A DNA stretch of 64,000 bases, taken from positions 1,685,001 through 1,749,000 of the forward strand of contig NZ_CP115543.1 of the NCBI RefSeq assembly GCF_031834615.1. Direction: 5' to 3'. The stretch comes from Stenotrophomonas aracearum (GTDB lineage: Bacteria; Pseudomonadota; Gammaproteobacteria; Xanthomonadales; Xanthomonadaceae). The notes under the pieces are model-generated. The model was not told where the DNA came from. It saw only the letters and a list, made by a program, of their open reading frames with translations, and made no database searches. This document shows positions 1 through 64,000 of this stretch, piece by piece. Every line of letters begins with the position of its first letter. Within the stretch, counting starts at the first letter, position 1. The translations under genes were made by a program, and so were the position numbers.

Positions 1-113
1 AGCAGCTGCGGGTGGCCGGCGGCCAGGCGGTCGAGGGTGGCGTCATCCAGGCCGGCGGTGAGGCGCGTGCCGGGCTGGGCGCGGAGGGGGGCGAGGCGTT
101 CGATGAAGCTCAT
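1..113 (-). CDS. Unidentified protein, N-terminal fragment (runs off the window)
   Basis: This is the first 37 codons of a minus-strand gene that continues beyond position 1. The visible product starts MSFIERLAPLRAQPG and continues through a polar, leucine- and alanine-rich stretch with no signal peptide or membrane segment. A clear ribosome binding site (CAGGAG on the minus strand, about 7 nt upstream of the ATG at 113) supports the start. It is divergent from queA, and the 247-bp gap between them must hold both promoters. I do not recognise the family from so short a fragment and assign no function. Confidence 0.6.
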   Translation of the reverse strand, partial: MSFIERLAPLRAQPGTRLTAGLDDATLDRLAAGHPQL

Positions 114-360
114 TGCAGATCTCCTGAAACGATTGGCGGCACGGCGCAAATGCAAAACGCGCGACAGGGGCGCGCGCTTGGGGGAATGCGGCTCGTGCAT
201 CAGACTTCCGGTTCGATGCTAGCACGCGCTTTTTCGCGCGATAACCCCGGCAAAAACTGTTGCATAGCAGCATTTTGCGCGACGTTCGCCGCCATGCTCG
301 TTGCCACCGGGAGCCAGTCGTACAATGCGCGACATTGCCTACACGTTGCCGTGCGCTCCC

Positions 361-1392
361 TTGAAGAAGTCCGATTTCCATTACGACCTGCCCGCCGAAC
401 TGATCGCCCAGGCGCCGCTCGCCGAGCGCTCCGCCAGCCGCCTGATGGTGGTGCCGCCGACCCCGGCAGCCTTCGACCACCGCCAGGTGCGCGACCTGCC
501 GGACCTGCTGCAGCCCGGCGACCTGCTGGTGTTCAACGACACCCGGGTCATTCCGGCGCGCCTGTTCGGGCAGAAGGCCAGCGGCGGCCGGGTCGAGATC
601 CTGATCGAGCGCCTGCTCGGCGGGCAGCAGGCGCGGGCGCAGGTTGGGGCCAGCAAATCGCCCAAGCCGGGCAGCCGGATCGCGCTGGACGCCGGCGGCG
701 AAGCGGAGGTGCTGGGTCGCGACGGCGAGTTCTACGTGCTGCAGTTCCATGTGCCCGAGTCGCTGGAGCAGTGGCTGCTGCACGCCGGCCGCCTGCCGCT
801 GCCGCCTTACATCCAGCGCGAGCCGGGGCTGGATGACCGCGAGCGCTACCAGACCGTGTTCGCCCGCGAAGTGGGTGCGGTGGCCGCGCCGACCGCCGGG
901 CTGCACTTCGACGAAGCCCTGCTCGCGGCCCTGAAGGAAAAGGGCATTGGTTTCGGCCACGTCACCCTGCACGTGGGCGCTGGCACCTTCCAGCCGGTGC
1001 GTGCCGATGACCTGAAAGACCACGTCATGCACCGCGAGTGGCTGAACGTCGGCGCCGAGCTGGTCCAGCAGGTCCGCCAGACCCGTGCGGCCGGCGGGCG
1101 GGTGATCGGCGTGGGCACCACGGTGGTGCGCGCGCTGGAAAGCGCGATGCGCGACGGCGACCTGCTGCCGTATGCCGGCGAAACCCAGATCTTCATCACG
1201 CCCGGCTACCGGATCCGCAGCGTGGACGCCATGGTCACCAACTTCCACCTGCCCGAAAGCACGCTGCTGATGATGATTTCGGCCTTTGCCGGGCAGGAAC
1301 GGGTGTTCGAGGCCTACCGCGCGGCGATCGCCGAAAAATACCGGTTCTTCAGCTATGGCGATGCCATGTTGTTGTTCCCGCAGGGGGATTGA
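361..1392 (+). CDS. queA: S-adenosylmethionine:tRNA ribosyltransferase-isomerase QueA
   Basis: QueA transfers and isomerises the ribosyl group of S-adenosylmethionine onto 7-aminomethyl-7-deazaguanine in tRNA, giving epoxyqueuosine, the step after Tgt in queuosine synthesis. The 343-residue product has the family's usual length and N-terminus (KKSDFHYDLPAELIAQAPL), a conserved VFNDTRVIPARLFG block, a GLHFDE block and a VTNFHLPESTLLMMISAF block near the C-terminus. I chose the TTG at 361 because it gives the canonical family start. The in-frame ATG at 325 lies inside a -10-like TACAAT (321-326), so it would not be in the mRNA if that box is used. The TTG has no strong Shine-Dalgarno sequence. 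tgt follows 57 bp downstream on the same strand, so the two modification genes probably form a unit. Confidence 0.95.
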   Translation: MKKSDFHYDLPAELIAQAPLAERSASRLMVVPPTPAAFDHRQVRDLPDLLQPGDLLVFNDTRVIPARLFGQKASGGRVEILIERLLGGQQARAQVGASKSPKPGSRIALDAGGEAEVLGRDGEFYVLQFHVPESLEQWLLHAGRLPLPPYIQREPGLDDRERYQTVFAREVGAVAAPTAGLHFDEALLAALKEKGIGFGHVTLHVGAGTFQPVRADDLKDHVMHREWLNVGAELVQQVRQTRAAGGRVIGVGTTVVRALESAMRDGDLLPYAGETQIFITPGYRIRSVDAMVTNFHLPESTLLMMISAFAGQERVFEAYRAAIAEKYRFFSYGDAMLLFPQGD

Positions 1393-1449
1393 AAGCGGGC
1401 ACGACGGTTTTAGGCGATAATCGAGGATTATTTGCCCCGATTCCGCCCG

Positions 1450-2580
1450 ATGTCCCGACTCCAGTTCCAGCTCCAGACCACCGACGGGCGTGCCCGCCGC
1501 GGCCGCCTGACCTTCCCGCGCGGGACGGTGGAAACCCCGGCGTTCATGCCGGTGGGCACCTATGGCTCGGTCAAGGGCATCCTGCCGGAGCAGATCCGCG
1601 CGCTGGGCGCCGAGATCATCTTGGGCAACACCTTCCATCTGTACCTGCGCCCGGGCCTGGACGTGATCGCCGATCACGGCGGCCTGCACGGCTTCGCGCG
1701 CTGGAACGGGCCGATCCTGACCGATTCCGGCGGTTTCCAGGTGTTTTCGCTGGCCCATCGCCGCAAGATCACCGAGCAGGGCGTGACCTTCGCCTCGCCG
1801 ACCGACGGCGCTCGGGTGTTCCTGGGCCCGGAAGAGAGCATGAAGATCCAGAAGGTGCTCGATTCGGACGTCGTCATGATCTTCGACGAGTGCACCCCGT
1901 ACCCGGCCACCGAACCGGTGGCGCGCACCTCGATGGAGCTCAGCCTGCGCTGGGCCCAGCGGAGCCGTAACGCGCACGACGAACTGGGCAACGACGCGGC
2001 GCTGTTCGGGATCGTCCAGGGCGGGGTCCACCATGACCTGCGCACCCGTTCGGCCGAGGGCCTGCAGCAGATCGGTTTCGACGGCTATGCCATCGGTGGC
2101 CTGGCGGTGGGCGAGCCGGAGCACGAGCGCAACGCCATGCTCGACCACATGCACCCGATCCTGCCGGCCGACCGTCCGCGCTACCTGATGGGCGTGGGCC
2201 GGCCGGAAGACCTGGTCGAAGGGGTCGCCCGCGGCGTGGACATGTTCGACTGCGTGATGCCGACCCGCAACGCCCGCAACGGCCACTATTTCACCTCCAC
2301 CGGCACGGTGCGGATCCGCAACGCCCGCTATGAACGGGACATGGACACCATCGAGCCGGGCTGCGGCTGCCATGCCTGCACCAGCGGCTATACCCGGTCC
2401 TACCTGCGCCACCTGGACCGCTGCAACGAGATGCTGGCGCCGATGCTGGGCACCCTCCACAACCTCTTCTATTACGAGAAGCTGATGGCCGACATGCGCG
2501 CGGCCATCGCGGCGGGAACCTTCGAGGCCTTCCGCGAGTCCTTCTATGCGGCCCGGGGCATGGCCACGCCGCCGCTGTAA
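1450..2580 (+). CDS. tgt: Queuine tRNA-ribosyltransferase Tgt
   Basis: Tgt exchanges guanine-34 of tRNAs with GUN anticodons (Asp, Asn, His, Tyr) for the queuosine precursor preQ1. The product is 376 residues, the normal bacterial length. It shows the substrate-pocket motif DSGGFQVFS, the GIVQGG motif, the [21 protein letters not shown] region with the catalytic aspartate before CVMPTR, and the C-terminal zinc site (CGCHAC, then C and H further on in HLDRCNE). The ATG at 1450 gives the standard N-terminus [18 protein letters not shown]. An upstream in-frame TTG at 1432 would add six residues and is less likely. It lies between queA and yajC, the conserved gammaproteobacterial order. Confidence 0.96.
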
Positions 2581-2678
2581 CCCGCCCGGGGCCGTGGCAT
2601 ACTTCGCGGCTGACCCCTGTTTCGCGGCGACACCCGACCCCATGTGGGGAAGGGCGCCTCCCAACCCAAGGACACACC

Positions 2679-3023
2679 ATGAACCTGATCGCCTTCCTGA
2701 TTCCCGCCGCCCACGCCCAAGCCGCCGGTGGCCAGCCGCAGGGCATGGGCCTGACCACGCTGCTGTTCCCGATCATCCTGATCGCGATCATGTACTTCCT
2801 GATGATCCGCCCGCAGATGAAGCGCCAGAAGGAACACAAGGCGATGCTGGAAAAGATCAAGATCGGCGACGAAGTCCTGACCAACGGCGGCATCGCCGGC
2901 ACCGTGAAGGGCATCGGCGACAACTTCGTCACCATCGAAGTGGCCGACAACGTCAACATCCGCGTGCAGAAGGGCGCCGTGGGCAACGTGCTGCCGACCG
3001 GCACGCTGAAGTCGGCCAACTGA
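2679..3023 (+). CDS. yajC: Sec translocase accessory protein YajC
   Basis: YajC is a small inner-membrane subunit of the SecDF-YajC complex that assists SecYEG in protein export and membrane insertion. The 114-residue product has one membrane segment (about residues 25-45, LLFPIILIAIMYFLMIRPQ) followed by the family's positively charged KRQKEHKAMLEKIKIGDEV stretch and a small cytoplasmic domain. AAGGA lies about 6 nt before the ATG. The N-terminus (MNLIAFLIPAAHAQAAG) is longer than in E. coli and looks like a second hydrophobic stretch. secD begins 62 bp downstream, followed by secF, so the three genes form the usual operon. Confidence 0.95.
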   Translation: MNLIAFLIPAAHAQAAGGQPQGMGLTTLLFPIILIAIMYFLMIRPQMKRQKEHKAMLEKIKIGDEVLTNGGIAGTVKGIGDNFVTIEVADNVNIRVQKGAVGNVLPTGTLKSAN

Positions 3024-3084
3024 GTCATCTCCTTTCCGAAGCACAACCGCGGCGCCGGGAATGGCGCCGCGCAGGAACCTGGCA

Positions 3085-4941
3085 ATGCTTGAATTTCCAC
3101 GCTGGAAATACGTCGTCATCCTGATCGTACTGGCGCTCAGCGCGCTGTACGCTCTGCCCAACATCTACCAGAAGGACCCCGCCGTCCAGATCACCGCCAA
3201 CCGTGGCGGGCAGGTCGACGAGGCCCTTCGCGAGCGCGTGCTGGCCGACCTGAAGGCCGCCGGGATCGCCAACATCGGTGCGGACAAGGAAGGTGAGAGC
3301 CTGATCGTGCGCCTGCCGGACCTGCATACGCAGGCTGCGGCCAGCGCCCGGCTGCGCGACAGCGTGGGTGAGAACTACACGGTGGCACTGAACCTGGCCT
3401 CGACCGTGCCGGACTGGCTGCAGCGCCTGGGCGGTCGCCCGATGGTGCTGGGCCTGGACCTGCAGGGTGGCGTGCACTTCGTGCTGCAGGTCGACCAGAA
3501 GGCGGCCATCGACAAGCGCATGGACGCCTACGCCGAAGACGTGCGCGGCACGCTGCGCGAATCGCGCGTTCCGTTCCAGTCGGTCGAGCGTCGCCCGGAC
3601 AACTCCATCGTCGCCACGCTGAGCCCGTCCACCGATGACGCGGCCGTGGACCGCGCCCGCGTGGCGCTGGCCAAGGCGCAGCCGACCCTGGGCTACGACG
3701 TGGTGGGCAAGCGCATCACCGTGACCGTGCCGGAAACCGAGCTGAGCCAGATCACCAACGGTGCGATCGAGCAGAACATCAACACCCTGCGCAACCGCGT
3801 CAACCAGCTGGGCGTGGCCGAGCCGATCATCCAGCGCCAGGGCGCCGACCGCGTGGTCGTGCAGCTCCCGGGCGTGCAGGACACCGCCGAAGCCAAGCGC
3901 ATGATCGGTGCGACCGCCACCCTGGAATACCGTGCGGTGGTCGACGGCAATGCACAGGACGCCATCGACACCGGCCGCATTCCGCCGGAGGCCAAGGTCT
4001 ACACGCGCCGTGACACGGGTGCCCCGATCCTGCTGAACAAGCGCGTGATCGTCACCGGCGACCAGATGGTCGCTGCCCAGGCGGTCAACGACGCCACCAC
4101 CGGCACCCCGTCGGTCAGCGTGACGCTCAACAGCGTCGGCGGCCAGCGCATGTTCGACTTCACCAGCGCCAATGTCGGCAAGCCGATGGCGGTGGTGTAC
4201 ACCGAACGCGTGCCGACCGTGACCACGGTCGACGGCAAGGAAGTGCGCAGCTTCCGGGTCAACGAGGAAGTGATCTCGGTGGCCAACATCAACGGCGTGT
4301 TCGGCAAGAACTTCCAGACCACCGGTCTGGAGAAGAAGGAATCCGAAGAACTGGCCAAGCTGCTGAAGTCGGGCTCGCTGGCCGCGCCGATGGACTTCGT
4401 GGAAGAGCGCGTGGTCGGTCCCAGCCTGGGTGCCGAGAATGTCGAGCGCGGCATCACCGCGGTGATCTACGCCTTCATGTTCACCCTGGTGTTCTTCACC
4501 GTGTACTACCGCATGTTCGGCCTGATCACCTCGGCGGCGATGCTGTTCAACCTGCTGATCGTGGTTGCGGTGATGTCGCTGTTCGGCGCCACCATGACCC
4601 TGCCGGGCTTCGCCGGCCTGGCGTTGTCGGTGGGCCTGTCGGTCGACGCCAACGTGCTGATCAACGAGCGTATCCGTGAAGAGCTGCGTGCCGGCGTGCC
4701 GGGCAAGACCGCGATCGTGACCGGTTATGAGCGCGCCAGCGGCACCATCCTGGACGCCAACCTGACCGGCCTGATCGTGGGCGTGGCCCTGTTCGCGTTC
4801 GGTACCGGTCCGCTGAAGGGCTTCGCCCTGACCATGATCATCGGTATTTTCGCCTCGATGTTCACTGCGATCACCGTGTCGCGCGCCCTGGCGACGCTGA
4901 TCTACGGTCGTCGCAAGAAGCTCCAGAACGTGGCCATCTGA
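3085..4941 (+). CDS. secD: Protein translocase subunit SecD
   Basis: SecD uses the proton gradient, together with SecF, to pull exported proteins out of the SecYEG channel on the periplasmic side. The 618-residue protein begins with a membrane segment (LEFPRWKYVVILIVLALSALYALPNIY), continues with the large periplasmic P1 region that starts at LGLDLQGGVHFVLQV, and ends with a five-helix membrane domain containing the SecD/F signature GLSVDANVLINERIREE. An in-frame ATG at 3061 would add eight residues. I prefer 3085 because MLEFPRWKY is the usual start in this group. The gene sits between yajC and secF. Confidence 0.95.
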   Translation: MLEFPRWKYVVILIVLALSALYALPNIYQKDPAVQITANRGGQVDEALRERVLADLKAAGIANIGADKEGESLIVRLPDLHTQAAASARLRDSVGENYTVALNLASTVPDWLQRLGGRPMVLGLDLQGGVHFVLQVDQKAAIDKRMDAYAEDVRGTLRESRVPFQSVERRPDNSIVATLSPSTDDAAVDRARVALAKAQPTLGYDVVGKRITVTVPETELSQITNGAIEQNINTLRNRVNQLGVAEPIIQRQGADRVVVQLPGVQDTAEAKRMIGATATLEYRAVVDGNAQDAIDTGRIPPEAKVYTRRDTGAPILLNKRVIVTGDQMVAAQAVNDATTGTPSVSVTLNSVGGQRMFDFTSANVGKPMAVVYTERVPTVTTVDGKEVRSFRVNEEVISVANINGVFGKNFQTTGLEKKESEELAKLLKSGSLAAPMDFVEERVVGPSLGAENVERGITAVIYAFMFTLVFFTVYYRMFGLITSAAMLFNLLIVVAVMSLFGATMTLPGFAGLALSVGLSVDANVLINERIREELRAGVPGKTAIVTGYERASGTILDANLTGLIVGVALFAFGTGPLKGFALTMIIGIFASMFTAITVSRALATLIYGRRKKLQNVAI

Positions 4942-4957
4942 CGGGACGACTCGCACA

Positions 4958-5938
4958 ATGAAACTGTTTCCGCTGCACATCCTCCCGAACGACACCACGA
5001 TCGACTTCATGCGGTGGCGCCATGTCGCCATGGCAGTCACCATCGCGGTGTTCCTGGCCTCGGTTGCCATCATCGGCATCAAGGGCTTCACCTTCGCACT
5101 GGACTTCACCGGCGGCACCCTGATCGAAGCGCGCTTCGATCGCCAGGTGGACGTGGAAGAAGTCCGCTCGCGCCTGGAAGCCAACGGCTTCGAAGGCACC
5201 CAGGTACAGAGCTTCGGTGGCAACACCGACGTGCTGATCCGACTGGCCCCGCACGGCGAGCATGCCCCCGGCACCGGCGCAGCCAGTGCAGAGGACAAGG
5301 CCACCGGCGCGGCGGTGCTCAAGGCGATCACCACCAGCGAGAACCCGGCCACGATCCTGCGCAATGAGTTCGTGGGCCCGCAGATCGGCAAGGACCTGGC
5401 CATGAACGGCCTGTACGCGACGATCTTCATGCTGGCCGGCTTCCTGATCTACATCGGCTTCCGCTTCGAGTGGAAGTTCGCGGTTACCGCGAGCATCGTG
5501 GCGCTGTTCGACCTGCTGGTGACGCTGGCCTACGTGTCGCTGATGGGCCGCGAGTTCGACCTGAACGTGCTGGCCGGCCTGCTGTCGGTGATGGGCTTTG
5601 CAATCAACGACATCATCGTGGTGTTCGACCGCGTCCGCGAGAACTTCCGCAGCCTGCGCGTGGAACCGCTGGAAGTGCTGAACCGCTCGATCAACCAGAC
5701 GCTGTCGCGTACGGTGATCACTGCGGTGATGTTCTTCCTGTCGGCGCTGGCGCTGTACATGTACGGCGGCGCGTCGATGGAAGGCCTGGCCGAAACCCAC
5801 ATGGTGGGTGCAGTGATCGTGGTACTGTCCTCGATCCTGGTCGCGGTGCCGATGCTGACGATCGGCTTCCTGCGCGTGAGCAAGCAGGACCTGCTGCCGA
5901 AGGCCAAGGACGTCGAAGCCCTGGCGCGCCGTCCGTAA
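4958..5938 (+). CDS. secF: Protein translocase subunit SecF
   Basis: SecF is the partner of SecD in the proton-driven export motor of the inner membrane. The 326-residue protein has one N-terminal membrane segment, a periplasmic domain starting with the conserved FALDFTGGTLIEARF, and a C-terminal five-helix domain with GFAINDIIVVFDRVRENFR. The gene starts 16 bp after secD and is the last gene of the yajC-secD-secF operon. Two GTAG-type palindromes and then a strong intrinsic terminator follow. The periplasmic domain carries an alanine- and glycine-rich stretch (APGTGAASAEDKATGAA, near residues 105-121), probably a flexible insert. Confidence 0.95.
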   Translation: MKLFPLHILPNDTTIDFMRWRHVAMAVTIAVFLASVAIIGIKGFTFALDFTGGTLIEARFDRQVDVEEVRSRLEANGFEGTQVQSFGGNTDVLIRLAPHGEHAPGTGAASAEDKATGAAVLKAITTSENPATILRNEFVGPQIGKDLAMNGLYATIFMLAGFLIYIGFRFEWKFAVTASIVALFDLLVTLAYVSLMGREFDLNVLAGLLSVMGFAINDIIVVFDRVRENFRSLRVEPLEVLNRSINQTLSRTVITAVMFFLSALALYMYGGASMEGLAETHMVGAVIVVLSSILVAVPMLTIGFLRVSKQDLLPKAKDVEALARRP

Positions 5939-5945
5939 GATGCAG

Positions 5946-5998
5946 GTCCGGCCGCTGGCCGGACACGACCCCGCTGTAGGTCCGGCCGCTGGCCGGAC
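5946..5998 (+). repeat. Two tandem SMAG/REP-type palindromes
   Basis: Two copies of GTCCGGCCGCTGGCCGGAC lie in direct orientation at 5946-5964 and 5980-5998. The second is preceded by the diagnostic GTAG (5976-5979). Each folds into an 8-bp stem with a GCT loop. A third identical copy occurs after galU (42779-42801). They sit between the secF stop codon and its terminator. Confidence 0.85.
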
Positions 5999-6006
5999 AC
6001 CGGTAA

Positions 6007-6041
6007 AACGAAAAAGCCGCGCACTGCGCGGCTTTTTCGTT
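6007..6041 (+). terminator. Intrinsic terminator after secF
   Basis: The sequence forms a 16-bp perfect stem (6007-6022 with 6026-6041) around a 3-nt loop, ACT. The right arm contains a run of five T. Because the left arm contains a matching run of A, it could work in both directions. Confidence 0.9.
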
Positions 6042-6145
6042 GCCACCGTACCGGGGCGTCGGTTGTGCTGTCTGCCCGTGCGCACTACGATTTCGGGGTT
6101 GCGTGCGGCCGTTCCCGTGGTCGCACCGTTTCTACCGAGGTTTCC

Positions 6146-7402
6146 ATGGTCATCAAACCGCGTGTGCGCGGCTTCATCTGCGTCACCACCCATCCGGTCG
6201 GCTGCGACGCAGCCGTCAAGCAGCAGATCGATTACATCAAGGCGCAGCCGAAGATCCAGAACGGTCCCAAGCGCGTGCTGGTGCTGGGTGCGTCCACCGG
6301 TTATGGCCTGGCTGCGCGGATCACCGCCGCGTTCGGCAGCGGCGCGGCGACGCTGGGCGTGTTCTTCGAGCGTCCGGGTACCGAAACCAAGCCGGGCACG
6401 GCGGGCTGGTACAACTCGGCGGCGTTCCAGAAGTACGCTACGGAGGCCGGCCTGTACGCCCGCAGCGTGAACGGCGATGCGTTCTCGGACGAGGTGAAGG
6501 CCAAGGTCATCGAGCTGATCCGGCAGGACCTGGGCCAGGTCGACCAGGTGGTGTACAGCCTGGCCGCGCCGCGCCGCAAGCACCCGAAGACCGGTGAGGT
6601 GATCAGCTCGACGCTGAAGCCGATCGGCGCGCCGATCACCCTGCGCGGCCTGGACACCGACAAGGAAGTGATCACCGAAACCACGATCGAGCCGGCCACC
6701 CCGGAAGAGGTCGCGGGCACGGTGGCGGTGATGGGCGGCGAAGACTGGCAGATGTGGATCGACGCGCTGCTGGAGGCCGGTGTGCTGGCCGAGGGTGCGA
6801 CCACCACGGCCTTCACCTACGTGGGCGAGGAAATCACCCAGGCGATCTACTGGAACGGTTCGATCGGTGCGGCGAAGAAGGACCTGGACCAGAAGGTGCA
6901 GGGCATCCGCGCCAAGCTGGCCCCGCTGGGCGGCGACGCGCGCGTGTCGGTGCTGAAGGCGGTGGTCACGCAGGCCAGCTCGGCGATTCCGACCATGCCG
7001 CTGTACCTGTCGCTGCTGTTCAAGGTGATGAAGGAGCGCGGTACGCACGAGGGCTGCATCGAGCAGCTGGATACGCTGTACGACATCGTCTACGGCGGCA
7101 GGGACAGCGGCCCTGCCGTGGAGCGCCTGCGCCACCAGCTGCTGGCCGACGGCCGCACGGTGGAGCTGGTCGACGAAGCGGGCCGCCTGCGTGCGGACTA
7201 CAAGGAAATGGCGCCGGACGTGCAGGCCGAAGTCGTCGCGCTGTGGCCGCAGGTGACCAACGAGAACCTCTACGAGATCAGCGACCTGGCCGGCTACAAG
7301 GCCGACTTTCTGAAGCTGTTCGGGTTCGGCGTCGAAGGCGTGGATTACGAAGCGGATGTGGCGACGGATGTGGCGATTCCGGATCTGGTGGACCTGACCT
7401 GA
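6146..7402 (+). CDS. fabV: Enoyl-ACP (trans-2-enoyl-CoA) reductase FabV
   Basis: FabV catalyses the NADH-dependent last reduction of each fatty-acid elongation cycle. It is the enoyl reductase type found in Xanthomonas and relatives and is known from related species to be insensitive to triclosan. The 418-residue product matches the family length. It has the dinucleotide-binding motif [14 protein letters not shown] (residues 46-59) and the family's catalytic Y-x8-K pair, visible here as Tyr235 and Lys244 in [13 protein letters not shown]. The ATG at 6146 gives the standard start [17 protein letters not shown]. Upstream in-frame codons (from 6065) lack family similarity. It is probably monocistronic: it follows the secF terminator and is followed by its own hairpin. 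Confidence 0.95.
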
Positions 7403-7426
7403 TTCGAACCTGAGTTCGAAAACGAG

Positions 7427-7451
7427 ATGCCGCCCTTGTGGCGGCATTTTC
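7427..7451 (+). terminator. Intrinsic terminator after fabV
   Basis: An 8-bp stem (ATGCCGCC at 7427-7434 with GGCGGCAT at 7440-7447) is followed by a short T run. A separate inverted repeat (TTCGAAC and GTTCGAA) lies immediately before it, just after the stop codon. Confidence 0.8.
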
Positions 7452-7481
7452 GGTTCTACGGCGAAGAGCAGCGTCTCCCTA

Positions 7482-7626
7482 CTACGTGCAGGGGCGGCCG
7501 CCGGGCAGCCCCGCTCCGGGACACGCCGTGAACCCATCCATGGGGGCTGCTAGAAAACATCCATGTTTTCTAGCGTCCCTCCGGGGGCTACCCGGCGGCC
7601 GCCCCCATACAGGGTCGTGTGCGGTG
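7482..7626. repeat. Structured repeat element A, copy 1
   Basis: This 145-bp element is repeated at 32364-32508 with only three differences (positions 7536, 7608 and 7612) and no indels, while the flanks are unrelated. It folds as one large hairpin. The outer arms, 7491-7512 and 7584-7605, pair at 21 of 22 positions. Inside are two hairpins: CCC-ATCCAT-GGG (7533-7544) and a perfect 10-bp stem with loop ATCCAT (7549-7574). Read on the minus strand the loops are ATGGAT, and the second hairpin is followed by GGTTCACGGCG. Short open frames here (including one of 77 codons) follow the repeat, not a gene. I do not know whether this family has been described. Confidence 0.8.
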
Positions 7627-7634
7627 AGGAAGAG

Positions 7635-7658
7635 CAGCCGGGCAAGGCCCGGCTCTAC
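7635..7658 (-). repeat. SMAG/REP-type palindrome between elements A and B
   Basis: CAGCCGGGC, three bases, then GCCCGGCTCTAC; read on the minus strand it begins with GTAG. It lies between repeat elements A and B, and the second repeat block has a GTAG palindrome in the equivalent place (32518-32540). Confidence 0.8.
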
Positions 7659-7843
7659 CGCTTTTCGGTGACTCACCTGCCACTGTCGGAGGGTCGGCGG
7701 GGGTGGGTTTGAGGGGGCACGAGCCGCATGGATGCGGCGATGAGCCTACATGGATGTATTTACGGCGTCCCCCACAAACCCGCACCCGACGGCCCTGACC
7801 AGGGAAACCGCGCAGGCGGCGGCTGTTCGCACGAATCCAACAG
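7659..7843. repeat. Structured repeat element B, copy 1
   Basis: This is related to 32657-32840. The outer stem pairs GGGTTTG and GGGGG (7705-7711, 7713-7717) with CCCCC and CAAACCC (7769-7773, 7775-7781) around an A-A mismatch, with possible further pairing of GTCGG (7693-7697) to CCGAC (7786-7790). Inside are GCCGC-ATGGAT-GCGGC (7723-7738) and TAC-ATGGAT-GTA (7747-7758), then TTTACGGCGT. Hairpin order and the ACGGCG tag match element A read in reverse. The flanks of the stem (CGCTTTTC upstream, CCAGG..AACC..GCAGG downstream) are also shared with copy 2, so the element is longer than the hairpin itself. Confidence 0.75.
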
Positions 7844-7867
7844 CAGCCGGGCAGAGCCCGGCTCTAC
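7844..7867 (-). repeat. SMAG/REP-type palindrome closing the first repeat block
   Basis: CAGCCGGGC, AGA, then GCCCGGCTCTAC; on the minus strand it begins GTAGAGCC. It lies 25 bp beyond the 3' end of fimX and closes the composite repeat block. The second block ends with a similar palindrome (32841-32863) that lacks GTAG. Confidence 0.8.
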
Positions 7868-7892
7868 CGATGCCTTCCAACCACCGATCGCA

Positions 7893-9962
7893 TCACCCGA
7901 AATCGAAGTTCATCACCGGGCCGGCCGGGCCGACGAACTCGCCCTGCACGTAATCGACGCCGGCACTGAACAGCATGCTCATCGAGTTCGCGTCCGCGAT
8001 GAACTCCGCGATCGTGCGGATGTTCGCTTCCTGCGCGCGCGTGGTGATTTCGCTGATCTTGTCTGCGTTTTCGCGGGTCCGCGCGAAATCGCTGGTGAAG
8101 TCGCGGTCCAGCTTCAGGAACTGCGGCTGGAAGTGCGCCAGCAGCTGGAACGAATCCAGCCCCGAACCGAACTGCTCCAACCCGATCCGGCAGCCCAGCG
8201 GCGCCACGTCCGCCAGGAACTGCTGCGCGTTGCGCAGGTGCGTGAACACCTTCGCTTCCGGCGCGTGCAGCCACAGACGCTCGCCCGGCACCCCGTGTGC
8301 CTCCAGCTCCCGACGGATCGTCGCCACCATCTGCGGGTCGTTGAACGATTCCGGCGTGATTTTCACCATCATGTGCGTCGCATGGCCCGCGCGTGCGCGC
8401 TGCCCCAGCACGCTGATCGCATGCCCCACCACCCAGCGGTTGATGTCCGCCAGCAGCCCGTGCTCCTCGGCAATGCCCAGGAAGGCCGCCGGGCTCACCA
8501 GCTCCCCGTTGTTGTCCAGGCGCAGGTACGCCTCGTACAGCTCCAGCGGCTCGCCACCCAGGTTCAGCACCGGCTGGTAGTGCAGCTGGAAACCGTCGCC
8601 GGCCAAAGCCTCGTTGATCCGCGCCACCCAGCGCTGGATGCGCTCTTCCTCCACCCGGTCCACCGCCGCCGGATCGAAGATCCGGCTCGTGTTGCCCAGT
8701 TCCGACGCCGCCTGCTGGCATTCCGTCGCACGCGCCAGCACCTGCCCGACGCTCGCGATCTTCTCGCCCACCTGCACGCCGCCAATGCTCACCGTCACCG
8801 TCGCCGAACGCTCGCCGATGCTGAACACCTGCGCCGCGAAGGCCTCCCGGATCCGGTCCGCCAGCGCCTCGGTGTCCGCGAACGCACCCTCGGTCAGCAC
8901 CGCCAGGCTGTGCTCGCCGTAGCGCGCCAGCTGCGCACTGTCGCCCACCGTATCCGCCAGCACCTTCGCCAGCGCCGCGATCAGCGCATCGGCCGAATCC
9001 AGCCCGATGTCCGGCAACAGCCGCGCGTAATGATCCGGCTCCACCAGCAGCAGCCCGAACCGGCCCTCGCTGCGGCCCGCCTGCGCCACCGCGTTTTCCA
9101 CGTGCAGCATGAAGGTCTGCCGGTTGAGCAGCCCCGTCACCTGGTCGCGCTGGCGCAGGTCCTCCACCTCGCGGGCCAGTTCCGGGTCGAACTCCATCCG
9201 GCGGCGGAACACCACCTGCAGGCAGCTCTCGCCCTCATAGGTCGCCGGCGTGAATTCCATGGTCGCGGCGAACACCGCGCCGTCCTGGTTGCGCGCATCC
9301 ACCTGGTACTGCGGCGGCGGCGGCTCGCCCTTGCTGAGCGACTTCAACAGCTGCTTGAAGCCTTCCACGTGCTGCGGCGCAACCATGTCCAGCAGCGAAA
9401 TGCCTTCCACGTCGTCGAACGCCTCGTACCCGAACATCTCCAGGTAGGCCTCGTTGGCGCGGATGTGCATGCCCTCGTGGACGTAGGCGATGGGGTCGCG
9501 CGAAGACGCGATCAGCGCATCGCAGCGGCGCTCCGTCTCGCGCATCTGCGCCTCGATCCGGCGCAGCCCGCGGCGCGCGTGCAGGTCGGTCCACTCATTG
9601 CGCACCACCGCCAGCAGGTGTTCCGGGCGGTTGCGCAGGGCGACCGCGCGGATGCCGTTGGCACTGGCTTCCACCCATTCCGACTCGTTGATGCTCTCGG
9701 CCAGCAGGATCATCGGAATGTCCTTGCCGCTGGCCGCGATCTGCTGGGTCACCTGCAGCAGCGGAATGCTCTGCGCCGGCGCCGCCAGGACAAGGTCGAT
9801 CGGCTGGCTGCCGATGATCTGCGCCAGCTCCTCGGCGTTCTGCGGGCGCGCCGGGCGCACCGCGATGCCGCTGTTGCGCAGCAGGCTGACGATGGTTTCG
9901 GCGTTCTCCCCGCTGTCATCCACGATCAGCAGGCGGACGGTGATGTCATTCGCGTTCTGCAT
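7893..9962 (-). CDS. fimX: FimX-like degenerate GGDEF-EAL c-di-GMP effector (type IV pili)
   Basis: The 689-residue protein has the FimX layout: receiver-like domain (about 1-125), PAS (about 145-260), GGDEF (about 265-430) and EAL (about 445-689). All catalytic signatures are degenerate. The receiver has DLVLAAP where the phospho-acceptor aspartate would sit. GGDEF is replaced by ARYGEHSL (346-353). EAL reads EAY (477-479), and the usual DDFG is EQFG. In Xanthomonas and Pseudomonas such a FimX binds c-di-GMP through the inactive EAL domain and passes the signal to a PilZ protein and the PilB motor of type IV pili. The same role is inferred here; the protein should be neither a cyclase nor a phosphodiesterase. 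It is probably cotranscribed with the two minus-strand genes upstream, 90 bp from the flavoprotein gene. Confidence 0.85.
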   Translation of the reverse strand: MQNANDITVRLLIVDDSGENAETIVSLLRNSGIAVRPARPQNAEELAQIIGSQPIDLVLAAPAQSIPLLQVTQQIAASGKDIPMILLAESINESEWVEASANGIRAVALRNRPEHLLAVVRNEWTDLHARRGLRRIEAQMRETERRCDALIASSRDPIAYVHEGMHIRANEAYLEMFGYEAFDDVEGISLLDMVAPQHVEGFKQLLKSLSKGEPPPPQYQVDARNQDGAVFAATMEFTPATYEGESCLQVVFRRRMEFDPELAREVEDLRQRDQVTGLLNRQTFMLHVENAVAQAGRSEGRFGLLLVEPDHYARLLPDIGLDSADALIAALAKVLADTVGDSAQLARYGEHSLAVLTEGAFADTEALADRIREAFAAQVFSIGERSATVTVSIGGVQVGEKIASVGQVLARATECQQAASELGNTSRIFDPAAVDRVEEERIQRWVARINEALAGDGFQLHYQPVLNLGGEPLELYEAYLRLDNNGELVSPAAFLGIAEEHGLLADINRWVVGHAISVLGQRARAGHATHMMVKITPESFNDPQMVATIRRELEAHGVPGERLWLHAPEAKVFTHLRNAQQFLADVAPLGCRIGLEQFGSGLDSFQLLAHFQPQFLKLDRDFTSDFARTRENADKISEITTRAQEANIRTIAEFIADANSMSMLFSAGVDYVQGEFVGPAGPVMNFDFG

Positions 9963-10052
9963 TCACTACTCCCCAGACTGCAAACTTGATACACGATGCG
10001 TGCCGCTTCGTCCATGCCGGCGGCGGGCGCCGGTCACGGAATGCGCGCGCGC

Positions 10053-11237
10053 TTACACGACCTGGCCGGCGGCATGGCCGCTGGCCCAGGCCCACTGGAA
10101 GTTGTAGCCGCCCAGCCAGCCGGTCACGTCCAGCACCTCACCCACGAAATGCAGGCCCGGAACCAGCTGCGACTCGAACGTGCTGGACGACACCCTGCGC
10201 GTGTCCACGCCCCCCAGCGTGACCTCCGCGGTACGGTAGCCCTCGGTCCCACTGGCGACCAGCGGGAAGTCCTGCAGCAGGGTTGCCGCCTGGCGCAGCT
10301 CGCGCTCATCGATCTGGCGCACCGGCCGGTCCGGCAGCCAGTGTTCGCACAGGCGCAGCGCCAGCCGGCGCGGCAGCACCTCCGACAGCACCGTGCGCAG
10401 CTCGGCCGCGCCGCGCTCGCGCTTCATCGTGCGCAGCCAGTCCTCGGCGTCCTGGCCGGGCAGCAGGTCCAGGCGCAGGTCGTCGCCGGGCTGCCAGAAC
10501 GAGGAGATCTGCAGGATCGCCGGCCCGCTGATGCCGCGATGGGTGATCAGCAGCGAATTGCGGAACTCGAGGTCGTTGCAGCGCGCCGCCACCGGCAGCG
10601 CCACCCCGCTGAGGTCGTGGAAGCGTTCCTGGTGCTTGCCGCTCAGGGTCAGCGGGACCAGCCCGGCCCGGGTCGGCAGCACCTCGTGGCCGAACTGGCG
10701 GGCCAGCTCATAACCGAACCCGGTCGCGCCCAGGCTGGGAATGGACAGCCCGCCGGTGGCGACCACCAGCGAGGCGGCATGGAAACGCCCCTGCGTGGTC
10801 TGCACATGGAAGCCGTCGCTGCCGCGCTCGACCTTCTCCACCGTGCAGTCGGTGCGGACCTGCGCGCCGGCCGCCGTGCACTCGTCCATCAACATGCGCA
10901 CGATCTGCTTGGACGAAATGTCGCAGAACAGCTGGCCCAGTTCCTTCTCGTGGTAGGCGATGCCGTGCCGCTCCACCATCTCGATGAAGTTCCACGGCGT
11001 ATAGCGGGCCAGGGCCGACTTGCAGAAATGCGGGTTGGCCGACAGGAAGTTGGCCGGGGTGGTGCCGGTGTTGGTGAAATTGCAGCGGCCGCCGCCGGAC
11101 ATCAGGATCTTCTTGCCGACCTTGTTGGCATGGTCGATCACCTGCACCATGCGCCCGCGCCGGCCGGCGGTGAGCGCGCACATCAGGCCGGCAGCGCCGG
11201 CGCCGATCACCAGGACATCGCAGCGGATGGTGCTCAT
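10053..11237 (-). CDS. HI0933-family FAD-dependent oxidoreductase (YhiN-like)
   Basis: This 394-residue flavoprotein belongs to the HI0933/YhiN family, whose substrate is unknown. The N-terminus has a Rossmann FAD-binding motif, VLVIGAGAAGLMCAL. The family hallmark GGGRCNFTN follows near residue 50, and a second dinucleotide-associated motif (VVATGGLSIPSLGATGFGYELA) lies near the middle. The C-terminus ends with the conserved ITGWLGGYNFQWAWASGHAAG-like segment that contacts FAD (here reading DVTGWLGGYNFQWAW). No signal peptide is seen, so it should be cytoplasmic. yaeQ ends 10 bp upstream, so the two are likely cotranscribed, with fimX downstream. Confidence 0.9.
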   Translation of the reverse strand: MSTIRCDVLVIGAGAAGLMCALTAGRRGRMVQVIDHANKVGKKILMSGGGRCNFTNTGTTPANFLSANPHFCKSALARYTPWNFIEMVERHGIAYHEKELGQLFCDISSKQIVRMLMDECTAAGAQVRTDCTVEKVERGSDGFHVQTTQGRFHAASLVVATGGLSIPSLGATGFGYELARQFGHEVLPTRAGLVPLTLSGKHQERFHDLSGVALPVAARCNDLEFRNSLLITHRGISGPAILQISSFWQPGDDLRLDLLPGQDAEDWLRTMKRERGAAELRTVLSEVLPRRLALRLCEHWLPDRPVRQIDERELRQAATLLQDFPLVASGTEGYRTAEVTLGGVDTRRVSSSTFESQLVPGLHFVGEVLDVTGWLGGYNFQWAWASGHAAGQVV

Positions 11238-11247
11238 ACCGCCTTGC

Positions 11248-11799
11248 TCATGCCTGCGGAGCGGGCTTGCGCCAGGTGGGAATGACGCTCAGCTCGGCCT
11301 TGTCGGACATCAGCTGCACCTCGCCGTCCTGGATGATCACCGTCCAGCGCATGCTGCGCTCGATCTGCGCGCCCCACTGCTCGACGAACTCGCCGGGCAG
11401 GTCCAGCACTTCCAGGGTCTTGAGCTTGTTCAGCGCCGAGGCATTGCGCTCCCACCAGATGTCGGCCGCGCGGCCGCCGTAGGTGATCAGCTGCACCGCG
11501 CCGGCACGGCCCGCCGCTTTGCGCAGGCGCGACTCGTCCGGCTGGCCGAGGTCGATCCAGCGCTCGATGGCGCCGGTGTAGTCCTGCTTCCACAGGTCCG
11601 GTTCGTCGTCCACGCTCAGCCCGCGGCCGAACTCCAGCCGGTCCTCGGCGTTCAGCGCGAACGCCAGCAGGCGCACCATCAACCGGTCATCGGTCTCGGA
11701 AGGGTGCTGGGCCAGGGTCAGGTTATGGCTGGCGTAGTAGCCGCGATCCATGTCGCTGATCTGCAGTTCGGCCTTGCGGATGGTGGCGGTGAGGGCCAT
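11248..11799 (-). CDS. yaeQ: YaeQ family protein
   Basis: The 183-residue product is close to the usual 181-182 residues of YaeQ, a conserved proteobacterial protein with a PD-(D/E)XK-like fold and no settled function. It begins MALTATIRKAELQISDMDRGYY, the typical family start, and carries the conserved HPSETDDRLMVRLLAFAL and LITYGGRAADIWWER segments. The ATG at 11799 was preferred over longer in-frame frames because family similarity begins there. It heads a minus-strand run yaeQ, HI0933-type flavoprotein, fimX and is divergent from the pseudouridine synthase gene (42 bp between start codons). Confidence 0.9.
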   Translation of the reverse strand: MALTATIRKAELQISDMDRGYYASHNLTLAQHPSETDDRLMVRLLAFALNAEDRLEFGRGLSVDDEPDLWKQDYTGAIERWIDLGQPDESRLRKAAGRAGAVQLITYGGRAADIWWERNASALNKLKTLEVLDLPGEFVEQWGAQIERSMRWTVIIQDGEVQLMSDKAELSVIPTWRKPAPQA

Positions 11800-11841
11800 G
11801 GGGGTACCGTGAACAAAGAGCGCCATGATAATGGGTGGGCC

Positions 11842-12732
11842 ATGACTGCGCCCGATTCCCTTCATACGACCGAACGGCCGAGCCGCCTGCAGCTGCCGCC
11901 CGGCGCCTGGCGCTGCCTGCTGGACGGACTGTGCGAGCGCTTCCCGCGCATCGACCGCGCCCAGTGGCAGGACCGTTTCGCGCGGGGCCGGGTCCGCGAC
12001 GCGCAGGGCAGGGCGCTGTCGCCCGACCAGCCCTGGCAGGTCGGGCTGGAGATCCAGTATTTCCGCGAGGTCGCCGACGAACCGGTGATCCCGGCCCAGG
12101 AAGCGATCCTGCACGTCGACGCGCACCTGCTGGTCGCCGACAAGCCGCATTTCCTGCCGGTCACGCCGGCCGGTGGCTACGTCCGGCAGACCCTGCTGGC
12201 GCGGCTGGTGGCACGCACCGGCAACCCGGCGCTGGTGCCGCTGCACCGGCTCGACCGGCTGACCGCCGGGCTGGTGCTGTTCTCCACCCACGTGGGGACG
12301 CGCGACGCCTATCAGCGGCTGTTTCGTGAGCGGCGCATCGAAAAGACCTATGAGGCCTTGGCGCCGGCCCTGCCCGGGGTGGCGTTCCCACTGGAGCGCC
12401 ACAGCCGGCTGGTGCCGGGCGACCCGTTCTTCCGGATGGCGGAGGCGGCAGGCGAGCCCAATGCGCGCACCCGGATCGACGTAATTGACGCGGATAGCCC
12501 GGTCTGGCGCTATCGGCTCCACCCGGAAACCGGCCGCAAGCACCAGCTGCGGGTACACATGGCAGCGCTGGGCGCGCCGATCTTCGGCGACGACCTGTAT
12601 CCGGAGCTGGACGGGGCGCCAACCGCCGCGCCTCTGCAGCTGCTGGCGAGGGAGCTGGCGTTCGAGGACCCGCTGACCGGGGAGCGGAGGCGGTTTACCA
12701 GCGGCCTGACGCTTGGCGATGTCCCGAGGTGA
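11842..12732 (+). CDS. RluA-type RNA pseudouridine synthase
   Basis: The 296-residue protein has the RluA-family active-site motif PLHRLDRLTAGLVL (catalytic aspartate in HRLDR, near residue 137) and the C-terminal RLHPETGRKHQLRVHMA motif that positions the substrate uridine. There is no typical N-terminal S4 domain; the first 80 residues are a divergent arginine-rich region. It should isomerise uridine in rRNA or tRNA, but the target cannot be read from sequence. GATAAT lies at 11827-11832, ten bases before the ATG, and no ribosome binding site is visible, so the mRNA leader is probably very short. A weak palindrome (TAGAG..CTCTA, 12788-12803) lies downstream. Confidence 0.88.
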   Translation: MTAPDSLHTTERPSRLQLPPGAWRCLLDGLCERFPRIDRAQWQDRFARGRVRDAQGRALSPDQPWQVGLEIQYFREVADEPVIPAQEAILHVDAHLLVADKPHFLPVTPAGGYVRQTLLARLVARTGNPALVPLHRLDRLTAGLVLFSTHVGTRDAYQRLFRERRIEKTYEALAPALPGVAFPLERHSRLVPGDPFFRMAEAAGEPNARTRIDVIDADSPVWRYRLHPETGRKHQLRVHMAALGAPIFGDDLYPELDGAPTAAPLQLLARELAFEDPLTGERRRFTSGLTLGDVPR

Positions 12733-13160
12733 TGCGGTGGGTGAATGGCGCGTGGCGACGCGTTCGTCAGAACGGCGCCCGCCGGTCTAGAGGCGCGGCT
12801 CTACCCCTCCTATCGGCTTCTCGTCTACCCATCCGTAGGCATCAGAGGCCTCGCGTTTGGCTCAAATTAAGCCTGGAAATACATGAATAGGGCAGTCCAA
12901 TTCGTGTAGGATGCGCCTACCCCTTGTCCTGTCAGGCGGGACGGGGGGAGATGGCTGAATCACCCAGCTATCGCTTTTTCGGTAAAAGGCGCGTATCGTC
13001 CCCCACACTGTGTTTGCTAGGGTCACCGTGAATCGTGGCCTGGTGCAGTTGATCTCACGATCCGCTCATCGATCCGCTTTACCAACGCCTGCAACTCAGT
13101 CTCGGCTCCGGAAATCCGGCGGCCGCGATTATTTCAACTTATGTTTCAGGAGTTAGTAAC
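12733..13160. other. Intergenic region with long leader of the cold-shock gene
   Basis: This 428-bp stretch holds no convincing gene. Its first part carries a degenerate palindrome (TAGAG..CTCTA at 12788-12803). A possible -10 box TAGGAT lies at 12907-12912 with a poor -35. If it is used, the cold-shock mRNA would have a leader of about 240 nt, typical of cspA-type genes. Within that leader, GGGACG (about 12940) can pair with CGTCCC about 60 nt later to enclose an internal hairpin. A good ribosome binding site (CAGGAG) lies 11 nt before the ATG at 13161. Confidence 0.5.
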
Positions 13161-13370
13161 ATGTCTGATCGTCAGAGCGGCACCGTCAAGTGGTTCAACG
13201 ATGCCAAGGGCTTCGGCTTCATCACCCCGGAAAGCGGCCCGGACCTCTTCGTCCACTTCCGCGCCATCCAGGGCACCGGCTTCAAGTCGCTGCAGGAAGG
13301 CCAGAAGGTCACCTTCGTCGCCGTGCAGGGCCAGAAGGGCATGCAGGCTGACCAGGTGCAGGCGGCTTAA
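13161..13370 (+). CDS. cspA: Cold-shock protein (CspA family)
   Basis: This 69-residue single cold-shock domain binds single-stranded RNA and DNA and acts as an RNA chaperone. It has the RNA-binding motifs KGFGFI (RNP1) and LFVHF (RNP2), here in the order [18 protein letters not shown] and DLFVHFRAI. Length and sequence match the family without extensions. The long leader upstream suggests post-transcriptional control by temperature, as known for E. coli cspA; that is inference. A strong terminator follows 28 bp after the stop codon. Symbol by family only, because these bacteria usually have several csp paralogues. Confidence 0.93.
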
Positions 13371-13398
13371 TTGCCCCTGCAACCGTAAGGTTGCCAGG

Positions 13399-13430
13399 AA
13401 CGCCGGAAGCGAAAGCTTCCGGCGTTTTTT
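13399..13430 (+). terminator. Intrinsic terminator after cspA
   Basis: A perfect 12-bp stem (13399-13410 with 13415-13426) closed by a GAAA tetraloop, followed by further T residues. A textbook strong terminator. Confidence 0.93.
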
Positions 13431-13489
13431 ATTGCGCGGTGCAGACGCGCCGACGGGTAGCATGTCGATTTGCCTTCGCGGACCTGCCG

Positions 13490-14182
13490 ATGATCAAGGT
13501 GCACCATCTGGACCACTCGCGCTCGCAGCGCGTGCTGTGGATGCTTGAAGAACTGAACCTGCCGTACCAGCTGGTCAACTACCAGCGCGATGCGAAGACC
13601 TGGCTGGCCCCGCAGTCCCTGCGCGACATCCACCCGCTCGGCAAATCGCCGGTACTGCAGGACGACGCGCTGGTGCTGGCCGAATCCGGTGCGATCCTGG
13701 AGTACCTGGCCGACCGCTATGACAGCGGCCGCCAGCTGTCGCCGGAACTCCTGCCCGCGCAGGCGCCCGAGCGCATGCGCTACCGCTACTGGATGCATTA
13801 CGCCGAAGGCTCGGCGATGCCGCCGCTGTTGATGAGCCTGGTGTTCGCGCGGGTGCGCAAGGCGCCGATGCCGTTCTTCGCCAGGCCGATTGCCCGTGGC
13901 ATTGCCGACAAGGTGATGAAGACTTTCGTGGGCCCGCAGCTGAAGCTCCATCTGGACTGGATGGAGCGCGAACTGACCGCCGCACCCTGGTTCGCCGGCG
14001 AGCGCTTCACCGCCGCCGACATCCAGATGAGCTTCCCGATCCAGGCCGCGGCGTCGCGCGCGGGCAGCATGGAGGCGTACCCGAAGCTGAAGGGCTTCCT
14101 GCAGCGTATCGAACAGCGGCCGGCGTATCAGCGGGCGGTGGAGCGGGGCGGCCCGTTGAACCTGGGTGCCGGCGCGGCCTGA
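13490..14182 (+). CDS. Glutathione S-transferase family protein
   Basis: The 230-residue protein has the glutathione transferase fold order: a thioredoxin-like N-terminal domain starting IKVHHLDHSRSQRVLWMLEEL with the glutathione-contacting LGKSPVLQDD and ESGAILEYL motifs, then an alpha-helical C-terminal domain with the FTAADIQMSF capping motif. The HHLDHSRSQRVLW start resembles the bacterial GST subgroup that uses serine near residue 10. Substrate is unknown; roles in detoxification or stress defence are typical of the family. The ATG at 13490 gives a standard N-terminus. Between it and selO is a short hairpin (GTGGGGGC..GCCCCCAC, about 14187-14210). Confidence 0.9.
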   Translation: MIKVHHLDHSRSQRVLWMLEELNLPYQLVNYQRDAKTWLAPQSLRDIHPLGKSPVLQDDALVLAESGAILEYLADRYDSGRQLSPELLPAQAPERMRYRYWMHYAEGSAMPPLLMSLVFARVRKAPMPFFARPIARGIADKVMKTFVGPQLKLHLDWMERELTAAPWFAGERFTAADIQMSFPIQAAASRAGSMEAYPKLKGFLQRIEQRPAYQRAVERGGPLNLGAGAA

Positions 14183-14219
14183 GCTTGTGGGGGCATCCTG
14201 ACGCCCCCACCTTGTCGTG

Positions 14220-15785
14220 ATGAGCACTGAATCGCTGCGCTTCGACAACCGTTTCCTCCGCGACCTGCCCGGCGACGACGAAACCGGCCCGCGCGTGCGC
14301 GAGGTGCGCGGCGCGCTGTGGTCGTCGGTGATGCCGACGCCGGTGGCGGCGCCGCGGTTGCTGGCCTACTCCCCCGAGCTGGCCACCCAGCTGGGTTTGG
14401 GCCAGGACCTGCTGGACAGTCCCGATTTCCCCCGCGTGTTCGGCGGCAATGCGCTGTACGAAGGCATGCAGCCGTGGGCCGCCAACTACGGTGGGCACCA
14501 GTTCGGGCACTGGGCCGGCCAGCTCGGCGACGGCCGCGCGATCTCGCTGGGGCAACTGGTGGCGCCGGACGGACGCTACTGGGAGCTGCAGCTGAAAGGG
14601 GCAGGGCGAACTCCGTACTCGCGCGGCGCCGACGGCCGTGCGGTGCTGCGCTCGTCGATCCGCGAATTCCTGTGCAGCGAAGCCATGCATCACCTGGGCG
14701 TGCCCACCACCCGCGCGCTCAGCCTGGTGGAGACCGGCGACCCGGTAGTGCGCGACATGTTCTATGACGGTCACCCCGAGGCGGAACCCGGCGCGGTGGT
14801 GTGCCGGGTGGCCCCCTCATTCCTGCGCTTCGGCAGTTTCGAGCTGCCGGCCTCGCGCGGCGACGTGGCCCTACTGCGGCACCTGGCCGATGCCTGCATC
14901 GCGCGCGATTTCCCCGAACTGGCCGAGGCCGGCGCGGACCGTTACGGCGCGTGGTTTGCGCAGGTCTCCGAGCGCACCGCCGTGCTGGTCGCGCACTGGA
15001 TGCGGGTCGGCTTCGTGCATGGCGTGATGAACACCGACAACCTGTCCATCCTCGGCCTGACCATCGACTATGGCCCGTACGGCTGGGTGGACGACTACGA
15101 CCCGGACTGGACCCCGAACACGACCGACGCGCAGGGCCGTCGTTATCGCTTCGGCACCCAGCCGCAGGTGGCGTACTGGAACCTGACCCGGCTCGCACAG
15201 GCGCTGGCGCCGCTGTTCGAGGACGTGGCGCCGCTGCACGCCGGCCTGGCCCGGTTCCAGGCCGTGCACGCGCAGTGCGAGCGCGACGACACTGCGGCCA
15301 AGCTCGGCCTGGCGGCCTGCGGCGATGCCGACCTCGGCTTGATGGCCGACTGGCTGCAGCTGCTGCACGAGGGCGAGATGGACATGACCCTGGCGTTCCG
15401 CGGCCTGATCGCGTTCGATCCGCTGGCGCCGGACATGGCCGTGCTGGACGACGCGTTCTACAGCCCGGACCGGCGCGCCGCCGTGCTGCCGGCGCTGCAG
15501 GCGTGGCTGCAGGCGTACGCGCTGCGGCTGCAGGCCGATGGGCTGGATCCCGCGCAGCGGCAGCAGCGCATGCGCGCGGCCAATCCGCTGTACGTGCTGC
15601 GCAACTGGCTGGCGCAGGAGGCGATCGAACGGGCGGAGCAGGGCGACTTGGGTGGCGTGCATGCCCTGCAGGAGGTGCTGCGGCATCCCTATGACGAACA
15701 GCCGGGCCGCGCGCATTACGCCGGCAAGCGTCCGGAATGGGCCCGGAACAAGGCCGGCTGCTCGATGCTGTCCTGCAGTTCCTGA
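14220..15785 (+). CDS. selO: Protein adenylyltransferase SelO (YdiU family)
   Basis: SelO is a pseudokinase-like enzyme that transfers AMP from ATP to serine, threonine or tyrosine residues of proteins and has been linked to redox homeostasis. The 521-residue product has the family blocks [32 protein letters not shown] (nucleotide-binding lysine), [21 protein letters not shown] (metal-binding asparagine and aspartate) and LDYGPYGW-like [15 protein letters not shown]. It ends CSMLSCSS, the typical cysteine-rich tail where eukaryotic homologues carry selenocysteine. ATG 14220 is preceded directly by an in-frame GTG. It lies 37 bp after the glutathione transferase gene, a fitting redox-related neighbour. 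Confidence 0.93.
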
Positions 15786-15822
15786 GGGGTTACCCTATGC
15801 CACCCTCTGTGGTTGCGTGACC

Positions 15823-16362
15823 ATGACCGATTCTTCCGCCCCTGTTCCGGCCTGGGCCGGCCGCCTGCGCGACGTCGCCGATTTCCCCAAGCCGGGCATC
15901 CTGTTCAAGGACATCATGCCGCTGCTGGCCAACGGCCCGGATTTCGCGGCCGCGGTGGACGCGATGGTCGCGCCGTGGCGCGATGCGTCCCTGGATGCGG
16001 TGATGGGCATCGAATCGCGCGGGTTCATCCTGGGCGCGGCGATGGCGCAGGTGCTCGGCGTGGGTTTCGTGCCGGTGCGCAAGCCGGGCAAGCTGCCGGG
16101 GCGCACGTTGAAGCAGGATTACACCCTGGAATACCGCACCGACAGCATCGAAGTGCATGCCGACGCGTTGCCGCCGGGTGCGCGCGTGCTGGTGGTGGAC
16201 GACGTTCTGGCCACCGGCGGTACGCTGCTGGCGGCGCTCTCGCTGGCGCGGCAGCTGCAGGTCGAGGTGGTGGGCGCGGCGGTGCTGGTTGAACTGGCCG
16301 GGCTGGGTGGGCGCGAGCGCTGGAACAGCGACGTGCCGCTGGTGGCCAATCTGGTGTATTGA
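15823..16362 (+). CDS. apt: Adenine phosphoribosyltransferase
   Basis: Apt salvages adenine by joining it to phosphoribosyl pyrophosphate to make AMP. The 179-residue protein has the family start ([21 protein letters not shown]), the [15 protein letters not shown] block and the PRPP-binding loop [18 protein letters not shown]. Length is normal. It begins 37 bp after selO and ends just before a perfect inverted pair of GTAG palindromes that probably terminates it against the convergent dbpA. Confidence 0.95.
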
Positions 16363-16365
16363 GGT

Positions 16366-16435
16366 GGTGCAGCCACGCAGGGCGTGGCTCTACCTCACCC
16401 CTCGACGGTAGAGCCACGCCCTGCGTGGCTGCACC
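16366..16435. repeat. Perfect inverted pair of SMAG/REP palindromes between apt and dbpA
   Basis: Two 29-bp arms (16366-16394 and 16407-16435) are exact reverse complements separated by 12 bp. Each arm is itself a palindrome (AGCCACGC..GCGTGGCT) ending in GTAG on the inner side. The pair starts 3 bp after the apt stop codon and ends 13 bp before the dbpA stop codon. It can fold either as one 29-bp hairpin or as two small hairpins. It is the only structure available to stop transcription between these convergent genes. Confidence 0.9.
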
Positions 16436-16448
16436 GTACCGGATCCGA

Positions 16449-17825
16449 TTACATCTTGCGCACGCGGAAACGCCTGCCCTTGATCTTGCCGGCTTCCAGC
16501 CGCGCGATCGCCTTGCCCACATGCTCGCGCGCGATCGCCACGTACGAACGCGTGGCGTAGATGTCGATCTTGCCGATCACCTTGGCCGACAATCCGGCCT
16601 CGCCGGTCAGCGCGCCGAGGATGTCGCCCGGGCGCAGCTTGTCGGTCTTGCCGCCGTCGATGCGCAGGGTGGCCATGGCGGCCTGCGGCAGCACCGACGG
16701 GCGCGCGGTCGCCAGTGGCGTCTTCTGCCAGTCCAGCGGCTTGCCCTGGGCGGCTTCCAGCGCCTCGGCGCGGTTGCGCTCGCGCCCGGTCACCAGGCTG
16801 ATCGCCAGCCCGGTGGCACCGGCGCGGCCGGTCCGGCCAACGCGGTGTTCGTAGGTTTCGATGTCGGTGGGCAGCTCGTAATTGATCACCGCCGCCAGGT
16901 CCTGCACGTCCAGCCCGCGCGCGGCCACGTCGCTGGCGACGAGCACGTTGCAGCTGCGGTTTGCGAAGCGCACCAGCACTTCGTCGCGGTCGCGCTGTTC
17001 CATTTCACCGTGCAGCGGCAGCGCCGAGAAACCGAACTCCTGCAGCGACACCGCCACGTCGTCCACATCGCGGCGGGTGTTGCAGAACACCACGGTCGAT
17101 TCCGGGGTGTACTTCAGCAGCAGGCCGGCCAGCGCCTTCTGCTTGCTGGCCAGGTCGACCTCGCAGAACAGGTGGCGGATCGCCGGGGCGTGGTCGGCGC
17201 CTTCCACGGTCACTTCGACCGGGTCGCGCAGCAGCACCCGCGCGATCTCCCGGATCTCGTCGGGATAGGTCGCCGAGAACAGCAGCGTCTGCCGATCCTT
17301 GCTGGTGCGCCCGGCAATCTCGCGGATCGGCTCTTCAAAGCCCATGTCGAGCATGCGGTCGGCTTCGTCCAGCACCAGCGTGGTCACCCCGCCCAGTTTC
17401 AGGGCGCGCTTGCGGCCCAGTTCCTGGATCCGGCCCGGGGTGCCGACCACCACGTGCGGGTCATGCGCTTCCAGCGAGGCCAGCTGCGGGCCCAGTGGCA
17501 TGCCGCCGGTGAGCACCACCAGCTTCAGGTTGGGGATGCCGGTGGCCAGCTTGCGGATCTGCTTGCCGACCTGGTCGGCCAGTTCGCGGGTGGGGCACAG
17601 CACCAGCGCCTGCGCGCGGATCACCGCCGGGTCCAGCGCCTGCAGCAGGCCCAGCCCGAACGCCGCGGTCTTGCCGCTGCCGGTGGGGGCCTGTGCGATC
17701 AGGTCGCGGCGCGCCAGGATCGCCGGCAGCGCCTGCGCCTGCACGGGAGTCATCTGGGTATAGCCCAGCGCGTCGATGCCCGCCGCCAGCGAGGCCGACA
17801 GGGGCAGTTCGGAGAATTCGTTCAT
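16449..17825 (-). CDS. dbpA: ATP-dependent RNA helicase DbpA
   Basis: DbpA is a DEAD-box helicase that remodels 23S rRNA during large ribosomal subunit assembly. The 458-residue protein has motif I APTGSGKT, TPGR (Ib), DEAD (LVLDEADRMLD), SAT (LFSATYP), and the C-terminal helicase motifs including HRVGRTGRAG. After the helicase core it carries the DbpA RNA-binding domain (about residues 385-458, DGGKTDKLRPGDILGALTGE...IDIYATRSYVAI), which recognises hairpin 92 of 23S rRNA. The ATG at 17825 gives the standard length. It is divergent from uup, and both start codons lie within 67 bp. Confidence 0.95.
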   Translation of the reverse strand: MNEFSELPLSASLAAGIDALGYTQMTPVQAQALPAILARRDLIAQAPTGSGKTAAFGLGLLQALDPAVIRAQALVLCPTRELADQVGKQIRKLATGIPNLKLVVLTGGMPLGPQLASLEAHDPHVVVGTPGRIQELGRKRALKLGGVTTLVLDEADRMLDMGFEEPIREIAGRTSKDRQTLLFSATYPDEIREIARVLLRDPVEVTVEGADHAPAIRHLFCEVDLASKQKALAGLLLKYTPESTVVFCNTRRDVDDVAVSLQEFGFSALPLHGEMEQRDRDEVLVRFANRSCNVLVASDVAARGLDVQDLAAVINYELPTDIETYEHRVGRTGRAGATGLAISLVTGRERNRAEALEAAQGKPLDWQKTPLATARPSVLPQAAMATLRIDGGKTDKLRPGDILGALTGEAGLSAKVIGKIDIYATRSYVAIAREHVGKAIARLEAGKIKGRRFRVRKM

Positions 17826-17879
17826 GCCACATTCTACCCGTTCGGGCTGCCGCGAGCGACGGCGCGCCCCGCCAGCCCG

Positions 17880-17885
17880 TACAAT
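17880..17885 (+). promoter_or_regulatory. Possible -10 box giving a leaderless uup mRNA
   Basis: TACAAT ends seven bases before the uup ATG at 17892, which puts the predicted transcription start on or next to the start codon. No ribosome binding site precedes the ATG. No good -35 box is visible, so this is tentative. Confidence 0.35.
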
Positions 17886-17891
17886 GGCGGG

Positions 17892-19775
17892 ATGCCTCTG
17901 ATTACTCTGCAAAACGTCGACTTCAGCGTCGGCGGCCCGCTGCTGCTGGAAAAAGCCGAACTGTCGATCGAACCGGGCGAACGCATCGCCCTGATCGGCC
18001 GCAACGGCGCCGGCAAGTCCACCCTGCTCAAGCTGCTGTCCGGCGACCACAAGCCCGACGACGGAGAAGTGCGCGTGCAGCAGGGGGTTCGCATCACCCG
18101 GCTCGAGCAGGAAGTGCCGCACGGCGCGGCCGGCAGCGTGTTCGACGTGGTCGCCGACGGCCTCGGCGAGCTGGGCCAGTGGCTGGCCGAGTTCCATCAT
18201 CTGAGCGTGGCCGAGGAGTTTGACGGCGATGCCCTGGCGGCCGTGCAGGCCAGGATCGACGCCGCAAACGGCTGGGGCCTGGACCAGCGCGTCAGCGAAA
18301 CCCTGACCAAGCTCGACCTCGACGGCGATGCCGAGTTCGCACGCCTGTCCGGCGGCATGAAGCGCCGCGTGCTGCTCGGCCGCGCGCTGGTCTCGGCACC
18401 GGACCTGCTGCTGCTGGACGAACCGACCAACCACCTAGACATCGAAGCCATCGACTGGCTGGAAATGTTCCTGAAGAACTGGAACGGCAGCGTGGTGTTC
18501 GTCACCCATGACCGCCGCTTCCTGCGCGCGCTGGCCACCCGCATCGTCGAGATCGACCGCGGCCAGGTCACCAGCTGGCCGGGCGACTGGGCCAACTACG
18601 AGCGTCGCCGCGAAGAGCGACTGAACGCGCAGGCGCAGGAAAACGCGCGCTTCGACAAACTGCTGGCCCAGGAAGAAGTCTGGATCCGGCAGGGCATCAA
18701 GGCCCGCCGCACCCGTGACGAGGGCCGCGTGCGCCGCCTCAAGGCCATGCGCACCGAACGGTCGCAGCGTCGCGAGCTCGGTGGCAACGTGCGCATGGAG
18801 GCCTCCCAGGCGGAGAACTCCGGCAAGAAGGTGATCGACGTCAAGGACATCTCCTTCGCGTTCGGCGACCGGGTGATGGTCAAGGACTTCAGCACCACCA
18901 TCCTGCGCGGCGACCGGATCGGCCTGATCGGCCCCAACGGCAGCGGCAAGACCACCCTGCTCAAGCTGCTGCTGGGCGACCTCGCACCGGACAGCGGCGA
19001 AGTGCGCGCCGGCACCAACCTGCAGATCGCGTATTTCGACCAGTACCGTTCGGTGCTGCGCGAAGACTGGACCGCGATCGAGAACGTGGCCGAAGGCCGC
19101 GATTTCCTCGAGGTCAACGGCAAGCGCAAGCACGTGCATGCCTACCTGCAGGACTTCCTGTTCACCCCCGAGCGTGCGCGCGCGCCGATCACTCGCCTGT
19201 CCGGTGGCGAGCGCAACCGCCTGCTGCTGGCCAAGCTGTTCGCGCAGCCGTCCAACCTGCTGGTGATGGACGAACCGACCAACGACCTCGACGTGGAAAC
19301 GCTGGAACTGCTCGAAGAGCTGCTCGGCGATTACACCGGCACGCTGCTGCTGGTCAGCCACGACCGTGACTTCCTCGACAACGTGGTGACCTCCACCATG
19401 GTGATGGAAGGCAACGGCGTGGTCGGCGAGTACGTGGGTGGCTACAGCGACTGGCAGCGCCATGCGGCGCGCGTCGAAGCCGCGGCCGCGCCGGTTGCAG
19501 CGGCGAAGCCGGCTGCGGCCCCGGTCGCGGCGGCTGCCGCACCGGCGCCGACGGCCAGGCGCAAGCTCAGCTTCAAGGACCAGCGCGAGCTGGAACAGCT
19601 GCCGCAGAAGATCGAGACCCTGGAAAAGGACGTCGAAGGCCTGACCGCCGCGATGAACGATCCGGCGTTCTACCAGCGCAGCGCACCGGACATGGCCGCG
19701 CACACCCAGCAGCTGGGCAAGGTGCAGGCGGAGCTGGACGCCGCCTACAAGCGTTGGGAAGAGCTCGACAATTGA
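17892..19775 (+). CDS. uup: ABC-F family ATPase Uup
   Basis: Uup is a soluble tandem ABC ATPase without membrane domains, linked in E. coli to ribosome function and to the precise excision of transposons. The 627-residue protein has two nucleotide-binding domains: Walker A GRNGAGKST (36-44) with signature LSGGMKRR, and Walker A GPNGSGKTT (near 347) with signature LSGGERNR. Between them is the ABC-F linker rich in arginine and glutamate. It ends with an alanine/proline-rich spacer (about 530-555) and a Uup-type C-terminal coiled coil (FKDQRELEQLPQKIETLEKDV) that binds DNA in E. coli. This C-terminal domain separates it from EttA. A GTAG palindrome follows 4 bp after the stop codon. Confidence 0.93.
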   Translation: MPLITLQNVDFSVGGPLLLEKAELSIEPGERIALIGRNGAGKSTLLKLLSGDHKPDDGEVRVQQGVRITRLEQEVPHGAAGSVFDVVADGLGELGQWLAEFHHLSVAEEFDGDALAAVQARIDAANGWGLDQRVSETLTKLDLDGDAEFARLSGGMKRRVLLGRALVSAPDLLLLDEPTNHLDIEAIDWLEMFLKNWNGSVVFVTHDRRFLRALATRIVEIDRGQVTSWPGDWANYERRREERLNAQAQENARFDKLLAQEEVWIRQGIKARRTRDEGRVRRLKAMRTERSQRRELGGNVRMEASQAENSGKKVIDVKDISFAFGDRVMVKDFSTTILRGDRIGLIGPNGSGKTTLLKLLLGDLAPDSGEVRAGTNLQIAYFDQYRSVLREDWTAIENVAEGRDFLEVNGKRKHVHAYLQDFLFTPERARAPITRLSGGERNRLLLAKLFAQPSNLLVMDEPTNDLDVETLELLEELLGDYTGTLLLVSHDRDFLDNVVTSTMVMEGNGVVGEYVGGYSDWQRHAARVEAAAAPVAAAKPAAAPVAAAAAPAPTARRKLSFKDQRELEQLPQKIETLEKDVEGLTAAMNDPAFYQRSAPDMAAHTQQLGKVQAELDAAYKRWEELDN

Positions 19776-19779
19776 GGAA

Positions 19780-19853
19780 CAGCCGGGCAGAGCCCGGCTC
19801 TACGCCGTAGTGCCTAGCTCTGCCCGGCAGCGATGCGTGTAATCACGCATCGC
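19780..19853. repeat. SMAG palindromes and convergent hairpin after uup
   Basis: CAGCCGGGC..GCCCGGCTCTAC at 19780-19803 (GTAG on the minus strand) faces a degenerate inverted copy starting GTAG at 19807-19830. A perfect 10-bp stem (19830-19839 with 19844-19853, loop TAAT) follows directly. Together they separate the convergent uup and cytochrome genes and probably end both transcripts, though there is no T run. Confidence 0.7.
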
Positions 19854-19862
19854 CCGCACCGG

Positions 19863-20324
19863 TCACTTCAACCCGTGCAGATCCCGCAACTGGCTCGGCC
19901 GCGAGCCGAAGAACGCCGCCAGGTCGGCAATATCCTGATCGGTCAGCTCCGCTGCCTGCGGCGTCATCAGCGCATGCTGGCGGTCGCCGGCACGGTAGGC
20001 CTGCAACGCATGGGCGAGGTAATCGCCGTACTGTCCCCCCAGCTTCGGGTAGGTCGGGTCGATCGGGTTGTTGCCGTCGGCGCCGTGGCAGTCGATGCAG
20101 CTCTGGTTGGTCGCCTTGCTGCGGCGCTGGGCAAGCCCCTCACCGTGGCCGATGCGGCCCGCCGGCAGGCCGGCAGAAGAACCTGACCCGTGCTCACCAC
20201 TGGCGTGGCCCGGGTCGGCGGCGGAATCTGCGCTGTTTTCCACCTGCGACTGCGAACAGGCAGCCAGCAGCAGGGTAACGGACAGGGCGATGGCGTAACG
20301 CTTGAATCGCGTGGCTTTCGTCAT
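19863..20324 (-). CDS. Membrane-anchored class I cytochrome c (lipoprotein)
   Basis: This 153-residue protein has a lipoprotein signal peptide (ALSVTLLLAACSQ, lipid-modified Cys at about residue 23), a charged and serine-rich linker and one c-type heme site, CIDCH (76-80), followed by the cytochrome c family pattern NPIDPTYPKLGGQYGDYLAHALQAYRAGDR. A methionine in HALMTPQAAELTDQDIADLAAFF is a candidate sixth heme ligand. It resembles cytochrome c4/c5-type electron carriers that feed terminal oxidases. It starts 8 bp after the second cytochrome gene ends, so the two form an operon. The partner it donates electrons to is not in this window. Confidence 0.88.
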   Translation of the reverse strand: MTKATRFKRYAIALSVTLLLAACSQSQVENSADSAADPGHASGEHGSGSSAGLPAGRIGHGEGLAQRRSKATNQSCIDCHGADGNNPIDPTYPKLGGQYGDYLAHALQAYRAGDRQHALMTPQAAELTDQDIADLAAFFGSRPSQLRDLHGLK

Positions 20325-20332
20325 GAGCGCGC

Positions 20333-20743
20333 TTATTTGACGGTGGACAGGTAAACAGCGAGATCGGCGATCTCCTGTTCGCTGAAACTCATGGACTGCG
20401 CCTGCATCGTCGGATGCCGGCGCTTGCCCGTGCGGTACTCGCTCAGCGCCTGGCTGAGGTACTGCTGGGTCTGCCCACCGATCTTGGGCACCCGGTAACT
20501 GGGGTAGGCGTTCTTGTACCCGGTGATGCCGTGGCACCCCTGGCACGTGTAGGCGAGCACCCGGCCGTTGTCGAACTGCCCGGTCAGGGCGGCCGGGGCG
20601 GCCGGGGCGGCGGGCGCGGCTGCCGGGGCAGCGGCGGGTACGGCGGGTACGGCTGGAGCTGGAGCAGGTGCGGCCTGGACGGCAACCCCGAAGGGCAGGA
20701 GGACGGCCAGAGCAAGACAAGCGGCGAGCGGCTGCGGGCGCAT
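20333..20743 (-). CDS. Periplasmic class I cytochrome c
   Basis: This 136-residue protein begins with a Sec signal peptide (cleavage probably after AVQA, residue 24), then an alanine/proline repeat linker (about 25-52), then a single-heme domain with CQGCH (67-71). The domain resembles the downstream cytochrome (KNAYPSYRVPKIGGQTQQYLSQALSEYRTGKR, with candidate methionines in HPTMQAQSMSF), so the pair arose by duplication. The first of the two genes in the operon, it has a plausible promoter at 20803-20831. Likely a soluble or extended periplasmic electron carrier; the proline/alanine stretch could act as a tether. Confidence 0.88.
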   Translation of the reverse strand: MRPQPLAACLALAVLLPFGVAVQAAPAPAPAVPAVPAAAPAAAPAAPAAPAALTGQFDNGRVLAYTCQGCHGITGYKNAYPSYRVPKIGGQTQQYLSQALSEYRTGKRRHPTMQAQSMSFSEQEIADLAVYLSTVK

Positions 20744-20802
20744 GATGTCGTTTCCGATATACGGGTTCTGGTCGTTCCGGCGTGGGGTACGGAACTGACC
20801 CG

Positions 20803-20831
20803 AGTATAGCCTGCGTTTTCATCTAGCTGAA
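20803..20831 (-). promoter_or_regulatory. Probable sigma-70-type promoter of the cytochrome c pair
   Basis: On the minus strand, TATACT (20808-20803) is preceded by a 17-bp spacer and TTCAGC (20831-20826). The -10 box is strong and the -35 box modest. The predicted start lies about 55 bp before the ATG at 20743. The remaining 120 bp towards the efflux operon must contain that operon's promoter, which I could not place. Confidence 0.5.
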
Positions 20832-20949
20832 ACCGGGCATTGCCGACAGGCGGCCGCAGGTCACCATGACCTTTGGGATATGGTGTAGTCGTGACGTGGT
20901 GCATTACTTTGCTACCACACCTGCCCACGCATCCTTCAGGGACACGACG

Positions 20950-22098
20950 ATGTTGCGAATCTCTCTTCTGCCCGGCCGCACCGGAACCTGCGCCGCGGCG
21001 CTGATCATCTCCACCTCGCTGCTGCTGGGCGGCTGCGGCGCCGGTGGCCCGGCCGGCGACGCGGCGGCCGCCGAAAAGGACCCCAAGGCCGAGAAGGCCG
21101 TTGAAGCGGTGCCGGTGGAAGCCGCTGCGGCCACCCGCCGCGCGGTCGCGGCCAGCTACACCGGTACGGCGGCGCTGGAAGCCCGCGCCGAATCGCAGGT
21201 GGTGGCCAAGACCTCCGGCGTGGCGCTGGCCGTGCTGGTCGAGGAAGGCCAGCAGGTGCGTGCCGGCCAGCCGCTGGTGCGGCTGGACCCGGACCGTGCG
21301 CGCCTGGCCGTGGCCCAGAGCGAGGCGCAGATGCGCAAGCTGGAGAACAGCTACCAGCGTGCGCAGAAGCTGGTCGGCCAGCAGATGGTCAGCGCTGCCG
21401 ACGTGGACCAGCTGCGTTACGACCTGGAAAACGTGCGCGCGCAGTACCGCCTGGCTACGCTCGAGCTGTCCTACACCACGGTGGTGGCGCCGATCTCCGG
21501 TGTGATCGCCTCGCGGTCGATCAAGACCGGCAACTTCGTGCAGATCAACACGCCGATCTTCCGCATCGTCGACAACTCGCGGCTGGAGGCCACCCTCAAC
21601 GTGCCCGAGCGCGAACTGGCCACGCTGCGTCCGGGCCAGCCGGTGACCCTGGTGGCCGACGCGCTGCCGGGCAAATCCTTCCCCGGCAAGGTCGACCGCA
21701 TCTCGCCGGTGGTCGATGCCGGCAGCGGCACCTTCCGTGTCGTAAGCGGCTTCGGCGAAGGTGCCGAAGGCCTGCAGCCTGGCATGTTCGGTCGCATCCG
21801 GATCGACTACGACCAGCGCGCCGACGCGCTGGTGGTGCCGCGCCTGGCCCTGCTCGACGACGGCGACCCGGCCGTGTTCCGCGTGCGTGACGGCAAGGTC
21901 GCACGGGTCCCGGTCAAGCTGGGCTACGCCGAAGGGCCGTGGGTGGAAATCCGCGACGGCCTGGTCGCCGGCGACAAGGTCGTGACTGCCGGCAAGGTCG
22001 CGCTGCGCGACGGCACCGCGGTCCAGGTGATCGGCGACAAACCGGCGGCCACCGTGGCCAGCAAGGCTGCCCCGGCCAAGGCGGAGACCCGCCAATGA
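20950..22098 (+). CDS. RND efflux membrane fusion (periplasmic adaptor) lipoprotein
   Basis: The 382-residue protein is the periplasmic adaptor of a tripartite RND transporter. It has a lipoprotein signal (ISTSLLLGGCG, Cys29), a lipoyl/barrel-sandwich half (VVAKTSGVALAVLVEEGQQVRAGQPLVRLD), a short coiled-coil hairpin (about 110-150), the second lipoyl half (TTVVAPISGVIASRSIKTGNFV), then beta-barrel and membrane-proximal domains. The C-terminal tail is alanine/lysine-rich. I chose the ATG at 20950 because the signal peptide begins there. Its stop codon overlaps the start of the first pump gene (ATGA), so the three genes are translationally coupled. No regulator gene lies next to it. Confidence 0.9.
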   Translation: MLRISLLPGRTGTCAAALIISTSLLLGGCGAGGPAGDAAAAEKDPKAEKAVEAVPVEAAAATRRAVAASYTGTAALEARAESQVVAKTSGVALAVLVEEGQQVRAGQPLVRLDPDRARLAVAQSEAQMRKLENSYQRAQKLVGQQMVSAADVDQLRYDLENVRAQYRLATLELSYTTVVAPISGVIASRSIKTGNFVQINTPIFRIVDNSRLEATLNVPERELATLRPGQPVTLVADALPGKSFPGKVDRISPVVDAGSGTFRVVSGFGEGAEGLQPGMFGRIRIDYDQRADALVVPRLALLDDGDPAVFRVRDGKVARVPVKLGYAEGPWVEIRDGLVAGDKVVTAGKVALRDGTAVQVIGDKPAATVASKAAPAKAETRQ

Positions 22099-25000
22099 GT
22101 CCGGCCGGCCACGACCACCCGGACGCCCCCGGCGGCGGCCTGGTGGAGTTCGCCACCCGCCGCCGCGTCACCATTTTCATGTTCATGATCACCCTGGTGC
22201 TGTTCGGGTTGATCGCACTGGGCAACCTCAAGGTCAACCTGCTGCCCGACCTGAGCTATCCCACCCTGACCGTGCGCACCGAGTACACCGGTGCAGCCCC
22301 GACCGAGATCGAAACGCTGATCACCGAACCGGTCGAAGAGGCCGTGGGCGTGGTCAAGAACCTGCGCAAGCTCAAGTCGATCTCGCGCACCGGGCAGAGC
22401 GATGTGGTGCTCGAGTTTGCCTGGGGCACCAACATGGACCAGGCCGGCCTGGAGGTGCGCGACAAGATGGAAGCGCTGAACCTGCCACTGGAGGCCAAGG
22501 CCCCGGTGCTGCTGCGCTTCAATCCGTCCACCGCGCCGATCATGCGCCTGGTGATCGCGTCCAGGGCCGACCCGGCCAGCGACGCCGACGCCGTGCGCCA
22601 GCTCACCGCGTTGCGCCGCTATGCCGACGAAGACCTGAAGAAGAAACTGGAACCGGTGGCCGGCGTGGCGGCGGTGAAGGTCGGCGGTGGCCTCGAGGAC
22701 GAGATCCAGGTCGACATCGACCAGCAGAAGCTGGCCCAGCTCAACCTGCCGATCGACAACGTCATCAAGCGCCTCAAGGAAGAGAACATCAACATTTCCG
22801 GCGGCCGCCTGGAGGAGGGCTCGCAGCGCTTCCTGGTGCGCACCGTCAACCAGTTCGCCGACCTGGAGGACATCCGCAACCTGCTGGTGACCACCCAGGG
22901 CAGCACCGGCAGCGCGGCCGACGCGGCCATGCAGCAGATGTTCGCGATTGCCGCCTCCAGCGGTTCGGACGCGGCCATCGCCGCCGCCTCGGCCGCGCAG
23001 AGCGCTTCCAGCAGCAGCTCCACCACCATCGCCAACGGCGTGCCGGTGCGCCTGAAGGATGTCGCCACCGTGCGCCAGGGCTTCAAGGAACGCGAGGCGA
23101 TCATCCGCCTGGGCGGTCGTGAAGCGGTGGAACTGGCGATCTACAAGGAAGGCGACGCCAATACCGTGGCCACCGCCGAAGCACTGCGTGCCAAGCTCGA
23201 ACAGATCAAGGCGCAGATCCCGGGCGATGCCGAACTGACCACGATTGAAGACCAGTCGCGCTTCATCGAACACGCGATCAGCGACGTCAAGAAGGACGCG
23301 GTGATCGGTGGCCTGCTGGCGATCCTGATCATCTTCCTGTTCCTGCGTGACGGCTGGAGCACCTTCGTGATCAGCCTGTCACTGCCGGTCTCGATCATCA
23401 CCACCTTCTTCTTCATGGGCCAGCTCGGGCTGAGCTTGAACGTGATGTCGCTGGGCGGCCTGGCACTGGCCACCGGGCTGGTGGTGGACGACTCGATCGT
23501 GGTGCTGGAGAGCATCGCCAAGGCGCGCGAACGCGGCCTCGGCATCCTGCAGGCGGCCATTGCCGGTACCCGCGAAGTGAGCATGGCGGTGGTCGCCTCG
23601 ACCCTGACCACCATCGCGGTGTTCCTGCCCCTGGTGTTCGTCGACGGCATCGCCGGCCAGCTGTTCCGCGACCAGGCGCTGACCGTGGCGATCGCCATTG
23701 CGATCTCGCTGCTGGTGGCGATGACCCTGATTCCGATGCTGAGCTCGCTCAAGGGCCGCCCGCCGCTGGCGTTCCCGGAAGAACCGGCGCACGCCACGTG
23801 GCAGCCGCAGAATCGCTGGCTCAAGCCGGTGGCCGGCGGTCGTCGCGGGCTGGGTGCGCTGGTGCGCTGGACCGTGTTCGGTATCGCCTGGGCAATCGTC
23901 AAAGTGTGGCGTGGCCTCACCGCCGTCATCGGTCCGGTGATGCGCAAGGCCAGCGACCTGGCGATGAAGCCATATGCCGGTGCCGAGCGCGGCTACCTGA
24001 AGCTGCTGCCCAGCGCGCTGGCCCATCCGGGCAAGGTGCTGGGGCTGGCCGCGCTGGCGTTCTTCGCCACGATGGCGCTGGTGCCGATGCTGGGCGCGGA
24101 CCTGATTCCGCAGCTGGCCCAGGACCGTTTTGAAATGACCGCCAAGCTGCCGGCCGGTACGCCGCTGAAGCAGACCGATGCGTTGGTGCGCGAGCTGCAG
24201 CTGGCCCACGCCAAGGACGACAGCATCACCTCGCTGTACGGCGTCAGTGGCAGCGGCACGCGGCTGGATGCCAGCCCGACCGAGAGTGGCGAGAACATCG
24301 GCAAGCTCACCGTGGTCATGGCCGACGGTGGCAGTGCGCGCACCGAAGCGGCGATCACCGAACGCCTGCGTGCGTCGATGAAGGGCCATCCGGGCGTGCA
24401 GGTCGACTTCGCGCGGCCGGCCTTGTTCAGCTTCTCCACGCCGCTGGAAGTGGAACTGCGCGGCCAGGACATGGCGACGCTGGAACACGCGGGCCAGGCG
24501 CTGGCCGCACGGCTGCGTGCCAACCCGCACTACGCCGACGTCAAGTTGACGGTGGAAGAGGGCTTCCCGGAAATCCAGATCCGCTTCGACCAGGAACGCG
24601 CCGGTGCGCTGGGCCTGACCACGCGCCAGATCGCCGACGTGGTGGTCAAGAAGGTGCGCGGCGACGTGGCCACGCGTTACAGCTTCCGCGACCGCAAGAT
24701 CGACGTGCTGGTGCGTGCCCAGGAAGGCGACCGTGCCAGCGTGGAGGGCATCCGCCGGCTGATCGTCAATCCGGGCAGTTCGCGGCCGGTGACGCTGGAT
24801 GCGGTGGCGGACGTGGTCGCCACCAACGGCCCGAGCGAGATCCATCGCGCCGACCAGACCCGCGTGGCGGTGGTCTCGGCCAACCTGCGTGACATCGACC
24901 TCGGCGGCGCCGTGCGCGAAGTGCAGGAGATGGTGGCCCGGGAGCCGCTGGGTGCCGGCGTGGGCATGCATATTGGCGGGCAGGGCGAGGAGCTGGCCGA

Positions 25001-25586
25001 GTCGGCGCGTTCGCTGATCTTCGCCTTCGGCCTGGCGATCTTCCTGGTCTACCTGGTGATGGCCTCGCAGTTCGAATCGCTGCTGCATCCGTTCGTGATC
25101 CTGTTCACCATCCCGCTGGCCCTGGTCGGCGCGATCCTCGCGCTGATGCTGACCGGCAAGCCGATCTCGGTGGTGGTGTTCATCGGCCTGATCCTGCTGG
25201 TCGGGCTGGTCACCAAGAACGCGATCATCCTGATCGACAAGGTCAACCAGCTGCGCGAGGCCGGCGTGGCCAAGCACCAGGCGCTGGTGGAAGGTGCACG
25301 TTCGCGCCTTCGCCCGATCATCATGACCACGCTGTGCACCCTGTTCGGCTTCCTGCCGCTGGCGGTGGCGATGGGCGAGGGGGCCGAAGTGCGCGCGCCG
25401 ATGGCGATCACCGTGATCGGCGGCCTGCTGGTTTCCACCCTGTTGACCCTGCTGGTGATCCCGGTGGTGTACGACCTGCTCGACCGTCGTGGCGATGCCT
25501 ACTACCGCGAGCGCGGCCGCAAGCACCACATGGATGCCGCGGCTACCCCGGGTACGGCCGGCGACGCGGCACAGGAGCCGGCATGA
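22095..25586 (+). CDS. RND efflux transporter, inner-membrane pump 1 (long form)
   Basis: At 1163 residues this is about 100-130 longer than typical AcrB-type pumps. It has the RND layout: first membrane helix (VTIFMFMITLVLFGLIALG), periplasmic porter loops, TM2-6 with the proton-relay motif GLVVDDSIVVLESI (aspartates near residue 465), second porter region, then TM8-12 with VGLVTKNAIILID. Two extensions explain its length. One is a serine/alanine-rich insert (about 270-315, containing SGSDAAIAAASAAQSASSSS) in the first porter loop. The other is a long cytoplasmic loop of about 80 residues between TM6 and TM7 (KGRPPLAFPEEPAHATWQPQ onwards). Substrate cannot be inferred. Start and stop codons overlap those of both neighbours. 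Confidence 0.9.
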   Translation: MSPAGHDHPDAPGGGLVEFATRRRVTIFMFMITLVLFGLIALGNLKVNLLPDLSYPTLTVRTEYTGAAPTEIETLITEPVEEAVGVVKNLRKLKSISRTGQSDVVLEFAWGTNMDQAGLEVRDKMEALNLPLEAKAPVLLRFNPSTAPIMRLVIASRADPASDADAVRQLTALRRYADEDLKKKLEPVAGVAAVKVGGGLEDEIQVDIDQQKLAQLNLPIDNVIKRLKEENINISGGRLEEGSQRFLVRTVNQFADLEDIRNLLVTTQGSTGSAADAAMQQMFAIAASSGSDAAIAAASAAQSASSSSSTTIANGVPVRLKDVATVRQGFKEREAIIRLGGREAVELAIYKEGDANTVATAEALRAKLEQIKAQIPGDAELTTIEDQSRFIEHAISDVKKDAVIGGLLAILIIFLFLRDGWSTFVISLSLPVSIITTFFFMGQLGLSLNVMSLGGLALATGLVVDDSIVVLESIAKARERGLGILQAAIAGTREVSMAVVASTLTTIAVFLPLVFVDGIAGQLFRDQALTVAIAIAISLLVAMTLIPMLSSLKGRPPLAFPEEPAHATWQPQNRWLKPVAGGRRGLGALVRWTVFGIAWAIVKVWRGLTAVIGPVMRKASDLAMKPYAGAERGYLKLLPSALAHPGKVLGLAALAFFATMALVPMLGADLIPQLAQDRFEMTAKLPAGTPLKQTDALVRELQLAHAKDDSITSLYGVSGSGTRLDASPTESGENIGKLTVVMADGGSARTEAAITERLRASMKGHPGVQVDFARPALFSFSTPLEVELRGQDMATLEHAGQALAARLRANPHYADVKLTVEEGFPEIQIRFDQERAGALGLTTRQIADVVVKKVRGDVATRYSFRDRKIDVLVRAQEGDRASVEGIRRLIVNPGSSRPVTLDAVADVVATNGPSEIHRADQTRVAVVSANLRDIDLGGAVREVQEMVAREPLGAGVGMHIGGQGEELAESARSLIFAFGLAIFLVYLVMASQFESLLHPFVILFTIPLALVGAILALMLTGKPISVVVFIGLILLVGLVTKNAIILIDKVNQLREAGVAKHQALVEGARSRLRPIIMTTLCTLFGFLPLAVAMGEGAEVRAPMAITVIGGLLVSTLLTLLVIPVVYDLLDRRGDAYYRERGRKHHMDAAATPGTAGDAAQEPA

Positions 25587-28500
25587 GCATCGCCGAGTTC
25601 TCCATCCGCCGTCCCATCACCACCATCATGATGTTCGTCTCACTGGTGGTGGTGGGCCTGATCGCCGCGTTCCGGCTGCCGCTGGAGGCGCTGCCGGACA
25701 TCTCCGCGCCGTTCCTGTTCGTGCAGGTGCCGTACTCGGGTTCGACGCCCGAGGAAGTGGAGCGCACCATCATCCGGCCGACCGAGGAAGCGCTGGCGAC
25801 GATGACCGGGATCAAGCGCATGCGCTCCCAGGCCACCGCCGAAGGCGCCAGCATCTTCATCGAGTTCACCGACTGGGACCGCGACATCGCCATCGCCGCC
25901 TCCGACGCGCGCGAGCGCATCGACGCGATCCGCACCGACCTGCCCGACGACCTGCAGCGCTACAACGTGTTCAAGTGGTCGAGCAGCGACGAGCCGGTGC
26001 TGAAGGTGCGCCTGGCCAGCACCTCCGACCTCACCGGCGCGTACGACATGCTCGACCGCGAGTTCAAGCGGCGCATCGAACGCATACCGGGGGTGGCCCG
26101 GGTGGAGATCTCCGGCGCGCCACCGAACGAGGTGGAGATCGCCATCGACGCCGATCGCCTGACCGCGCACAACCTGAGCATCAACGAGCTCAGCGAGCGG
26201 CTGCGCACCTTGAACTTCTCGATTTCGGCCGGGCAGATCGACGACAACGGCCAGCGCGTACGGATCCAGCCGGTCGGTGAGATCACCGACCTGCAGGAAC
26301 TGCGCGAGCTGGTGATCGACACCAAGGGCCTGCGCCTGGGCGACATCGCCGAGATCCGGCTCAAGCCCACCCGCATGAACTACGGGCGCCGCCTGGACGG
26401 CAACCCGGCGGTCGGCCTGGACATCTACAAGGAGCGCAGCGCGAACCTGGTGGAGGTGTCGCGCGGTGCACTGGCGGAAGTGGAGGCGATCCGCAAGCAG
26501 CCGTCGATGCGCGACGTGAACATCAAGGTGATCGACAACCAGGGCAAGACGGTGACGTCTTCGCTGCTGGAGCTGGCCGAGGCCGGCGCGGTCGGCCTGC
26601 TGCTGTCGGTGACGGTGCTGTTCTTCTTCCTGCGCCATTGGCCGTCCACGCTGATGGTGACGCTGGCGATCCCGATCTGTTTCGTGATCACGCTGGGCTT
26701 CATGTATTTCGTGGGTGTCACCCTCAACATCCTGACCATGATGGGCCTGCTGCTGGCCGTGGGCATGCTGGTGGACAACGCGGTGGTGGTGGTGGAGAGC
26801 ATCTACCAGGAACGCGAGCGCATGCCCGACCAGCCGGTGCAGGCCTCGATCGTCGGCACCCGCAACGTGGCCATCGCGCTCAGCGCCGGCACCCTGTGCC
26901 ACTGCATCGTGTTCGTGCCCAACCTGTTCGGCGAGACCAACAACATCAGCATCTTCATGGCGCAGATCGCGATCACCATCTCGGTCTCGCTGATGGCGTC
27001 GTGGCTGGTGGCGGTCAGCCTGATCCCGATGCTGTCGGCGCGCATGCAGACGCCCAAGCTGGTGCATTCACAGACCGGCGTGATCGCGCGGCTGCAGCGG
27101 CGCTATGCGTCGGTGCTGCAGTGGACGCTGGAGCACCGGGGCTGGAGCGTGTTCGGCATCATCATGGTGGTGCTGATCAGCCTGGTGCCGATGAAGCTGA
27201 CCAAGGTCGACATGTTCGGCGGCGAAGGCGGGACCGACGTGTTCATCGGCTACAACTGGAAGGGCGCGTTCACCCGCGAACAGATGTCCGACGAGGTCGC
27301 GCGGGTCGAACAATACCTGCAGCAGAACCGCGAGAAGCTGCACATCACCCAGGTGTATTCCTGGTACAGCGAGCAGGAAGGCAGCAGCACCATCATGACC
27401 CTGGACGAGAAGCACACCGGCAACATGGCGGCGGTGCAGGAATCGCTGCGCAAGGGGCTGCCGCGTTCGGCGCGCGCCGACTACATCGTCGGCAACCAGG
27501 GCGGCGACGGCGGTGGCGGCGGTGGCAGCAAGGGCGTGGAAGTGCAGCTGATCGGCGACTCCACCCAGATGCTGCAGGAAATCGGCGAAGACGTGGTGCC
27601 GCTGCTGGCCCAGCGCAAGGAACTGCGTGACGTGCGCATCGACAATGGCGAGAAGGGCAGCGAGCTGTCCATCCATGTCGACCGCGAGCGCGCGGCGGCG
27701 TTCGGCTTCAATGCCGAGCAGGTCGCCAGCTTCGTCGGCCTCGCCCTGCGTGGTGCCCCGCTGCGTGAGTTCCGTCGTGGCGACAGCGAGGTGCCGGTGT
27801 GGGTGCGTTTCGCCGGTGCCGAGCAGAGCAGCCCGGAAGACCTGGCCAGCTTCACCGTGCGCACCGGCGACGGGCGTTCGGTGCCACTGCTGAGCCTGGT
27901 CGACGTCAGCATCAAACCCTCGGCCACGCGGGTCGGGCGCACCAACCGCCAGACCACGCTGACCATCAAGGCCAACCTGGCCGAGAAGGTCACCGCGCCG
28001 GAAGGCCGCAAGGCGATGGAGGAGACGCTGAAGCCGATGAGCTTCCCGGCCGGCTACAACTTCACCTTCGACGGCGGCGACTTCGGCGACGACAACGAGG
28101 CGATGCAGCAGATGATGTTCAACCTGGTGATCGCACTGGTGATGATCTACGTGGTGATGGCGGCGGTGTTCGAATCGCTGCTGTTCCCGGCCGCGATCAT
28201 GAGCGGGGTGCTGTTCTCGATCTTCGGGGTGTTCTGGCTGTTCTGGCTGACCGGCACCTCGTTCGGGATCATGTCCTTCATCGGCATCCTGGTGCTGATG
28301 GGCGTGGTGGTGAACAACGGCATCGTGATGATCGAGCACATCAACAACCTGCGCCGGCGCGGCATGGCCCGCACCCAGGCATTGGTGGAAGGCTCACGCG
28401 AGCGCCTGCGCCCGATCATGATGACCATGGGCACGGCGATCCTGGCGATGATCCCGATCTCGCTGACCGACACCCAGCTGCTGGGCGACGGCCCGCCGTA

Positions 28501-28678
28501 CTATCCAATGGCCCGCGCCATCGCCGGCGGCCTGGCGTTCTCCACCGTGGTCAGCCTGCTGTTCCTGCCGACCATCTACGCCATGCTCGACGACATGAGC
28601 ATCAGCGTGGCCCGGATCGTGCGGCGGGCGAGGGGCCTGCCTCCGAAGGGCAGCGACGCGGTGATCGAACCGGCCTAG
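25583..28678 (+). CDS. RND efflux transporter, inner-membrane pump 2
   Basis: The 1031-residue protein is a full-length RND pump (first helix MSIAEFSIRRPITTIMMFVSLVVVGLIAAF, twelve predicted helices, two large porter regions). Its TM4 motif is LLAVGMLVDNAVVVVESIYQER (near 390-410), with Asp-Asn where pump 1 has Asp-Asp, so the proton relay differs. A glycine-rich loop (GGDGGGGGGS, near residue 645) sits in the second porter region. It overlaps pump 1 by ATGA. One adaptor with two different pumps resembles the MdtABC and SmeIJK arrangement, in which the two pumps form a mixed trimer; whether that holds here is inference. No outer-membrane channel gene follows. The end is only 7 bp from a convergent gene. 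Confidence 0.9.
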   Translation: MSIAEFSIRRPITTIMMFVSLVVVGLIAAFRLPLEALPDISAPFLFVQVPYSGSTPEEVERTIIRPTEEALATMTGIKRMRSQATAEGASIFIEFTDWDRDIAIAASDARERIDAIRTDLPDDLQRYNVFKWSSSDEPVLKVRLASTSDLTGAYDMLDREFKRRIERIPGVARVEISGAPPNEVEIAIDADRLTAHNLSINELSERLRTLNFSISAGQIDDNGQRVRIQPVGEITDLQELRELVIDTKGLRLGDIAEIRLKPTRMNYGRRLDGNPAVGLDIYKERSANLVEVSRGALAEVEAIRKQPSMRDVNIKVIDNQGKTVTSSLLELAEAGAVGLLLSVTVLFFFLRHWPSTLMVTLAIPICFVITLGFMYFVGVTLNILTMMGLLLAVGMLVDNAVVVVESIYQERERMPDQPVQASIVGTRNVAIALSAGTLCHCIVFVPNLFGETNNISIFMAQIAITISVSLMASWLVAVSLIPMLSARMQTPKLVHSQTGVIARLQRRYASVLQWTLEHRGWSVFGIIMVVLISLVPMKLTKVDMFGGEGGTDVFIGYNWKGAFTREQMSDEVARVEQYLQQNREKLHITQVYSWYSEQEGSSTIMTLDEKHTGNMAAVQESLRKGLPRSARADYIVGNQGGDGGGGGGSKGVEVQLIGDSTQMLQEIGEDVVPLLAQRKELRDVRIDNGEKGSELSIHVDRERAAAFGFNAEQVASFVGLALRGAPLREFRRGDSEVPVWVRFAGAEQSSPEDLASFTVRTGDGRSVPLLSLVDVSIKPSATRVGRTNRQTTLTIKANLAEKVTAPEGRKAMEETLKPMSFPAGYNFTFDGGDFGDDNEAMQQMMFNLVIALVMIYVVMAAVFESLLFPAAIMSGVLFSIFGVFWLFWLTGTSFGIMSFIGILVLMGVVVNNGIVMIEHINNLRRRGMARTQALVEGSRERLRPIMMTMGTAILAMIPISLTDTQLLGDGPPYYPMARAIAGGLAFSTVVSLLFLPTIYAMLDDMSISVARIVRRARGLPPKGSDAVIEPA

Positions 28679-28685
28679 GTTTCTG

Positions 28686-29531
28686 TCACCCTTTGCGCAG
28701 AAACCAGGTCCGGACCTTGTACTGGTGGCCGAAGTCGACGTGTTTGAAGCGGGCAACATGGCGGCCATCGCGTTGGTAGTAGCGCCAGGGGGCCTGCTGG
28801 CGGGCCCTGGACGGATCGTAGAAGACGTCCATGTGTCCCACCGGCATGCCCTTGGGCGTGACATGCATGACGACGCTGCGCCGGGTGCGCGTCGCTGCAT
28901 GCGGGGCACCTCCGTGGAACAGCTGCGGGTGCCAGATGATGACGTCGCCCGGCGACACGTGCACCGGTTGCGGCACCAGGCCTGCGGCCTCGCACTGGGC
29001 GGCCACCGCGTCCTGGTAGGCAGTCCAGCCTTCCGGCGACATCGGATCGATCGGTCCCTCGCCATAGAGCCGCTGGCGAATGGCGTGCACGTCGATCGGG
29101 GGCAGCGCATGGCTTCCCGGGACCACCATGAGGGGACCGTTGTCATCGGATACCGAGTCCAGGGCCACCCAGACGCCCATGTAGCGCCCCAGCGGAGTGG
29201 TGGCAAACACAGGGGTATCCCGGTGCAACGACTGCTCCGAGCCCCGCTCGTAGTAAAGGCTGGTGTACAGCGAAGTGGGTTCTCCGAAGAATGCGTCGCA
29301 CACGGCGATGGCCGCATTCTCGGTGAGCAGCTTTGTCATCGCATCGATGGCCAGATGCAGGTTGACCACGCGATACAGCCGCCCATGCTCGTCGAGGTTA
29401 CGCGCCGCGGCCTTGGCGTTGCGTTGTTTGAAGCGGCTGATGCGTTCGTTGAGTTCGTTGACCAGAGAGGCATCCACCGCACCTCGAACCACTACGTAGC
29501 CGTCCCGCTCCAGACTGTCCATTGCGTCCAT
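28686..29531 (-). CDS. Phytanoyl-CoA dioxygenase (PhyH) family protein
   Basis: The 281-residue protein is a non-heme Fe(II)/2-oxoglutarate oxygenase of the PhyH family. The iron-binding triad is visible as H-x-D in LHRDTPVF and the distal histidine in the WHPQLFHGGAPH segment, with an arginine downstream (TRTRRSVVMHV) placed to bind 2-oxoglutarate. The N-terminus (LERDGYVVVRGAVD) is the usual double-stranded-helix entry. An AGGAGA ribosome binding site stands 6 nt before the ATG at 29531; a second in-frame ATG lies at 29522. Related enzymes hydroxylate small molecules or secondary metabolites; the substrate here is unknown. It is flanked by genes of unrelated function and probably transcribed alone. 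Confidence 0.85.
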   Translation of the reverse strand: MDAMDSLERDGYVVVRGAVDASLVNELNERISRFKQRNAKAAARNLDEHGRLYRVVNLHLAIDAMTKLLTENAAIAVCDAFFGEPTSLYTSLYYERGSEQSLHRDTPVFATTPLGRYMGVWVALDSVSDDNGPLMVVPGSHALPPIDVHAIRQRLYGEGPIDPMSPEGWTAYQDAVAAQCEAAGLVPQPVHVSPGDVIIWHPQLFHGGAPHAATRTRRSVVMHVTPKGMPVGHMDVFYDPSRARQQAPWRYYQRDGRHVARFKHVDFGHQYKVRTWFLRKG

Positions 29532-29587
29532 CGACTCTCCTTGGAACTACATCTCACATTGAATGCCGCCCGTGGGTCGGCGTCTGT

Positions 29588-30823
29588 TCACGCGCCGACC
29601 TTGCTCCACACCTGGAAGCCGGTCAGCCACAACCCAAGCATGCTGCCGAGATTGGTCAGCATGAAGGTCAGCACCACCCGGGTTACCCGGTTGCGGTACC
29701 AGCCCTTCAGGGACTGCGCATCATCACGCAGCTTGAGGAAATCCTCGTACGCCGGCTTGCGCAGCCGGGTTTCCACCAGCGCGGCGAACGCGCCGGTGGG
29801 AATGCTCAGCCGGAACGGTTTGAACGGCGCGACCACGATCGCGGTCAGGATGCTGAGCGGATGGCTGCCGGCCAGCAGGCAACCCAGGCCCGCCAGGCCG
29901 CCGGTGTACATCGCCCAGACCGCCAGCAGCTCCGTGCCGACGCCAAGCCCGCCACGATAGAAGCCCACCGCGATCCCGGTCAGCACGATGGCCAGGATGG
30001 CCAGCGTGATCCACGGGATGTTGCGCTTCTTCGGCACCGACTCCAGCGACTCGCGCAGCGGACCCGGTGCATCGGTATCGGTTTCCAGATACCTTGCCAG
30101 CCCGGCCAGATGCCCGGCACCCACCACCGCCAGCACCTCGCGCTGCGCCGGGTCATGCACTTCGCGCAGGCGGGTCGCCATGTACCGGTCGCGCTCGCCG
30201 ATGATGGTTTCGTACAGGGCCGGACTTTCGCTGGCGAACTCGCCGAAGCTGGCCTCCAGCATGTCGCCCTGCTTGAGCTTCTCGATCTCGTCTTCGCCAA
30301 CATCTTCGGACGCGAAGAGGCCAGTGCCCAGGCCCATCACCAGCTTGATCTTGCCGACGAACCCGAGCCGCTGCGATGCGCGCTTGAAGGTCAGGCCGAC
30401 TTCGCGGTCGATCAGGTGCACCGGCAGGTTGCGTTCGTTGGCGAGGCCGACCGCGCGCTTGAGTTCGGCGCCCGGCTCGATGCCCAGCTGCTCGGCCAGG
30501 CGGCGCTGGTAAGCGGCGAGGGCAAGGTTGGCGGCGAACAGGGCGACCCGGCCTTTGCGGATCACTTCGACCAGGTCGAGCTTGGCCAGCGCGTCCGGGT
30601 TGGTAAGGGCCTGCAGGCGCTGCGGATCCAGTTCCACCGCCACGGCATCGAAACGCCCGCTGTTGATCGCGCGTTCCACCACCTCGACGCTCGCCTGTGA
30701 AACGTGCGCAGTGCCAAGCAGGGTGTAGCGCACGCCGTCGCGTTCGACCACGCGCACGGGCTGGCCGGCGAACAGGGTGTCGCCGTTGGGGTCCATCAGG
30801 TTCTCAGTCATTTCGTCATTCAT
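29588..30823 (-). CDS. TraB/PrgY family membrane protein
   Basis: The 411-residue protein has the TraB domain: the N-terminal YTLLGTAHVSQASVEVVERAI motif, the VAVELDPQRLQAL glutamate motif and the VVGAGHLAGL motif. These hallmark residues (GTAH, ExD, GxxH) occur in a fold related to metal-dependent proteases such as Tiki. The C-terminal third holds about four membrane helices (ITLAILAIVLTGIAVGFY, LLAVWAMYTGGLAGLGCLLA, ILTAIVVAPF and VVLTFMLTNLGSMLGLWLTG). In enterococci a relative shuts down a peptide pheromone; the role here is unknown. The ATG overlaps the 3' end of the acetyltransferase gene, so translation is probably coupled. A second in-frame ATG lies at 30811. Confidence 0.85.
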   Translation of the reverse strand: MNDEMTENLMDPNGDTLFAGQPVRVVERDGVRYTLLGTAHVSQASVEVVERAINSGRFDAVAVELDPQRLQALTNPDALAKLDLVEVIRKGRVALFAANLALAAYQRRLAEQLGIEPGAELKRAVGLANERNLPVHLIDREVGLTFKRASQRLGFVGKIKLVMGLGTGLFASEDVGEDEIEKLKQGDMLEASFGEFASESPALYETIIGERDRYMATRLREVHDPAQREVLAVVGAGHLAGLARYLETDTDAPGPLRESLESVPKKRNIPWITLAILAIVLTGIAVGFYRGGLGVGTELLAVWAMYTGGLAGLGCLLAGSHPLSILTAIVVAPFKPFRLSIPTGAFAALVETRLRKPAYEDFLKLRDDAQSLKGWYRNRVTRVVLTFMLTNLGSMLGLWLTGFQVWSKVGA

Positions 30824-31346
30824 TGGAAGGGGCGCTGTCGGCGCCGTCGCCGAGCGCGCGCTGCATCTGCACGGTATCCAGCCAGCGGCCGTGCTTGCGG
30901 CCCAGGCCGCGGAAGATGCCGACAGTGTGGAAACCGAAGCGTTCGTGCAGCTTGATCGAGGCGGTGTTGGACGGTTCGCCGATCACCGCGACCATCTGCC
31001 GGTAACCCCGCGCCACGCAGGCGTCGATCAGGCCCTGCATCAACGCGGTGCCCACGCCACGCCCCTGGAAGGCGGCATCGACGTAGACCGAGTTCTCCAC
31101 GGTCCACTGATAGGCGATGCGCCCGCGGTAGGTATTGGCGTACGCATAGCCGGCAACCTGGCCATCGACCTCGGCCACGATGTAGGGGAAGCCCCGCGCA
31201 ACGATGTCATGCATCCGTCGCAGCATCTCGGCCGCGTCGGGAACGTCGTACTCGTAGGTGTTGACGAAGTCGGTCACTTCCACCGCATAGATCGCGGTGA
31301 TGGCCGCAATGTCGGCATCGGTGGCATCGCGCAGCTGCACGGTCAC
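30816..31346 (-). CDS. GNAT-family N-acetyltransferase (phosphinothricin acetyltransferase-like)
   Basis: The 176-residue protein has the GNAT fold with the acetyl-CoA-binding motif FQGRGVGTALMQGLI. It resembles the phosphinothricin/methionine sulfoximine acetyltransferase subgroup (DIAAITAIYAVEV at the N-terminus, GRIAYQWTVENSVYVD in the middle, SIKLHERFGFHTVGIFRGLGRKHGRW near the end). The GTG at 31346 gives the standard N-terminus VTVQLRDATDADI, with AGGAA about 14 nt upstream. It lies 20 bp after aguB and overlaps the TraB gene, so all three are likely cotranscribed. The natural substrate may be an amino acid analogue or a polyamine-related amine, but the sequence does not decide this. 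Confidence 0.85.
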   Translation of the reverse strand: MTVQLRDATDADIAAITAIYAVEVTDFVNTYEYDVPDAAEMLRRMHDIVARGFPYIVAEVDGQVAGYAYANTYRGRIAYQWTVENSVYVDAAFQGRGVGTALMQGLIDACVARGYRQMVAVIGEPSNTASIKLHERFGFHTVGIFRGLGRKHGRWLDTVQMQRALGDGADSAPSNE

Positions 31347-31366
31347 GGGGCAGGGTTCCTGTGGGA

Positions 31367-32254
31367 TCAGTCGATATAGCGCTTGAGCAGGTCGCCATAG
31401 GCATCGATGCGGCGGTCGCGCAGGAACGGCCAGATGCGGCGCACATGTTCGCTGCGCTGCAGGTCGACGTCGCACACAAGCACGGTAGGCTCACCGCCGG
31501 CTTCGGCGATGAACTCGCCCTGCGGACCGAGCACGTGGCTGTTGCCCCAGAACTGGATGCCGGACGCGCCCAGCGGCGACGCCTCATGGCCCACGCGGTT
31601 GCAGCTCAGCACCGGCACGCCGTTGGCCACGGCATGGCCACGATGGCTCAGCACCCACGCATCGCGCTGGCGGCCCTGCTCATCCTTCTGGTCGTCCGGG
31701 TCCCAGCCGATGGCGGTGGGGTAAAGCAGCAGTTCCGCACCGGCCAGCGCCATCAGGCGCGCGGCTTCCGGATACCACTGGTCCCAGCACACCAGCACGC
31801 CAAGGCGGCCCACCGAGGCGTCGATCGGCTTGAAGCCGATGTCGCCGGGGGTGAAGTAGAACTTCTCATAGAAGCCGGGATCGTCCGGGATATGCATCTT
31901 GCGGTACTTGCCCAGCAACGTGCCGTCCTTCTCGAAGACCACCGCCGTGTTGTGGTACAGGCCGGCGGCGCGACGCTCGAACAGCGACCCGACGATCACC
32001 ACGCCATGCTTTTTGGCGAGCGCGCCGAGTCGTTCAGTGCTGGGGCCCGGGATCGGCTCGGCCAGGTCGAACTCATCGACCGACTCGTGCTGGCAGAAGT
32101 ACGCACCGTTGTGCAGTTCCTGCAGCAGCACCAGCTTGGCACCCTGGGCAGCCGCTTCAGCCACGCGCGTTTCGATCACGGCCAGGTTGGCGGTCGCGTC
32201 ACCGTGGTTGCGCTCCTGGATCAGGGCGACGGAAAGGGTGTGGCGTGAGCTCAT
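31367..32254 (-). CDS. aguB: N-carbamoylputrescine amidase AguB
   Basis: AguB hydrolyses N-carbamoylputrescine to putrescine, carbon dioxide and ammonia, the second step from agmatine. The 295-residue protein is a nitrilase-superfamily hydrolase with the Glu-Lys-Cys triad visible: Glu46 (LLQELHNGAYF), Lys119 (GKYRKMHIPDDPGFYEK) and Cys156 (VLVCWDQWYPEAA). Length and N-terminus match the family. Its pathway partner aguA lies upstream on the same strand, but 638 bp of structured repeat separate them. Two further genes (GNAT and TraB family) follow closely downstream. Confidence 0.95.
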   Translation of the reverse strand: MSSRHTLSVALIQERNHGDATANLAVIETRVAEAAAQGAKLVLLQELHNGAYFCQHESVDEFDLAEPIPGPSTERLGALAKKHGVVIVGSLFERRAAGLYHNTAVVFEKDGTLLGKYRKMHIPDDPGFYEKFYFTPGDIGFKPIDASVGRLGVLVCWDQWYPEAARLMALAGAELLLYPTAIGWDPDDQKDEQGRQRDAWVLSHRGHAVANGVPVLSCNRVGHEASPLGASGIQFWGNSHVLGPQGEFIAEAGGEPTVLVCDVDLQRSEHVRRIWPFLRDRRIDAYGDLLKRYID

Positions 32255-32363
32255 CCGGGGCGGGTCCTGCAGGGGGAAAAACGCAGTTTATCGCGGATGG
32301 GTGTGTAGGGCGTGCTGGGGGTTAAATGGGTTGGAGCGAAAGCCAAAGCCGGCGTCTTCGATG

Positions 32364-32508
32364 CTACGTGCAGGGGCGGCCGCCGGGCAGCCCCGCTCCG
32401 GGACACGCCGTGAACCCGTCCATGGGGGCTGCTAGAAAACATCCATGTTTTCTAGCGTCCCTCCGGGGGCTACCCGGCGGCCGCCCCCACACATGGTCGT
32501 GTGCGGTG
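32364..32508. repeat. Structured repeat element A, copy 2
   Basis: This is 142 of 145 bases identical to 7482-7626, with sharp borders (CTACGTGC at the left, GTGTGCGGTG at the right). It has the same outer 22-bp imperfect arms and the same two inner hairpins. One of the three differences falls in a loop (GTCCAT instead of ATCCAT), and none disturbs a stem. It lies between aguA and aguB, in the intergenic DNA of what should be one transcription unit. Confidence 0.8.
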
Positions 32509-32517
32509 GGAAAGGGC

Positions 32518-32540
32518 GGACACGCATGGCGTGTCACTAC
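32518..32540 (-). repeat. SMAG/REP-type palindrome in the second repeat block
   Basis: GGACACGC, ATG, GCGTGTC then ACTAC; it reads GTAGTGACACGC on the minus strand. It occupies the same place, between A and B, as the GTAG palindrome at 7635-7658, but the arm sequence is different. Confidence 0.75.
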
Positions 32541-32656
32541 GCGCGTGCGACCGTCCGCAGGGTAGGGTCGGTTCCCAAACGACCGCCGTGAAATCGCCCG
32601 CGCCCGGTGACGCATGAACATGATCGGCATCGCGACGCCGGCCTACGGCCGGCACC

Positions 32657-32863
32657 CGCTTTTCCCGTGGCCACCGCCACACTGTCAAAGGGTCGCCCGG
32701 GGTCGGTTTGCGGGGGACTCGGCGCCATGGATGGCGTCCGCGTAGCCTCCATGGACGGATTCACGGCGACCCCGCAAACCGGCACCGGGCGGCCCAAGCC
32801 AGGTAACCCGTGCAGCCCACGGCCGTTCGCCCAAAACCAAAAGCGCCGGGCAAAGCCCGGCGC
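32657..32863. repeat. Structured repeat element B, copy 2, with terminal palindrome
   Basis: The outer stem GGTTTGCGGGG (32705-32715) pairs perfectly with CCCCGCAAACC (32770-32780). Inner hairpins are CGCC-ATGGAT-GGCG (32723-32736) and TCC-ATGGAC-GGA (32748-32759), followed by TTCACGGCGA. Compared with copy 1 the stems differ by paired changes while loops and the ACGGCG tag are kept. A palindrome without GTAG (GCGCCGGGC..GCCCGGCGC, 32843-32863) closes the block 29 bp from the 3' end of aguA. Another palindrome (GCCGGCCTACGGCCGGC, 32638-32654) precedes it. Confidence 0.75.
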
Positions 32864-32892
32864 CAAGGAAACCATCGAATACCAACAGGGCC

Positions 32893-33930
32893 TTACCCAG
32901 CCAACACACCGGCAGGCAACTGCATGGTGATGCAGTGCAGGCTGCCGTTCTGCCAGATCAGCGAGCGGCAGGGGACCTGCACGATCTCGTGGTTCGGGTA
33001 GGCCCGGGCCAGCACGTCGCGCGCCGCGTCGTCCGCGACGTCGCCGTACGCCGGCATCAGCACCGCACCGTTAAGGATCAGGTAGTTCGCATACGACGCC
33101 GCCAGCCGGCGACCCTCGTCGATCACCGGCCGTGCCCACGGCAGCGGGAACAGCCGGTACGGCTGGCCCCCGGCCGTGCGCAGCGCCGCCAGCTCGTTGC
33201 CCATCGCCTGCAGCTCCGCGAAATGCGAATCCGTGCTGTCATCACAGGCCTGGTACACGATGCTGTCCACCGACGCGAAACGCGCCAGCGTATCGATGTG
33301 TGCGTCCGTGTCGTCGCCTTCCAGATAGCCGTGGTCCAGCCACAGCACCCGGTCCTGCGCCAGCCAGCCCGCCATGTCCGCGCTCAGCGACGCCCGGTCG
33401 CGCTCCGGATGACGCTCGTGCAGGCACTGCCACGTCGTCAGCAGCGTGCCCGCCCCGTCGGTCTCGATCGCACCGCCTTCCAGCGCGAACGGAATGCTCT
33501 TCAGCTCTGCGTCCGCGAACAGACCCGCCTGGTGCAGCACCCCCACCAGCTGGTCGTCCAGGCTCGCCTCGAACTTCCCGCCCCAGCCCGTGAAACGGAA
33601 ATCCAGCAGCAGGAAGCCGCCGTCCGCACGGCGCAGCGTGATCGGGCCCGAATCGCGCAGCCACGTGTCGTCGTAGGGCGCCGTGACGAACCGCACCCGG
33701 TCCGTATCGATCCGGTTCGAGCGCAGGCGCGCGTCCGCGTACGCCTCCAGGTCGTCATCGGCCACGATGATCACCACCGGCTGGAAGCGGGTGATGGCCG
33801 CGACCAGCGCGATGTAGGTGTCCTCGACGTCACCCAGGCGGTCGGCCCAGTCGGTGTCGGCGTGGGGCCAGGCGATCAGGATGGCGGACTGGGATTCCCA
33901 TTCGGCCGGAAAACGGAGCGTGTCGTTCAT
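32893..33930 (-). CDS. aguA: Agmatine deiminase AguA
   Basis: AguA converts agmatine to N-carbamoylputrescine and ammonia. The 345-residue protein is of the guanidine-modifying (peptidylarginine deiminase-like) superfamily, with the conserved blocks IAWPHADTDWA, DTWLRDSGP, WGGKF, EGGAIETDG (Glu-Gly-Gly), HIDTLARF (His-x-Asp) and the catalytic Cys333 in GSLHCITMQ. With AguB it forms a two-step route from arginine-derived agmatine to putrescine. It is the first gene of the pair, and a repeat block lies between its stop codon and aguB. A hairpin (CCCGCCGG..CCGGCGGG, 33947-33965) lies upstream between it and the next gene. Confidence 0.95.
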   Translation of the reverse strand: MNDTLRFPAEWESQSAILIAWPHADTDWADRLGDVEDTYIALVAAITRFQPVVIIVADDDLEAYADARLRSNRIDTDRVRFVTAPYDDTWLRDSGPITLRRADGGFLLLDFRFTGWGGKFEASLDDQLVGVLHQAGLFADAELKSIPFALEGGAIETDGAGTLLTTWQCLHERHPERDRASLSADMAGWLAQDRVLWLDHGYLEGDDTDAHIDTLARFASVDSIVYQACDDSTDSHFAELQAMGNELAALRTAGGQPYRLFPLPWARPVIDEGRRLAASYANYLILNGAVLMPAYGDVADDAARDVLARAYPNHEIVQVPCRSLIWQNGSLHCITMQLPAGVLAG

Positions 33931-33979
33931 GGTCTCGGTGCAATGACCCGCCGGATGCCGGCGGGCGGGGTGGGGTGGG

Positions 33980-34306
33980 TCAGCGGATCGGCGGCCTCGG
34001 GCCGACTTCGTTGCTGTCGGCCTTGTTGACCACCACGTCGATCACCTTCGACTTCTCGAAGTAGACGGTGAACTGCGGGTAGACCCAGCGGTTGATGGTC
34101 GGCCACTGGCGCTTCTGGCCGCCGCGCGGATCCAGCCTTTCGCTGGGCTCGCCGAAGGCAGCCTGGACCTGGCTGGCGGTCTGGCCGCGAACCGGAACGG
34201 CCGTGGTGGGCTGCTCCTTGGTACGGTCGATCAGCAGCGTGTCGGCGTGGACGCTGGCGCAGGCCAGCAGGGCAAGCAACGGCAGGGTGGACAGGTAACG
34301 CTTCAT
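33980..34306 (-). CDS. Small secreted hypothetical protein
   Basis: The 108-residue product begins with a Sec signal peptide (MKRYLSTLPLLALLACASVHA, cleavage probably after residue 21), leaving a mature domain of about 87 residues. The segment TASQVQAAFGEPSERLDP followed by WVYPQFTVYFEKSKVIDVVV has the pattern of small SmpA/OmlA (BamE)-like beta-alpha domains, in which a helix with GEP is followed by a W..Y..F.V.F strand. That similarity is weak and I assign no function. A cysteine in the signal region (LLACAS) resembles a lipobox but is followed by a better cleavage site. It is separated from rpmJ by a strong terminator. Confidence 0.8.
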   Translation of the reverse strand: MKRYLSTLPLLALLACASVHADTLLIDRTKEQPTTAVPVRGQTASQVQAAFGEPSERLDPRGGQKRQWPTINRWVYPQFTVYFEKSKVIDVVVNKADSNEVGPRPPIR

Positions 34307-34362
34307 CTCGATCTACTCCCCAGTCATCAAGAACGGTGTGGGCCAATTACAACAAAATCGGC

Positions 34363-34394
34363 AATAAAAAACCGCCCGGAGGCGGCTTTTTATT
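34363..34394. terminator. Bidirectional-type terminator downstream of rpmJ
   Basis: AATAAAAAACCGCC (34363-34376) pairs with GGCGGCTTTTTATT (34381-34394) around CGGA. On the minus strand it ends the rpmJ transcript 40 bp after its stop codon and precedes the secreted protein gene. Confidence 0.88.
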
Positions 34395-34433
34395 CAGGCA
34401 GGTCGCGACCATGGGGGTCGGGACGCCTTGGGC

Positions 34434-34559
34434 TCAGCGCTGGCGAGCCTTGAAACGCGGGTTCGACTTGCAGATCACGAAGATCTTGCCGCGACGACGG
34501 ACGACCTTGCAGTCGCGGTGACGGGACTTGGCCGACTTCAGGGAAGACAGGACTTTCAT
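34434..34559 (-). CDS. rpmJ: 50S ribosomal protein L36 (type B)
   Basis: This 41-residue basic protein ([20 protein letters not shown]...NPRFKARQR) is the longer, YkgO-like form of L36. It has only two cysteines (DCKVV and VICKSN) and so lacks the complete CxxC..CxxxxH zinc ribbon of the short form; it is of the zinc-independent type. The ATG at 34559 gives the exact family length; a longer in-frame start at 34619 is spurious. A promoter with TTGAAA, an 18-bp spacer and TAGAAT lies about 90 bp upstream, and a terminator follows. Confidence 0.95.
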
Positions 34560-34648
34560 TGCATACCTCGGCGTAAACGTGGATTCGGGTGGAGCGCGGC
34601 CGCGATATGCAGATGACAATCGGCAGGTGACGCTCGTTCAAGCCCGCC

Positions 34649-34678
34649 ATTCTACCGGGCTTTTTTCCATCCTTTCAA
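34649..34678 (-). promoter_or_regulatory. Probable promoter of rpmJ, embedded in a plus-strand terminator-like hairpin
   Basis: On the minus strand TTGAAA (34678-34673) and TAGAAT (34654-34649) are separated by 18 bp. On the plus strand the same DNA holds AAGCCCG (34640-34646), the attcta of the -10 box in the loop, and CGGGCTT plus TTTT (34656-34666), a terminator-like shape upstream of cmk. Confidence 0.6.
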
Positions 34679-34752
34679 GTGGTTGCACCAAAAAAGTCTC
34701 GGTGCCGGCCCGCCAGGGGCTAGAATGGGCGGTCAAATCCACAGGGAAACCC

Positions 34753-35433
34753 ATGAACCAGCTACCTCCCGTGCTCACCATCGACGGCCCGTCCGGGGCC
34801 GGCAAGGGGACCGTCAGCCGCATTGTCGCACGCCGGCTGGGCTGGCATTACCTGGATTCCGGCGCCCTGTACCGCGCCGTGGGCGTCGCCGCAAGCTGGG
34901 CCGACATCGACACCTCCGACGCTTCCGCGCTGGTCCGCTGCACCTTCGACACCCATGTGAAGTTCGTTGAAGCCGGCGACGGCGGGCTGCGTGTCATCGT
35001 CAATGAGACCGACGCCACCGACGAGCTGCGCCTGGAGACCACCGGCGCGCTGGCCTCCGCCATCGCCGCCATCCCCGAAGTCCGGGCCGCCCTCAAGGAG
35101 CGCCAGCGCGCATTCAGGGTTCTGCCCGGCCTGGTCGCCGACGGCCGCGACATGGGCACCGTGATCTTCCCGGACGCCCCGTTCAAGGTGTTCCTGACCG
35201 CCAGCGCCGAGGAGCGCGCGGAGCGTCGGCATAACCAGTTGAAAGACAAGGGGGTTTCTGTTAACTTTGATGACCTCCTGCGCGAGATCATGGCCCGCGA
35301 CGCCCGTGATGCACAGCGCACAGTGGCGCCCCTGAAGCCGGCAGACGATGCCGTCGTCATCGACACCAGTGGTATCGGCATCGACACCGTCGTTGCCAAG
35401 GTACTGGATCTGCTTCCGGTTTCGGGTGCCTGA
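34753..35433 (+). CDS. cmk: Cytidylate kinase
   Basis: Cmk phosphorylates CMP and dCMP to the diphosphates with ATP. The 226-residue protein has the P-loop [10 protein letters not shown] (residues 11-20), the [12 protein letters not shown] substrate-binding motif and the [22 protein letters not shown] region. Normal length. It lies immediately upstream of rpsA, a widely conserved pairing. A -10-like TAGAAT at 34721-34726 lies 27 bp before the ATG, with no convincing -35. Confidence 0.95.
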
Positions 35434-35627
35434 TCCGTTGCAAGGAGGCCGTCAATCCATCGGCGGTAGTCGCACCAATGCAAGGCAACACAAGCTCCGT
35501 CCCGCAATGATGCGTGGCGGTTTTCCTACTTAACACACGACCTGCGTTTCCGGGGTCGACCAACAGGCGGGCAGTAAACGGAACCCTTCCGGGAACCAAT
35601 GCCCATGTGTCCAACAGAGTAAATCTA
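35434..35627 (+). other. rpsA leader region
   Basis: This 194-bp gap between cmk and rpsA contains no gene. It includes short pairing possibilities such as GGAACCCTTCCGGGAACC near 35581 and the unusually A/T-rich ATAAATCTA-like start region before the ATG. rpsA leaders in other gammaproteobacteria are folded and bound by S1 for feedback control; whether this one is cannot be shown from sequence alone. Confidence 0.4.
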
Positions 35628-37313
35628 ATGACCGAATCATTTGCCGAACTGTTTGAAGCCAGCCAGGCCAATCTGGCCAAGCTGAAGCCGGGCGCCATCG
35701 TCAGCGGTGTTGTCGTTGAAGTCCGCGGCGACGTCGTGGTGATCAACGCCGGCCTGAAGTCCGAAGGCATCGTGCCGATCGAACAGTTCCGTAACGACGC
35801 TGGCGAAATCGACGTTGCCGAAGGCGATGTCGTCAAGGTCGCCCTCGACTCGATCGAGAACGGCTTCGGTGAAACCGTCCTGTCGCGCGAGAAGGCCAAG
35901 CGCGCCATGGTGTGGGACGAGCTGGAAGAAGCGTTGGAAAAGAACGAAACCATCACCGGCCGCATCAGCGGCAAGGTCAAGGGTGGTTTCACCGTGGACA
36001 TCAAGGATGTCCGCGCGTTCCTGCCCGGTTCGCTGGTGGATGTGCGCCCGGTGCGCGACCCGGCCTACCTGGAAGGCAAGGAGCTGGAATTCAAGCTCAT
36101 CAAGCTGGACCGCAAGCGTAACAACGTCGTGGTCTCGCGCCGCGCTGTCGTCGAAAGCGAGCACTCGGAAGAGCGCGAGCAGCTGATGGACAAGCTGCAG
36201 GAAGGCGCGATCCTGAAGGGTGTCGTCAAGAACCTGACCGATTACGGCGCGTTCGTGGACCTGGGCGGCATCGACGGCCTGCTGCACATCACCGACATGG
36301 CCTGGAAGCGCGTGCGCCATCCGTCCGAAGTCGTGAACGTCGGCGACGAGCTGGACGTGCGCGTGCTGAAGTTCGACCGCGAGCGCAACCGCGTTTCGCT
36401 CGGCCTGAAGCAGCTGGGCGAGGATCCGTGGGACAACATCGCCCGTCGTTACCCGGCCAACAGCCGCGTCTTCGGCAAGGTCTCCAACGTCACCGATTAC
36501 GGCGCGTTCGTCGAGATCGAGCCGGGCGTCGAAGGCCTGGTGCACGTGTCCGAAATGGATTGGACCAACAAGAACGTCAACCCGTCCAAGGTTGTGCAGG
36601 TCGGTGACGAAGTTGAAGTCATGGTCCTGGACGTCGACGAGGAGCGTCGCCGCATCTCGCTGGGCATGAAGCAGGTTGCCGCCAATCCGTGGGAAACCTT
36701 CGCTGCCATCCACAAGAAGGGCGACAAGGTGTCGGGCCAGATCAAGTCGATCACCGACTTCGGCATCTTCATCGGCCTGGACGGCGGTATCGACGGCCTG
36801 GTGCACCTGTCCGACATCAGCTGGAACACCACCGGCGAAGACGTGGTCCGCAACTTCAAGAAGGGCGACAACCTGGACGCCGTCGTCCTGGCCGTCGATC
36901 CGGAGCGCGAGCGCATCAGCCTGGGCGTCAAGCAGCTGGAGCAGGATCCGTTCGGTCAGTACATGGCTGCCAACCCGAAGGGTTCGAAGGTCGAAGGCGT
37001 GGTCAAGGAAGTGGACGCCAAGGGCGCTACCATCGAACTGGCTGACGGCATCGAAGGTTACGTCTCGGCTCGTGACGTTGCCAACGAGCGCGTCGACGAC
37101 GCGACCCAGTTCCTGAAGGTCGGCGACAAGGTTGAAGCGAAGTTCGTGGGCATGGATCGCAAGGGTCGTACCCTGCAGCTGTCGATCAAGGCCAAGGACG
37201 ACGCGGAAATGCGCGAAGTGCTGGAGGAATACCAGTCCTCTTCGGCTTCCAGCGGCACCACCCAGCTGGGCGCGCTGCTGCGTGCACAGCTGAACGGCAA
37301 CAAGTCCGAGTAA
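35628..37313 (+). CDS. rpsA: 30S ribosomal protein S1
   Basis: S1 binds mRNA upstream of the start codon and helps load it on the 30S subunit. The 561-residue protein has six S1 (OB-fold) repeats. The first two, which dock on the ribosome, are the most diverged; repeats 3-6 carry the clear pattern G.V..ITDYGAFV.L..G..GL.H.S..... visible at [61 protein letters not shown] and a last, weaker copy at [23 protein letters not shown] 35628 gives the standard start [12 protein letters not shown]. ihfB follows after a palindromic hairpin. Confidence 0.97.
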
Positions 37314-37342
37314 TCGGTCTTACCCGTTGCAGTAGTTCCTGG

Positions 37343-37371
37343 ACGGCCCGGACAATTGTCCGGGCCGTTTC
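37343..37371 (+). terminator. Long perfect palindrome after rpsA
   Basis: A 26-bp perfect palindrome, ACGGCCCGGACAA followed by its reverse complement (37343-37368), followed by only three T. It can slow or partly end transcription between rpsA and ihfB, but the T run is short. Confidence 0.6.
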
Positions 37372-37401
37372 AGGGTTTGAGGCCCTCGACGCGAGTCCGC
37401 A

Positions 37402-37707
37402 ATGACCAAATCCGAGTTGATCGAAATCCTGGCGCGCCGACAGGCGCATCTGAAGTCGGACGATGTCGATCTGGCGGTAAAGTCGTTGCTGGAAATGATG
37501 GGCGGGGCGCTGGCCGGCGGGGATCGCATCGAGATCCGCGGGTTCGGCAGTTTTTCGTTGCACTACCGGCCGCCCAGGCTGGGTCGCAACCCCAAGACCG
37601 GGGAATCGGTCGCATTGCCGGGCAAGCATGTCCCGCACTTCAAGCCGGGCAAGGAACTGCGTGAGCGCGTCAGCGCCGTGGTGCCGCTGGAAAGCGATCC
37701 GGCCTGA
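37402..37707 (+). CDS. ihfB: Integration host factor subunit beta
   Basis: IhfB pairs with IhfA to form the DNA-bending protein IHF, which acts in transcription, recombination and replication. The 101-residue protein has the HU/IHF fold, with [17 protein letters not shown] at the start, the [15 protein letters not shown] core and the DNA-intercalating arm [24 protein letters not shown] (with the proline that wedges into DNA). It lies in the conserved order rpsA-ihfB-lapB. The lapA gene that often sits between ihfB and lapB is missing: only 100 bp separate the two. Confidence 0.96.
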
Positions 37708-37807
37708 GCCAAGTCGTCCGCCCTCGCGGATGCACCCTTTACATCCCTTCGGCTACTCTTTGACCGAACGCATGCCTTCTTCTCCTTTCGACGGACAATA
37801 AGCGCCG

Positions 37808-38986
37808 ATGGAATTCGTCTCCGAGTGGTTCTGGTTTTTCCTGTTCCTGCCGCTGGCAGCGGTGTCCGGCTGGGTGATCGGCCGGCGTGGCGGGCAGCGC
37901 CACGGCGACAACCAGGTCAGCCGTCTCTCAAGCACTTATTTCCGCGGCCTGAACTACCTGCTCAACGAGCAGCCGGACAAGGCCATCGAACTGTTCCTGC
38001 ACATTGCGGAGCTGGACAAGGAAACCTTTGAAACCCAGGTTGCGCTGGGCCACCTGTTCCGCCGCCGAGGCGAGGTCGACCGGGCCATCCGCCTGCACCA
38101 GGGGCTGGTCAACCGTACCGACCTGAGCGACGCCCAGCGCGTCCAGGCCCTGCTGGCGCTCGGCGAGGACTACATGAAGTCCGGCCTGCTGGACCGCGCC
38201 GAAACCGTGTTCTCCGAACTGGCCCAGATCGACCAGCGCGCCCCGCAGGCGCTCAAGCACCTGATCGGCATCTACCAGGCCGAGCGCGACTGGGAAAAGG
38301 CGATCGACAACGCCACCCGCTACGAGGAAGTCACCGGTGAGCCGATGGGCAAGCTGGTCGGGCAGTTCGAATGCGAGCTGGCCGAGCGCTTCCGTGGCGC
38401 CGGCAAGATCGACGAGGCGCGTGCGGCGATTGCCCGCGCCTACCAGGCCGACGCCATGTCGGTCCGCGCTGGCATCATCGAAGGTCGCCTGGAAACCGAT
38501 TCGGGCAATGCCGAAGCGGCGGTGCGCGCCTTCGAGCGCGCAGCCCGCAACGATCCCGAGTACCTGCCCGAGGTGCTGCAGCCGCTGATGCAGAACTACC
38601 GAAAGGTGGGCGACCTGGGCGGCGCGCGCGCGTTCCTCTCTGAAATGACCGAGCACTACCGCGGCATCGCCCCGGTCCTGGCATTGACCCAGTTGATGGA
38701 AGAGCAGGAAGGCGTTGCCCCCGCGCGCGCCTACCTGGGCCGCCAGCTCAAGGATCGTCCGTCGGTCCGTGGCGAGTCTGCCCTGATCGACCTGACCCTG
38801 GCCGAGGGCGCCGATTCCACTGCGACCCTGCACGACCTCAAGCACATCACCGACCAGCTGCTGGTCCGCAATCCCGCCTACCGCTGCACCCGCTGCGGCT
38901 TCGGCGCGCGCACCCATCACTGGCAATGCCCGAGCTGCAAGGAGTGGGGAACGGTCAAGCCGCTGCTGAACTACGCGGTACTCTGA
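37808..38986 (+). CDS. lapB: Lipopolysaccharide assembly protein LapB (YciM)
   Basis: LapB is an inner-membrane protein that controls LPS synthesis by directing FtsH to degrade LpxC. The 392-residue protein has one N-terminal membrane anchor (FWFFLFLPLAAVSGWVIGRR), about nine tetratricopeptide-type repeats (50-340), and a C-terminal rubredoxin-like zinc site with Cys360, Cys363, Cys374 and Cys377 (CTRCGF and CPSCKEWG). All family features are present. It lies upstream of envelope polysaccharide genes, consistent with an envelope role. Confidence 0.95.
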   Translation: MEFVSEWFWFFLFLPLAAVSGWVIGRRGGQRHGDNQVSRLSSTYFRGLNYLLNEQPDKAIELFLHIAELDKETFETQVALGHLFRRRGEVDRAIRLHQGLVNRTDLSDAQRVQALLALGEDYMKSGLLDRAETVFSELAQIDQRAPQALKHLIGIYQAERDWEKAIDNATRYEEVTGEPMGKLVGQFECELAERFRGAGKIDEARAAIARAYQADAMSVRAGIIEGRLETDSGNAEAAVRAFERAARNDPEYLPEVLQPLMQNYRKVGDLGGARAFLSEMTEHYRGIAPVLALTQLMEEQEGVAPARAYLGRQLKDRPSVRGESALIDLTLAEGADSTATLHDLKHITDQLLVRNPAYRCTRCGFGARTHHWQCPSCKEWGTVKPLLNYAVL

Positions 38987-38989
38987 CCC

Positions 38990-39964
38990 ATGTTCCCGGG
39001 AGTGTGGATCGGACTGCTGGCGGTGCTGGCAGTCGCGGCGGTGCTCACCGCGTGCGCCCGCTACTACGCGCTGCGGCGCAACCTGCTGGACCAGCCCGGC
39101 GAACGCCGCAGCCATGGCGTTGCGACCCCGCGCGGCGGCGGAATCGCCATCGTGCTGACCCTGCTGCTGGCGGTCGTTGCCGGCGCATTTTATTGGCCGC
39201 AGGCCCGCACCACGCTGCTGGTGTTCGGGCTGGGCCTCGCCCTGGTAGCCGGGATCGGCTGGTGGGACGACCACCGGCCGCTGCCGGCGGTGCGCCGGCT
39301 GCTGGTCCATGTGGTGGCCGCCAGCCTGCTGGCCGGGCTGGTCTGGAACGCTACCGGCAACCCCTGGCAGGCGGCGCTGGCCCTGCTGTTCACGACATCC
39401 CTGATCAACATCTGGAACTTCATGGATGGGATCAACGGGATTGCCACCACCCAGGCCATCCTGGCCGGCGCCGCGTTCGCGCTGGTGCTGCCGGGTCCGC
39501 TGGCGCTGGCCGGCGTGGTGCTGGCCCTGGCGTGCCTGGGCTTCCTGCCGTTCAACTTCCCCCGGGCCCGGATTTTCATGGGGGACGTCGGCAGCGGCGC
39601 GCTCGGCTATGCGGTGGCCGCCCTGGTCTGCCTGGCCAGCGTGGCAACCACGGTGTCCTGGCTGCTGCTGCTGGTGCCACTCACCGCCTTCCTCGTGGAC
39701 GCGGGCTTCACACTGCTGGCGCGCATGCTCTCCGGGCAGAGGTGGATGGAACCCCACACCCAGCATCTGTACCAGCGCGCCGTCAAAGGTGGAGCAACGC
39801 ACACTTCGGTTACAGGGATGTACTTTGTTTTTGGTTTGTTCAGTATTACAGTGTTTAATGCTTGCACGTATTTGCAGCCGAGGTGGGAGGCTGCCGTGGC
39901 CGTAACGTGGATAATCTCCGCGACCGGTCTTTGGCTACTCCTGCGCAAGGGAATGCGCCACTAG
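38990..39964 (+). CDS. WecA/MraY-family glycosyl-1-phosphate transferase
   Basis: The 324-residue protein has about ten membrane helices and the signatures of polyprenyl-phosphate sugar-1-phosphate transferases: RRSHGVATPRGGGIAI at the N-terminus, WWDDHRPLP (Asp-Asp, magnesium binding), NIWNFMDGINGIA and FMGDVGSGALGY. Such enzymes start O-antigen or other lipid-linked glycan synthesis by loading undecaprenyl phosphate. Resemblance is closer to WbpL/WecA than to MraY, since it stands with a WbpM-type dehydratase. It begins 3 bp after lapB. The 3' end (about 39810-39920) is markedly A/T-richer than the rest. Confidence 0.88.
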   Translation: MFPGVWIGLLAVLAVAAVLTACARYYALRRNLLDQPGERRSHGVATPRGGGIAIVLTLLLAVVAGAFYWPQARTTLLVFGLGLALVAGIGWWDDHRPLPAVRRLLVHVVAASLLAGLVWNATGNPWQAALALLFTTSLINIWNFMDGINGIATTQAILAGAAFALVLPGPLALAGVVLALACLGFLPFNFPRARIFMGDVGSGALGYAVAALVCLASVATTVSWLLLLVPLTAFLVDAGFTLLARMLSGQRWMEPHTQHLYQRAVKGGATHTSVTGMYFVFGLFSITVFNACTYLQPRWEAAVAVTWIISATGLWLLLRKGMRH

Positions 39965-39980
39965 AAGGAATGCTTGGTTT

Positions 39981-41888
39981 ATGACGCCTTGGCTGGACCG
40001 CTTTACGAGTCTGCTCCCCCGTGCCGCCATCGTGGCCCACGACCTCTTCATGGTCTGGGCCTGCTGGCAGTTGCTGCATGCGGGCCGCTATTCGATGCTG
40101 GCCGACGCCCCTTCGCTTCCGCTCTGGAATATCGACACCACGCTGGTGCTGGCCATCCAGGCCGTCGTGTTCTGGCGGGTAGGCCTCTACCGGGGCCTGT
40201 GGCGGTTCGCCAGCGTGGCCGACCTGCTGCACATCTTCAAATCCAGCTTCATCGGCCTGCTGGCCATCGTCGTGGTGCTCGCTTACAAGCGCTTCAACGG
40301 CGTACCGATGTCGGTGCTGGTGATCTATCCGTTCGCGCTGTCGGCGCTGCTGGGTGCGCCACGCCTGCTGTACCGGGCATGGAAGGACTACCAGGCGCTG
40401 CAGTCCGACGCGAGCGCGCGCCGCGTGCTGATCCTGGGTGCCGGCCAGGCGGCCGAAGCCCTGGTCCGCGACCTGCGTCGCTCCGGTGATTTCGAACCGG
40501 TCGGCCTGCTCGACGACGCCCCGCACCTGCAGGGTGCCAAGCTGCAGGGCCTGCCGATCCTGGGCACGCTGGACGATGCCGCTGCCGTGGCACGCGAAAC
40601 CGCCGCCAAGCTGCTGGTGATCGCCATTCCGTCGCTCGACGCGGCGGGCATGCAGCGCGTGGTGGCCCTGTGCGAGAGCACCGGCGTGCCGTTCCGGATG
40701 GTGCCCAAGCTCAACGACGTGCTGCTCGGCCATTCGCTGCCGGGTGAGCTCAAGGAAGTGGCGATCGAGGACCTGCTGGGGCGCAAGCCGATCCTGCCGG
40801 ACTGGTCGCTGATCCGTAGCTGGCTGGGTGGCCGCACGGTGCTGGTCACCGGCGCCGGTGGCTCGATCGGCTCGGAACTGTGCCGCCAGTGCGCGCGGCA
40901 CGGGGCAGGGCGGGTCGTGCTGCTGGAAATGAGTGAACTGCTGCTGCTGACCATCGAGGCCGAGCTGAAGCGCAGCTTCCCGGACCTGGTGGTGGAGGCG
41001 GTGCTGGGCGACTGCGGCGACCCGGCGGTGATCCGCCACGCGCTGTCGCTGTCCAGCGTCGACGCGGTGTTCCATGCGGCGGCCTACAAGCAGGTGCCGG
41101 TGCTGGAGCGCCAGCTGCGCGAAGCGGTCCGCAACAACATCCTCTCCACCGAGACGGTGGCGCGCGCCTGTGTCGAGGCGCGGATCGAGCATTTCGTGTT
41201 CATCTCCACCGACAAGGCGGTCGACCCGGTCAACGCGCTGGGCGCCAGCAAGCGCTACGCGGAGATGATCTGCCAGAGCCTGGACCAGAAGACCAGCCAC
41301 ACGCGCTTTGTCACCGTACGCTTCGGCAACGTGCTGGCCTCCGCCGGCAGCGTGGTCCCGGTATTCCGCGAACAGATCCTCAAGGGCGGCCCGGTCACGG
41401 TCACCGACCCGGAAGTAACCCGCTACTTCATGACCATCCCCGAAGCCTGCCAGCTGATCCTGCAGGCGGCGGCGTCGGCCTCGCATGGTGCGATCTACAC
41501 CCTGGACATGGGCGAGCCGGTGCCGATCCGGGTGCTGGCCGAGCAGATGATTCGCCTGGCCGGCAAGCAGCCTTACAAGGACATCGCGATCGTCTATACG
41601 GGCCTGCGTCCGGGCGAGAAGCTGCACGAAACCCTGTTCTATTCGGACGAGGATTACCGGCCGACCGCGCACCCCAAGATCCTCGAAGCCGGCGTGCGCA
41701 CTTTCGCCCGCGACCAGGTGCTGGGCAACGTGCCGCGCCTGCGCGAGGCGATCGCCAATTACGATACCGATGCCATCAACAGCATCCTCTTCGCGACCAT
41801 GCCGGAATTCTCGCCGTTGCAACAGGAATCTCACGTCGAGTCGGCTAATGTGGTTCCCTTTCCGGCACGAGAGGCCAACAGGCTGTGA
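39981..41888 (+). CDS. WbpM/CapD-type nucleotide-sugar 4,6-dehydratase, membrane bound
   Basis: The 635-residue protein matches the long WbpM/FlaA1 type: four N-terminal membrane helices (about 15-135), a Rossmann-like regulatory domain (RRVLILGAGQAAEALVRDLR, near 155) and the catalytic short-chain dehydrogenase domain starting TVLVTGAGGSIGSELC (near 288). The family's active-site serine-aspartate-lysine appears in FVFISTDKAVDPVNALGASKRYAE. It should convert UDP-GlcNAc to UDP-4-keto-6-deoxy-sugar at the membrane, the entry to deoxy-amino sugars of O-antigen or capsule. It follows the lipid transferase gene by 16 bp and overlaps galU (GTGA), so the three form an operon. Confidence 0.9.
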   Translation: MTPWLDRFTSLLPRAAIVAHDLFMVWACWQLLHAGRYSMLADAPSLPLWNIDTTLVLAIQAVVFWRVGLYRGLWRFASVADLLHIFKSSFIGLLAIVVVLAYKRFNGVPMSVLVIYPFALSALLGAPRLLYRAWKDYQALQSDASARRVLILGAGQAAEALVRDLRRSGDFEPVGLLDDAPHLQGAKLQGLPILGTLDDAAAVARETAAKLLVIAIPSLDAAGMQRVVALCESTGVPFRMVPKLNDVLLGHSLPGELKEVAIEDLLGRKPILPDWSLIRSWLGGRTVLVTGAGGSIGSELCRQCARHGAGRVVLLEMSELLLLTIEAELKRSFPDLVVEAVLGDCGDPAVIRHALSLSSVDAVFHAAAYKQVPVLERQLREAVRNNILSTETVARACVEARIEHFVFISTDKAVDPVNALGASKRYAEMICQSLDQKTSHTRFVTVRFGNVLASAGSVVPVFREQILKGGPVTVTDPEVTRYFMTIPEACQLILQAAASASHGAIYTLDMGEPVPIRVLAEQMIRLAGKQPYKDIAIVYTGLRPGEKLHETLFYSDEDYRPTAHPKILEAGVRTFARDQVLGNVPRLREAIANYDTDAINSILFATMPEFSPLQQESHVESANVVPFPAREANRL

Positions 41889-42775
41889 CGAGCAAGCGCA
41901 TTCGCAAGGCGGTTTTCCCGGTGGCAGGACTGGGTACCCGGTTCCTCCCCGCTACCAAGACGGTTCCCAAGGAAATGCTGCCGATCATCGATCGGCCGCT
42001 GATCCAGTACGCCGTCGATGAGGCGATCGAAGCAGGGTGCGACACCCTGATCTTCATCACCAACCGCTACAAGCATGCGGTGGCCGATTATTTCGACAAG
42101 GCCTACGAACTGGAGCAGAAGCTCGAGCGTGCCGGCAAGACCGAGCAGCTTGAACTGGTCCGGCACGTGCTGCCCAACGGCGTGCGCGCGATCTTCGTCA
42201 CCCAGGCCGAAGCCCTGGGCCTGGGCCACGCGGTGCTGTGCGCCAAGGCCGTGATCGGCGATGAGCCGTTCGCGGTACTGCTGCCGGACGACCTGATCTG
42301 GAACCGCGGCGATGGTGCGCTCAAGCAGATGGCCGACCTCAACCAGGCTACCGGCGCCAGCGTGATCGCGGTCGAAGACGTGCCGCACGAGAACACCGCC
42401 AGCTATGGCATCGTCGCCACCGACGCGTTCGACGGCCGCAAGGGCCGCATTTCGCAGATCGTGGAGAAGCCCAAGCCGGCCGACGCACCGAGCGACCTGG
42501 CCGTGGTCGGGCGCTACGTGCTCAGCCCGAAGATCTTCGAGCTGCTGGAGTCCACCGGCACCGGTGCCGGCGGCGAGATCCAGCTGACCGACGCCATTGC
42601 CGAACTGCTCAAGACCGAGGAAGTGGACGCGTTCCGCTTCGAAGGCACCCGTTTCGACTGCGGTACCCACTTGGGACTGGTCGAGGCGACCATCCGCTTC
42701 GCACTGGAAAGCCACAAGCTGGGCAAGCCGGCACGCGAGAAGCTGGCACAGATGCTGGCCGACGACGAAGGGTAG
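41885..42775 (+). CDS. galU: UTP-glucose-1-phosphate uridylyltransferase
   Basis: GalU makes UDP-glucose, the donor for LPS core, capsule and osmoprotectant glucans. The 296-residue protein has the nucleotidyltransferase motif FPVAGLGTRFLPATK (residues 11-25), the KEMLPIIDRPLIQYAVDEA block and conserved DDLI and VEKPKP. It starts with GTG at 41885, overlapping the dehydratase stop codon as GTGA, so its translation is coupled to that gene. A GTAG palindrome and a strong bidirectional terminator follow. Confidence 0.95.
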   Translation: MTSKRIRKAVFPVAGLGTRFLPATKTVPKEMLPIIDRPLIQYAVDEAIEAGCDTLIFITNRYKHAVADYFDKAYELEQKLERAGKTEQLELVRHVLPNGVRAIFVTQAEALGLGHAVLCAKAVIGDEPFAVLLPDDLIWNRGDGALKQMADLNQATGASVIAVEDVPHENTASYGIVATDAFDGRKGRISQIVEKPKPADAPSDLAVVGRYVLSPKIFELLESTGTGAGGEIQLTDAIAELLKTEEVDAFRFEGTRFDCGTHLGLVEATIRFALESHKLGKPAREKLAQMLADDEG

Positions 42776-42778
42776 GCA

Positions 42779-42801
42779 GTAGGTCCGGCCGCTGGCCGGA
42801 C
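42779..42801 (+). repeat. SMAG/REP-type palindrome after galU
   Basis: GTAG followed by GTCCGGCC-GCT-GGCCGGAC, the same arm sequence as the two copies after secF. It lies 4 bp after the galU stop codon. Confidence 0.85.
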
Positions 42802-42806
42802 ACATC

Positions 42807-42840
42807 AAAAAAGGGCGGCCATCAGGCCGCCCTTTTTTTT
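42807..42840. terminator. Bidirectional terminator between galU and fadA
   Basis: AAAAAAGGGCGGCC (42807-42820) pairs with GGCCGCCC and T8 (42825-42840) around ATCA. It serves both convergent operons: the fadA stop codon is 5 bp away. Confidence 0.93.
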
Positions 42841-42844
42841 GCAC

Positions 42845-44053
42845 TTACAGCGATTCGAAGATACCCGCAGCGCCCATGCCGGTGCCGATGCACATGGTGA
42901 CCATGCCGTACTTCTGCTGGCGGCGGCGCAGGCCGTGCAGAAGGGTGGCGGTACGGATCGCGCCGGTCGCGCCCAGCGGGTGGCCCAGGGCGATGGCGCC
43001 GCCCAGCGGGTTGACCTTGGACGGATCCAGGCCGCAGTCGCGGATCACTGCCAGCGACTGCGCAGCGAAGGCTTCGTTGAGCTCGATCCAGTCCAGCTGG
43101 TCCTGGGTCAGGCCGGCCTGCTTGAGCGCCTTCGGAATGGCCGCGATCGGGCCGATGCCCATCACTTCCGGGCGCACGCCGGCGACCGAGAAGCTGACGA
43201 AGCGGGCCAGCGGCTTCAGGCCGTAGTCCTTCACCGCCTGCTCGGAGGCCAGCAGCACCGCACCGGCGCCGTCGCTCATCTGCGAGGAGTTGCCGGCGGT
43301 CACGGTGCCGCCGAACTGGCCGTTGCGGAACACCGGGCGCAGCTTGGCCAGGCCTTCTGCGGACGAATCCGGGCGCGGGCCTTCGTCGGTGTCGACGATG
43401 CGGTCGCGGGTGATGATGCGGCGGCCGTCGGCCAGGTCCGGCTGGCGGGTGCGCACATCGTACGGGCTGATCTCATCCTTGAACTCGCCGTTCTGGATCG
43501 CCGCGATGGCCTTCTGGTGCGAGGCCAGGGCGAAGGCGTCCTGCTCCTCGCGCGAGACCTTCCATTCCTCGGCGACCTTCTCGGCGGTGATGCCCATGCC
43601 GTAGGCAATGGCCACGTGGTCGTTGTCGAACACGCTCGGCGCCATGGCGATCTTGTTGCCCATCATCGGCACCATCGACATCGACTCGGTACCGCCGGCC
43701 AGCATCAGGTCGGCGTTGCCCAGGCGGATCTGGTCGGCGGCCATGGCCACGGCCTGCAGGCCGGAGGAGCAGAAGCGGTTGACCGTCTGCGCGGCGATGG
43801 TGTCCGGCAGGCCGGCCAGCAGCACGCCGATGCGGGCCACGTTCATGCCCTGCTCGGCTTCGGGCATGGCGCAGCCGATGATGGCGTCGTCGATGCGATT
43901 GACGTCGATGCCCGGGGCCTGCGCGACCACGGACTTGAGCACGTGCGCGAGCATGTCGTCGGGACGGGTATTGCGGAACACGCCCTTGGGCGCCTTGCCA
44001 ACCGGGGTGCGGGTGGCGGCGACGATGTAGGCGTCCTGGATCTGCTTGGTCAT
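42845..44053 (-). CDS. fadA: Acetyl-CoA C-acyltransferase (3-ketoacyl-CoA thiolase) FadA
   Basis: This thiolase releases acetyl-CoA from 3-ketoacyl-CoA in the last step of fatty-acid beta-oxidation. The 402-residue protein has the nucleophilic Cys95 in VNRFCSSGLQA, the histidine motif ALGHPLGATGAIR and the second catalytic Cys388 in CIGTGMGAAG. Length and sequence fit the FadA/FadI thiolases. It is the last gene of the minus-strand operon regulator, dehydrogenase/hydratase, thiolase, 32 bp after its partner gene. Confidence 0.95.
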   Translation of the reverse strand: MTKQIQDAYIVAATRTPVGKAPKGVFRNTRPDDMLAHVLKSVVAQAPGIDVNRIDDAIIGCAMPEAEQGMNVARIGVLLAGLPDTIAAQTVNRFCSSGLQAVAMAADQIRLGNADLMLAGGTESMSMVPMMGNKIAMAPSVFDNDHVAIAYGMGITAEKVAEEWKVSREEQDAFALASHQKAIAAIQNGEFKDEISPYDVRTRQPDLADGRRIITRDRIVDTDEGPRPDSSAEGLAKLRPVFRNGQFGGTVTAGNSSQMSDGAGAVLLASEQAVKDYGLKPLARFVSFSVAGVRPEVMGIGPIAAIPKALKQAGLTQDQLDWIELNEAFAAQSLAVIRDCGLDPSKVNPLGGAIALGHPLGATGAIRTATLLHGLRRRQQKYGMVTMCIGTGMGAAGIFESL

Positions 44054-44085
44054 TGTGGCGATCTCTTGAATGTGGTTCGGGCCGA

Positions 44086-46458
44086 TCAGTTACGCAGCGG
44101 CTTGCCGGTCTTGAGCATGTGCGCGATGCGGGCCTGGGTCTTTTCCTGCTGGGCCAGTTCGACGAAGTGCTTGCGCTCCAGGGTCAGCAGCCACTCTTCG
44201 TCGACCAGGGTGCCGCGGTCGACTTCGCCACCACAAAGCACGGTGGCGATGCGCACGGCGATCTCGTAGTCGTACGGGCTGATGAAACGGCCTTCCAGCA
44301 TGTTGACCAGCATCATCTTGAAGGTGGCGATACCCACGTCGCCGGCGACCTGGATGCGGCGGGCCGGCATCGGCGGACGGTAGCCGCCCTCGGCCAGCGC
44401 CTGCACTTCGGCCTTGGCGATGTACAGCGCCTCGAAGCTGTTGAACACGACCTTGTCGGTCGGGCGCATCAGGCCCAATTCCTTGGCGTTGACCGCCGAG
44501 TTGGAGACCTTGGCCATGGCCACGGTTTCGAAGGTCTTCTTCAGTTCGGCGAACACGTCGCCGCCCGGGCCGGCGGCCTGCGAGGCACGCACCGCCAGTT
44601 CCTTCAGGCCACCACCGGCCGGCAGCAGGCCAACGCCGGCCTCGACCAGGCCGATGTAGCTTTCCAGGGCCGCCACGCTCTTGGCGCTGTGCATCTGGAA
44701 TTCGCAGCCACCGCCCAGGGCCAGGCCGCGCACGGCGGTCACCACCGGCACCAGCGAATACTTGATCGCCTGGCTGGTGCGCTGGAAGTTGTGCACCATC
44801 TCTTCGAACTGGTCGACCTTGCCGGCCTGCAGCAGGCCGAGCGCGCCGGCCAGGTCGGCACCGGCGGAGAAGGGCTCCTTCTGCTGCCAGATCACCAGGC
44901 CCTTGAAGCCCTGCTCGGCGCGCTTGATCGCTTCCTGCAGGCCGTTGAGCACGTGGTCGGACACGGTGTTCATCTTGGTCTTGAAGCTGACCACGGCAAT
45001 GCCGTCGCCGTCGTGCCACATGCGCACGCCGTCGTTCTCGAACACGGTTTCGCCCGGGCTGAAGGTCTCGCCCAGCAGGGGATCCGGGAAGCGCTGGCGC
45101 TGGTACACCGGCAGCGCCGAGCGCGGCAGCTTGGCGTTGCGGGTCGGGCTGTAGCTGCCTTCGGCAGCGTGCACGCCGTCGCGGCCGTCGAACACCCAGT
45201 CCGGCAGCGGGGCATTGCTCATGCTCTTGCCGGCGACGATGTCATCGGCGATCCACTGCGCCACCTGCTTCCAGCCGGCGGCCTGCCAGGTTTCGAACGG
45301 GCCCAGCGACCAGCCGTAGCCCCAGCGGATGGCCAGGTCCACGTCGCGCGCGGTCTCGGCGATGTCGGCCAGGTGGTAGGCGCTGTAGTGGAACAGGTCG
45401 CGGAAGGTCGCCCACAGGAACTGTGCCTGCGGGTGCTGGCTTTCGCGCAGCTTGGCGAACTTCTCGGCCGGATTCTTGATCTTCAGGATCTCGACCACTT
45501 CAGGCGCGGCAGTGCGGTCGGCCGGACGGTAGTCCTGCTTCTCCACGTCCAGCACCACGATGTCCTTGCCGACCTTGCGGAAAATGCCGGCGCCGGTCTT
45601 CTGGCCGAGCGCGCCCTTGGCGATCAGCGCTTCGAGCCACTTCGGCGACTTGAAGAAGGCGTGCCACGGATCGTTGGGCAGGGTGTCGCCCATGGTCTTG
45701 ATGACGTGGGCCATGGTGTCCAGGCCGACCACGTCGGAGGTGCGGTAGGTGGCCGACTTCGGGCGGCCGACCAGCGGGCCGGTCAGGCCGTCGACTTCGT
45801 CGAAGCCCAGGCCGAACTGCTCGGTGTGGTGGATGGTGGACAGGATCGAGAACACGCCGATGCGGTTGCCGATGAAGTTCGGGGTGTCCTTGGCGTACAC
45901 CACGCCCTTGCCCAGGGTGGTGACCAGGAAGCTTTCCAGGCCTTCCAGCACGGCGGCGTCGGTGGTGCTGGCCGGGATCAGCTCGGCCAGGTGCATGTAG
46001 CGCGGCGGATTGAAGAAATGTACGCCGCAGAAGCGATGGCGCAGCTGCTCGGGCAGCACGTCGGCCAGCTTGTTGATGCCCAGGCCGGAGGTGTTGGAGG
46101 CCAGTACCGCGTGGTCGGCCACGAACGGCGCGATCTTCTTGTACAGGTCCTGCTTCCAGTCCATGCGTTCGGCGATGGCTTCGATGATCAGGTCGCAGTC
46201 GCGCAGCTGCTCCAGGCCGGTTTCATAGTTGGCCGGGGTGATCGCTTCGGCGTAGGACTTGCTGGCGAGCGGGGCAGGGCTCAACTTGCCGAGGTTGGCG
46301 ATGGCCTTGAGCACGATGCCGTCGGCCGGACCTTCCTTGGCGGGCAGGTCGAACAGCACGGTGTCGACGCCGGCATTGGTCAGGTGGGCTGCGATCTGGG
46401 CGCCCATGACGCCGGCACCCAGCACGGCGGCGCGGCGGACTAGCAGGGAATTGGACAT
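44086..46458 (-). CDS. 3-hydroxyacyl-CoA dehydrogenase / enoyl-CoA hydratase fusion (FadN-like order)
   Basis: The 790-residue protein carries hydratase and dehydrogenase activities for beta-oxidation. The dehydrogenase comes first: NAD-binding VRRAAVLGAGVMGAQIAAHL (8-27), SNTSGLGI, VHFFNPPRYMHLAEL and the C-terminal PNFIGNRIGVFS region. A crotonase domain follows (about 470-690), with the oxyanion-hole motif QQKEPFSAGADLAGAL and RGLALGGGCEF. This is the reverse of E. coli FadB, where hydratase precedes dehydrogenase, and resembles FadN of Bacillus and its relatives in many proteobacteria. It starts 19 bp after the regulator gene and pairs with the thiolase downstream. The substrate chain length cannot be read from sequence. 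Confidence 0.92.
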   Translation of the reverse strand: MSNSLLVRRAAVLGAGVMGAQIAAHLTNAGVDTVLFDLPAKEGPADGIVLKAIANLGKLSPAPLASKSYAEAITPANYETGLEQLRDCDLIIEAIAERMDWKQDLYKKIAPFVADHAVLASNTSGLGINKLADVLPEQLRHRFCGVHFFNPPRYMHLAELIPASTTDAAVLEGLESFLVTTLGKGVVYAKDTPNFIGNRIGVFSILSTIHHTEQFGLGFDEVDGLTGPLVGRPKSATYRTSDVVGLDTMAHVIKTMGDTLPNDPWHAFFKSPKWLEALIAKGALGQKTGAGIFRKVGKDIVVLDVEKQDYRPADRTAAPEVVEILKIKNPAEKFAKLRESQHPQAQFLWATFRDLFHYSAYHLADIAETARDVDLAIRWGYGWSLGPFETWQAAGWKQVAQWIADDIVAGKSMSNAPLPDWVFDGRDGVHAAEGSYSPTRNAKLPRSALPVYQRQRFPDPLLGETFSPGETVFENDGVRMWHDGDGIAVVSFKTKMNTVSDHVLNGLQEAIKRAEQGFKGLVIWQQKEPFSAGADLAGALGLLQAGKVDQFEEMVHNFQRTSQAIKYSLVPVVTAVRGLALGGGCEFQMHSAKSVAALESYIGLVEAGVGLLPAGGGLKELAVRASQAAGPGGDVFAELKKTFETVAMAKVSNSAVNAKELGLMRPTDKVVFNSFEALYIAKAEVQALAEGGYRPPMPARRIQVAGDVGIATFKMMLVNMLEGRFISPYDYEIAVRIATVLCGGEVDRGTLVDEEWLLTLERKHFVELAQQEKTQARIAHMLKTGKPLRN

Positions 46459-46477
46459 GTCGATAAGCCTTTTGGCG

Positions 46478-47131
46478 TTACGGGGTGGAAAGGGGGGCGT
46501 GGGTGGCCGCGCTGGCGCGGAAGCCAGCCTCGGCGAAATGGATCAGTTCCTGGGCTGCATGGGCACGATGCGCCGCTTCGGTGACACCGGCGGGACGCTT
46601 GATCAGCCCGAAGTCGGCCATCGCGTAGGTCAGCGCGCCGGCCAGGAAGTCCAGGCGCCAGTACAGCTCTTCCTTGCTCAGGCCCGGCACGCAGGCGGCG
46701 ATGGCCTTGCCGAACTCGCGCAGCACGTGGCCGTAGTGGTCGGAGAGGAACTTGCGCAGGTTGTCGTTCTTTTCCGCATAGGCGCGGGCGATGACGCGGA
46801 CGAAGGCGCCGCCGGTCTGGCGGTCCTGGGCCATGGCAAGCGCGGGTTCGACGAACGCGGCCAGCACCGGGCGCAGCTGGCCCGGGTGCTCGCGGCGGGC
46901 GGCCTCCAGCTGGGCCAGGCGCGCGGCGGTCATTTCGTCCATGCGGCGGCGGAACACCTCGTTGACCAGGTTTTCCTTGGAGCCGAAGTGGTAGTTGACC
47001 GCCGCGATGTTCACGTCGGCCTGGCTGGTGACCTGGCGCAGCGAGGTCCCGGCGAACCCGTGCAGGGCGAACAGCTCCTCGGCGGCGCCGAGAATGCGGT
47101 CCTTGGTGGAGAAATGGGCGGGCTTGGCCAT
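46478..47131 (-). CDS. TetR-family regulator of the beta-oxidation operon (PsrA-like)
   Basis: The 217-residue protein has an N-terminal TetR helix-turn-helix (about 7-55: STKDRILGAAEELFALHGFAGTSLRQV..ADVNIAAVNYHFGSKENLVNEVF) and an all-helical ligand domain. I chose the ATG at 47131: an in-frame TTG at 47149 would start inside the operator and inside the predicted -10 region. It heads the operon with the beta-oxidation genes, and an inverted repeat of the PsrA type lies in its own promoter. In Pseudomonas, PsrA represses such genes until a long-chain acyl ligand binds; the same control is inferred here. Confidence 0.88.
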   Translation of the reverse strand: MAKPAHFSTKDRILGAAEELFALHGFAGTSLRQVTSQADVNIAAVNYHFGSKENLVNEVFRRRMDEMTAARLAQLEAARREHPGQLRPVLAAFVEPALAMAQDRQTGGAFVRVIARAYAEKNDNLRKFLSDHYGHVLREFGKAIAACVPGLSKEELYWRLDFLAGALTYAMADFGLIKRPAGVTEAAHRAHAAQELIHFAEAGFRASAATHAPLSTP

Positions 47132-47148
47132 GGTCGGGGCAGGGTTCA

Positions 47149-47170
47149 ATCAAACGATTGTTTGATATTA
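47149..47170 (-). promoter_or_regulatory. Operator and -10 box of the fad operon
   Basis: ATCAAAC-GATT-GTTTGAT (47149-47166) is a perfect 7-bp dyad with a 4-bp centre; its core CAAAC-N4-GTTTG matches the consensus known for PsrA. On the minus strand a -10-like TAATAT (47170-47165) overlaps its edge, so a bound repressor would block transcription of its own gene and the fad genes. Confidence 0.8.
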
Positions 47171-47246
47171 GACCCAGCGCCGTGCGGCTGCATTGTGCGG
47201 CGCAGCAGAACGGTTGCCGGGCGGTCATCCAGATGAATGCGGCACG

Positions 47247-47324
47247 TTGTATCCGGCCGCCGGGACGCTGTAGAATTGACGCACGTATATCAGGCTAAGC
47301 CCGCGTTTTGACGCGGGTTTTTTT
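47247..47324 (+). promoter_or_regulatory. Promoter followed at once by an intrinsic terminator, upstream of ndk
   Basis: TTGTAT (47247-47252), an 18-bp spacer and TAGAAT (47271-47276) predict a start near 47283. Only about 17 nt later a perfect stem, CCCGCGT (47300-47306) with ACGCGGG (47311-47317), is followed by seven T (47318-47324). ndk begins 48 bp further on. Either this is an attenuator of ndk, or it makes a very short RNA, or ndk has another promoter after the hairpin. Confidence 0.55.
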
Positions 47325-47372
47325 CATGTTACTCTCGGGCCGATCAGTGGCCCGCCCAACGGAGAACTTCCC

Positions 47373-47798
47373 ATGGCGCTGGAGCGCACCCTTTCCATCA
47401 TCAAGCCGGACGCCGTCGCCAAGAACGTCATCGGTGAAATCTACGCCCGCTTCGAAAAGGCTGGCCTGAAGGTCGTGGCTGCCAAGTACAAGCAGCTGTC
47501 GCGCCGCGAAGCCGAAGGCTTCTACGCCGTGCACCGCGAGCGTCCGTTCTTCAACGCGCTGGTCGAGTTCATGATCTCCGGCCCGGTGATGATCCAGGCC
47601 CTGGAAGGCGAGAACGCCGTGCTGGCCCACCGCGACCTGCTGGGCGCCACCAATCCGAAGGACGCTGCGCCGGGCACCATCCGCGCCGACTTCGCCGATT
47701 CCATCGATGCCAATGCCGCCCACGGCTCGGACTCGGTCGAGAACGCCGCGATTGAAATCGCGTACTTCTTCGCCGCGACCGACGTGGTCTCGCGCTGA
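47373..47798 (+). CDS. ndk: Nucleoside diphosphate kinase
   Basis: Ndk balances nucleoside triphosphate pools by phosphate transfer through a phosphohistidine. The 141-residue protein has the KPDAV motif and the active-site His117 in [12 protein letters not shown]. The start [15 protein letters not shown] and length are standard. A GGAG ribosome binding site lies 9 nt upstream. It lies 10 bp before rlmN, a common gammaproteobacterial order. Confidence 0.97.
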
Positions 47799-47808
47799 GA
47801 GTAATGCC

Positions 47809-49014
47809 GTGAACGAGGTCGTACAGCCCACCGCCATCCCCATCGTGCTCGCCGAAGGCGCGCCGGTGGCCAAGCAGAACCTGCTCGACCTCGATCGCGC
47901 GGGCCTGGAGCGCTTCTTCGCCGAGACCCTCGGCGAAGCGCGCTACCGTGCCCACCAGGTGATGAAGTGGATCCACCACCACTACGTCACCGACTTCGAT
48001 GAAATGACCGACCTGGGCAAGGCGCTGCGCGCCAAGCTGCACCAGCATGCCGAGGTCCGCGTTCCCAACATCGTGTTCGACAAGCCGTCTGCCGACGGGA
48101 CCCACAAGTGGCTGCTGGCCATGGGCACCGACGGCAAGAACGCGATCGAAGCGGTGTACATCCCGGACAAGAACCGCGGCACGCTGTGCGTGTCCTCGCA
48201 GGTCGGCTGCGCGCTGAACTGCACGTTCTGTTCGACCGCCACCCAGGGCTTCAACCGCAATCTTTCCACCGCCGAGATCATCGGCCAGGTGTGGGTTGCC
48301 GCGCGCCACCTGGGCAACATCCCGCACAAGCAGCGTCGCCTCACCAACGTGGTGATGATGGGCATGGGCGAGCCGTTGATGAATTTCGACAACGTCGTGC
48401 GTGCCATGAGCGTGATGCGCGACGACCTGGGCTACGGCCTGGCCAACAAGCGGGTGACCCTGTCGACCTCCGGCCTGGTGCCACAGATCGACCGTCTCTC
48501 GGCCGAAAGCGATGTGTCGCTGGCGGTGTCGCTGCACGCACCCAACGATGCGCTGCGCGAGACCCTGGTCCCGCTCAACAAGAAGTACCCGATCGTCGAG
48601 CTGATGGCCTCGTGCGCGCGCTACCTGCGCGCCAACAAGCGCCGCGAATCGGTGACCTTCGAATACACCCTGATGAAGGGCATCAATGACCAGCCCGAAC
48701 ACGCCCGCCAGCTGGCGCGCCTGATGCGCCAGTTCGACAACGCGGTGCAGGCCTCGCACTCGGGCAAGGTCAACCTGATTCCGTTCAATCCGTTCCCGGG
48801 CACGCGCTACGAGCGCTCCGGCGATGCGGAGATCCGTGCCTTCCAGAAGATCCTGCTCGACCAGCAGGTGCTGACCATGGTGCGGCGTACCCGTGGCGAC
48901 GACATCGACGCCGCCTGTGGGCAGCTCAAGGGCCAGGTGATGGACCGTACGCGCCGCCAGGCCGAGTTCAACAAGACGCTCCAGGACGGGAAAAACCGGG
49001 ATGCCGCTGCCTGA
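47809..49014 (+). CDS. rlmN: 23S rRNA / tRNA adenine-C2 methyltransferase RlmN
   Basis: RlmN is a radical SAM enzyme that methylates C2 of A2503 in 23S rRNA and A37 of some tRNAs. The 401-residue protein has the CxxxCxxC cluster motif with Cys134, Cys138 and Cys141 ([12 protein letters not shown]), the glycine-rich [12 protein letters not shown] motif and the methyl-carrying cysteine near the C-terminus (Cys370, [12 protein letters not shown]). It uses a GTG start at 47809, which gives the standard family start. Its 3' end overlaps pilW by 14 bp. Confidence 0.95.
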
Positions 49015-49798
49015 CCTTCGATTGCCAGCCGTTGTTTTCGTCGCGCTGGCATTCGCTGGCTGTGGCAGCAAAGGCGTCAAACCCATCAGTGCGCCGCTGG
49101 GCATCGCCCCGGAGTACGTGGCCCGTGACAGCGCCGACACCCGGCGCCGGTTCAACTACCAGGACCAGCTGACGCTGGCCGCCGAGGCCTTCCGTGCCGG
49201 CCAGCCGGACGTGGCCGAAAAGCGCGCACGCAGCGCGCTCAAGCTCGACCCGGGCCAGCCCGACGCCTACATCCTGCTCGCTGCCCTGGCCAACCAGCGC
49301 GGCGCGGTGGCCGAGGCCGGTCCGCTGTTCCAGAAGGCGGCCGAGCTGGCGCCGCAGAGCGGGGACGTGCTGAACAACTACGGTGCCTGGCTGTGCGGGC
49401 AGGGGCGAGCCGCCGAGGCGCTGCCGCTGTTCGACCGCGCCGTGGTTGCGCCGGGTTATCGCACCCCGGCTGCCGCGCTTGCCAACGCCGGCGGCTGCGC
49501 GCTGGACGCCGGGCAGCCGGAACGGGCCGTGCGTGACCTGCGCAAGGCGCTGGTGCTGGAACCCGGCAACGCCTACGCGCTGGAATCCATGGCGCGCAAC
49601 GAGTACGCGCAGTCGCGTTATTTCGAGGCCCGCGCCTTCGTGCAACGGCGTCTCGCGGCTGCACCGGCCACACGTTCCGTGTTACAACTTGCCTCTCAAA
49701 TCGAGGCGCAGCTTGGTGACACAGTGGCATCCGGTCGCTATCTGCAGCGAATTCGCGACGAATTTCCGCAGGATGCGGCTCCTAATTCCCGGGGTTGA
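49001..49798 (+). CDS. pilW: Type IV pilus biogenesis lipoprotein PilW/PilF
   Basis: PilW (PilF in Pseudomonas) is the outer-membrane pilotin that localises the PilQ secretin for type IV pili. The 265-residue protein has a lipoprotein signal ([14 protein letters not shown], lipid-modified Cys21) and about five to six tetratricopeptide repeats covering residues 50-250 (for example [35 protein letters not shown] cut here to its pattern of A..A.....P.A). The gene overlaps rlmN and leads to the rodZ-like gene, the conserved order rlmN-pilF-rodZ. Together with fimX elsewhere in the window it points to a functional pilus system. Confidence 0.88.
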
Positions 49799-49804
49799 AG
49801 CATT

Positions 49805-50671
49805 GTGATTGATGACCAGACTGTGAACGCGCTTGATACCGCTGCCGGCTGTGGGGCTCGCCTCCGCCAGGCGCGGGAAGCGGCAGGGATGACGCTGGAG
49901 GACGTGGGTCCGAAGCTGCGCATGCCGGTCCAGGTGGTGAAGTCGCTGGAAGCCGAGCAGTGGGACCGCCTCGGCGCGCCGGTGTTCGTGCGCGGCCAGC
50001 TCAAGAGCTACGCCCGCCTGCTCAACGTCGACCTGGGCGATGTGCTGGACCAGGCCCGGATCGGGCCGGTGGTGCCGCCGCAGCTGGTCAGCCATACGCA
50101 TACCCCGCGGGCCCGGCGCATCGCCGAGAACCTCGGTCGCCGTGCCCTGTACGTGGGCATCACCGCGGTGCTGGCGGTGCCGGTGTGGTTCGCCACGCGC
50201 GGCCATTTCGACAGTGCGTCCACCGCGCCGGCGACCGCTTCGCTGGACGTGATTCCGGCCGCGGTTCCGGTGGCCGGCTCGTCCCCGCCGGCCGCCCCGG
50301 CCGCGTCCGCGGCGACGCCTGCCGCGGCACCGGCCGCGCCTTCGGCACCGTACCTTGCCTCGCTCACCCCGGTGCCGAGACCGGCCACCGCCGCCCCGGC
50401 CCCGGCCGGCGCGCTGACCCTGCAGTTCAAGGGCGACAGCTGGGTCGACATTGCCGGTCCCGACGGCGCGACCGTCGAGAAGGCCCTGATCAAATCCGGC
50501 GAAACCCGCACCTTCAGCCCCGGCCAGGTGGCCCGCATGGTGCTGGGCAATGCCTCGGCGGTCGAGGTTCAGCAGGCCGGCACTATCGTCGACCTTTCGC
50601 CGTACCAGCGAGCCAACGTGGCGCGCTTTACGGTATCCTCTGACGGCTCCGTGGCTCCGGTTTCACACTGA
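49805..50671 (+). CDS. rodZ: RodZ-like helix-turn-helix membrane protein
   Basis: RodZ links the MreB cytoskeleton to the cell-wall synthesis machinery and helps set rod shape. The 288-residue protein has a cytoplasmic helix-turn-helix of the RodZ type (about 17-80: GARLRQAREAAGMTLEDVGPKLRMPVQVVKSLE), one membrane helix (about 112-130, ALYVGITAVLAVPVWFA), a periplasmic alanine/proline-rich linker (about 140-200) and a C-terminal DUF4115-type domain (LTLQFKGDSWVDIAGPDG). The start is GTG at 49805, 6 bp after pilW. In many gammaproteobacteria ispG comes next; here the yfgM-like gene follows directly. Confidence 0.88.
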   Translation: MIDDQTVNALDTAAGCGARLRQAREAAGMTLEDVGPKLRMPVQVVKSLEAEQWDRLGAPVFVRGQLKSYARLLNVDLGDVLDQARIGPVVPPQLVSHTHTPRARRIAENLGRRALYVGITAVLAVPVWFATRGHFDSASTAPATASLDVIPAAVPVAGSSPPAAPAASAATPAAAPAAPSAPYLASLTPVPRPATAAPAPAGALTLQFKGDSWVDIAGPDGATVEKALIKSGETRTFSPGQVARMVLGNASAVEVQQAGTIVDLSPYQRANVARFTVSSDGSVAPVSH

Positions 50672-50740
50672 GCCGCGTTTCCGCTGTTTCGACAGTCCAA
50701 TTCAAACAGTCCCTCCTGACCGGCAGGGGCGAGAGTACGC

Positions 50741-51379
50741 ATGGCGATCGACGACCTGCTCGACGAGCACGAACAAAGTGAACGCGTCCGCAGCTGGCTG
50801 CGGAACAATGGTGTGAGCATCATCGCCGGCGTGGCGATCGCCATCGGCGGCATTGCTGGCTGGCAGTGGTGGCAGAAGGAACAGGGCAACCACCTGTCCA
50901 TGGCCAACGCCGAGTACCAGGTGGTGCTCAAGCAGCTGCAGGACAACAAGCTGGATGACGCGGCCAAGGGCATCAAGGCCCTGGACGGCGGCAAGGCCAG
51001 CGTCTATGCCGACCTGGCTGCGCTGCAGCTGGCCAAGGCGCAGGTCGACGCCGGCAAGAACGAAGAGGCCCTGGCCACCCTGCGTGCGATCCAGGCCAGC
51101 CCCGAACTCAAACCCGCGATCGACCAGCGCATCGCGCGCCTGTTGATCGCCACCGGCAAGCAGGATGAAGCCATCAAGCTGCTGGGCGATGCGACCGACA
51201 GTGCCAGCCTGGAAATCCATGGCGACGCGCTGATTGCATCGGGCAAGCGCGACGAAGCCCGCGGGCTGTATGAGAAGGCGCTCAAGACGCTGGACGTGGC
51301 AGCGCCGCAGCGGCGTGTTCTGGAAACCAAGGTGATGGATGCCGGTGGCACCGTCGCCGAGCCCGCGGAGTCGGTGTAA
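50741..51379 (+). CDS. yfgM: YfgM-like inner-membrane TPR protein
   Basis: YfgM is an ancillary factor of the SecYEG translocon that works with PpiD to help periplasmic proteins fold. The 212-residue protein has the standard start (MAIDDLLDEHEQSERVRSWL), one membrane helix (about 24-43, VSIIAGVAIAIGGIAGWQWW) and a periplasmic TPR-like domain (VYADLAALQLAKAQVDAGKNEEALATL). It sits directly before bamB, overlapping it by one base (TAATG), in the order yfgM-bamB-der found in E. coli. Confidence 0.92.
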   Translation: MAIDDLLDEHEQSERVRSWLRNNGVSIIAGVAIAIGGIAGWQWWQKEQGNHLSMANAEYQVVLKQLQDNKLDDAAKGIKALDGGKASVYADLAALQLAKAQVDAGKNEEALATLRAIQASPELKPAIDQRIARLLIATGKQDEAIKLLGDATDSASLEIHGDALIASGKRDEARGLYEKALKTLDVAAPQRRVLETKVMDAGGTVAEPAESV

Positions 51380-52587
51380 TGAAGCAGATGGTCATGATCA
51401 AGCGCGTTGCCACCCTGGTCCTGATGGGCGTGGCGCTGTCCGGCTGCAGCACCGTCAAGGGCTGGTTCGCGGGCAAGGACGCAGAGGCCAAGAAGGCGCT
51501 GGAACCGGCTGAGCTGGTCAAGTTCGAGCCGACCGTGAAGGTCGACAAGGTCTGGAGCACCAACCTGGGCAAGGGCGAGAAGCGCATTGGCGTCCGCCAG
51601 GGTCCGGTCGTGGCCGACGGCCGCGTGTTCGCGGCGGCCATCACCGGCGGCGTGCATGCGCTGGACCTTCAGACCGGCAAGACTGTGTGGACCTACGAGC
51701 CGGCCAAGGTCAAGAAGCAGCCCAAGCTGCGCCTGTCCGGTGGCCCCGGCGTCGGCGAAGGCCTGGTGGTGATCGGTACGCTGGATGGCCAGGTGATCGC
51801 GCTGGACGCCAACGACGGCACCGAAAAGTGGCGCGCCAAGGTCCCCGGTGAAGTGATTTCCGCCCCGGCCGTCGGCCAGGGCATCGTGTTCGTGCGCAGC
51901 AACGATGGCCGGGTGACCGCCTTCGATGCCGGCAACGGCACCCAGAAGTGGTTCAACCCGCGCGAACTGCCTGCGCTGACCGTGCGCGGCAACGCGCCGG
52001 TGGTGGCCGGCCCGGGCGTGCTGTTCATCGGCAACGATGACGGCAGCGTGGCCGCGCTGGCCATGCAGGACGGTCGCACCGTGTGGGACCAGATGGTCGC
52101 CAACGGCGAAGGCCGTACCGAGCTGGAGCGCATGTCCGACGTGGACGGTGCCCCGGTGCTGGAAGGCAACACCCTGTTCGTGAGCAGCTTCAAGAACCAG
52201 ACCATGGCGATCGAAGGCCCGACCGGCCGTCCGCTGTGGGCACGCGATCATGGCGGCGCCGGTGGCGTGGCCCTGACCTCGGGCAATGTGTTCGTCACCG
52301 ACAACAAGGGTGGCGTGTTCGGCCTGGACAAGACCAGTGGCACGGCCATGTGGTCGCAGACCGGGCTGGCCCGCCGCTCGCTGACCGGGCCGGTGGTGCA
52401 GGGCGATTACGTTGTAGTCGGTGACTACAAGGGCTACCTGCACTGGCTGCGCACCGACAACGGCGAATTCGCCGGGCGCGCCAAGAGTGGCGGCGATGCC
52501 CTGCTGGCGCAGCCAGTGGTCGCCGATGGGATTCTGCTGGTGCAGAACGTTGATGGAAAGCTGACCGCGTTCCGGTTGGCACAATAA
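51379..52587 (+). CDS. bamB: Outer membrane protein assembly factor BamB
   Basis: BamB is a lipoprotein of the BAM complex that inserts beta-barrel proteins in the outer membrane. The 402-residue protein has a lipoprotein signal (ATLVLMGVALSGCSTV, Cys23) and an eight-bladed PQQ-type beta-propeller with repeated G.V.ALD...G...W motifs (VHALDLQTGKTVW, VIALDANDGTEKW, VTAFDAGNGTQKW and so on). An in-frame second ATG at residue 6 is possible. It lies between yfgM and der, 12 bp before der. Confidence 0.95.
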   Translation: MKQMVMIKRVATLVLMGVALSGCSTVKGWFAGKDAEAKKALEPAELVKFEPTVKVDKVWSTNLGKGEKRIGVRQGPVVADGRVFAAAITGGVHALDLQTGKTVWTYEPAKVKKQPKLRLSGGPGVGEGLVVIGTLDGQVIALDANDGTEKWRAKVPGEVISAPAVGQGIVFVRSNDGRVTAFDAGNGTQKWFNPRELPALTVRGNAPVVAGPGVLFIGNDDGSVAALAMQDGRTVWDQMVANGEGRTELERMSDVDGAPVLEGNTLFVSSFKNQTMAIEGPTGRPLWARDHGGAGGVALTSGNVFVTDNKGGVFGLDKTSGTAMWSQTGLARRSLTGPVVQGDYVVVGDYKGYLHWLRTDNGEFAGRAKSGGDALLAQPVVADGILLVQNVDGKLTAFRLAQ

Positions 52588-52599
52588 GGAGTTACCGCG

Positions 52600-53997
52600 A
52601 TGCTGCCCTTGGTCGCCCTGGTTGGACGGCCGAATGTCGGCAAGTCCACCATTTTCAATGCGCTGACCCGTACCCGTGACGCCCTGGTCCATGACCAGCC
52701 CGGCGTCACCCGGGACCGCAACTATGGTGTCTGCCGTCTCGACGAGGACAATCATTTCCTCGTCGTCGACACGGGCGGTATCGCGGAAGAGGAAGAGGGC
52801 CTGGCTGGTGCGACCGCACGCCAGGCCCGCGCCGCTGCTGCCGAAGCCGACCTGATCCTGTTCGTGGTCGATGCCCGTGACGGCACCTCGGCGTTGGATG
52901 ACGAGATCCTGTCGTGGCTGCGCAAGCTGTCGCGGCCGACCCTGCTGCTGATCAACAAGATCGACGGCACCAACGAAGACAACGTCCGCTCCGAGTTCGC
53001 CCGTTACGGCTTCAGCGAAATGCTGACCGTGTCGGCGGCGCATCGCCAGGGCCTGGACGATCTGCTCGAGGAAGTTGTCCAGCGCCTGCCGGAAGAGGGC
53101 AGCGCCGAAGAGATGGACAACGATCCGGCCCGGATGCGCATCGCCTTCGTCGGCCGCCCCAACGTGGGCAAGTCGACCCTGGTCAACCGCATCCTCGGCG
53201 AGGAGCGGATGATCGCGTCCGAAGTGCCGGGCACCACCCGCGACTCGATCGCGGTGGACCTGGAGCGCGACGGCCGCCAGTATCGCCTGATCGACACCGC
53301 CGGCCTGCGCCGCAAGGGGCGTGTCGAAGAGGTGGTCGAGAAGTTCAGCGTGATCAAGACCCTGCAGGCCATCGAGCAGTGCCAGGTAGCCGTGCTGATG
53401 CTCGACGCCGGCGAAGGCGTGACCGACCAGGACGCCAGCGTGCTGGGCGCGGTGCTCGATGCCGGGCGTGCGCTGGTGGTGGCGATCAACAAGTGGGACG
53501 GGCTGACCGACTACCAGCGCGAGCAGGCCGAAACCCTGGTGTCGCGCAAGCTCGGCTTCGTGCCGTGGGCGGAAACCGTGCGCATCTCGGCCAAGCATGG
53601 CTCGGGCCTGCGCGAGCTGTTCCGTGCGATCCACCAGGCGCATGCCTCGGCCACGCATGAGTTCAGCACCAGCGAAGTCAACAAGGCGCTGGAAATCGCC
53701 TACGAGACCAACCCGCCGCCGGCGGTGCGTGGCCACGTGTCCAAGCTGCGTTACGTGCACCCGGGCGGTTCCAACCCGCCGACCTTCATCGTGCACGGCA
53801 CCCGCCTGAAGGAACTGCCGGAGTCGTACAAGCGCTACCTCGAGAACTTCTTCCGCAAGCGCTTCAAGCTGATCGGCACGCCGGTGCAGTTCATCTTCCG
53901 CGAGGGTACCAACCCGTACGAAGGCAAGAAGAACCAGCTGACCGAGCGCCAGATCGCCAAGAAGAAGCGCCTGATCCGCCACGTAAAGGGCCGCTGA
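52600..53997 (+). CDS. der: Ribosome-associated GTPase Der (EngA)
   Basis: Der is an essential double GTPase for maturation of the 50S subunit. The 465-residue protein has two GTP-binding domains, each starting GRPNVGKST (residues 9-17 and about 185-193), with DTGG/DTAG and NKID/NKWD motifs, and a C-terminal KH-like domain that packs between them. AAGGAG stands 9 nt before the ATG. Two inverted GTAG palindromes follow 25 bp after the stop codon. Confidence 0.96.
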
Positions 53998-54022
53998 CGC
54001 GACTCCGGATACGGCGATCCCG

Positions 54023-54090
54023 GTAGAGCCACGCCCTGCGTGGCTTCGCGGCGTCCGAACGTACGACAGCCACGCAGAGCGTGGCTCTAC
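54023..54090. repeat. Inverted pair of SMAG/REP palindromes between der and moeB
   Basis: GTAGAGCCACGC..GCGTGGCT (54023-54045) and its near-perfect inverted partner AGCCACGC..GCGTGGCTCTAC (54068-54090), 22 bp apart. The arm sequence is the same as in the apt-dbpA pair. Here it lies between two genes on the same strand. Confidence 0.85.
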
Positions 54091-54105
54091 CGTCCGGGCG
54101 CGCGC

Positions 54106-54111
54106 GATAAT
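54106..54111 (+). promoter_or_regulatory. Possible -10 box giving a leaderless moeB mRNA
   Basis: GATAAT ends six bases before the ATG at 54118, and no ribosome binding site precedes that codon. The -35 region is not recognisable, so this is tentative. Confidence 0.35.
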
Positions 54112-54117
54112 GTGGCC

Positions 54118-55257
54118 ATGAGCGCCATTCTCGAGATCACCCCCGAACACGCCCACCAACGCGCCCTCCACGGCGCGCTGCTGATCGACGTGCGCGAAGC
54201 GCACGAGCGCGCCACCGGCATGGCCGAAGGCGCGCGGGGTATCGCGCAGGGCGACCTCCAGGCCGAGCCCACCGCGCACCTCCCGGCACTCGACCGCGAG
54301 ATCCTGCTGATCTGCCAGAGCGGCAAGCGCTCGCTCGACACGGCAACGGCCCTGCACGACCTCGGCTACACCCGCATCGCCTCGGTCCACGGCGGCACCA
54401 CCGCCTGGCGCGCCGCCGGCCTGCCACTGGTGCAACCGCTGCAGAGCGATGACGAACGCGACTTCAACGAACGCTACTCGCGCCACCTGCTGCTGCCCCA
54501 GGTCGGCGTGGCCGGCCAGCAGGCGCTGCTGGGCGCGCGCGTGCTGCTGCTCGGCGCCGGGGGCCTCGGCTCGCCCGCCGCCTTCTACCTGGCCGCTGCC
54601 GGGGTAGGGCACCTGCGCATCGCCGACGACGACGTCGTCGACCGCAGCAACCTGCACCGGCAGATCCTGCACACCGACGCCAGCGTCGGCCAGCCCAAGG
54701 TGCTGTCGGCGCGGGAACGACTGCTGGCGCTCAATCCACGCCTGGACGTGGACGCCGTGCAGGCGCGCGTCACCTCGGACAACATCGACGCCCTGCTGGA
54801 AGGCGTGGACGTGGTGCTGGACGGCTCGGACAACTTCCCGCTGCGCTACCTGCTCAACGATGCGTGCATCAAGCACGGCATACCGCTGGTGTATGGCGCG
54901 GTGGAGCGCTTCACCGGCCAGGTGTCGGTGTTCGATGCCGGCCGCCAGCGCGGCCACGCACCGTGTTACCGCTGCCTGTTCCCGGAACCACCCCCGCCGG
55001 AGTTCGCGCCCAACTGCGCCGAAGCCGGCGTGCTCGGCGTGCTGCCGGGCATGGTCGGCCTGCTGCAGGCCACCGAAGTGCTCAAGCTGCTGCTGGGCAT
55101 CGGCGAGCCGCTCGTCGGCCGGTTGTTGACCTTCGATGCGCTGGCAATGCGCTTCCGCGAAATCCGGCTGGCGCCGGACCCGGCGTGCCCGGTATGTGCG
55201 CCGGGGCAGGCGTTCCCCGGATACATCGACTACACGGCGTTTTGCAGTAGCAGTTAG
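54118..55257 (+). CDS. moeB: Rhodanese-MoeB fusion: molybdopterin-synthase (or thiamin) sulfur-carrier adenylyltransferase
   Basis: The 379-residue protein joins an N-terminal rhodanese domain (about 1-105, active-site Cys66 in LICQSGKRS) to an E1-like ThiF/MoeB domain (about 115-379). The latter has the ATP-binding LLGAGGLGSPAAFYLAAAGVG (glycines near 146-151), the RSNLHRQILH motif, the catalytic aspartate in LDGSDNF and two zinc CxxC pairs (Cys283/286, Cys357/360). It should adenylate the C-terminus of a sulfur carrier such as MoaD or ThiS, and the rhodanese may supply the sulfur. In human MOCS3 the rhodanese is at the C-terminus, so the order here is reversed. Which carrier it serves is not decided, since no moa or thi gene is nearby. 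Confidence 0.88.
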   Translation: MSAILEITPEHAHQRALHGALLIDVREAHERATGMAEGARGIAQGDLQAEPTAHLPALDREILLICQSGKRSLDTATALHDLGYTRIASVHGGTTAWRAAGLPLVQPLQSDDERDFNERYSRHLLLPQVGVAGQQALLGARVLLLGAGGLGSPAAFYLAAAGVGHLRIADDDVVDRSNLHRQILHTDASVGQPKVLSARERLLALNPRLDVDAVQARVTSDNIDALLEGVDVVLDGSDNFPLRYLLNDACIKHGIPLVYGAVERFTGQVSVFDAGRQRGHAPCYRCLFPEPPPPEFAPNCAEAGVLGVLPGMVGLLQATEVLKLLLGIGEPLVGRLLTFDALAMRFREIRLAPDPACPVCAPGQAFPGYIDYTAFCSSS

Positions 55258-55384
55258 TGGAATGACCTGGCGCTTTTATGGCCTATCGTTCCATTCCCGG
55301 CACGATCCTGCGCACCGGCGTGCTATGTCCCTGCGTCAACTTGTCCTATCGTGACGGCTGATCGGATTTACAGGGAACAACCGC

Positions 55385-57211
55385 ATGGCGGTGGAAGCAG
55401 GTGCCAGTGAACTGGTGAAGGTAGTCGCCCTGCTGGGTGCGGCCGTGGTGATGGTGCCGCTGTTCCGCCGGCTGGGACTGGGCTCGGTGCTGGGCTACTT
55501 CGCCGCCGGCCTGGCGATCGGACCGTTCGGCTTCGGCTGGTTCTCCGACCCACAGGCGATCCTGCATACCGCCGAACTCGGCGTGGTGATGTTCCTGTTC
55601 GTGATCGGACTGGAAATGCGTCCTTCGCACCTGTGGAGCCTGCGCACCGAAATCTTCGGCCTGGGCACCCTGCAGATCGTGGTCTGCGGTGCGGTGCTCA
55701 CCGGCGTGTGCATGCTGTTCGGCTTCCCGCTGCCGGTGGCCTTCATCGGCGCGGCCGGTTTCGTGCTGACCTCCACCGCGGTGGTGATGCAGCTGCTGGC
55801 CGAGCGCGGCGACATCGCGCTGCCCTCGGGGCAGAAGATCGTCTCGATCCTGCTGTTCGAAGACCTGCTGATCGTGCCGCTGCTGGCCGTGGTGGCGTTC
55901 ATGGCGCCGGTGCAGGCCGACGCCGGCGCGGGTTCGCGCTGGCTCAGCGTGGCCATTGCCGCCGGCGCGATCATCGGCCTGGTGCTGGTGGGGCGCTTCC
56001 TGCTCAACCCGCTGTTCCGCATCCTGGCGGCGGCCAAGGCGCGTGAGGTGATGACCGCCGCCGCACTGCTTGTGGTGCTGGGTGCGGCGCTGCTGATGCA
56101 ACTGGGCGGCCTCTCGATGGCAATGGGCGCGTTCCTCGCCGGCGTGCTGCTGAGCGAGTCGACCTTCCGCCACCAGATCGAAGCGGATATCGAGCCGTTC
56201 CGCGGCATCCTGCTCGGCCTGTTCTTCCTCAGCGTGGGCATGGCGCTGGACCTGACCGTGGTCGCCAACAACTGGCCGCTGATCGTGTCCGGCGTGCTGG
56301 CGCTGATGCTGGCCAAGGCGGTCTGCATCTACACCGTGGCGCGCCTGCTGGGCAGCGACCACCGCCAGGCGCTGGACCGTGGCGTGGTGATGGCGCAGGG
56401 CGGCGAGTTCGCGTTCGTGCTGTTCTCGGCCGCGGCCACCGCGGGGGTGATCGGGGTGGAGGTCAATGCCAACCTGACCGCCATCGTGGTCCTCTCGATG
56501 GCGCTGACCCCGCTGTTCGTGCTGCTGCACGACAGGTTGATGCCGGCGCGCGAAGTGTCGCTGGAAGGGGTGGACACCGCCGAGGGCATGTCCGGCAGCG
56601 TGCTGATGATCGGTTTCGGTCGTTTCGGCCAGGTCGCCAGCCAGTCGCTGCTGGCGCGCGACGTGGACGTGACCATCATCGACAACGACGTGGACATGAT
56701 CCACAACGCCGAGCGCTTCGGCTTCAAGATTTATTACGGTGATGGCACCCGCCTGGACGTGCTGCATGCGTCCGGCGCCGCCACTGCGCGTGCGATTGCG
56801 ATCTGCGTCAACAGCGACGTCGACGCCGACCGCATCGTGGAACTGGCGAAACACGAATTCCCGCAGGCCAAGCTGCTGGTGCGTTCGTTCGACCGCGAAC
56901 ATTCGCTGCGCCTGATCCATGCGGGCGTCGACTATCAGATCCGCGAAACCTTCGAATCGGCCCTGCAGTTCGGCCAGGCCGCATTGATGGAGCTCGGCGC
57001 CGACGCCGACGACGCACGCGAGATCGCCGAACAGATCCGCGAGCGCGACGCCGAGCGTTTCGAACTGGAAATGGCCGGTGGCGACCTGCGTGCGGGCGCC
57101 CACATGGTGTTCGGCAGCGCGCTGCCCGGCGTGCCGACCCCGACGCCGTTCACCGCGCCAAAGCGCAAGGCGCGCACCCTCAACGCCGACGAAGTCCCCG
57201 ACGAAGAGTAG
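55385..57211 (+). CDS. Kef-type monovalent cation:proton antiporter (CPA2) with RCK domain
   Basis: The 608-residue protein has about twelve membrane helices (1-385) of the CPA2 type (GYFAAGLAIGPFGFGW, FVIGLEMRPSHLW, LLFEDLLIVPLLAVVAF, SMAMGAFLAGVLLSES), then a TrkA-N/RCK domain beginning VLMIGFGRFGQVASQSLLARDVDVTIIDND (near 400) for nucleotide binding. This is the KefB/KefC plan: potassium efflux in exchange for protons, protecting against electrophiles or acidifying the cytoplasm. The C-terminal 50 residues are proline-rich then charged (KRKARTLNADEVPDEE) with no domain. No KefF/KefG-like subunit gene lies alongside. The stop codon TAG is part of a GTAG palindrome. Confidence 0.88.
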   Translation: MAVEAGASELVKVVALLGAAVVMVPLFRRLGLGSVLGYFAAGLAIGPFGFGWFSDPQAILHTAELGVVMFLFVIGLEMRPSHLWSLRTEIFGLGTLQIVVCGAVLTGVCMLFGFPLPVAFIGAAGFVLTSTAVVMQLLAERGDIALPSGQKIVSILLFEDLLIVPLLAVVAFMAPVQADAGAGSRWLSVAIAAGAIIGLVLVGRFLLNPLFRILAAAKAREVMTAAALLVVLGAALLMQLGGLSMAMGAFLAGVLLSESTFRHQIEADIEPFRGILLGLFFLSVGMALDLTVVANNWPLIVSGVLALMLAKAVCIYTVARLLGSDHRQALDRGVVMAQGGEFAFVLFSAAATAGVIGVEVNANLTAIVVLSMALTPLFVLLHDRLMPAREVSLEGVDTAEGMSGSVLMIGFGRFGQVASQSLLARDVDVTIIDNDVDMIHNAERFGFKIYYGDGTRLDVLHASGAATARAIAICVNSDVDADRIVELAKHEFPQAKLLVRSFDREHSLRLIHAGVDYQIRETFESALQFGQAALMELGADADDAREIAEQIRERDAERFELEMAGGDLRAGAHMVFGSALPGVPTPTPFTAPKRKARTLNADEVPDEE

Positions 57212-57281
57212 TGCCGGCCGCCGGCCGGCTCCTCGCATTACCTTCCGGCAGCCCGAAGAGCCGGCCAGCGGCCGGCACTAC
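57208..57281. repeat. Inverted pair of SMAG/REP palindromes overlapping a stop codon
   Basis: GTAGTGCCGGCC-GCC-GGCCGGCT (57208-57230) and inverted AGCCGGCC-AGC-GGCCGGCACTAC (57259-57281). The TAG stop codon of the Kef-type gene (57209-57211) lies in the GTAG of the first copy, so the palindrome supplied or abuts the end of the reading frame. Confidence 0.85.
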
Positions 57282-57362
57282 CGGCGGTCGCTGGCCCGCA
57301 GGTGTTCGGCATCCCGCTAATGAAGGACAATACGCTCCCCGCCGCCCCACGCCGCACGCCCG

Positions 57363-58238
57363 ATGACCGACTCCGCCGCCCCCCATTCCGCCCGCATCCT
57401 GGACGGACGCCGCATCGCCGAAGACCTGCTGGACAGCCTGAAGGTGCGCGTGGACGCCCGCCTGGCCGCCGGTGGCAGCCGGCCGGGGCTGGCCGTGGTG
57501 CTGGTCGGCGGCGACCCGGCTTCGACCGTGTACGTGCGCAACAAGCGCCGCGCGGCCGAGAAGGTCGGCATCGAAGCGTTCGACTATGACCTGCCGGCCG
57601 GCACCAGCGAAGCCCAGCTGCTGACCCTGATCGACCAGCTCAATGCCGACCCGAAGATCCACGGCATCCTGGTGCAGCTGCCGCTGCCGGGCATTCCCGA
57701 CGCCAGCCGCCTGATCCACCGGATCGACCCGCGCAAGGACGTGGACGGCTTCCATCCGGAAAACGTCGGCCACCTGGCGCTGCGCGAATTCGGCCTGCGC
57801 CCGTGCACCCCGCGCGGCATCACCACGCTGCTCGGCCATACCGACCAGCCGGTGCGCGGCCGCAACGCCACCATCGTCGGCGTGAGCAACCACGTGGGCC
57901 GGCCGATGGGCCTGGAACTGCTGATCGCCGGCTGCACGGTGACCAGCTGCCACAAGTTCACCCCCAAGGACGTGCTGGAGCAGTCGGTGCGCAACGCCGA
58001 CATCCTGGTGGTCGCGGTGGGCCGCCCGGGGATCGTGCCGGGCGAGTGGGTCAAGCCGGGCGCGGTGGTGATCGACGTGGGCATCAACCGCCTGGACGAC
58101 GGCCGCCTGGTCGGCGACGTGGGCTTCGACGCGGCCGCGCAGCGCGCCAGCTGGATCACCCCGGTGCCGGGTGGGGTAGGGCCGATGACCGTGGCCACCC
58201 TGATGCAGAATACGATTGAGGCCGCCGAAGCGTCCTGA
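57363..58238 (+). CDS. folD: Bifunctional methylenetetrahydrofolate dehydrogenase/cyclohydrolase FolD
   Basis: FolD interconverts 5,10-methylene- and 10-formyl-tetrahydrofolate, supplying one-carbon units for purines. The 291-residue protein has the family signatures [16 protein letters not shown] (catalytic lysine), [22 protein letters not shown] and [18 protein letters not shown], with a dinucleotide-binding [16 protein letters not shown]. It lies just upstream of guaB and guaA, so purine-linked genes are clustered here. The first dozen residues ([13 protein letters not shown]) precede the conserved start. Confidence 0.95.
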
Positions 58239-58304
58239 ATGGCGACACGCGGCGCGACACAGCGTCGCATCTGGCCCCTGCCCATCGGGGCCAAATCAGG
58301 GTAA

Positions 58305-59792
<1,488 letters not shown>

Positions 59793-59896
59793 TGCGGAGG
59801 GGCAGAGAGGAACGAGGAAGCTGATTCCCGTTCCTCTTTCTCTATCTGCCATCGAATTTTGTTTCTGAGATTTTCCACCTGTTCTTTCCGGGCGCC
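59793..59896 (+). other. guaB-guaA spacer with a long imperfect hairpin
   Basis: The 104-bp spacer contains GGCAGAGAGGAACG (59801-59814) that can pair imperfectly with CGTTCCTCTTTCTC..CTGCC (about 59828-59849). It is followed by a pyrimidine-rich, A/T-richer stretch (CTGTTCTTTCC) instead of a clear ribosome binding site for guaA. It may attenuate or process the guaBA mRNA; nothing shows this directly. Confidence 0.4.
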
Positions 59897-61462
<1,566 letters not shown>

Positions 61463-61472
61463 TCCCCACCCG

Positions 61473-61533
61473 GTAGAGCGGGGTTCTGCCCCGCTGCCGT
61501 TGAATCACAAGGGCGCCGAAAGGCGCCCTTGTG
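61473..61533 (+). repeat. SMAG palindrome and GNRA-capped hairpin after guaA
   Basis: GTAGAGCGGGG..CCCCGCTG (61473-61496) is followed by a perfect 12-bp stem, CACAAGGGCGCC (61506-61517) and its complement (61522-61533), closed by GAAA. The second has no T run but is the likely transcription end between guaA and the convergent gene. Confidence 0.75.
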
Positions 61534-61562
61534 CGTTGCTGCCCGCGTCGGGGAGAGCTTCC

Positions 61563-64000
61563 CTACCAGCGCGCTTCGAGCGTGCGGAACGGCTTGTCGA
61601 TGAGCACGCTCTTGTCGTCGAAGTCCTTCACCGCGCGGCCGTCGACCCGCACGTCGCTCGGCTTCGTGCGGCTGGGCCACCAGACCCTTACCGCCGTGTC
61701 CTTGCGCAGGCCCTTGCCGAGCGTGACGTGCAACGTGCCGTCGCGTTCCTTCGCCTCCATCTGCAACGTCCCGAACGCGGTCGGCAGCCGCTCCACTGCC
61801 AGACCGTCGCCCACCAGCCACGACTTGGGCGTGCCCGGCAGCAGCGACAGCGCATCGTCGTCTTCGCGCATCAGCATGCCGAACAACGTGCGGCCGTACT
61901 CCGCGCCGATCCACGTATGCGGCATGTCGCCGAGGTAGCGCGGGAAACGCAGCCGCGAGTGGACCACTTCGGCCAGCACCTGCCACTCCAGCGGGCGGCG
62001 GTCGTGCAGCAGGCCCTGCAGCAGTTCGTTGGCCGCTTCCGGCTGGTCCAGGTGCACGTAGCTGAGCACGTTGCGGATTTCATACGGCGTGTAGGCGTAC
62101 AGCGCGTCGGGCTGGTTGCGCTTGCGCACGTCGTCCAGGTAGCGGGCAAAGGTGGTGCGCAGCGCCTGTTCCGGCAGCACGTCCTGCGCGCCGGTCGGGT
62201 CCAGTGCGATCGACACGCCGGTTGGGTCGCCATCGCCCAGGTCTGCCGAGGAAGGAATGAAATCGATGCCCTTCCACGCCATGGTGGCGCGGATCGAGGC
62301 GGCCAGCGCATCGTGCAGGGCACGGTACTGTTCGCGCGCCCATGCGGCAGTTTCATGATCGCCGAGCTGCTCAGCCAGCCACGCGCCGTCGTGCCAGCCC
62401 TTCAGGCCCCAGTAGTCGTCCCAGTAGCTGTGGGTCGGCGAGGGGTAGCCCTCATGGCTGATCGACGGCGCAAGGATGCCGGCGAAGCGTTCCGGCGCGG
62501 GTTGGTTGGCCATGTAGCCGGGCACCAGCGTGCGCTCGCGCAGCTCCTGCAGGAAGCGCAGTGCGGCCTTCACCTTGGGCAGGTAAGCGCGCACCGATTT
62601 CGGCCCGCCGTCGAGCCGGGCGACGTCGGCCACCAGCGCCACGTACTGGCCCTGGCTGTCGTACTCGATGTCCGAACCGAAACCGGTGTTGACGCTGCCG
62701 TCGTTGTTGAGGATAGGGGAGACCAGACCGTTCTCATGCACACCGTGCTCGGTGTACCAGGCCAGGTAGTCGCGCGCGATCTTCGACTCGCCCATGCGCA
62801 GCAGCACCGCCGAAGTGGCCATGCCGTCGCGGATGAAGGAGCGGTTGTAGTTGCGTGGACCGGGCTGCATGGCCGGGCCGGTCTGGTTGATCAGCATGTA
62901 AGCGGCTTGCGCGCGCAGCATGTCCACCAGCGAGGGGTCGGGCAGGCGCAGTCCGACCTGGCCCAGGCGTGCCTGCCAGTCGTTGGCGGCGCGGCTGGCC
63001 AGCGTGTCAAAGGTGGCATCCGCATCGGCGGTATCCAGCACGAGCGCCGGGGCTTCCGGCAACACCCCGTGCGCGTCGGCCGGCGCGGTGCCGAGCGGGA
63101 ACGCCACGACCACGGACTGGCTGGCACCCGGTGCGAGCTGGATGCGGTAGGCGAGGGCGGCTGACGCCAGGCCCTCTAAATCGTCCGCCTGCTGCGCACG
63201 GGGCAACTGACCCGCTGCGACGGCGGCGGTGATCTCGGTGCTGCCATCGGGACCGAACGCAGCCGCGCCGGCGCTTTCGACCGGGGTGAGCGAGCGCAGC
63301 AGCGTGCGCTGGTTGACCCGCACCGCGTTGTCCTCGACCGCAATGCTGCGGATCGGCGACAGCCCACCGTTCTGCCACGGCGGATTCATCTGCATCGGCC
63401 GCACCACCAGGTTGAGGGTGCCATCCACCGGCGCGCTGCCGCTGTTGTGCAGGCGATGGCGGACCAGGGTGACCGGTTGCCCGTCCAGCTCCACGGCGAA
63501 CGCTTCACTGCGCAGCTCCAACCCGGGTTGCGGTTGCCAGGTGGCAGACGGCATCGGCTTCCAGCCATCGCGCAACGCGTGCTGCACGGACTGGTTGGCG
63601 GCTGCAGCGGTGGTGCCGTCGGCACTGCGCCAGATCGGCTGCACCAGCGGCGCGCCCTTGAACGCTTCAATGTTGCCGTGCTCGTCGAAGATCGACTTCT
63701 GCAGGCCCCCATGCACGCCCACGGCGGTCCAGTAGGTCTGCTGCATGTGCAGGGAGGCCGGGAACAACGCGCGGTCCGCACCACTGGCGGCGATCTGGTA
63801 ACGCTTCATCGGGGTCATGACCGCAGCGGGGCCGAGCAGGCGCACGCGGGCGATCTTCGGCGCGTCGCCGTCGACCTGCAGGCGCAGGGCGTGCGCGGTC
63901 ACCGGCGCGGTGCCGGCCAGCCAGCTCTGTTGGCGGCTGCCGGCCTGCGGGTCGTGCGCAAGGTCGGTCCATCGCCCGTGGGCGTCCTGCGCCTGCAGGC
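61563..64000 (-). CDS. Large carbohydrate-active protein with discoidin-like N-terminal module (5' end outside window)
   Basis: Over 810 residues are visible and the frame stays open to the window edge, so the start is missing. The most N-terminal visible part (WTDLAHDPQAGSRQQSWL..ALRLQVDGDAPKIARVRLLG) has the pattern of an F5/8-type (discoidin) beta-sandwich. It is followed by beta-rich segments and then a long helical region (from about 340 residues before the end) with RNYNRSFIRDGMATSAVLLR, HSYWDDYWGLKGWHDGAWLA and YTPYEIRN, typical of (alpha/alpha)6-barrel glycosidase-like enzymes. A small C-terminal beta domain closes it. Likely exported and acting on polysaccharide; the glycosidase family and substrate are not recognised. 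Acidic candidates include the Asp of FIRDGM and the Asp pair of YWDDYWG. Confidence 0.7.
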   Translation of the reverse strand, partial: LQAQDAHGRWTDLAHDPQAGSRQQSWLAGTAPVTAHALRLQVDGDAPKIARVRLLGPAAVMTPMKRYQIAASGADRALFPASLHMQQTYWTAVGVHGGLQKSIFDEHGNIEAFKGAPLVQPIWRSADGTTAAAANQSVQHALRDGWKPMPSATWQPQPGLELRSEAFAVELDGQPVTLVRHRLHNSGSAPVDGTLNLVVRPMQMNPPWQNGGLSPIRSIAVEDNAVRVNQRTLLRSLTPVESAGAAAFGPDGSTEITAAVAAGQLPRAQQADDLEGLASAALAYRIQLAPGASQSVVVAFPLGTAPADAHGVLPEAPALVLDTADADATFDTLASRAANDWQARLGQVGLRLPDPSLVDMLRAQAAYMLINQTGPAMQPGPRNYNRSFIRDGMATSAVLLRMGESKIARDYLAWYTEHGVHENGLVSPILNNDGSVNTGFGSDIEYDSQGQYVALVADVARLDGGPKSVRAYLPKVKAALRFLQELRERTLVPGYMANQPAPERFAGILAPSISHEGYPSPTHSYWDDYWGLKGWHDGAWLAEQLGDHETAAWAREQYRALHDALAASIRATMAWKGIDFIPSSADLGDGDPTGVSIALDPTGAQDVLPEQALRTTFARYLDDVRKRNQPDALYAYTPYEIRNVLSYVHLDQPEAANELLQGLLHDRRPLEWQVLAEVVHSRLRFPRYLGDMPHTWIGAEYGRTLFGMLMREDDDALSLLPGTPKSWLVGDGLAVERLPTAFGTLQMEAKERDGTLHVTLGKGLRKDTAVRVWWPSRTKPSDVRVDGRAVKDFDDKSVLIDKPFRTLEARW

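Follow-up and report, generated by a model that had tools for sequence, protein, structure and literature searches.

A family of palindromic, Y-tipped repeats in Stenotrophomonas aracearum and other gammaproteobacteria, related in sequence to the Yersinia repeat YPAL/RU-2

What is the structured block that lies behind a fabV-type gene of Stenotrophomonas aracearum, and why does it recur about 25 kb away? We analysed a window of 64,000 nucleotides (1685001-1749000 of the single-contig 4.33 Mb genome). A preliminary description of this DNA had read the block as an undescribed element of four parts: A, a GTAG palindrome, B and a small palindrome. The features of the two blocks are as follows, in window positions.

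6065-7402, + strand: gene for a fabV-type enoyl reductase, left neighbour of block 1 (Pfam)
7427-7451, + strand: hairpin and T run resembling an intrinsic terminator, 3' of the fabV-type gene (by eye)
7462-7626, + strand: Y element of subfamily A including its conserved left flank (AGCAGCGT...); 23 genome places, match to model R1
7509-7588, + strand: Y core of the first A copy (model R1)
7634-7658, - strand: GTAG palindrome, SMAG-type REP (sequence; consensus GTAGTGCCGGCCGCTGGCCGGCA in a section of PMC2613905)
7668-7815, - strand: Y element of subfamily B1; about 33 B-like places, match to R1, 28-nt exact match to RU-2
7704-7782, core strand minus: Y core of the window B1 (model R1)
7843-7867, - strand: GTAG palindrome no. 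2, SMAG-type REP (sequence)
7893-9962, - strand: gene for a GGDEF/EAL protein, right neighbour of block 1 (Pfam)
31367-32254, - strand: carbon-nitrogen hydrolase gene, left of block 2 (Pfam)
32364-32508, + strand: Y element of subfamily A, second copy (core 32391-32470); 142/145 against the first copy, match to R1
32518-32540, - strand: GTAG palindrome of a different REP sequence type (sequence)
32557-32619, no strand: further dispersed repeat (GGTAGGGTCGGTTCCCAAACGACCG...CCCGGTGACGCATGA; by eye)
about 32677-32812, - strand: Y element of subfamily B2 (core 32703-32782); match to R1, B1/B2 comparison
32844-32863, no strand: small palindrome CGCCGGGC...GCCCGGCG (sequence)
32893-33930, - strand: PAD_porph-family deiminase gene, right of block 2 (Pfam)

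The neighbours of block 2 are probably aguB (the hydrolase) and aguA (the deiminase), names that we inferred. By eye, the left flank that is repeated among A copies extends approximately 20 bp 5' of 7482. The dispersed repeat at 32557-32619 (ending ...CCCGGTNACGCATGA) was also seen by eye in the spacers of several Y sites, both in this genome and in related ones.

One family in two orientations

Much of the preliminary description was borne out. Both loci show A, a GTAG palindrome, B and a small palindrome in this succession, and the second has the extra repeat. The A copies (7482-7626 and 32364-32508) align without indels and differ at 7536, 7608 and 7612. The B copies are diverged (107/153 aligned columns match). 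This had been taken to mean that the parts differ in age or in constraint; a better explanation is that the two B's are members of different subfamilies, B1 and B2. A codon-usage gene caller placed 0 genes inside either block, and a coding element is ruled out by the lack of a coding score. None of the four flanking genes encodes a transposase (Pfam), and the window contains none of the genome's three Y1_Tnp matches.

We found A and B to be one kind of element in two orientations, A being read on the plus strand and B as its reverse complement. This Y element is a palindrome of 130-150 bp. Its conserved apex (~52 nt) sits atop a long hairpin and forms a three-way (Y) junction with two small hairpins. 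A and B have in common the motif GCCGT(G/A)AA-NNN-(A/G)TCCAT-NNN-GGCT, followed by the second small hairpin with an ATCC(A/C)T loop, and a long outer stem. The predicted fold of A had z = -5.4 and that of B z = -2.1, with 8/200 shuffles of B folding equally well.

The reading of the block as a structured, multi-copy, non-coding repeat was supported by compensatory changes and by the number of copies. We aligned 21 chosen cores (20 of 46 distinct cores and one further copy) with MAFFT, without fitting them to the structure. Standard pairs occupied 89.7% of 544 pair cells, compared to 39-56% with the partner slid, and both sides had changed in 93/544 cells, compared to 14-32. In a 27-row alignment from across the class, fitted to the model, both sides had changed in 215/721 cells, compared to 33-46 when slid. 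Of five measures of covariation, one (further pair types) gave no excess; shuffles were as high in 500/500 trials for the 21 cores and in 218/500 for the class alignment.

Using a covariance model (R1; 80 positions, 27 pairs), we found at least 69 Y cores in the chromosome at E <= 1e-4. This is a lower bound, as 150 of 1736 candidates were scored. The cores comprise 23 A, 19 B1, 12 B2, 14 others and one without fetched sequence. They lie at 48 sites, of which 27 hold one core and 21 hold two. Every one of the 21 double sites is convergent, + then -, with 111-293 bp between cores. Sequence searches placed A at 23 chromosomal places over at least 96 nt (best E 5e-72), 13 of them at least 95% identical to the window copy, and B at approximately 33, after short cross-matches were set aside and split copies joined.

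The unity of the four parts did not hold up. A and B are inverted whenever they are together, but they do not always co-occur: 12/23 A copies are partnered within 700 bp and 11/23 are not. B copies are also found alone or with other subfamilies. The GTAG palindromes in the spacers fit the published SMAG REP type, as does the second one of block 1.

Several known repeats invite comparison. SMAG and other GTAG REPs, and BIMEs with a RAYT, resemble Y elements in being paired, inverted, intergenic palindromes in Stenotrophomonas. However, REPs are 20-40 bp long and carry a GTAG tag, whereas Y elements are 130-150 bp long, lack the tag and adjoin REPs. Neither A nor B is a short GTAG-tagged palindrome; the tag sits on the spacer palindromes. 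Integron attC sites, at which IntI recombines the cassettes of an array, are hairpins in which the fold is conserved more than the sequence, and Y elements are like them in this. ERIC/RU-1 (127 bp) is, like the Y element, a palindromic intergenic repeat, and affects mRNA according to a passage of PMC2229807; for ERIC the analysis covered its primer sites, which were located in E. coli.

Homology to YPAL/RU-2 and distribution among genomes

By sequence comparison, the Y core is homologous to the Yersinia repeat YPAL/RU-2. Window B and RU-2, as printed in Table 1b within PMC2759123, have 28 contiguous identical nucleotides in common (GACGCCGTAAATACATCCATGTAGGCTC), and 0/1000 shuffles were as good. 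Window A alone did not match RU-2 better than shuffles (62/1000 as good); it joins the YPAL-related family through the core that it has in common with B. YPAL/RU-2 (~168 bp, of which 107 nt correspond to RF02770) and Y elements have the same apex and a similar predicted fold, and both are multi-copy, intergenic and variably present between related genomes. They differ in stem sequence, and Y elements have a paired convergent layout with REPs in the spacer. The published range of YPAL/RU-2 is Yersinia and Erwinia, whereas Y elements are found across the class.

RU-2 is identical to the consensus of Rfam family Ysr224 (RF02770) at 105/107 positions. On this sequence match, the 'Ysr224 sRNA' is the YPAL/RU-2 repeat, and counts of the sRNA made with RF02770 may therefore count repeats; some genome-wide counts with this model would be repeat counts. 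According to sections of PMC9029176, Ysr224 is among the most abundant 'sRNAs' and is listed as a temperature-responsive Yersinia transcript. Our comparisons connect both this 'Yersinia' repeat and the Rfam 'sRNA', one of the most prevalent listed, to a single repeat family that is spread across gammaproteobacterial chromosomes.

The block had been called undescribed. This stands insofar as an Rfam scan of the window gave no match at gathering level (window B reached 20.1 bits with RF02770; threshold 70), and fails insofar as the core is homologous to YPAL/RU-2, by sequence the same repeat as Ysr224. In the best-ranked part of larger literature result sets, we found no paper placing YPAL in Stenotrophomonas or across the class. 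In the relevant passages of PMC3733652, YPAL is named a Yersinia MITE and Stenotrophomonas appears for REPs only. The kind of element is already known, from Yersinia; its spread and the odd evolution of its stem (below) were not found described in the literature searched.

R1 matched 47/274 sampled gammaproteobacterial genomes (42/221 genera, our genome included; best 17 candidates scored per genome) and 39/151 genomes of the order (18/64 genera). For comparison, parts of PMC2847712 give 2-144 YPAL copies per Yersinia genome and 3 in E. coli. The spread is patchy: genome G004, of the same genus, had no R1 match. Carriers of a 28-letter tip pattern (63 stretches) include Methylotuvimicrobium, Sedimenticola, Acidihalobacter, Thiohalomonas, Parahaliea and Idiomarina. 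In genome G097 the family is uniform, with 14/15 fetched copies near-identical.

The Rfam model gave further evidence for the homology to YPAL. At E <= 0.01, RF02770 matched 24/29 R1-positive and 1/13 R1-negative genomes, and did not match G002, which was unscored with R1. Its cut-off was reached in 0/43 genomes (best 51.3 bits), and 14 control genomes gave 0 matches. At E <= 1, sub-threshold Ysr224 matches were present in 7/18 class loci (L146, L152, L143, L138, L155, L135 and L142), on the R1 strand and ending 10 nt short of the end of the R1 match. At L152 two MIR918 matches outscore Ysr224 (41.5 bits against a gathering score of 268), which serves as a caution that a long hairpin can match a model by chance.

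Among 72,556 plasmids and 50,697 phages we found 0 credible copies with three queries, a set that did not include A and that distant relatives could escape. The weak partial matches were to two alphaproteobacterial plasmids and seven mycobacteriophage records. Viral contigs gave 0 matches to one 28-letter tip pattern.

We found that the presence of Y elements varies between related genomes. Both flanks of three intervals were found in 26/30, 26/30 and 6/30 fetched loci (58 in total). A Y core was present in 5/26 loci at the fabV-EAL interval, for which 61 genus genomes were searched: two cores in our genome and in G303, of the same species, one in three others and none in 21. At the second and third intervals, nicknamed 'hslU' and 'leuB' by eye from their flanks, Y cores were present in 4/26 loci and in 3 of the 6 usable loci of 30. 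In G303 the A of the fabV-EAL interval is nearly the same, and the spacer and B differ (by eye; B2 type in place of B1), which argues that units are exchanged between places. Passages of PMC2229807 give YPAL target duplications of 3-26 bp; at the intervals compared here, the empty sites were too diverged for duplications to be read.

Conserved tips and private arms

We compared the arms of Y elements within and between copies in three genomes. Between 6 and 30 bp from the tip, the arms of a copy are 97% (G119), 98% (G268) and 93% (G207) self-complementary. In contrast, the same region is only 39%, 44% and 44% identical between copies, while the tips average 85-89% (9/11 copies of G119 and 12/13 of G268 were used, with cores other than 80 nt omitted). 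Letter-shuffled arms were 36%, 28% and 28% identical, indicating that the arms of G119 are alike at chance level and those of G268 and G207 weakly alike. By eye, an outer arm motif recurs in many copies of G268. Tips were identical in 6 of the 36 copy pairs of G119, and the arms of these pairs were 21-38% identical. Intermediate values came from G113 (0.82 self-complementary, 0.60 identical between copies; 6/120 pairs with identical tips and arms 0.33-0.92). Arm complementarity falls towards background approximately 30-36 bp from the tip.

In our own genome, arms are common within a subfamily, and alleles of tip 1 (CCC/GGG, TAC/GTA, CAAG) recur across arm types (by eye). The presence of the same alleles on different arm types suggests that tips are exchanged.

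We searched for long hairpins (arms of at least 16 bp). In 20 kb of G119 all of them had a Y tip (6/6, two being one element), as did both in G268. Non-Y hairpins made up 1/2 in a stretch of G113 and 2/2 in a stretch of G278. As the G119 stretch has no long hairpin without a Y tip, the arms appear to come with the tip, either made at insertion or co-evolving while tips are exchanged. We think it unlikely that arms were captured by insertion into pre-existing long palindromes: the long hairpins in the stretches of G119 and G268 are all Y-tipped, but those in the stretches of G113 and G278 include others. Hypermutable arms are also thought unlikely. Between Methylotuvimicrobium buryatense and wino1 (flanks ~91-95% identical), the left arm was unchanged at both common sites and the right arm at the one site compared.

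These comparisons raise the tentative possibility that the inherited unit is only the ~52-nt Y tip. The adjacent 30-36 bp of host DNA would be copied as a perfect inverted duplication at insertion, or tips would be exchanged repeatedly between old palindromes with arms drifting in step. If so, the Y tip would be a kind of mobile sequence that makes, or takes over, a palindrome of its own wherever it sits. The pattern of common tips and private arms makes palindrome making and upkeep a testable question. Y elements are also a case in which even strong covariation is not in itself proof of a function as RNA, since the two arms may change in step as DNA.

G.T pairs are tolerated in folded RNA or single-stranded DNA. 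On the core strand, the non-Watson-Crick arm cells were A.C 63, G.T 20 and others 45 (binomial p 2e-6 for A.C vs G.T; some copies are related, and L135, L136 and L137 are counted twice). The rows were 9/11 from G119, 12/13 from G268, 15/16 from G113 (L390 being out of register) and 18/25 class loci. In the 18-locus class set alone, A.C outnumbered G.T by 18 to 2. There was no such excess in G119 (3 to 2), G268 (4 to 4) or G207 (6 to 4) alone, and no wobble asymmetry in our own genome (166/2359 vs 149/2247). The A.C excess on the core strand points to the opposite strand as the wobble-tolerant one, and hence as the would-be folding strand.

The loop of tip 2 is an insertion point. Two Y copies of M. 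buryatense (L204 4400-4900 and 5800-6250) carry small multi-hairpin inserts of 115 and 150 nt in this loop, with the right part in common; the wino1 orthologues have short loops without these inserts. In our genome, two B1 copies (1773150-1773420 and 4240090-4240330) have an 81-nt multi-hairpin insert there, with one difference by eye between the two. Also by eye, the Y core and stem of G097 loci L356 and L359 are inverted relative to the flanking repeat when compared with L357, as if flipped.

Genomic context and candidate explanations

In our own genome Y sites show a bias towards the 3' ends of genes. Sequence was available for 47 sites: 45 have a called gene on either side, and 2 run into a called ORF at the edge of a segment, so that context was counted for 45/48 sites (one was without fetched sequence). 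With both neighbours called by the codon-usage gene caller, 27 sites are convergent, 18 tandem and 0 divergent; as background, the 41 pairs of adjacent genes in the window divide into 4 convergent, 34 tandem and 3 divergent.

This 3'-end bias was not seen class-wide. The 72 scorable of 95 sites were 12 convergent, 50 tandem and 10 divergent, against a background at the class loci of 78, 294 and 74 adjacent pairs. The set covered 67/73 (six weakest omitted), 26/27 and 8/11 (three duplicates omitted) matches. The six class-wide sites with several cores were + then - (four), + + (one) and - - (one). The preference may be local, or may be hidden class-wide by crude gene calls. YPAL reportedly inserts behind stop codons or at terminators, from a 2006 study; our own-genome sites are in keeping with this, and the class-wide sites are without such a bias.

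What best explains an established family of multi-copy, Y-tipped long hairpins that is spread among genomes, polymorphic between related ones and homologous to YPAL? We favor, with moderate confidence, non-autonomous miniature palindromic insertion elements of one family, two per block and head to head in intergenic DNA, which would move by way of a folded single strand and be tolerated where genes end. An enzyme acting in trans would recognise the folded apex on single-stranded DNA, and copies would insert into intergenic DNA, often beside terminators. Selection would remove copies in coding or promoter regions, leaving them mainly between convergent genes in our own genome. Through recombination between copies, tips, spacers and complete B units would change places, and the A-REP-B-REP block would be the resulting mosaic. 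In transcripts, the hairpin may shield mRNA 3' ends or keep them apart, as has been reported for YPAL; we take this to be a side effect.

Some results count against insertion elements. Conservation of the tips alongside divergence of the arms is not what one would expect of selfish copies in decay. The lack of a credible plasmid or phage copy would be unusual for a mobile element. We also count against this explanation the lack of a class-wide 3'-end bias and of a wobble asymmetry in our own genome. The covariation measure without excess, the shuffle-level match of window A to RU-2, the unreadable target duplications and the failure to detect Y1_Tnp in 5/27 genomes (below) weigh on the same side.

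It is rather unlikely, in our judgement, that each copy is instead selected as an RNA 3'-end element that stops exonucleases, blocks read-through or separates convergent transcripts. Consistent with such a function are the excess of convergent and lack of divergent own-genome sites, the maintenance of pairing while arm sequence changes, and the temperature response of Ysr224 noted above. In the 'hslU' interval, relatives lacking the element (G307 and G018 among them) have, by eye, a terminator-like hairpin, and none was noticed in our own genome. YPAL is reported to be expressed with upstream genes, possibly influencing their transcripts (a section of PMC2229807). However, single tandem sites show no sense preference (5 sense and 6 antisense in our own genome, 24 and 21 class-wide), and window A already lies downstream of a terminator-like hairpin. 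Near-identical copies occur at many places, and the A.C excess, intolerable for RNA, falls on the core strand, the one to which Ysr224 corresponds.

A further proposal, which we consider improbable, is that RAYT (Y1) transposases mobilise Y elements together with the GTAG REPs. REPs occupy the spacers of Y pairs, abundant REPs go with a cognate RAYT gene (a part of PMC3686654), and Y1_Tnp (PF01797) was detected in 22/27 genomes tested, including our own. But it was undetected in the other five, of which four are copy-rich, each with at least 12 Y copies: G268 (99% complete), G103 (97%), G099 (88%) and G109 (81%). The cognate Y1 transposase expected of a REP or BIME thus failed to appear in these genomes. 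In our genome all PF01797 matches (448950, 1072849 and 3461347) are more than 9 kb from the Y cores found. As far as PF01797 detects RAYT, it is not a general answer.

That the A-REP-B-REP block is one composite transposon moving as a unit is very improbable and largely refuted. In its favor, A accompanies B1 in one relative order at 8 sites and has a partner of some kind at 12. However, the remaining 11 of the 23 A copies stand singly, B units are also paired with B's of other subfamilies, and the same locus in the same-species genome has A with B2, not B1.

Two arcs of the chromosome hold none of the Y sites found, one of 787 kb (4260457-719484, through dnaA at position 1) and one of 728 kb (1884020-2612055), with 46 sites elsewhere. 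Two gaps this large occurred in 0/100,000 random placements. The 728-kb arc is roughly opposite dnaA; GC skew, sampled at 20 stretches, was not strong enough to locate the terminus. At 1413808-1415205 and 4238718-4240282, a small SymE-like toxin gene lies between two convergent Y pairs that are 1.2-1.4 kb from each other, matching PF08845 with E 3e-5 (below the curated cut-off) at the first site and 1.9e-8 (above it) at the second.
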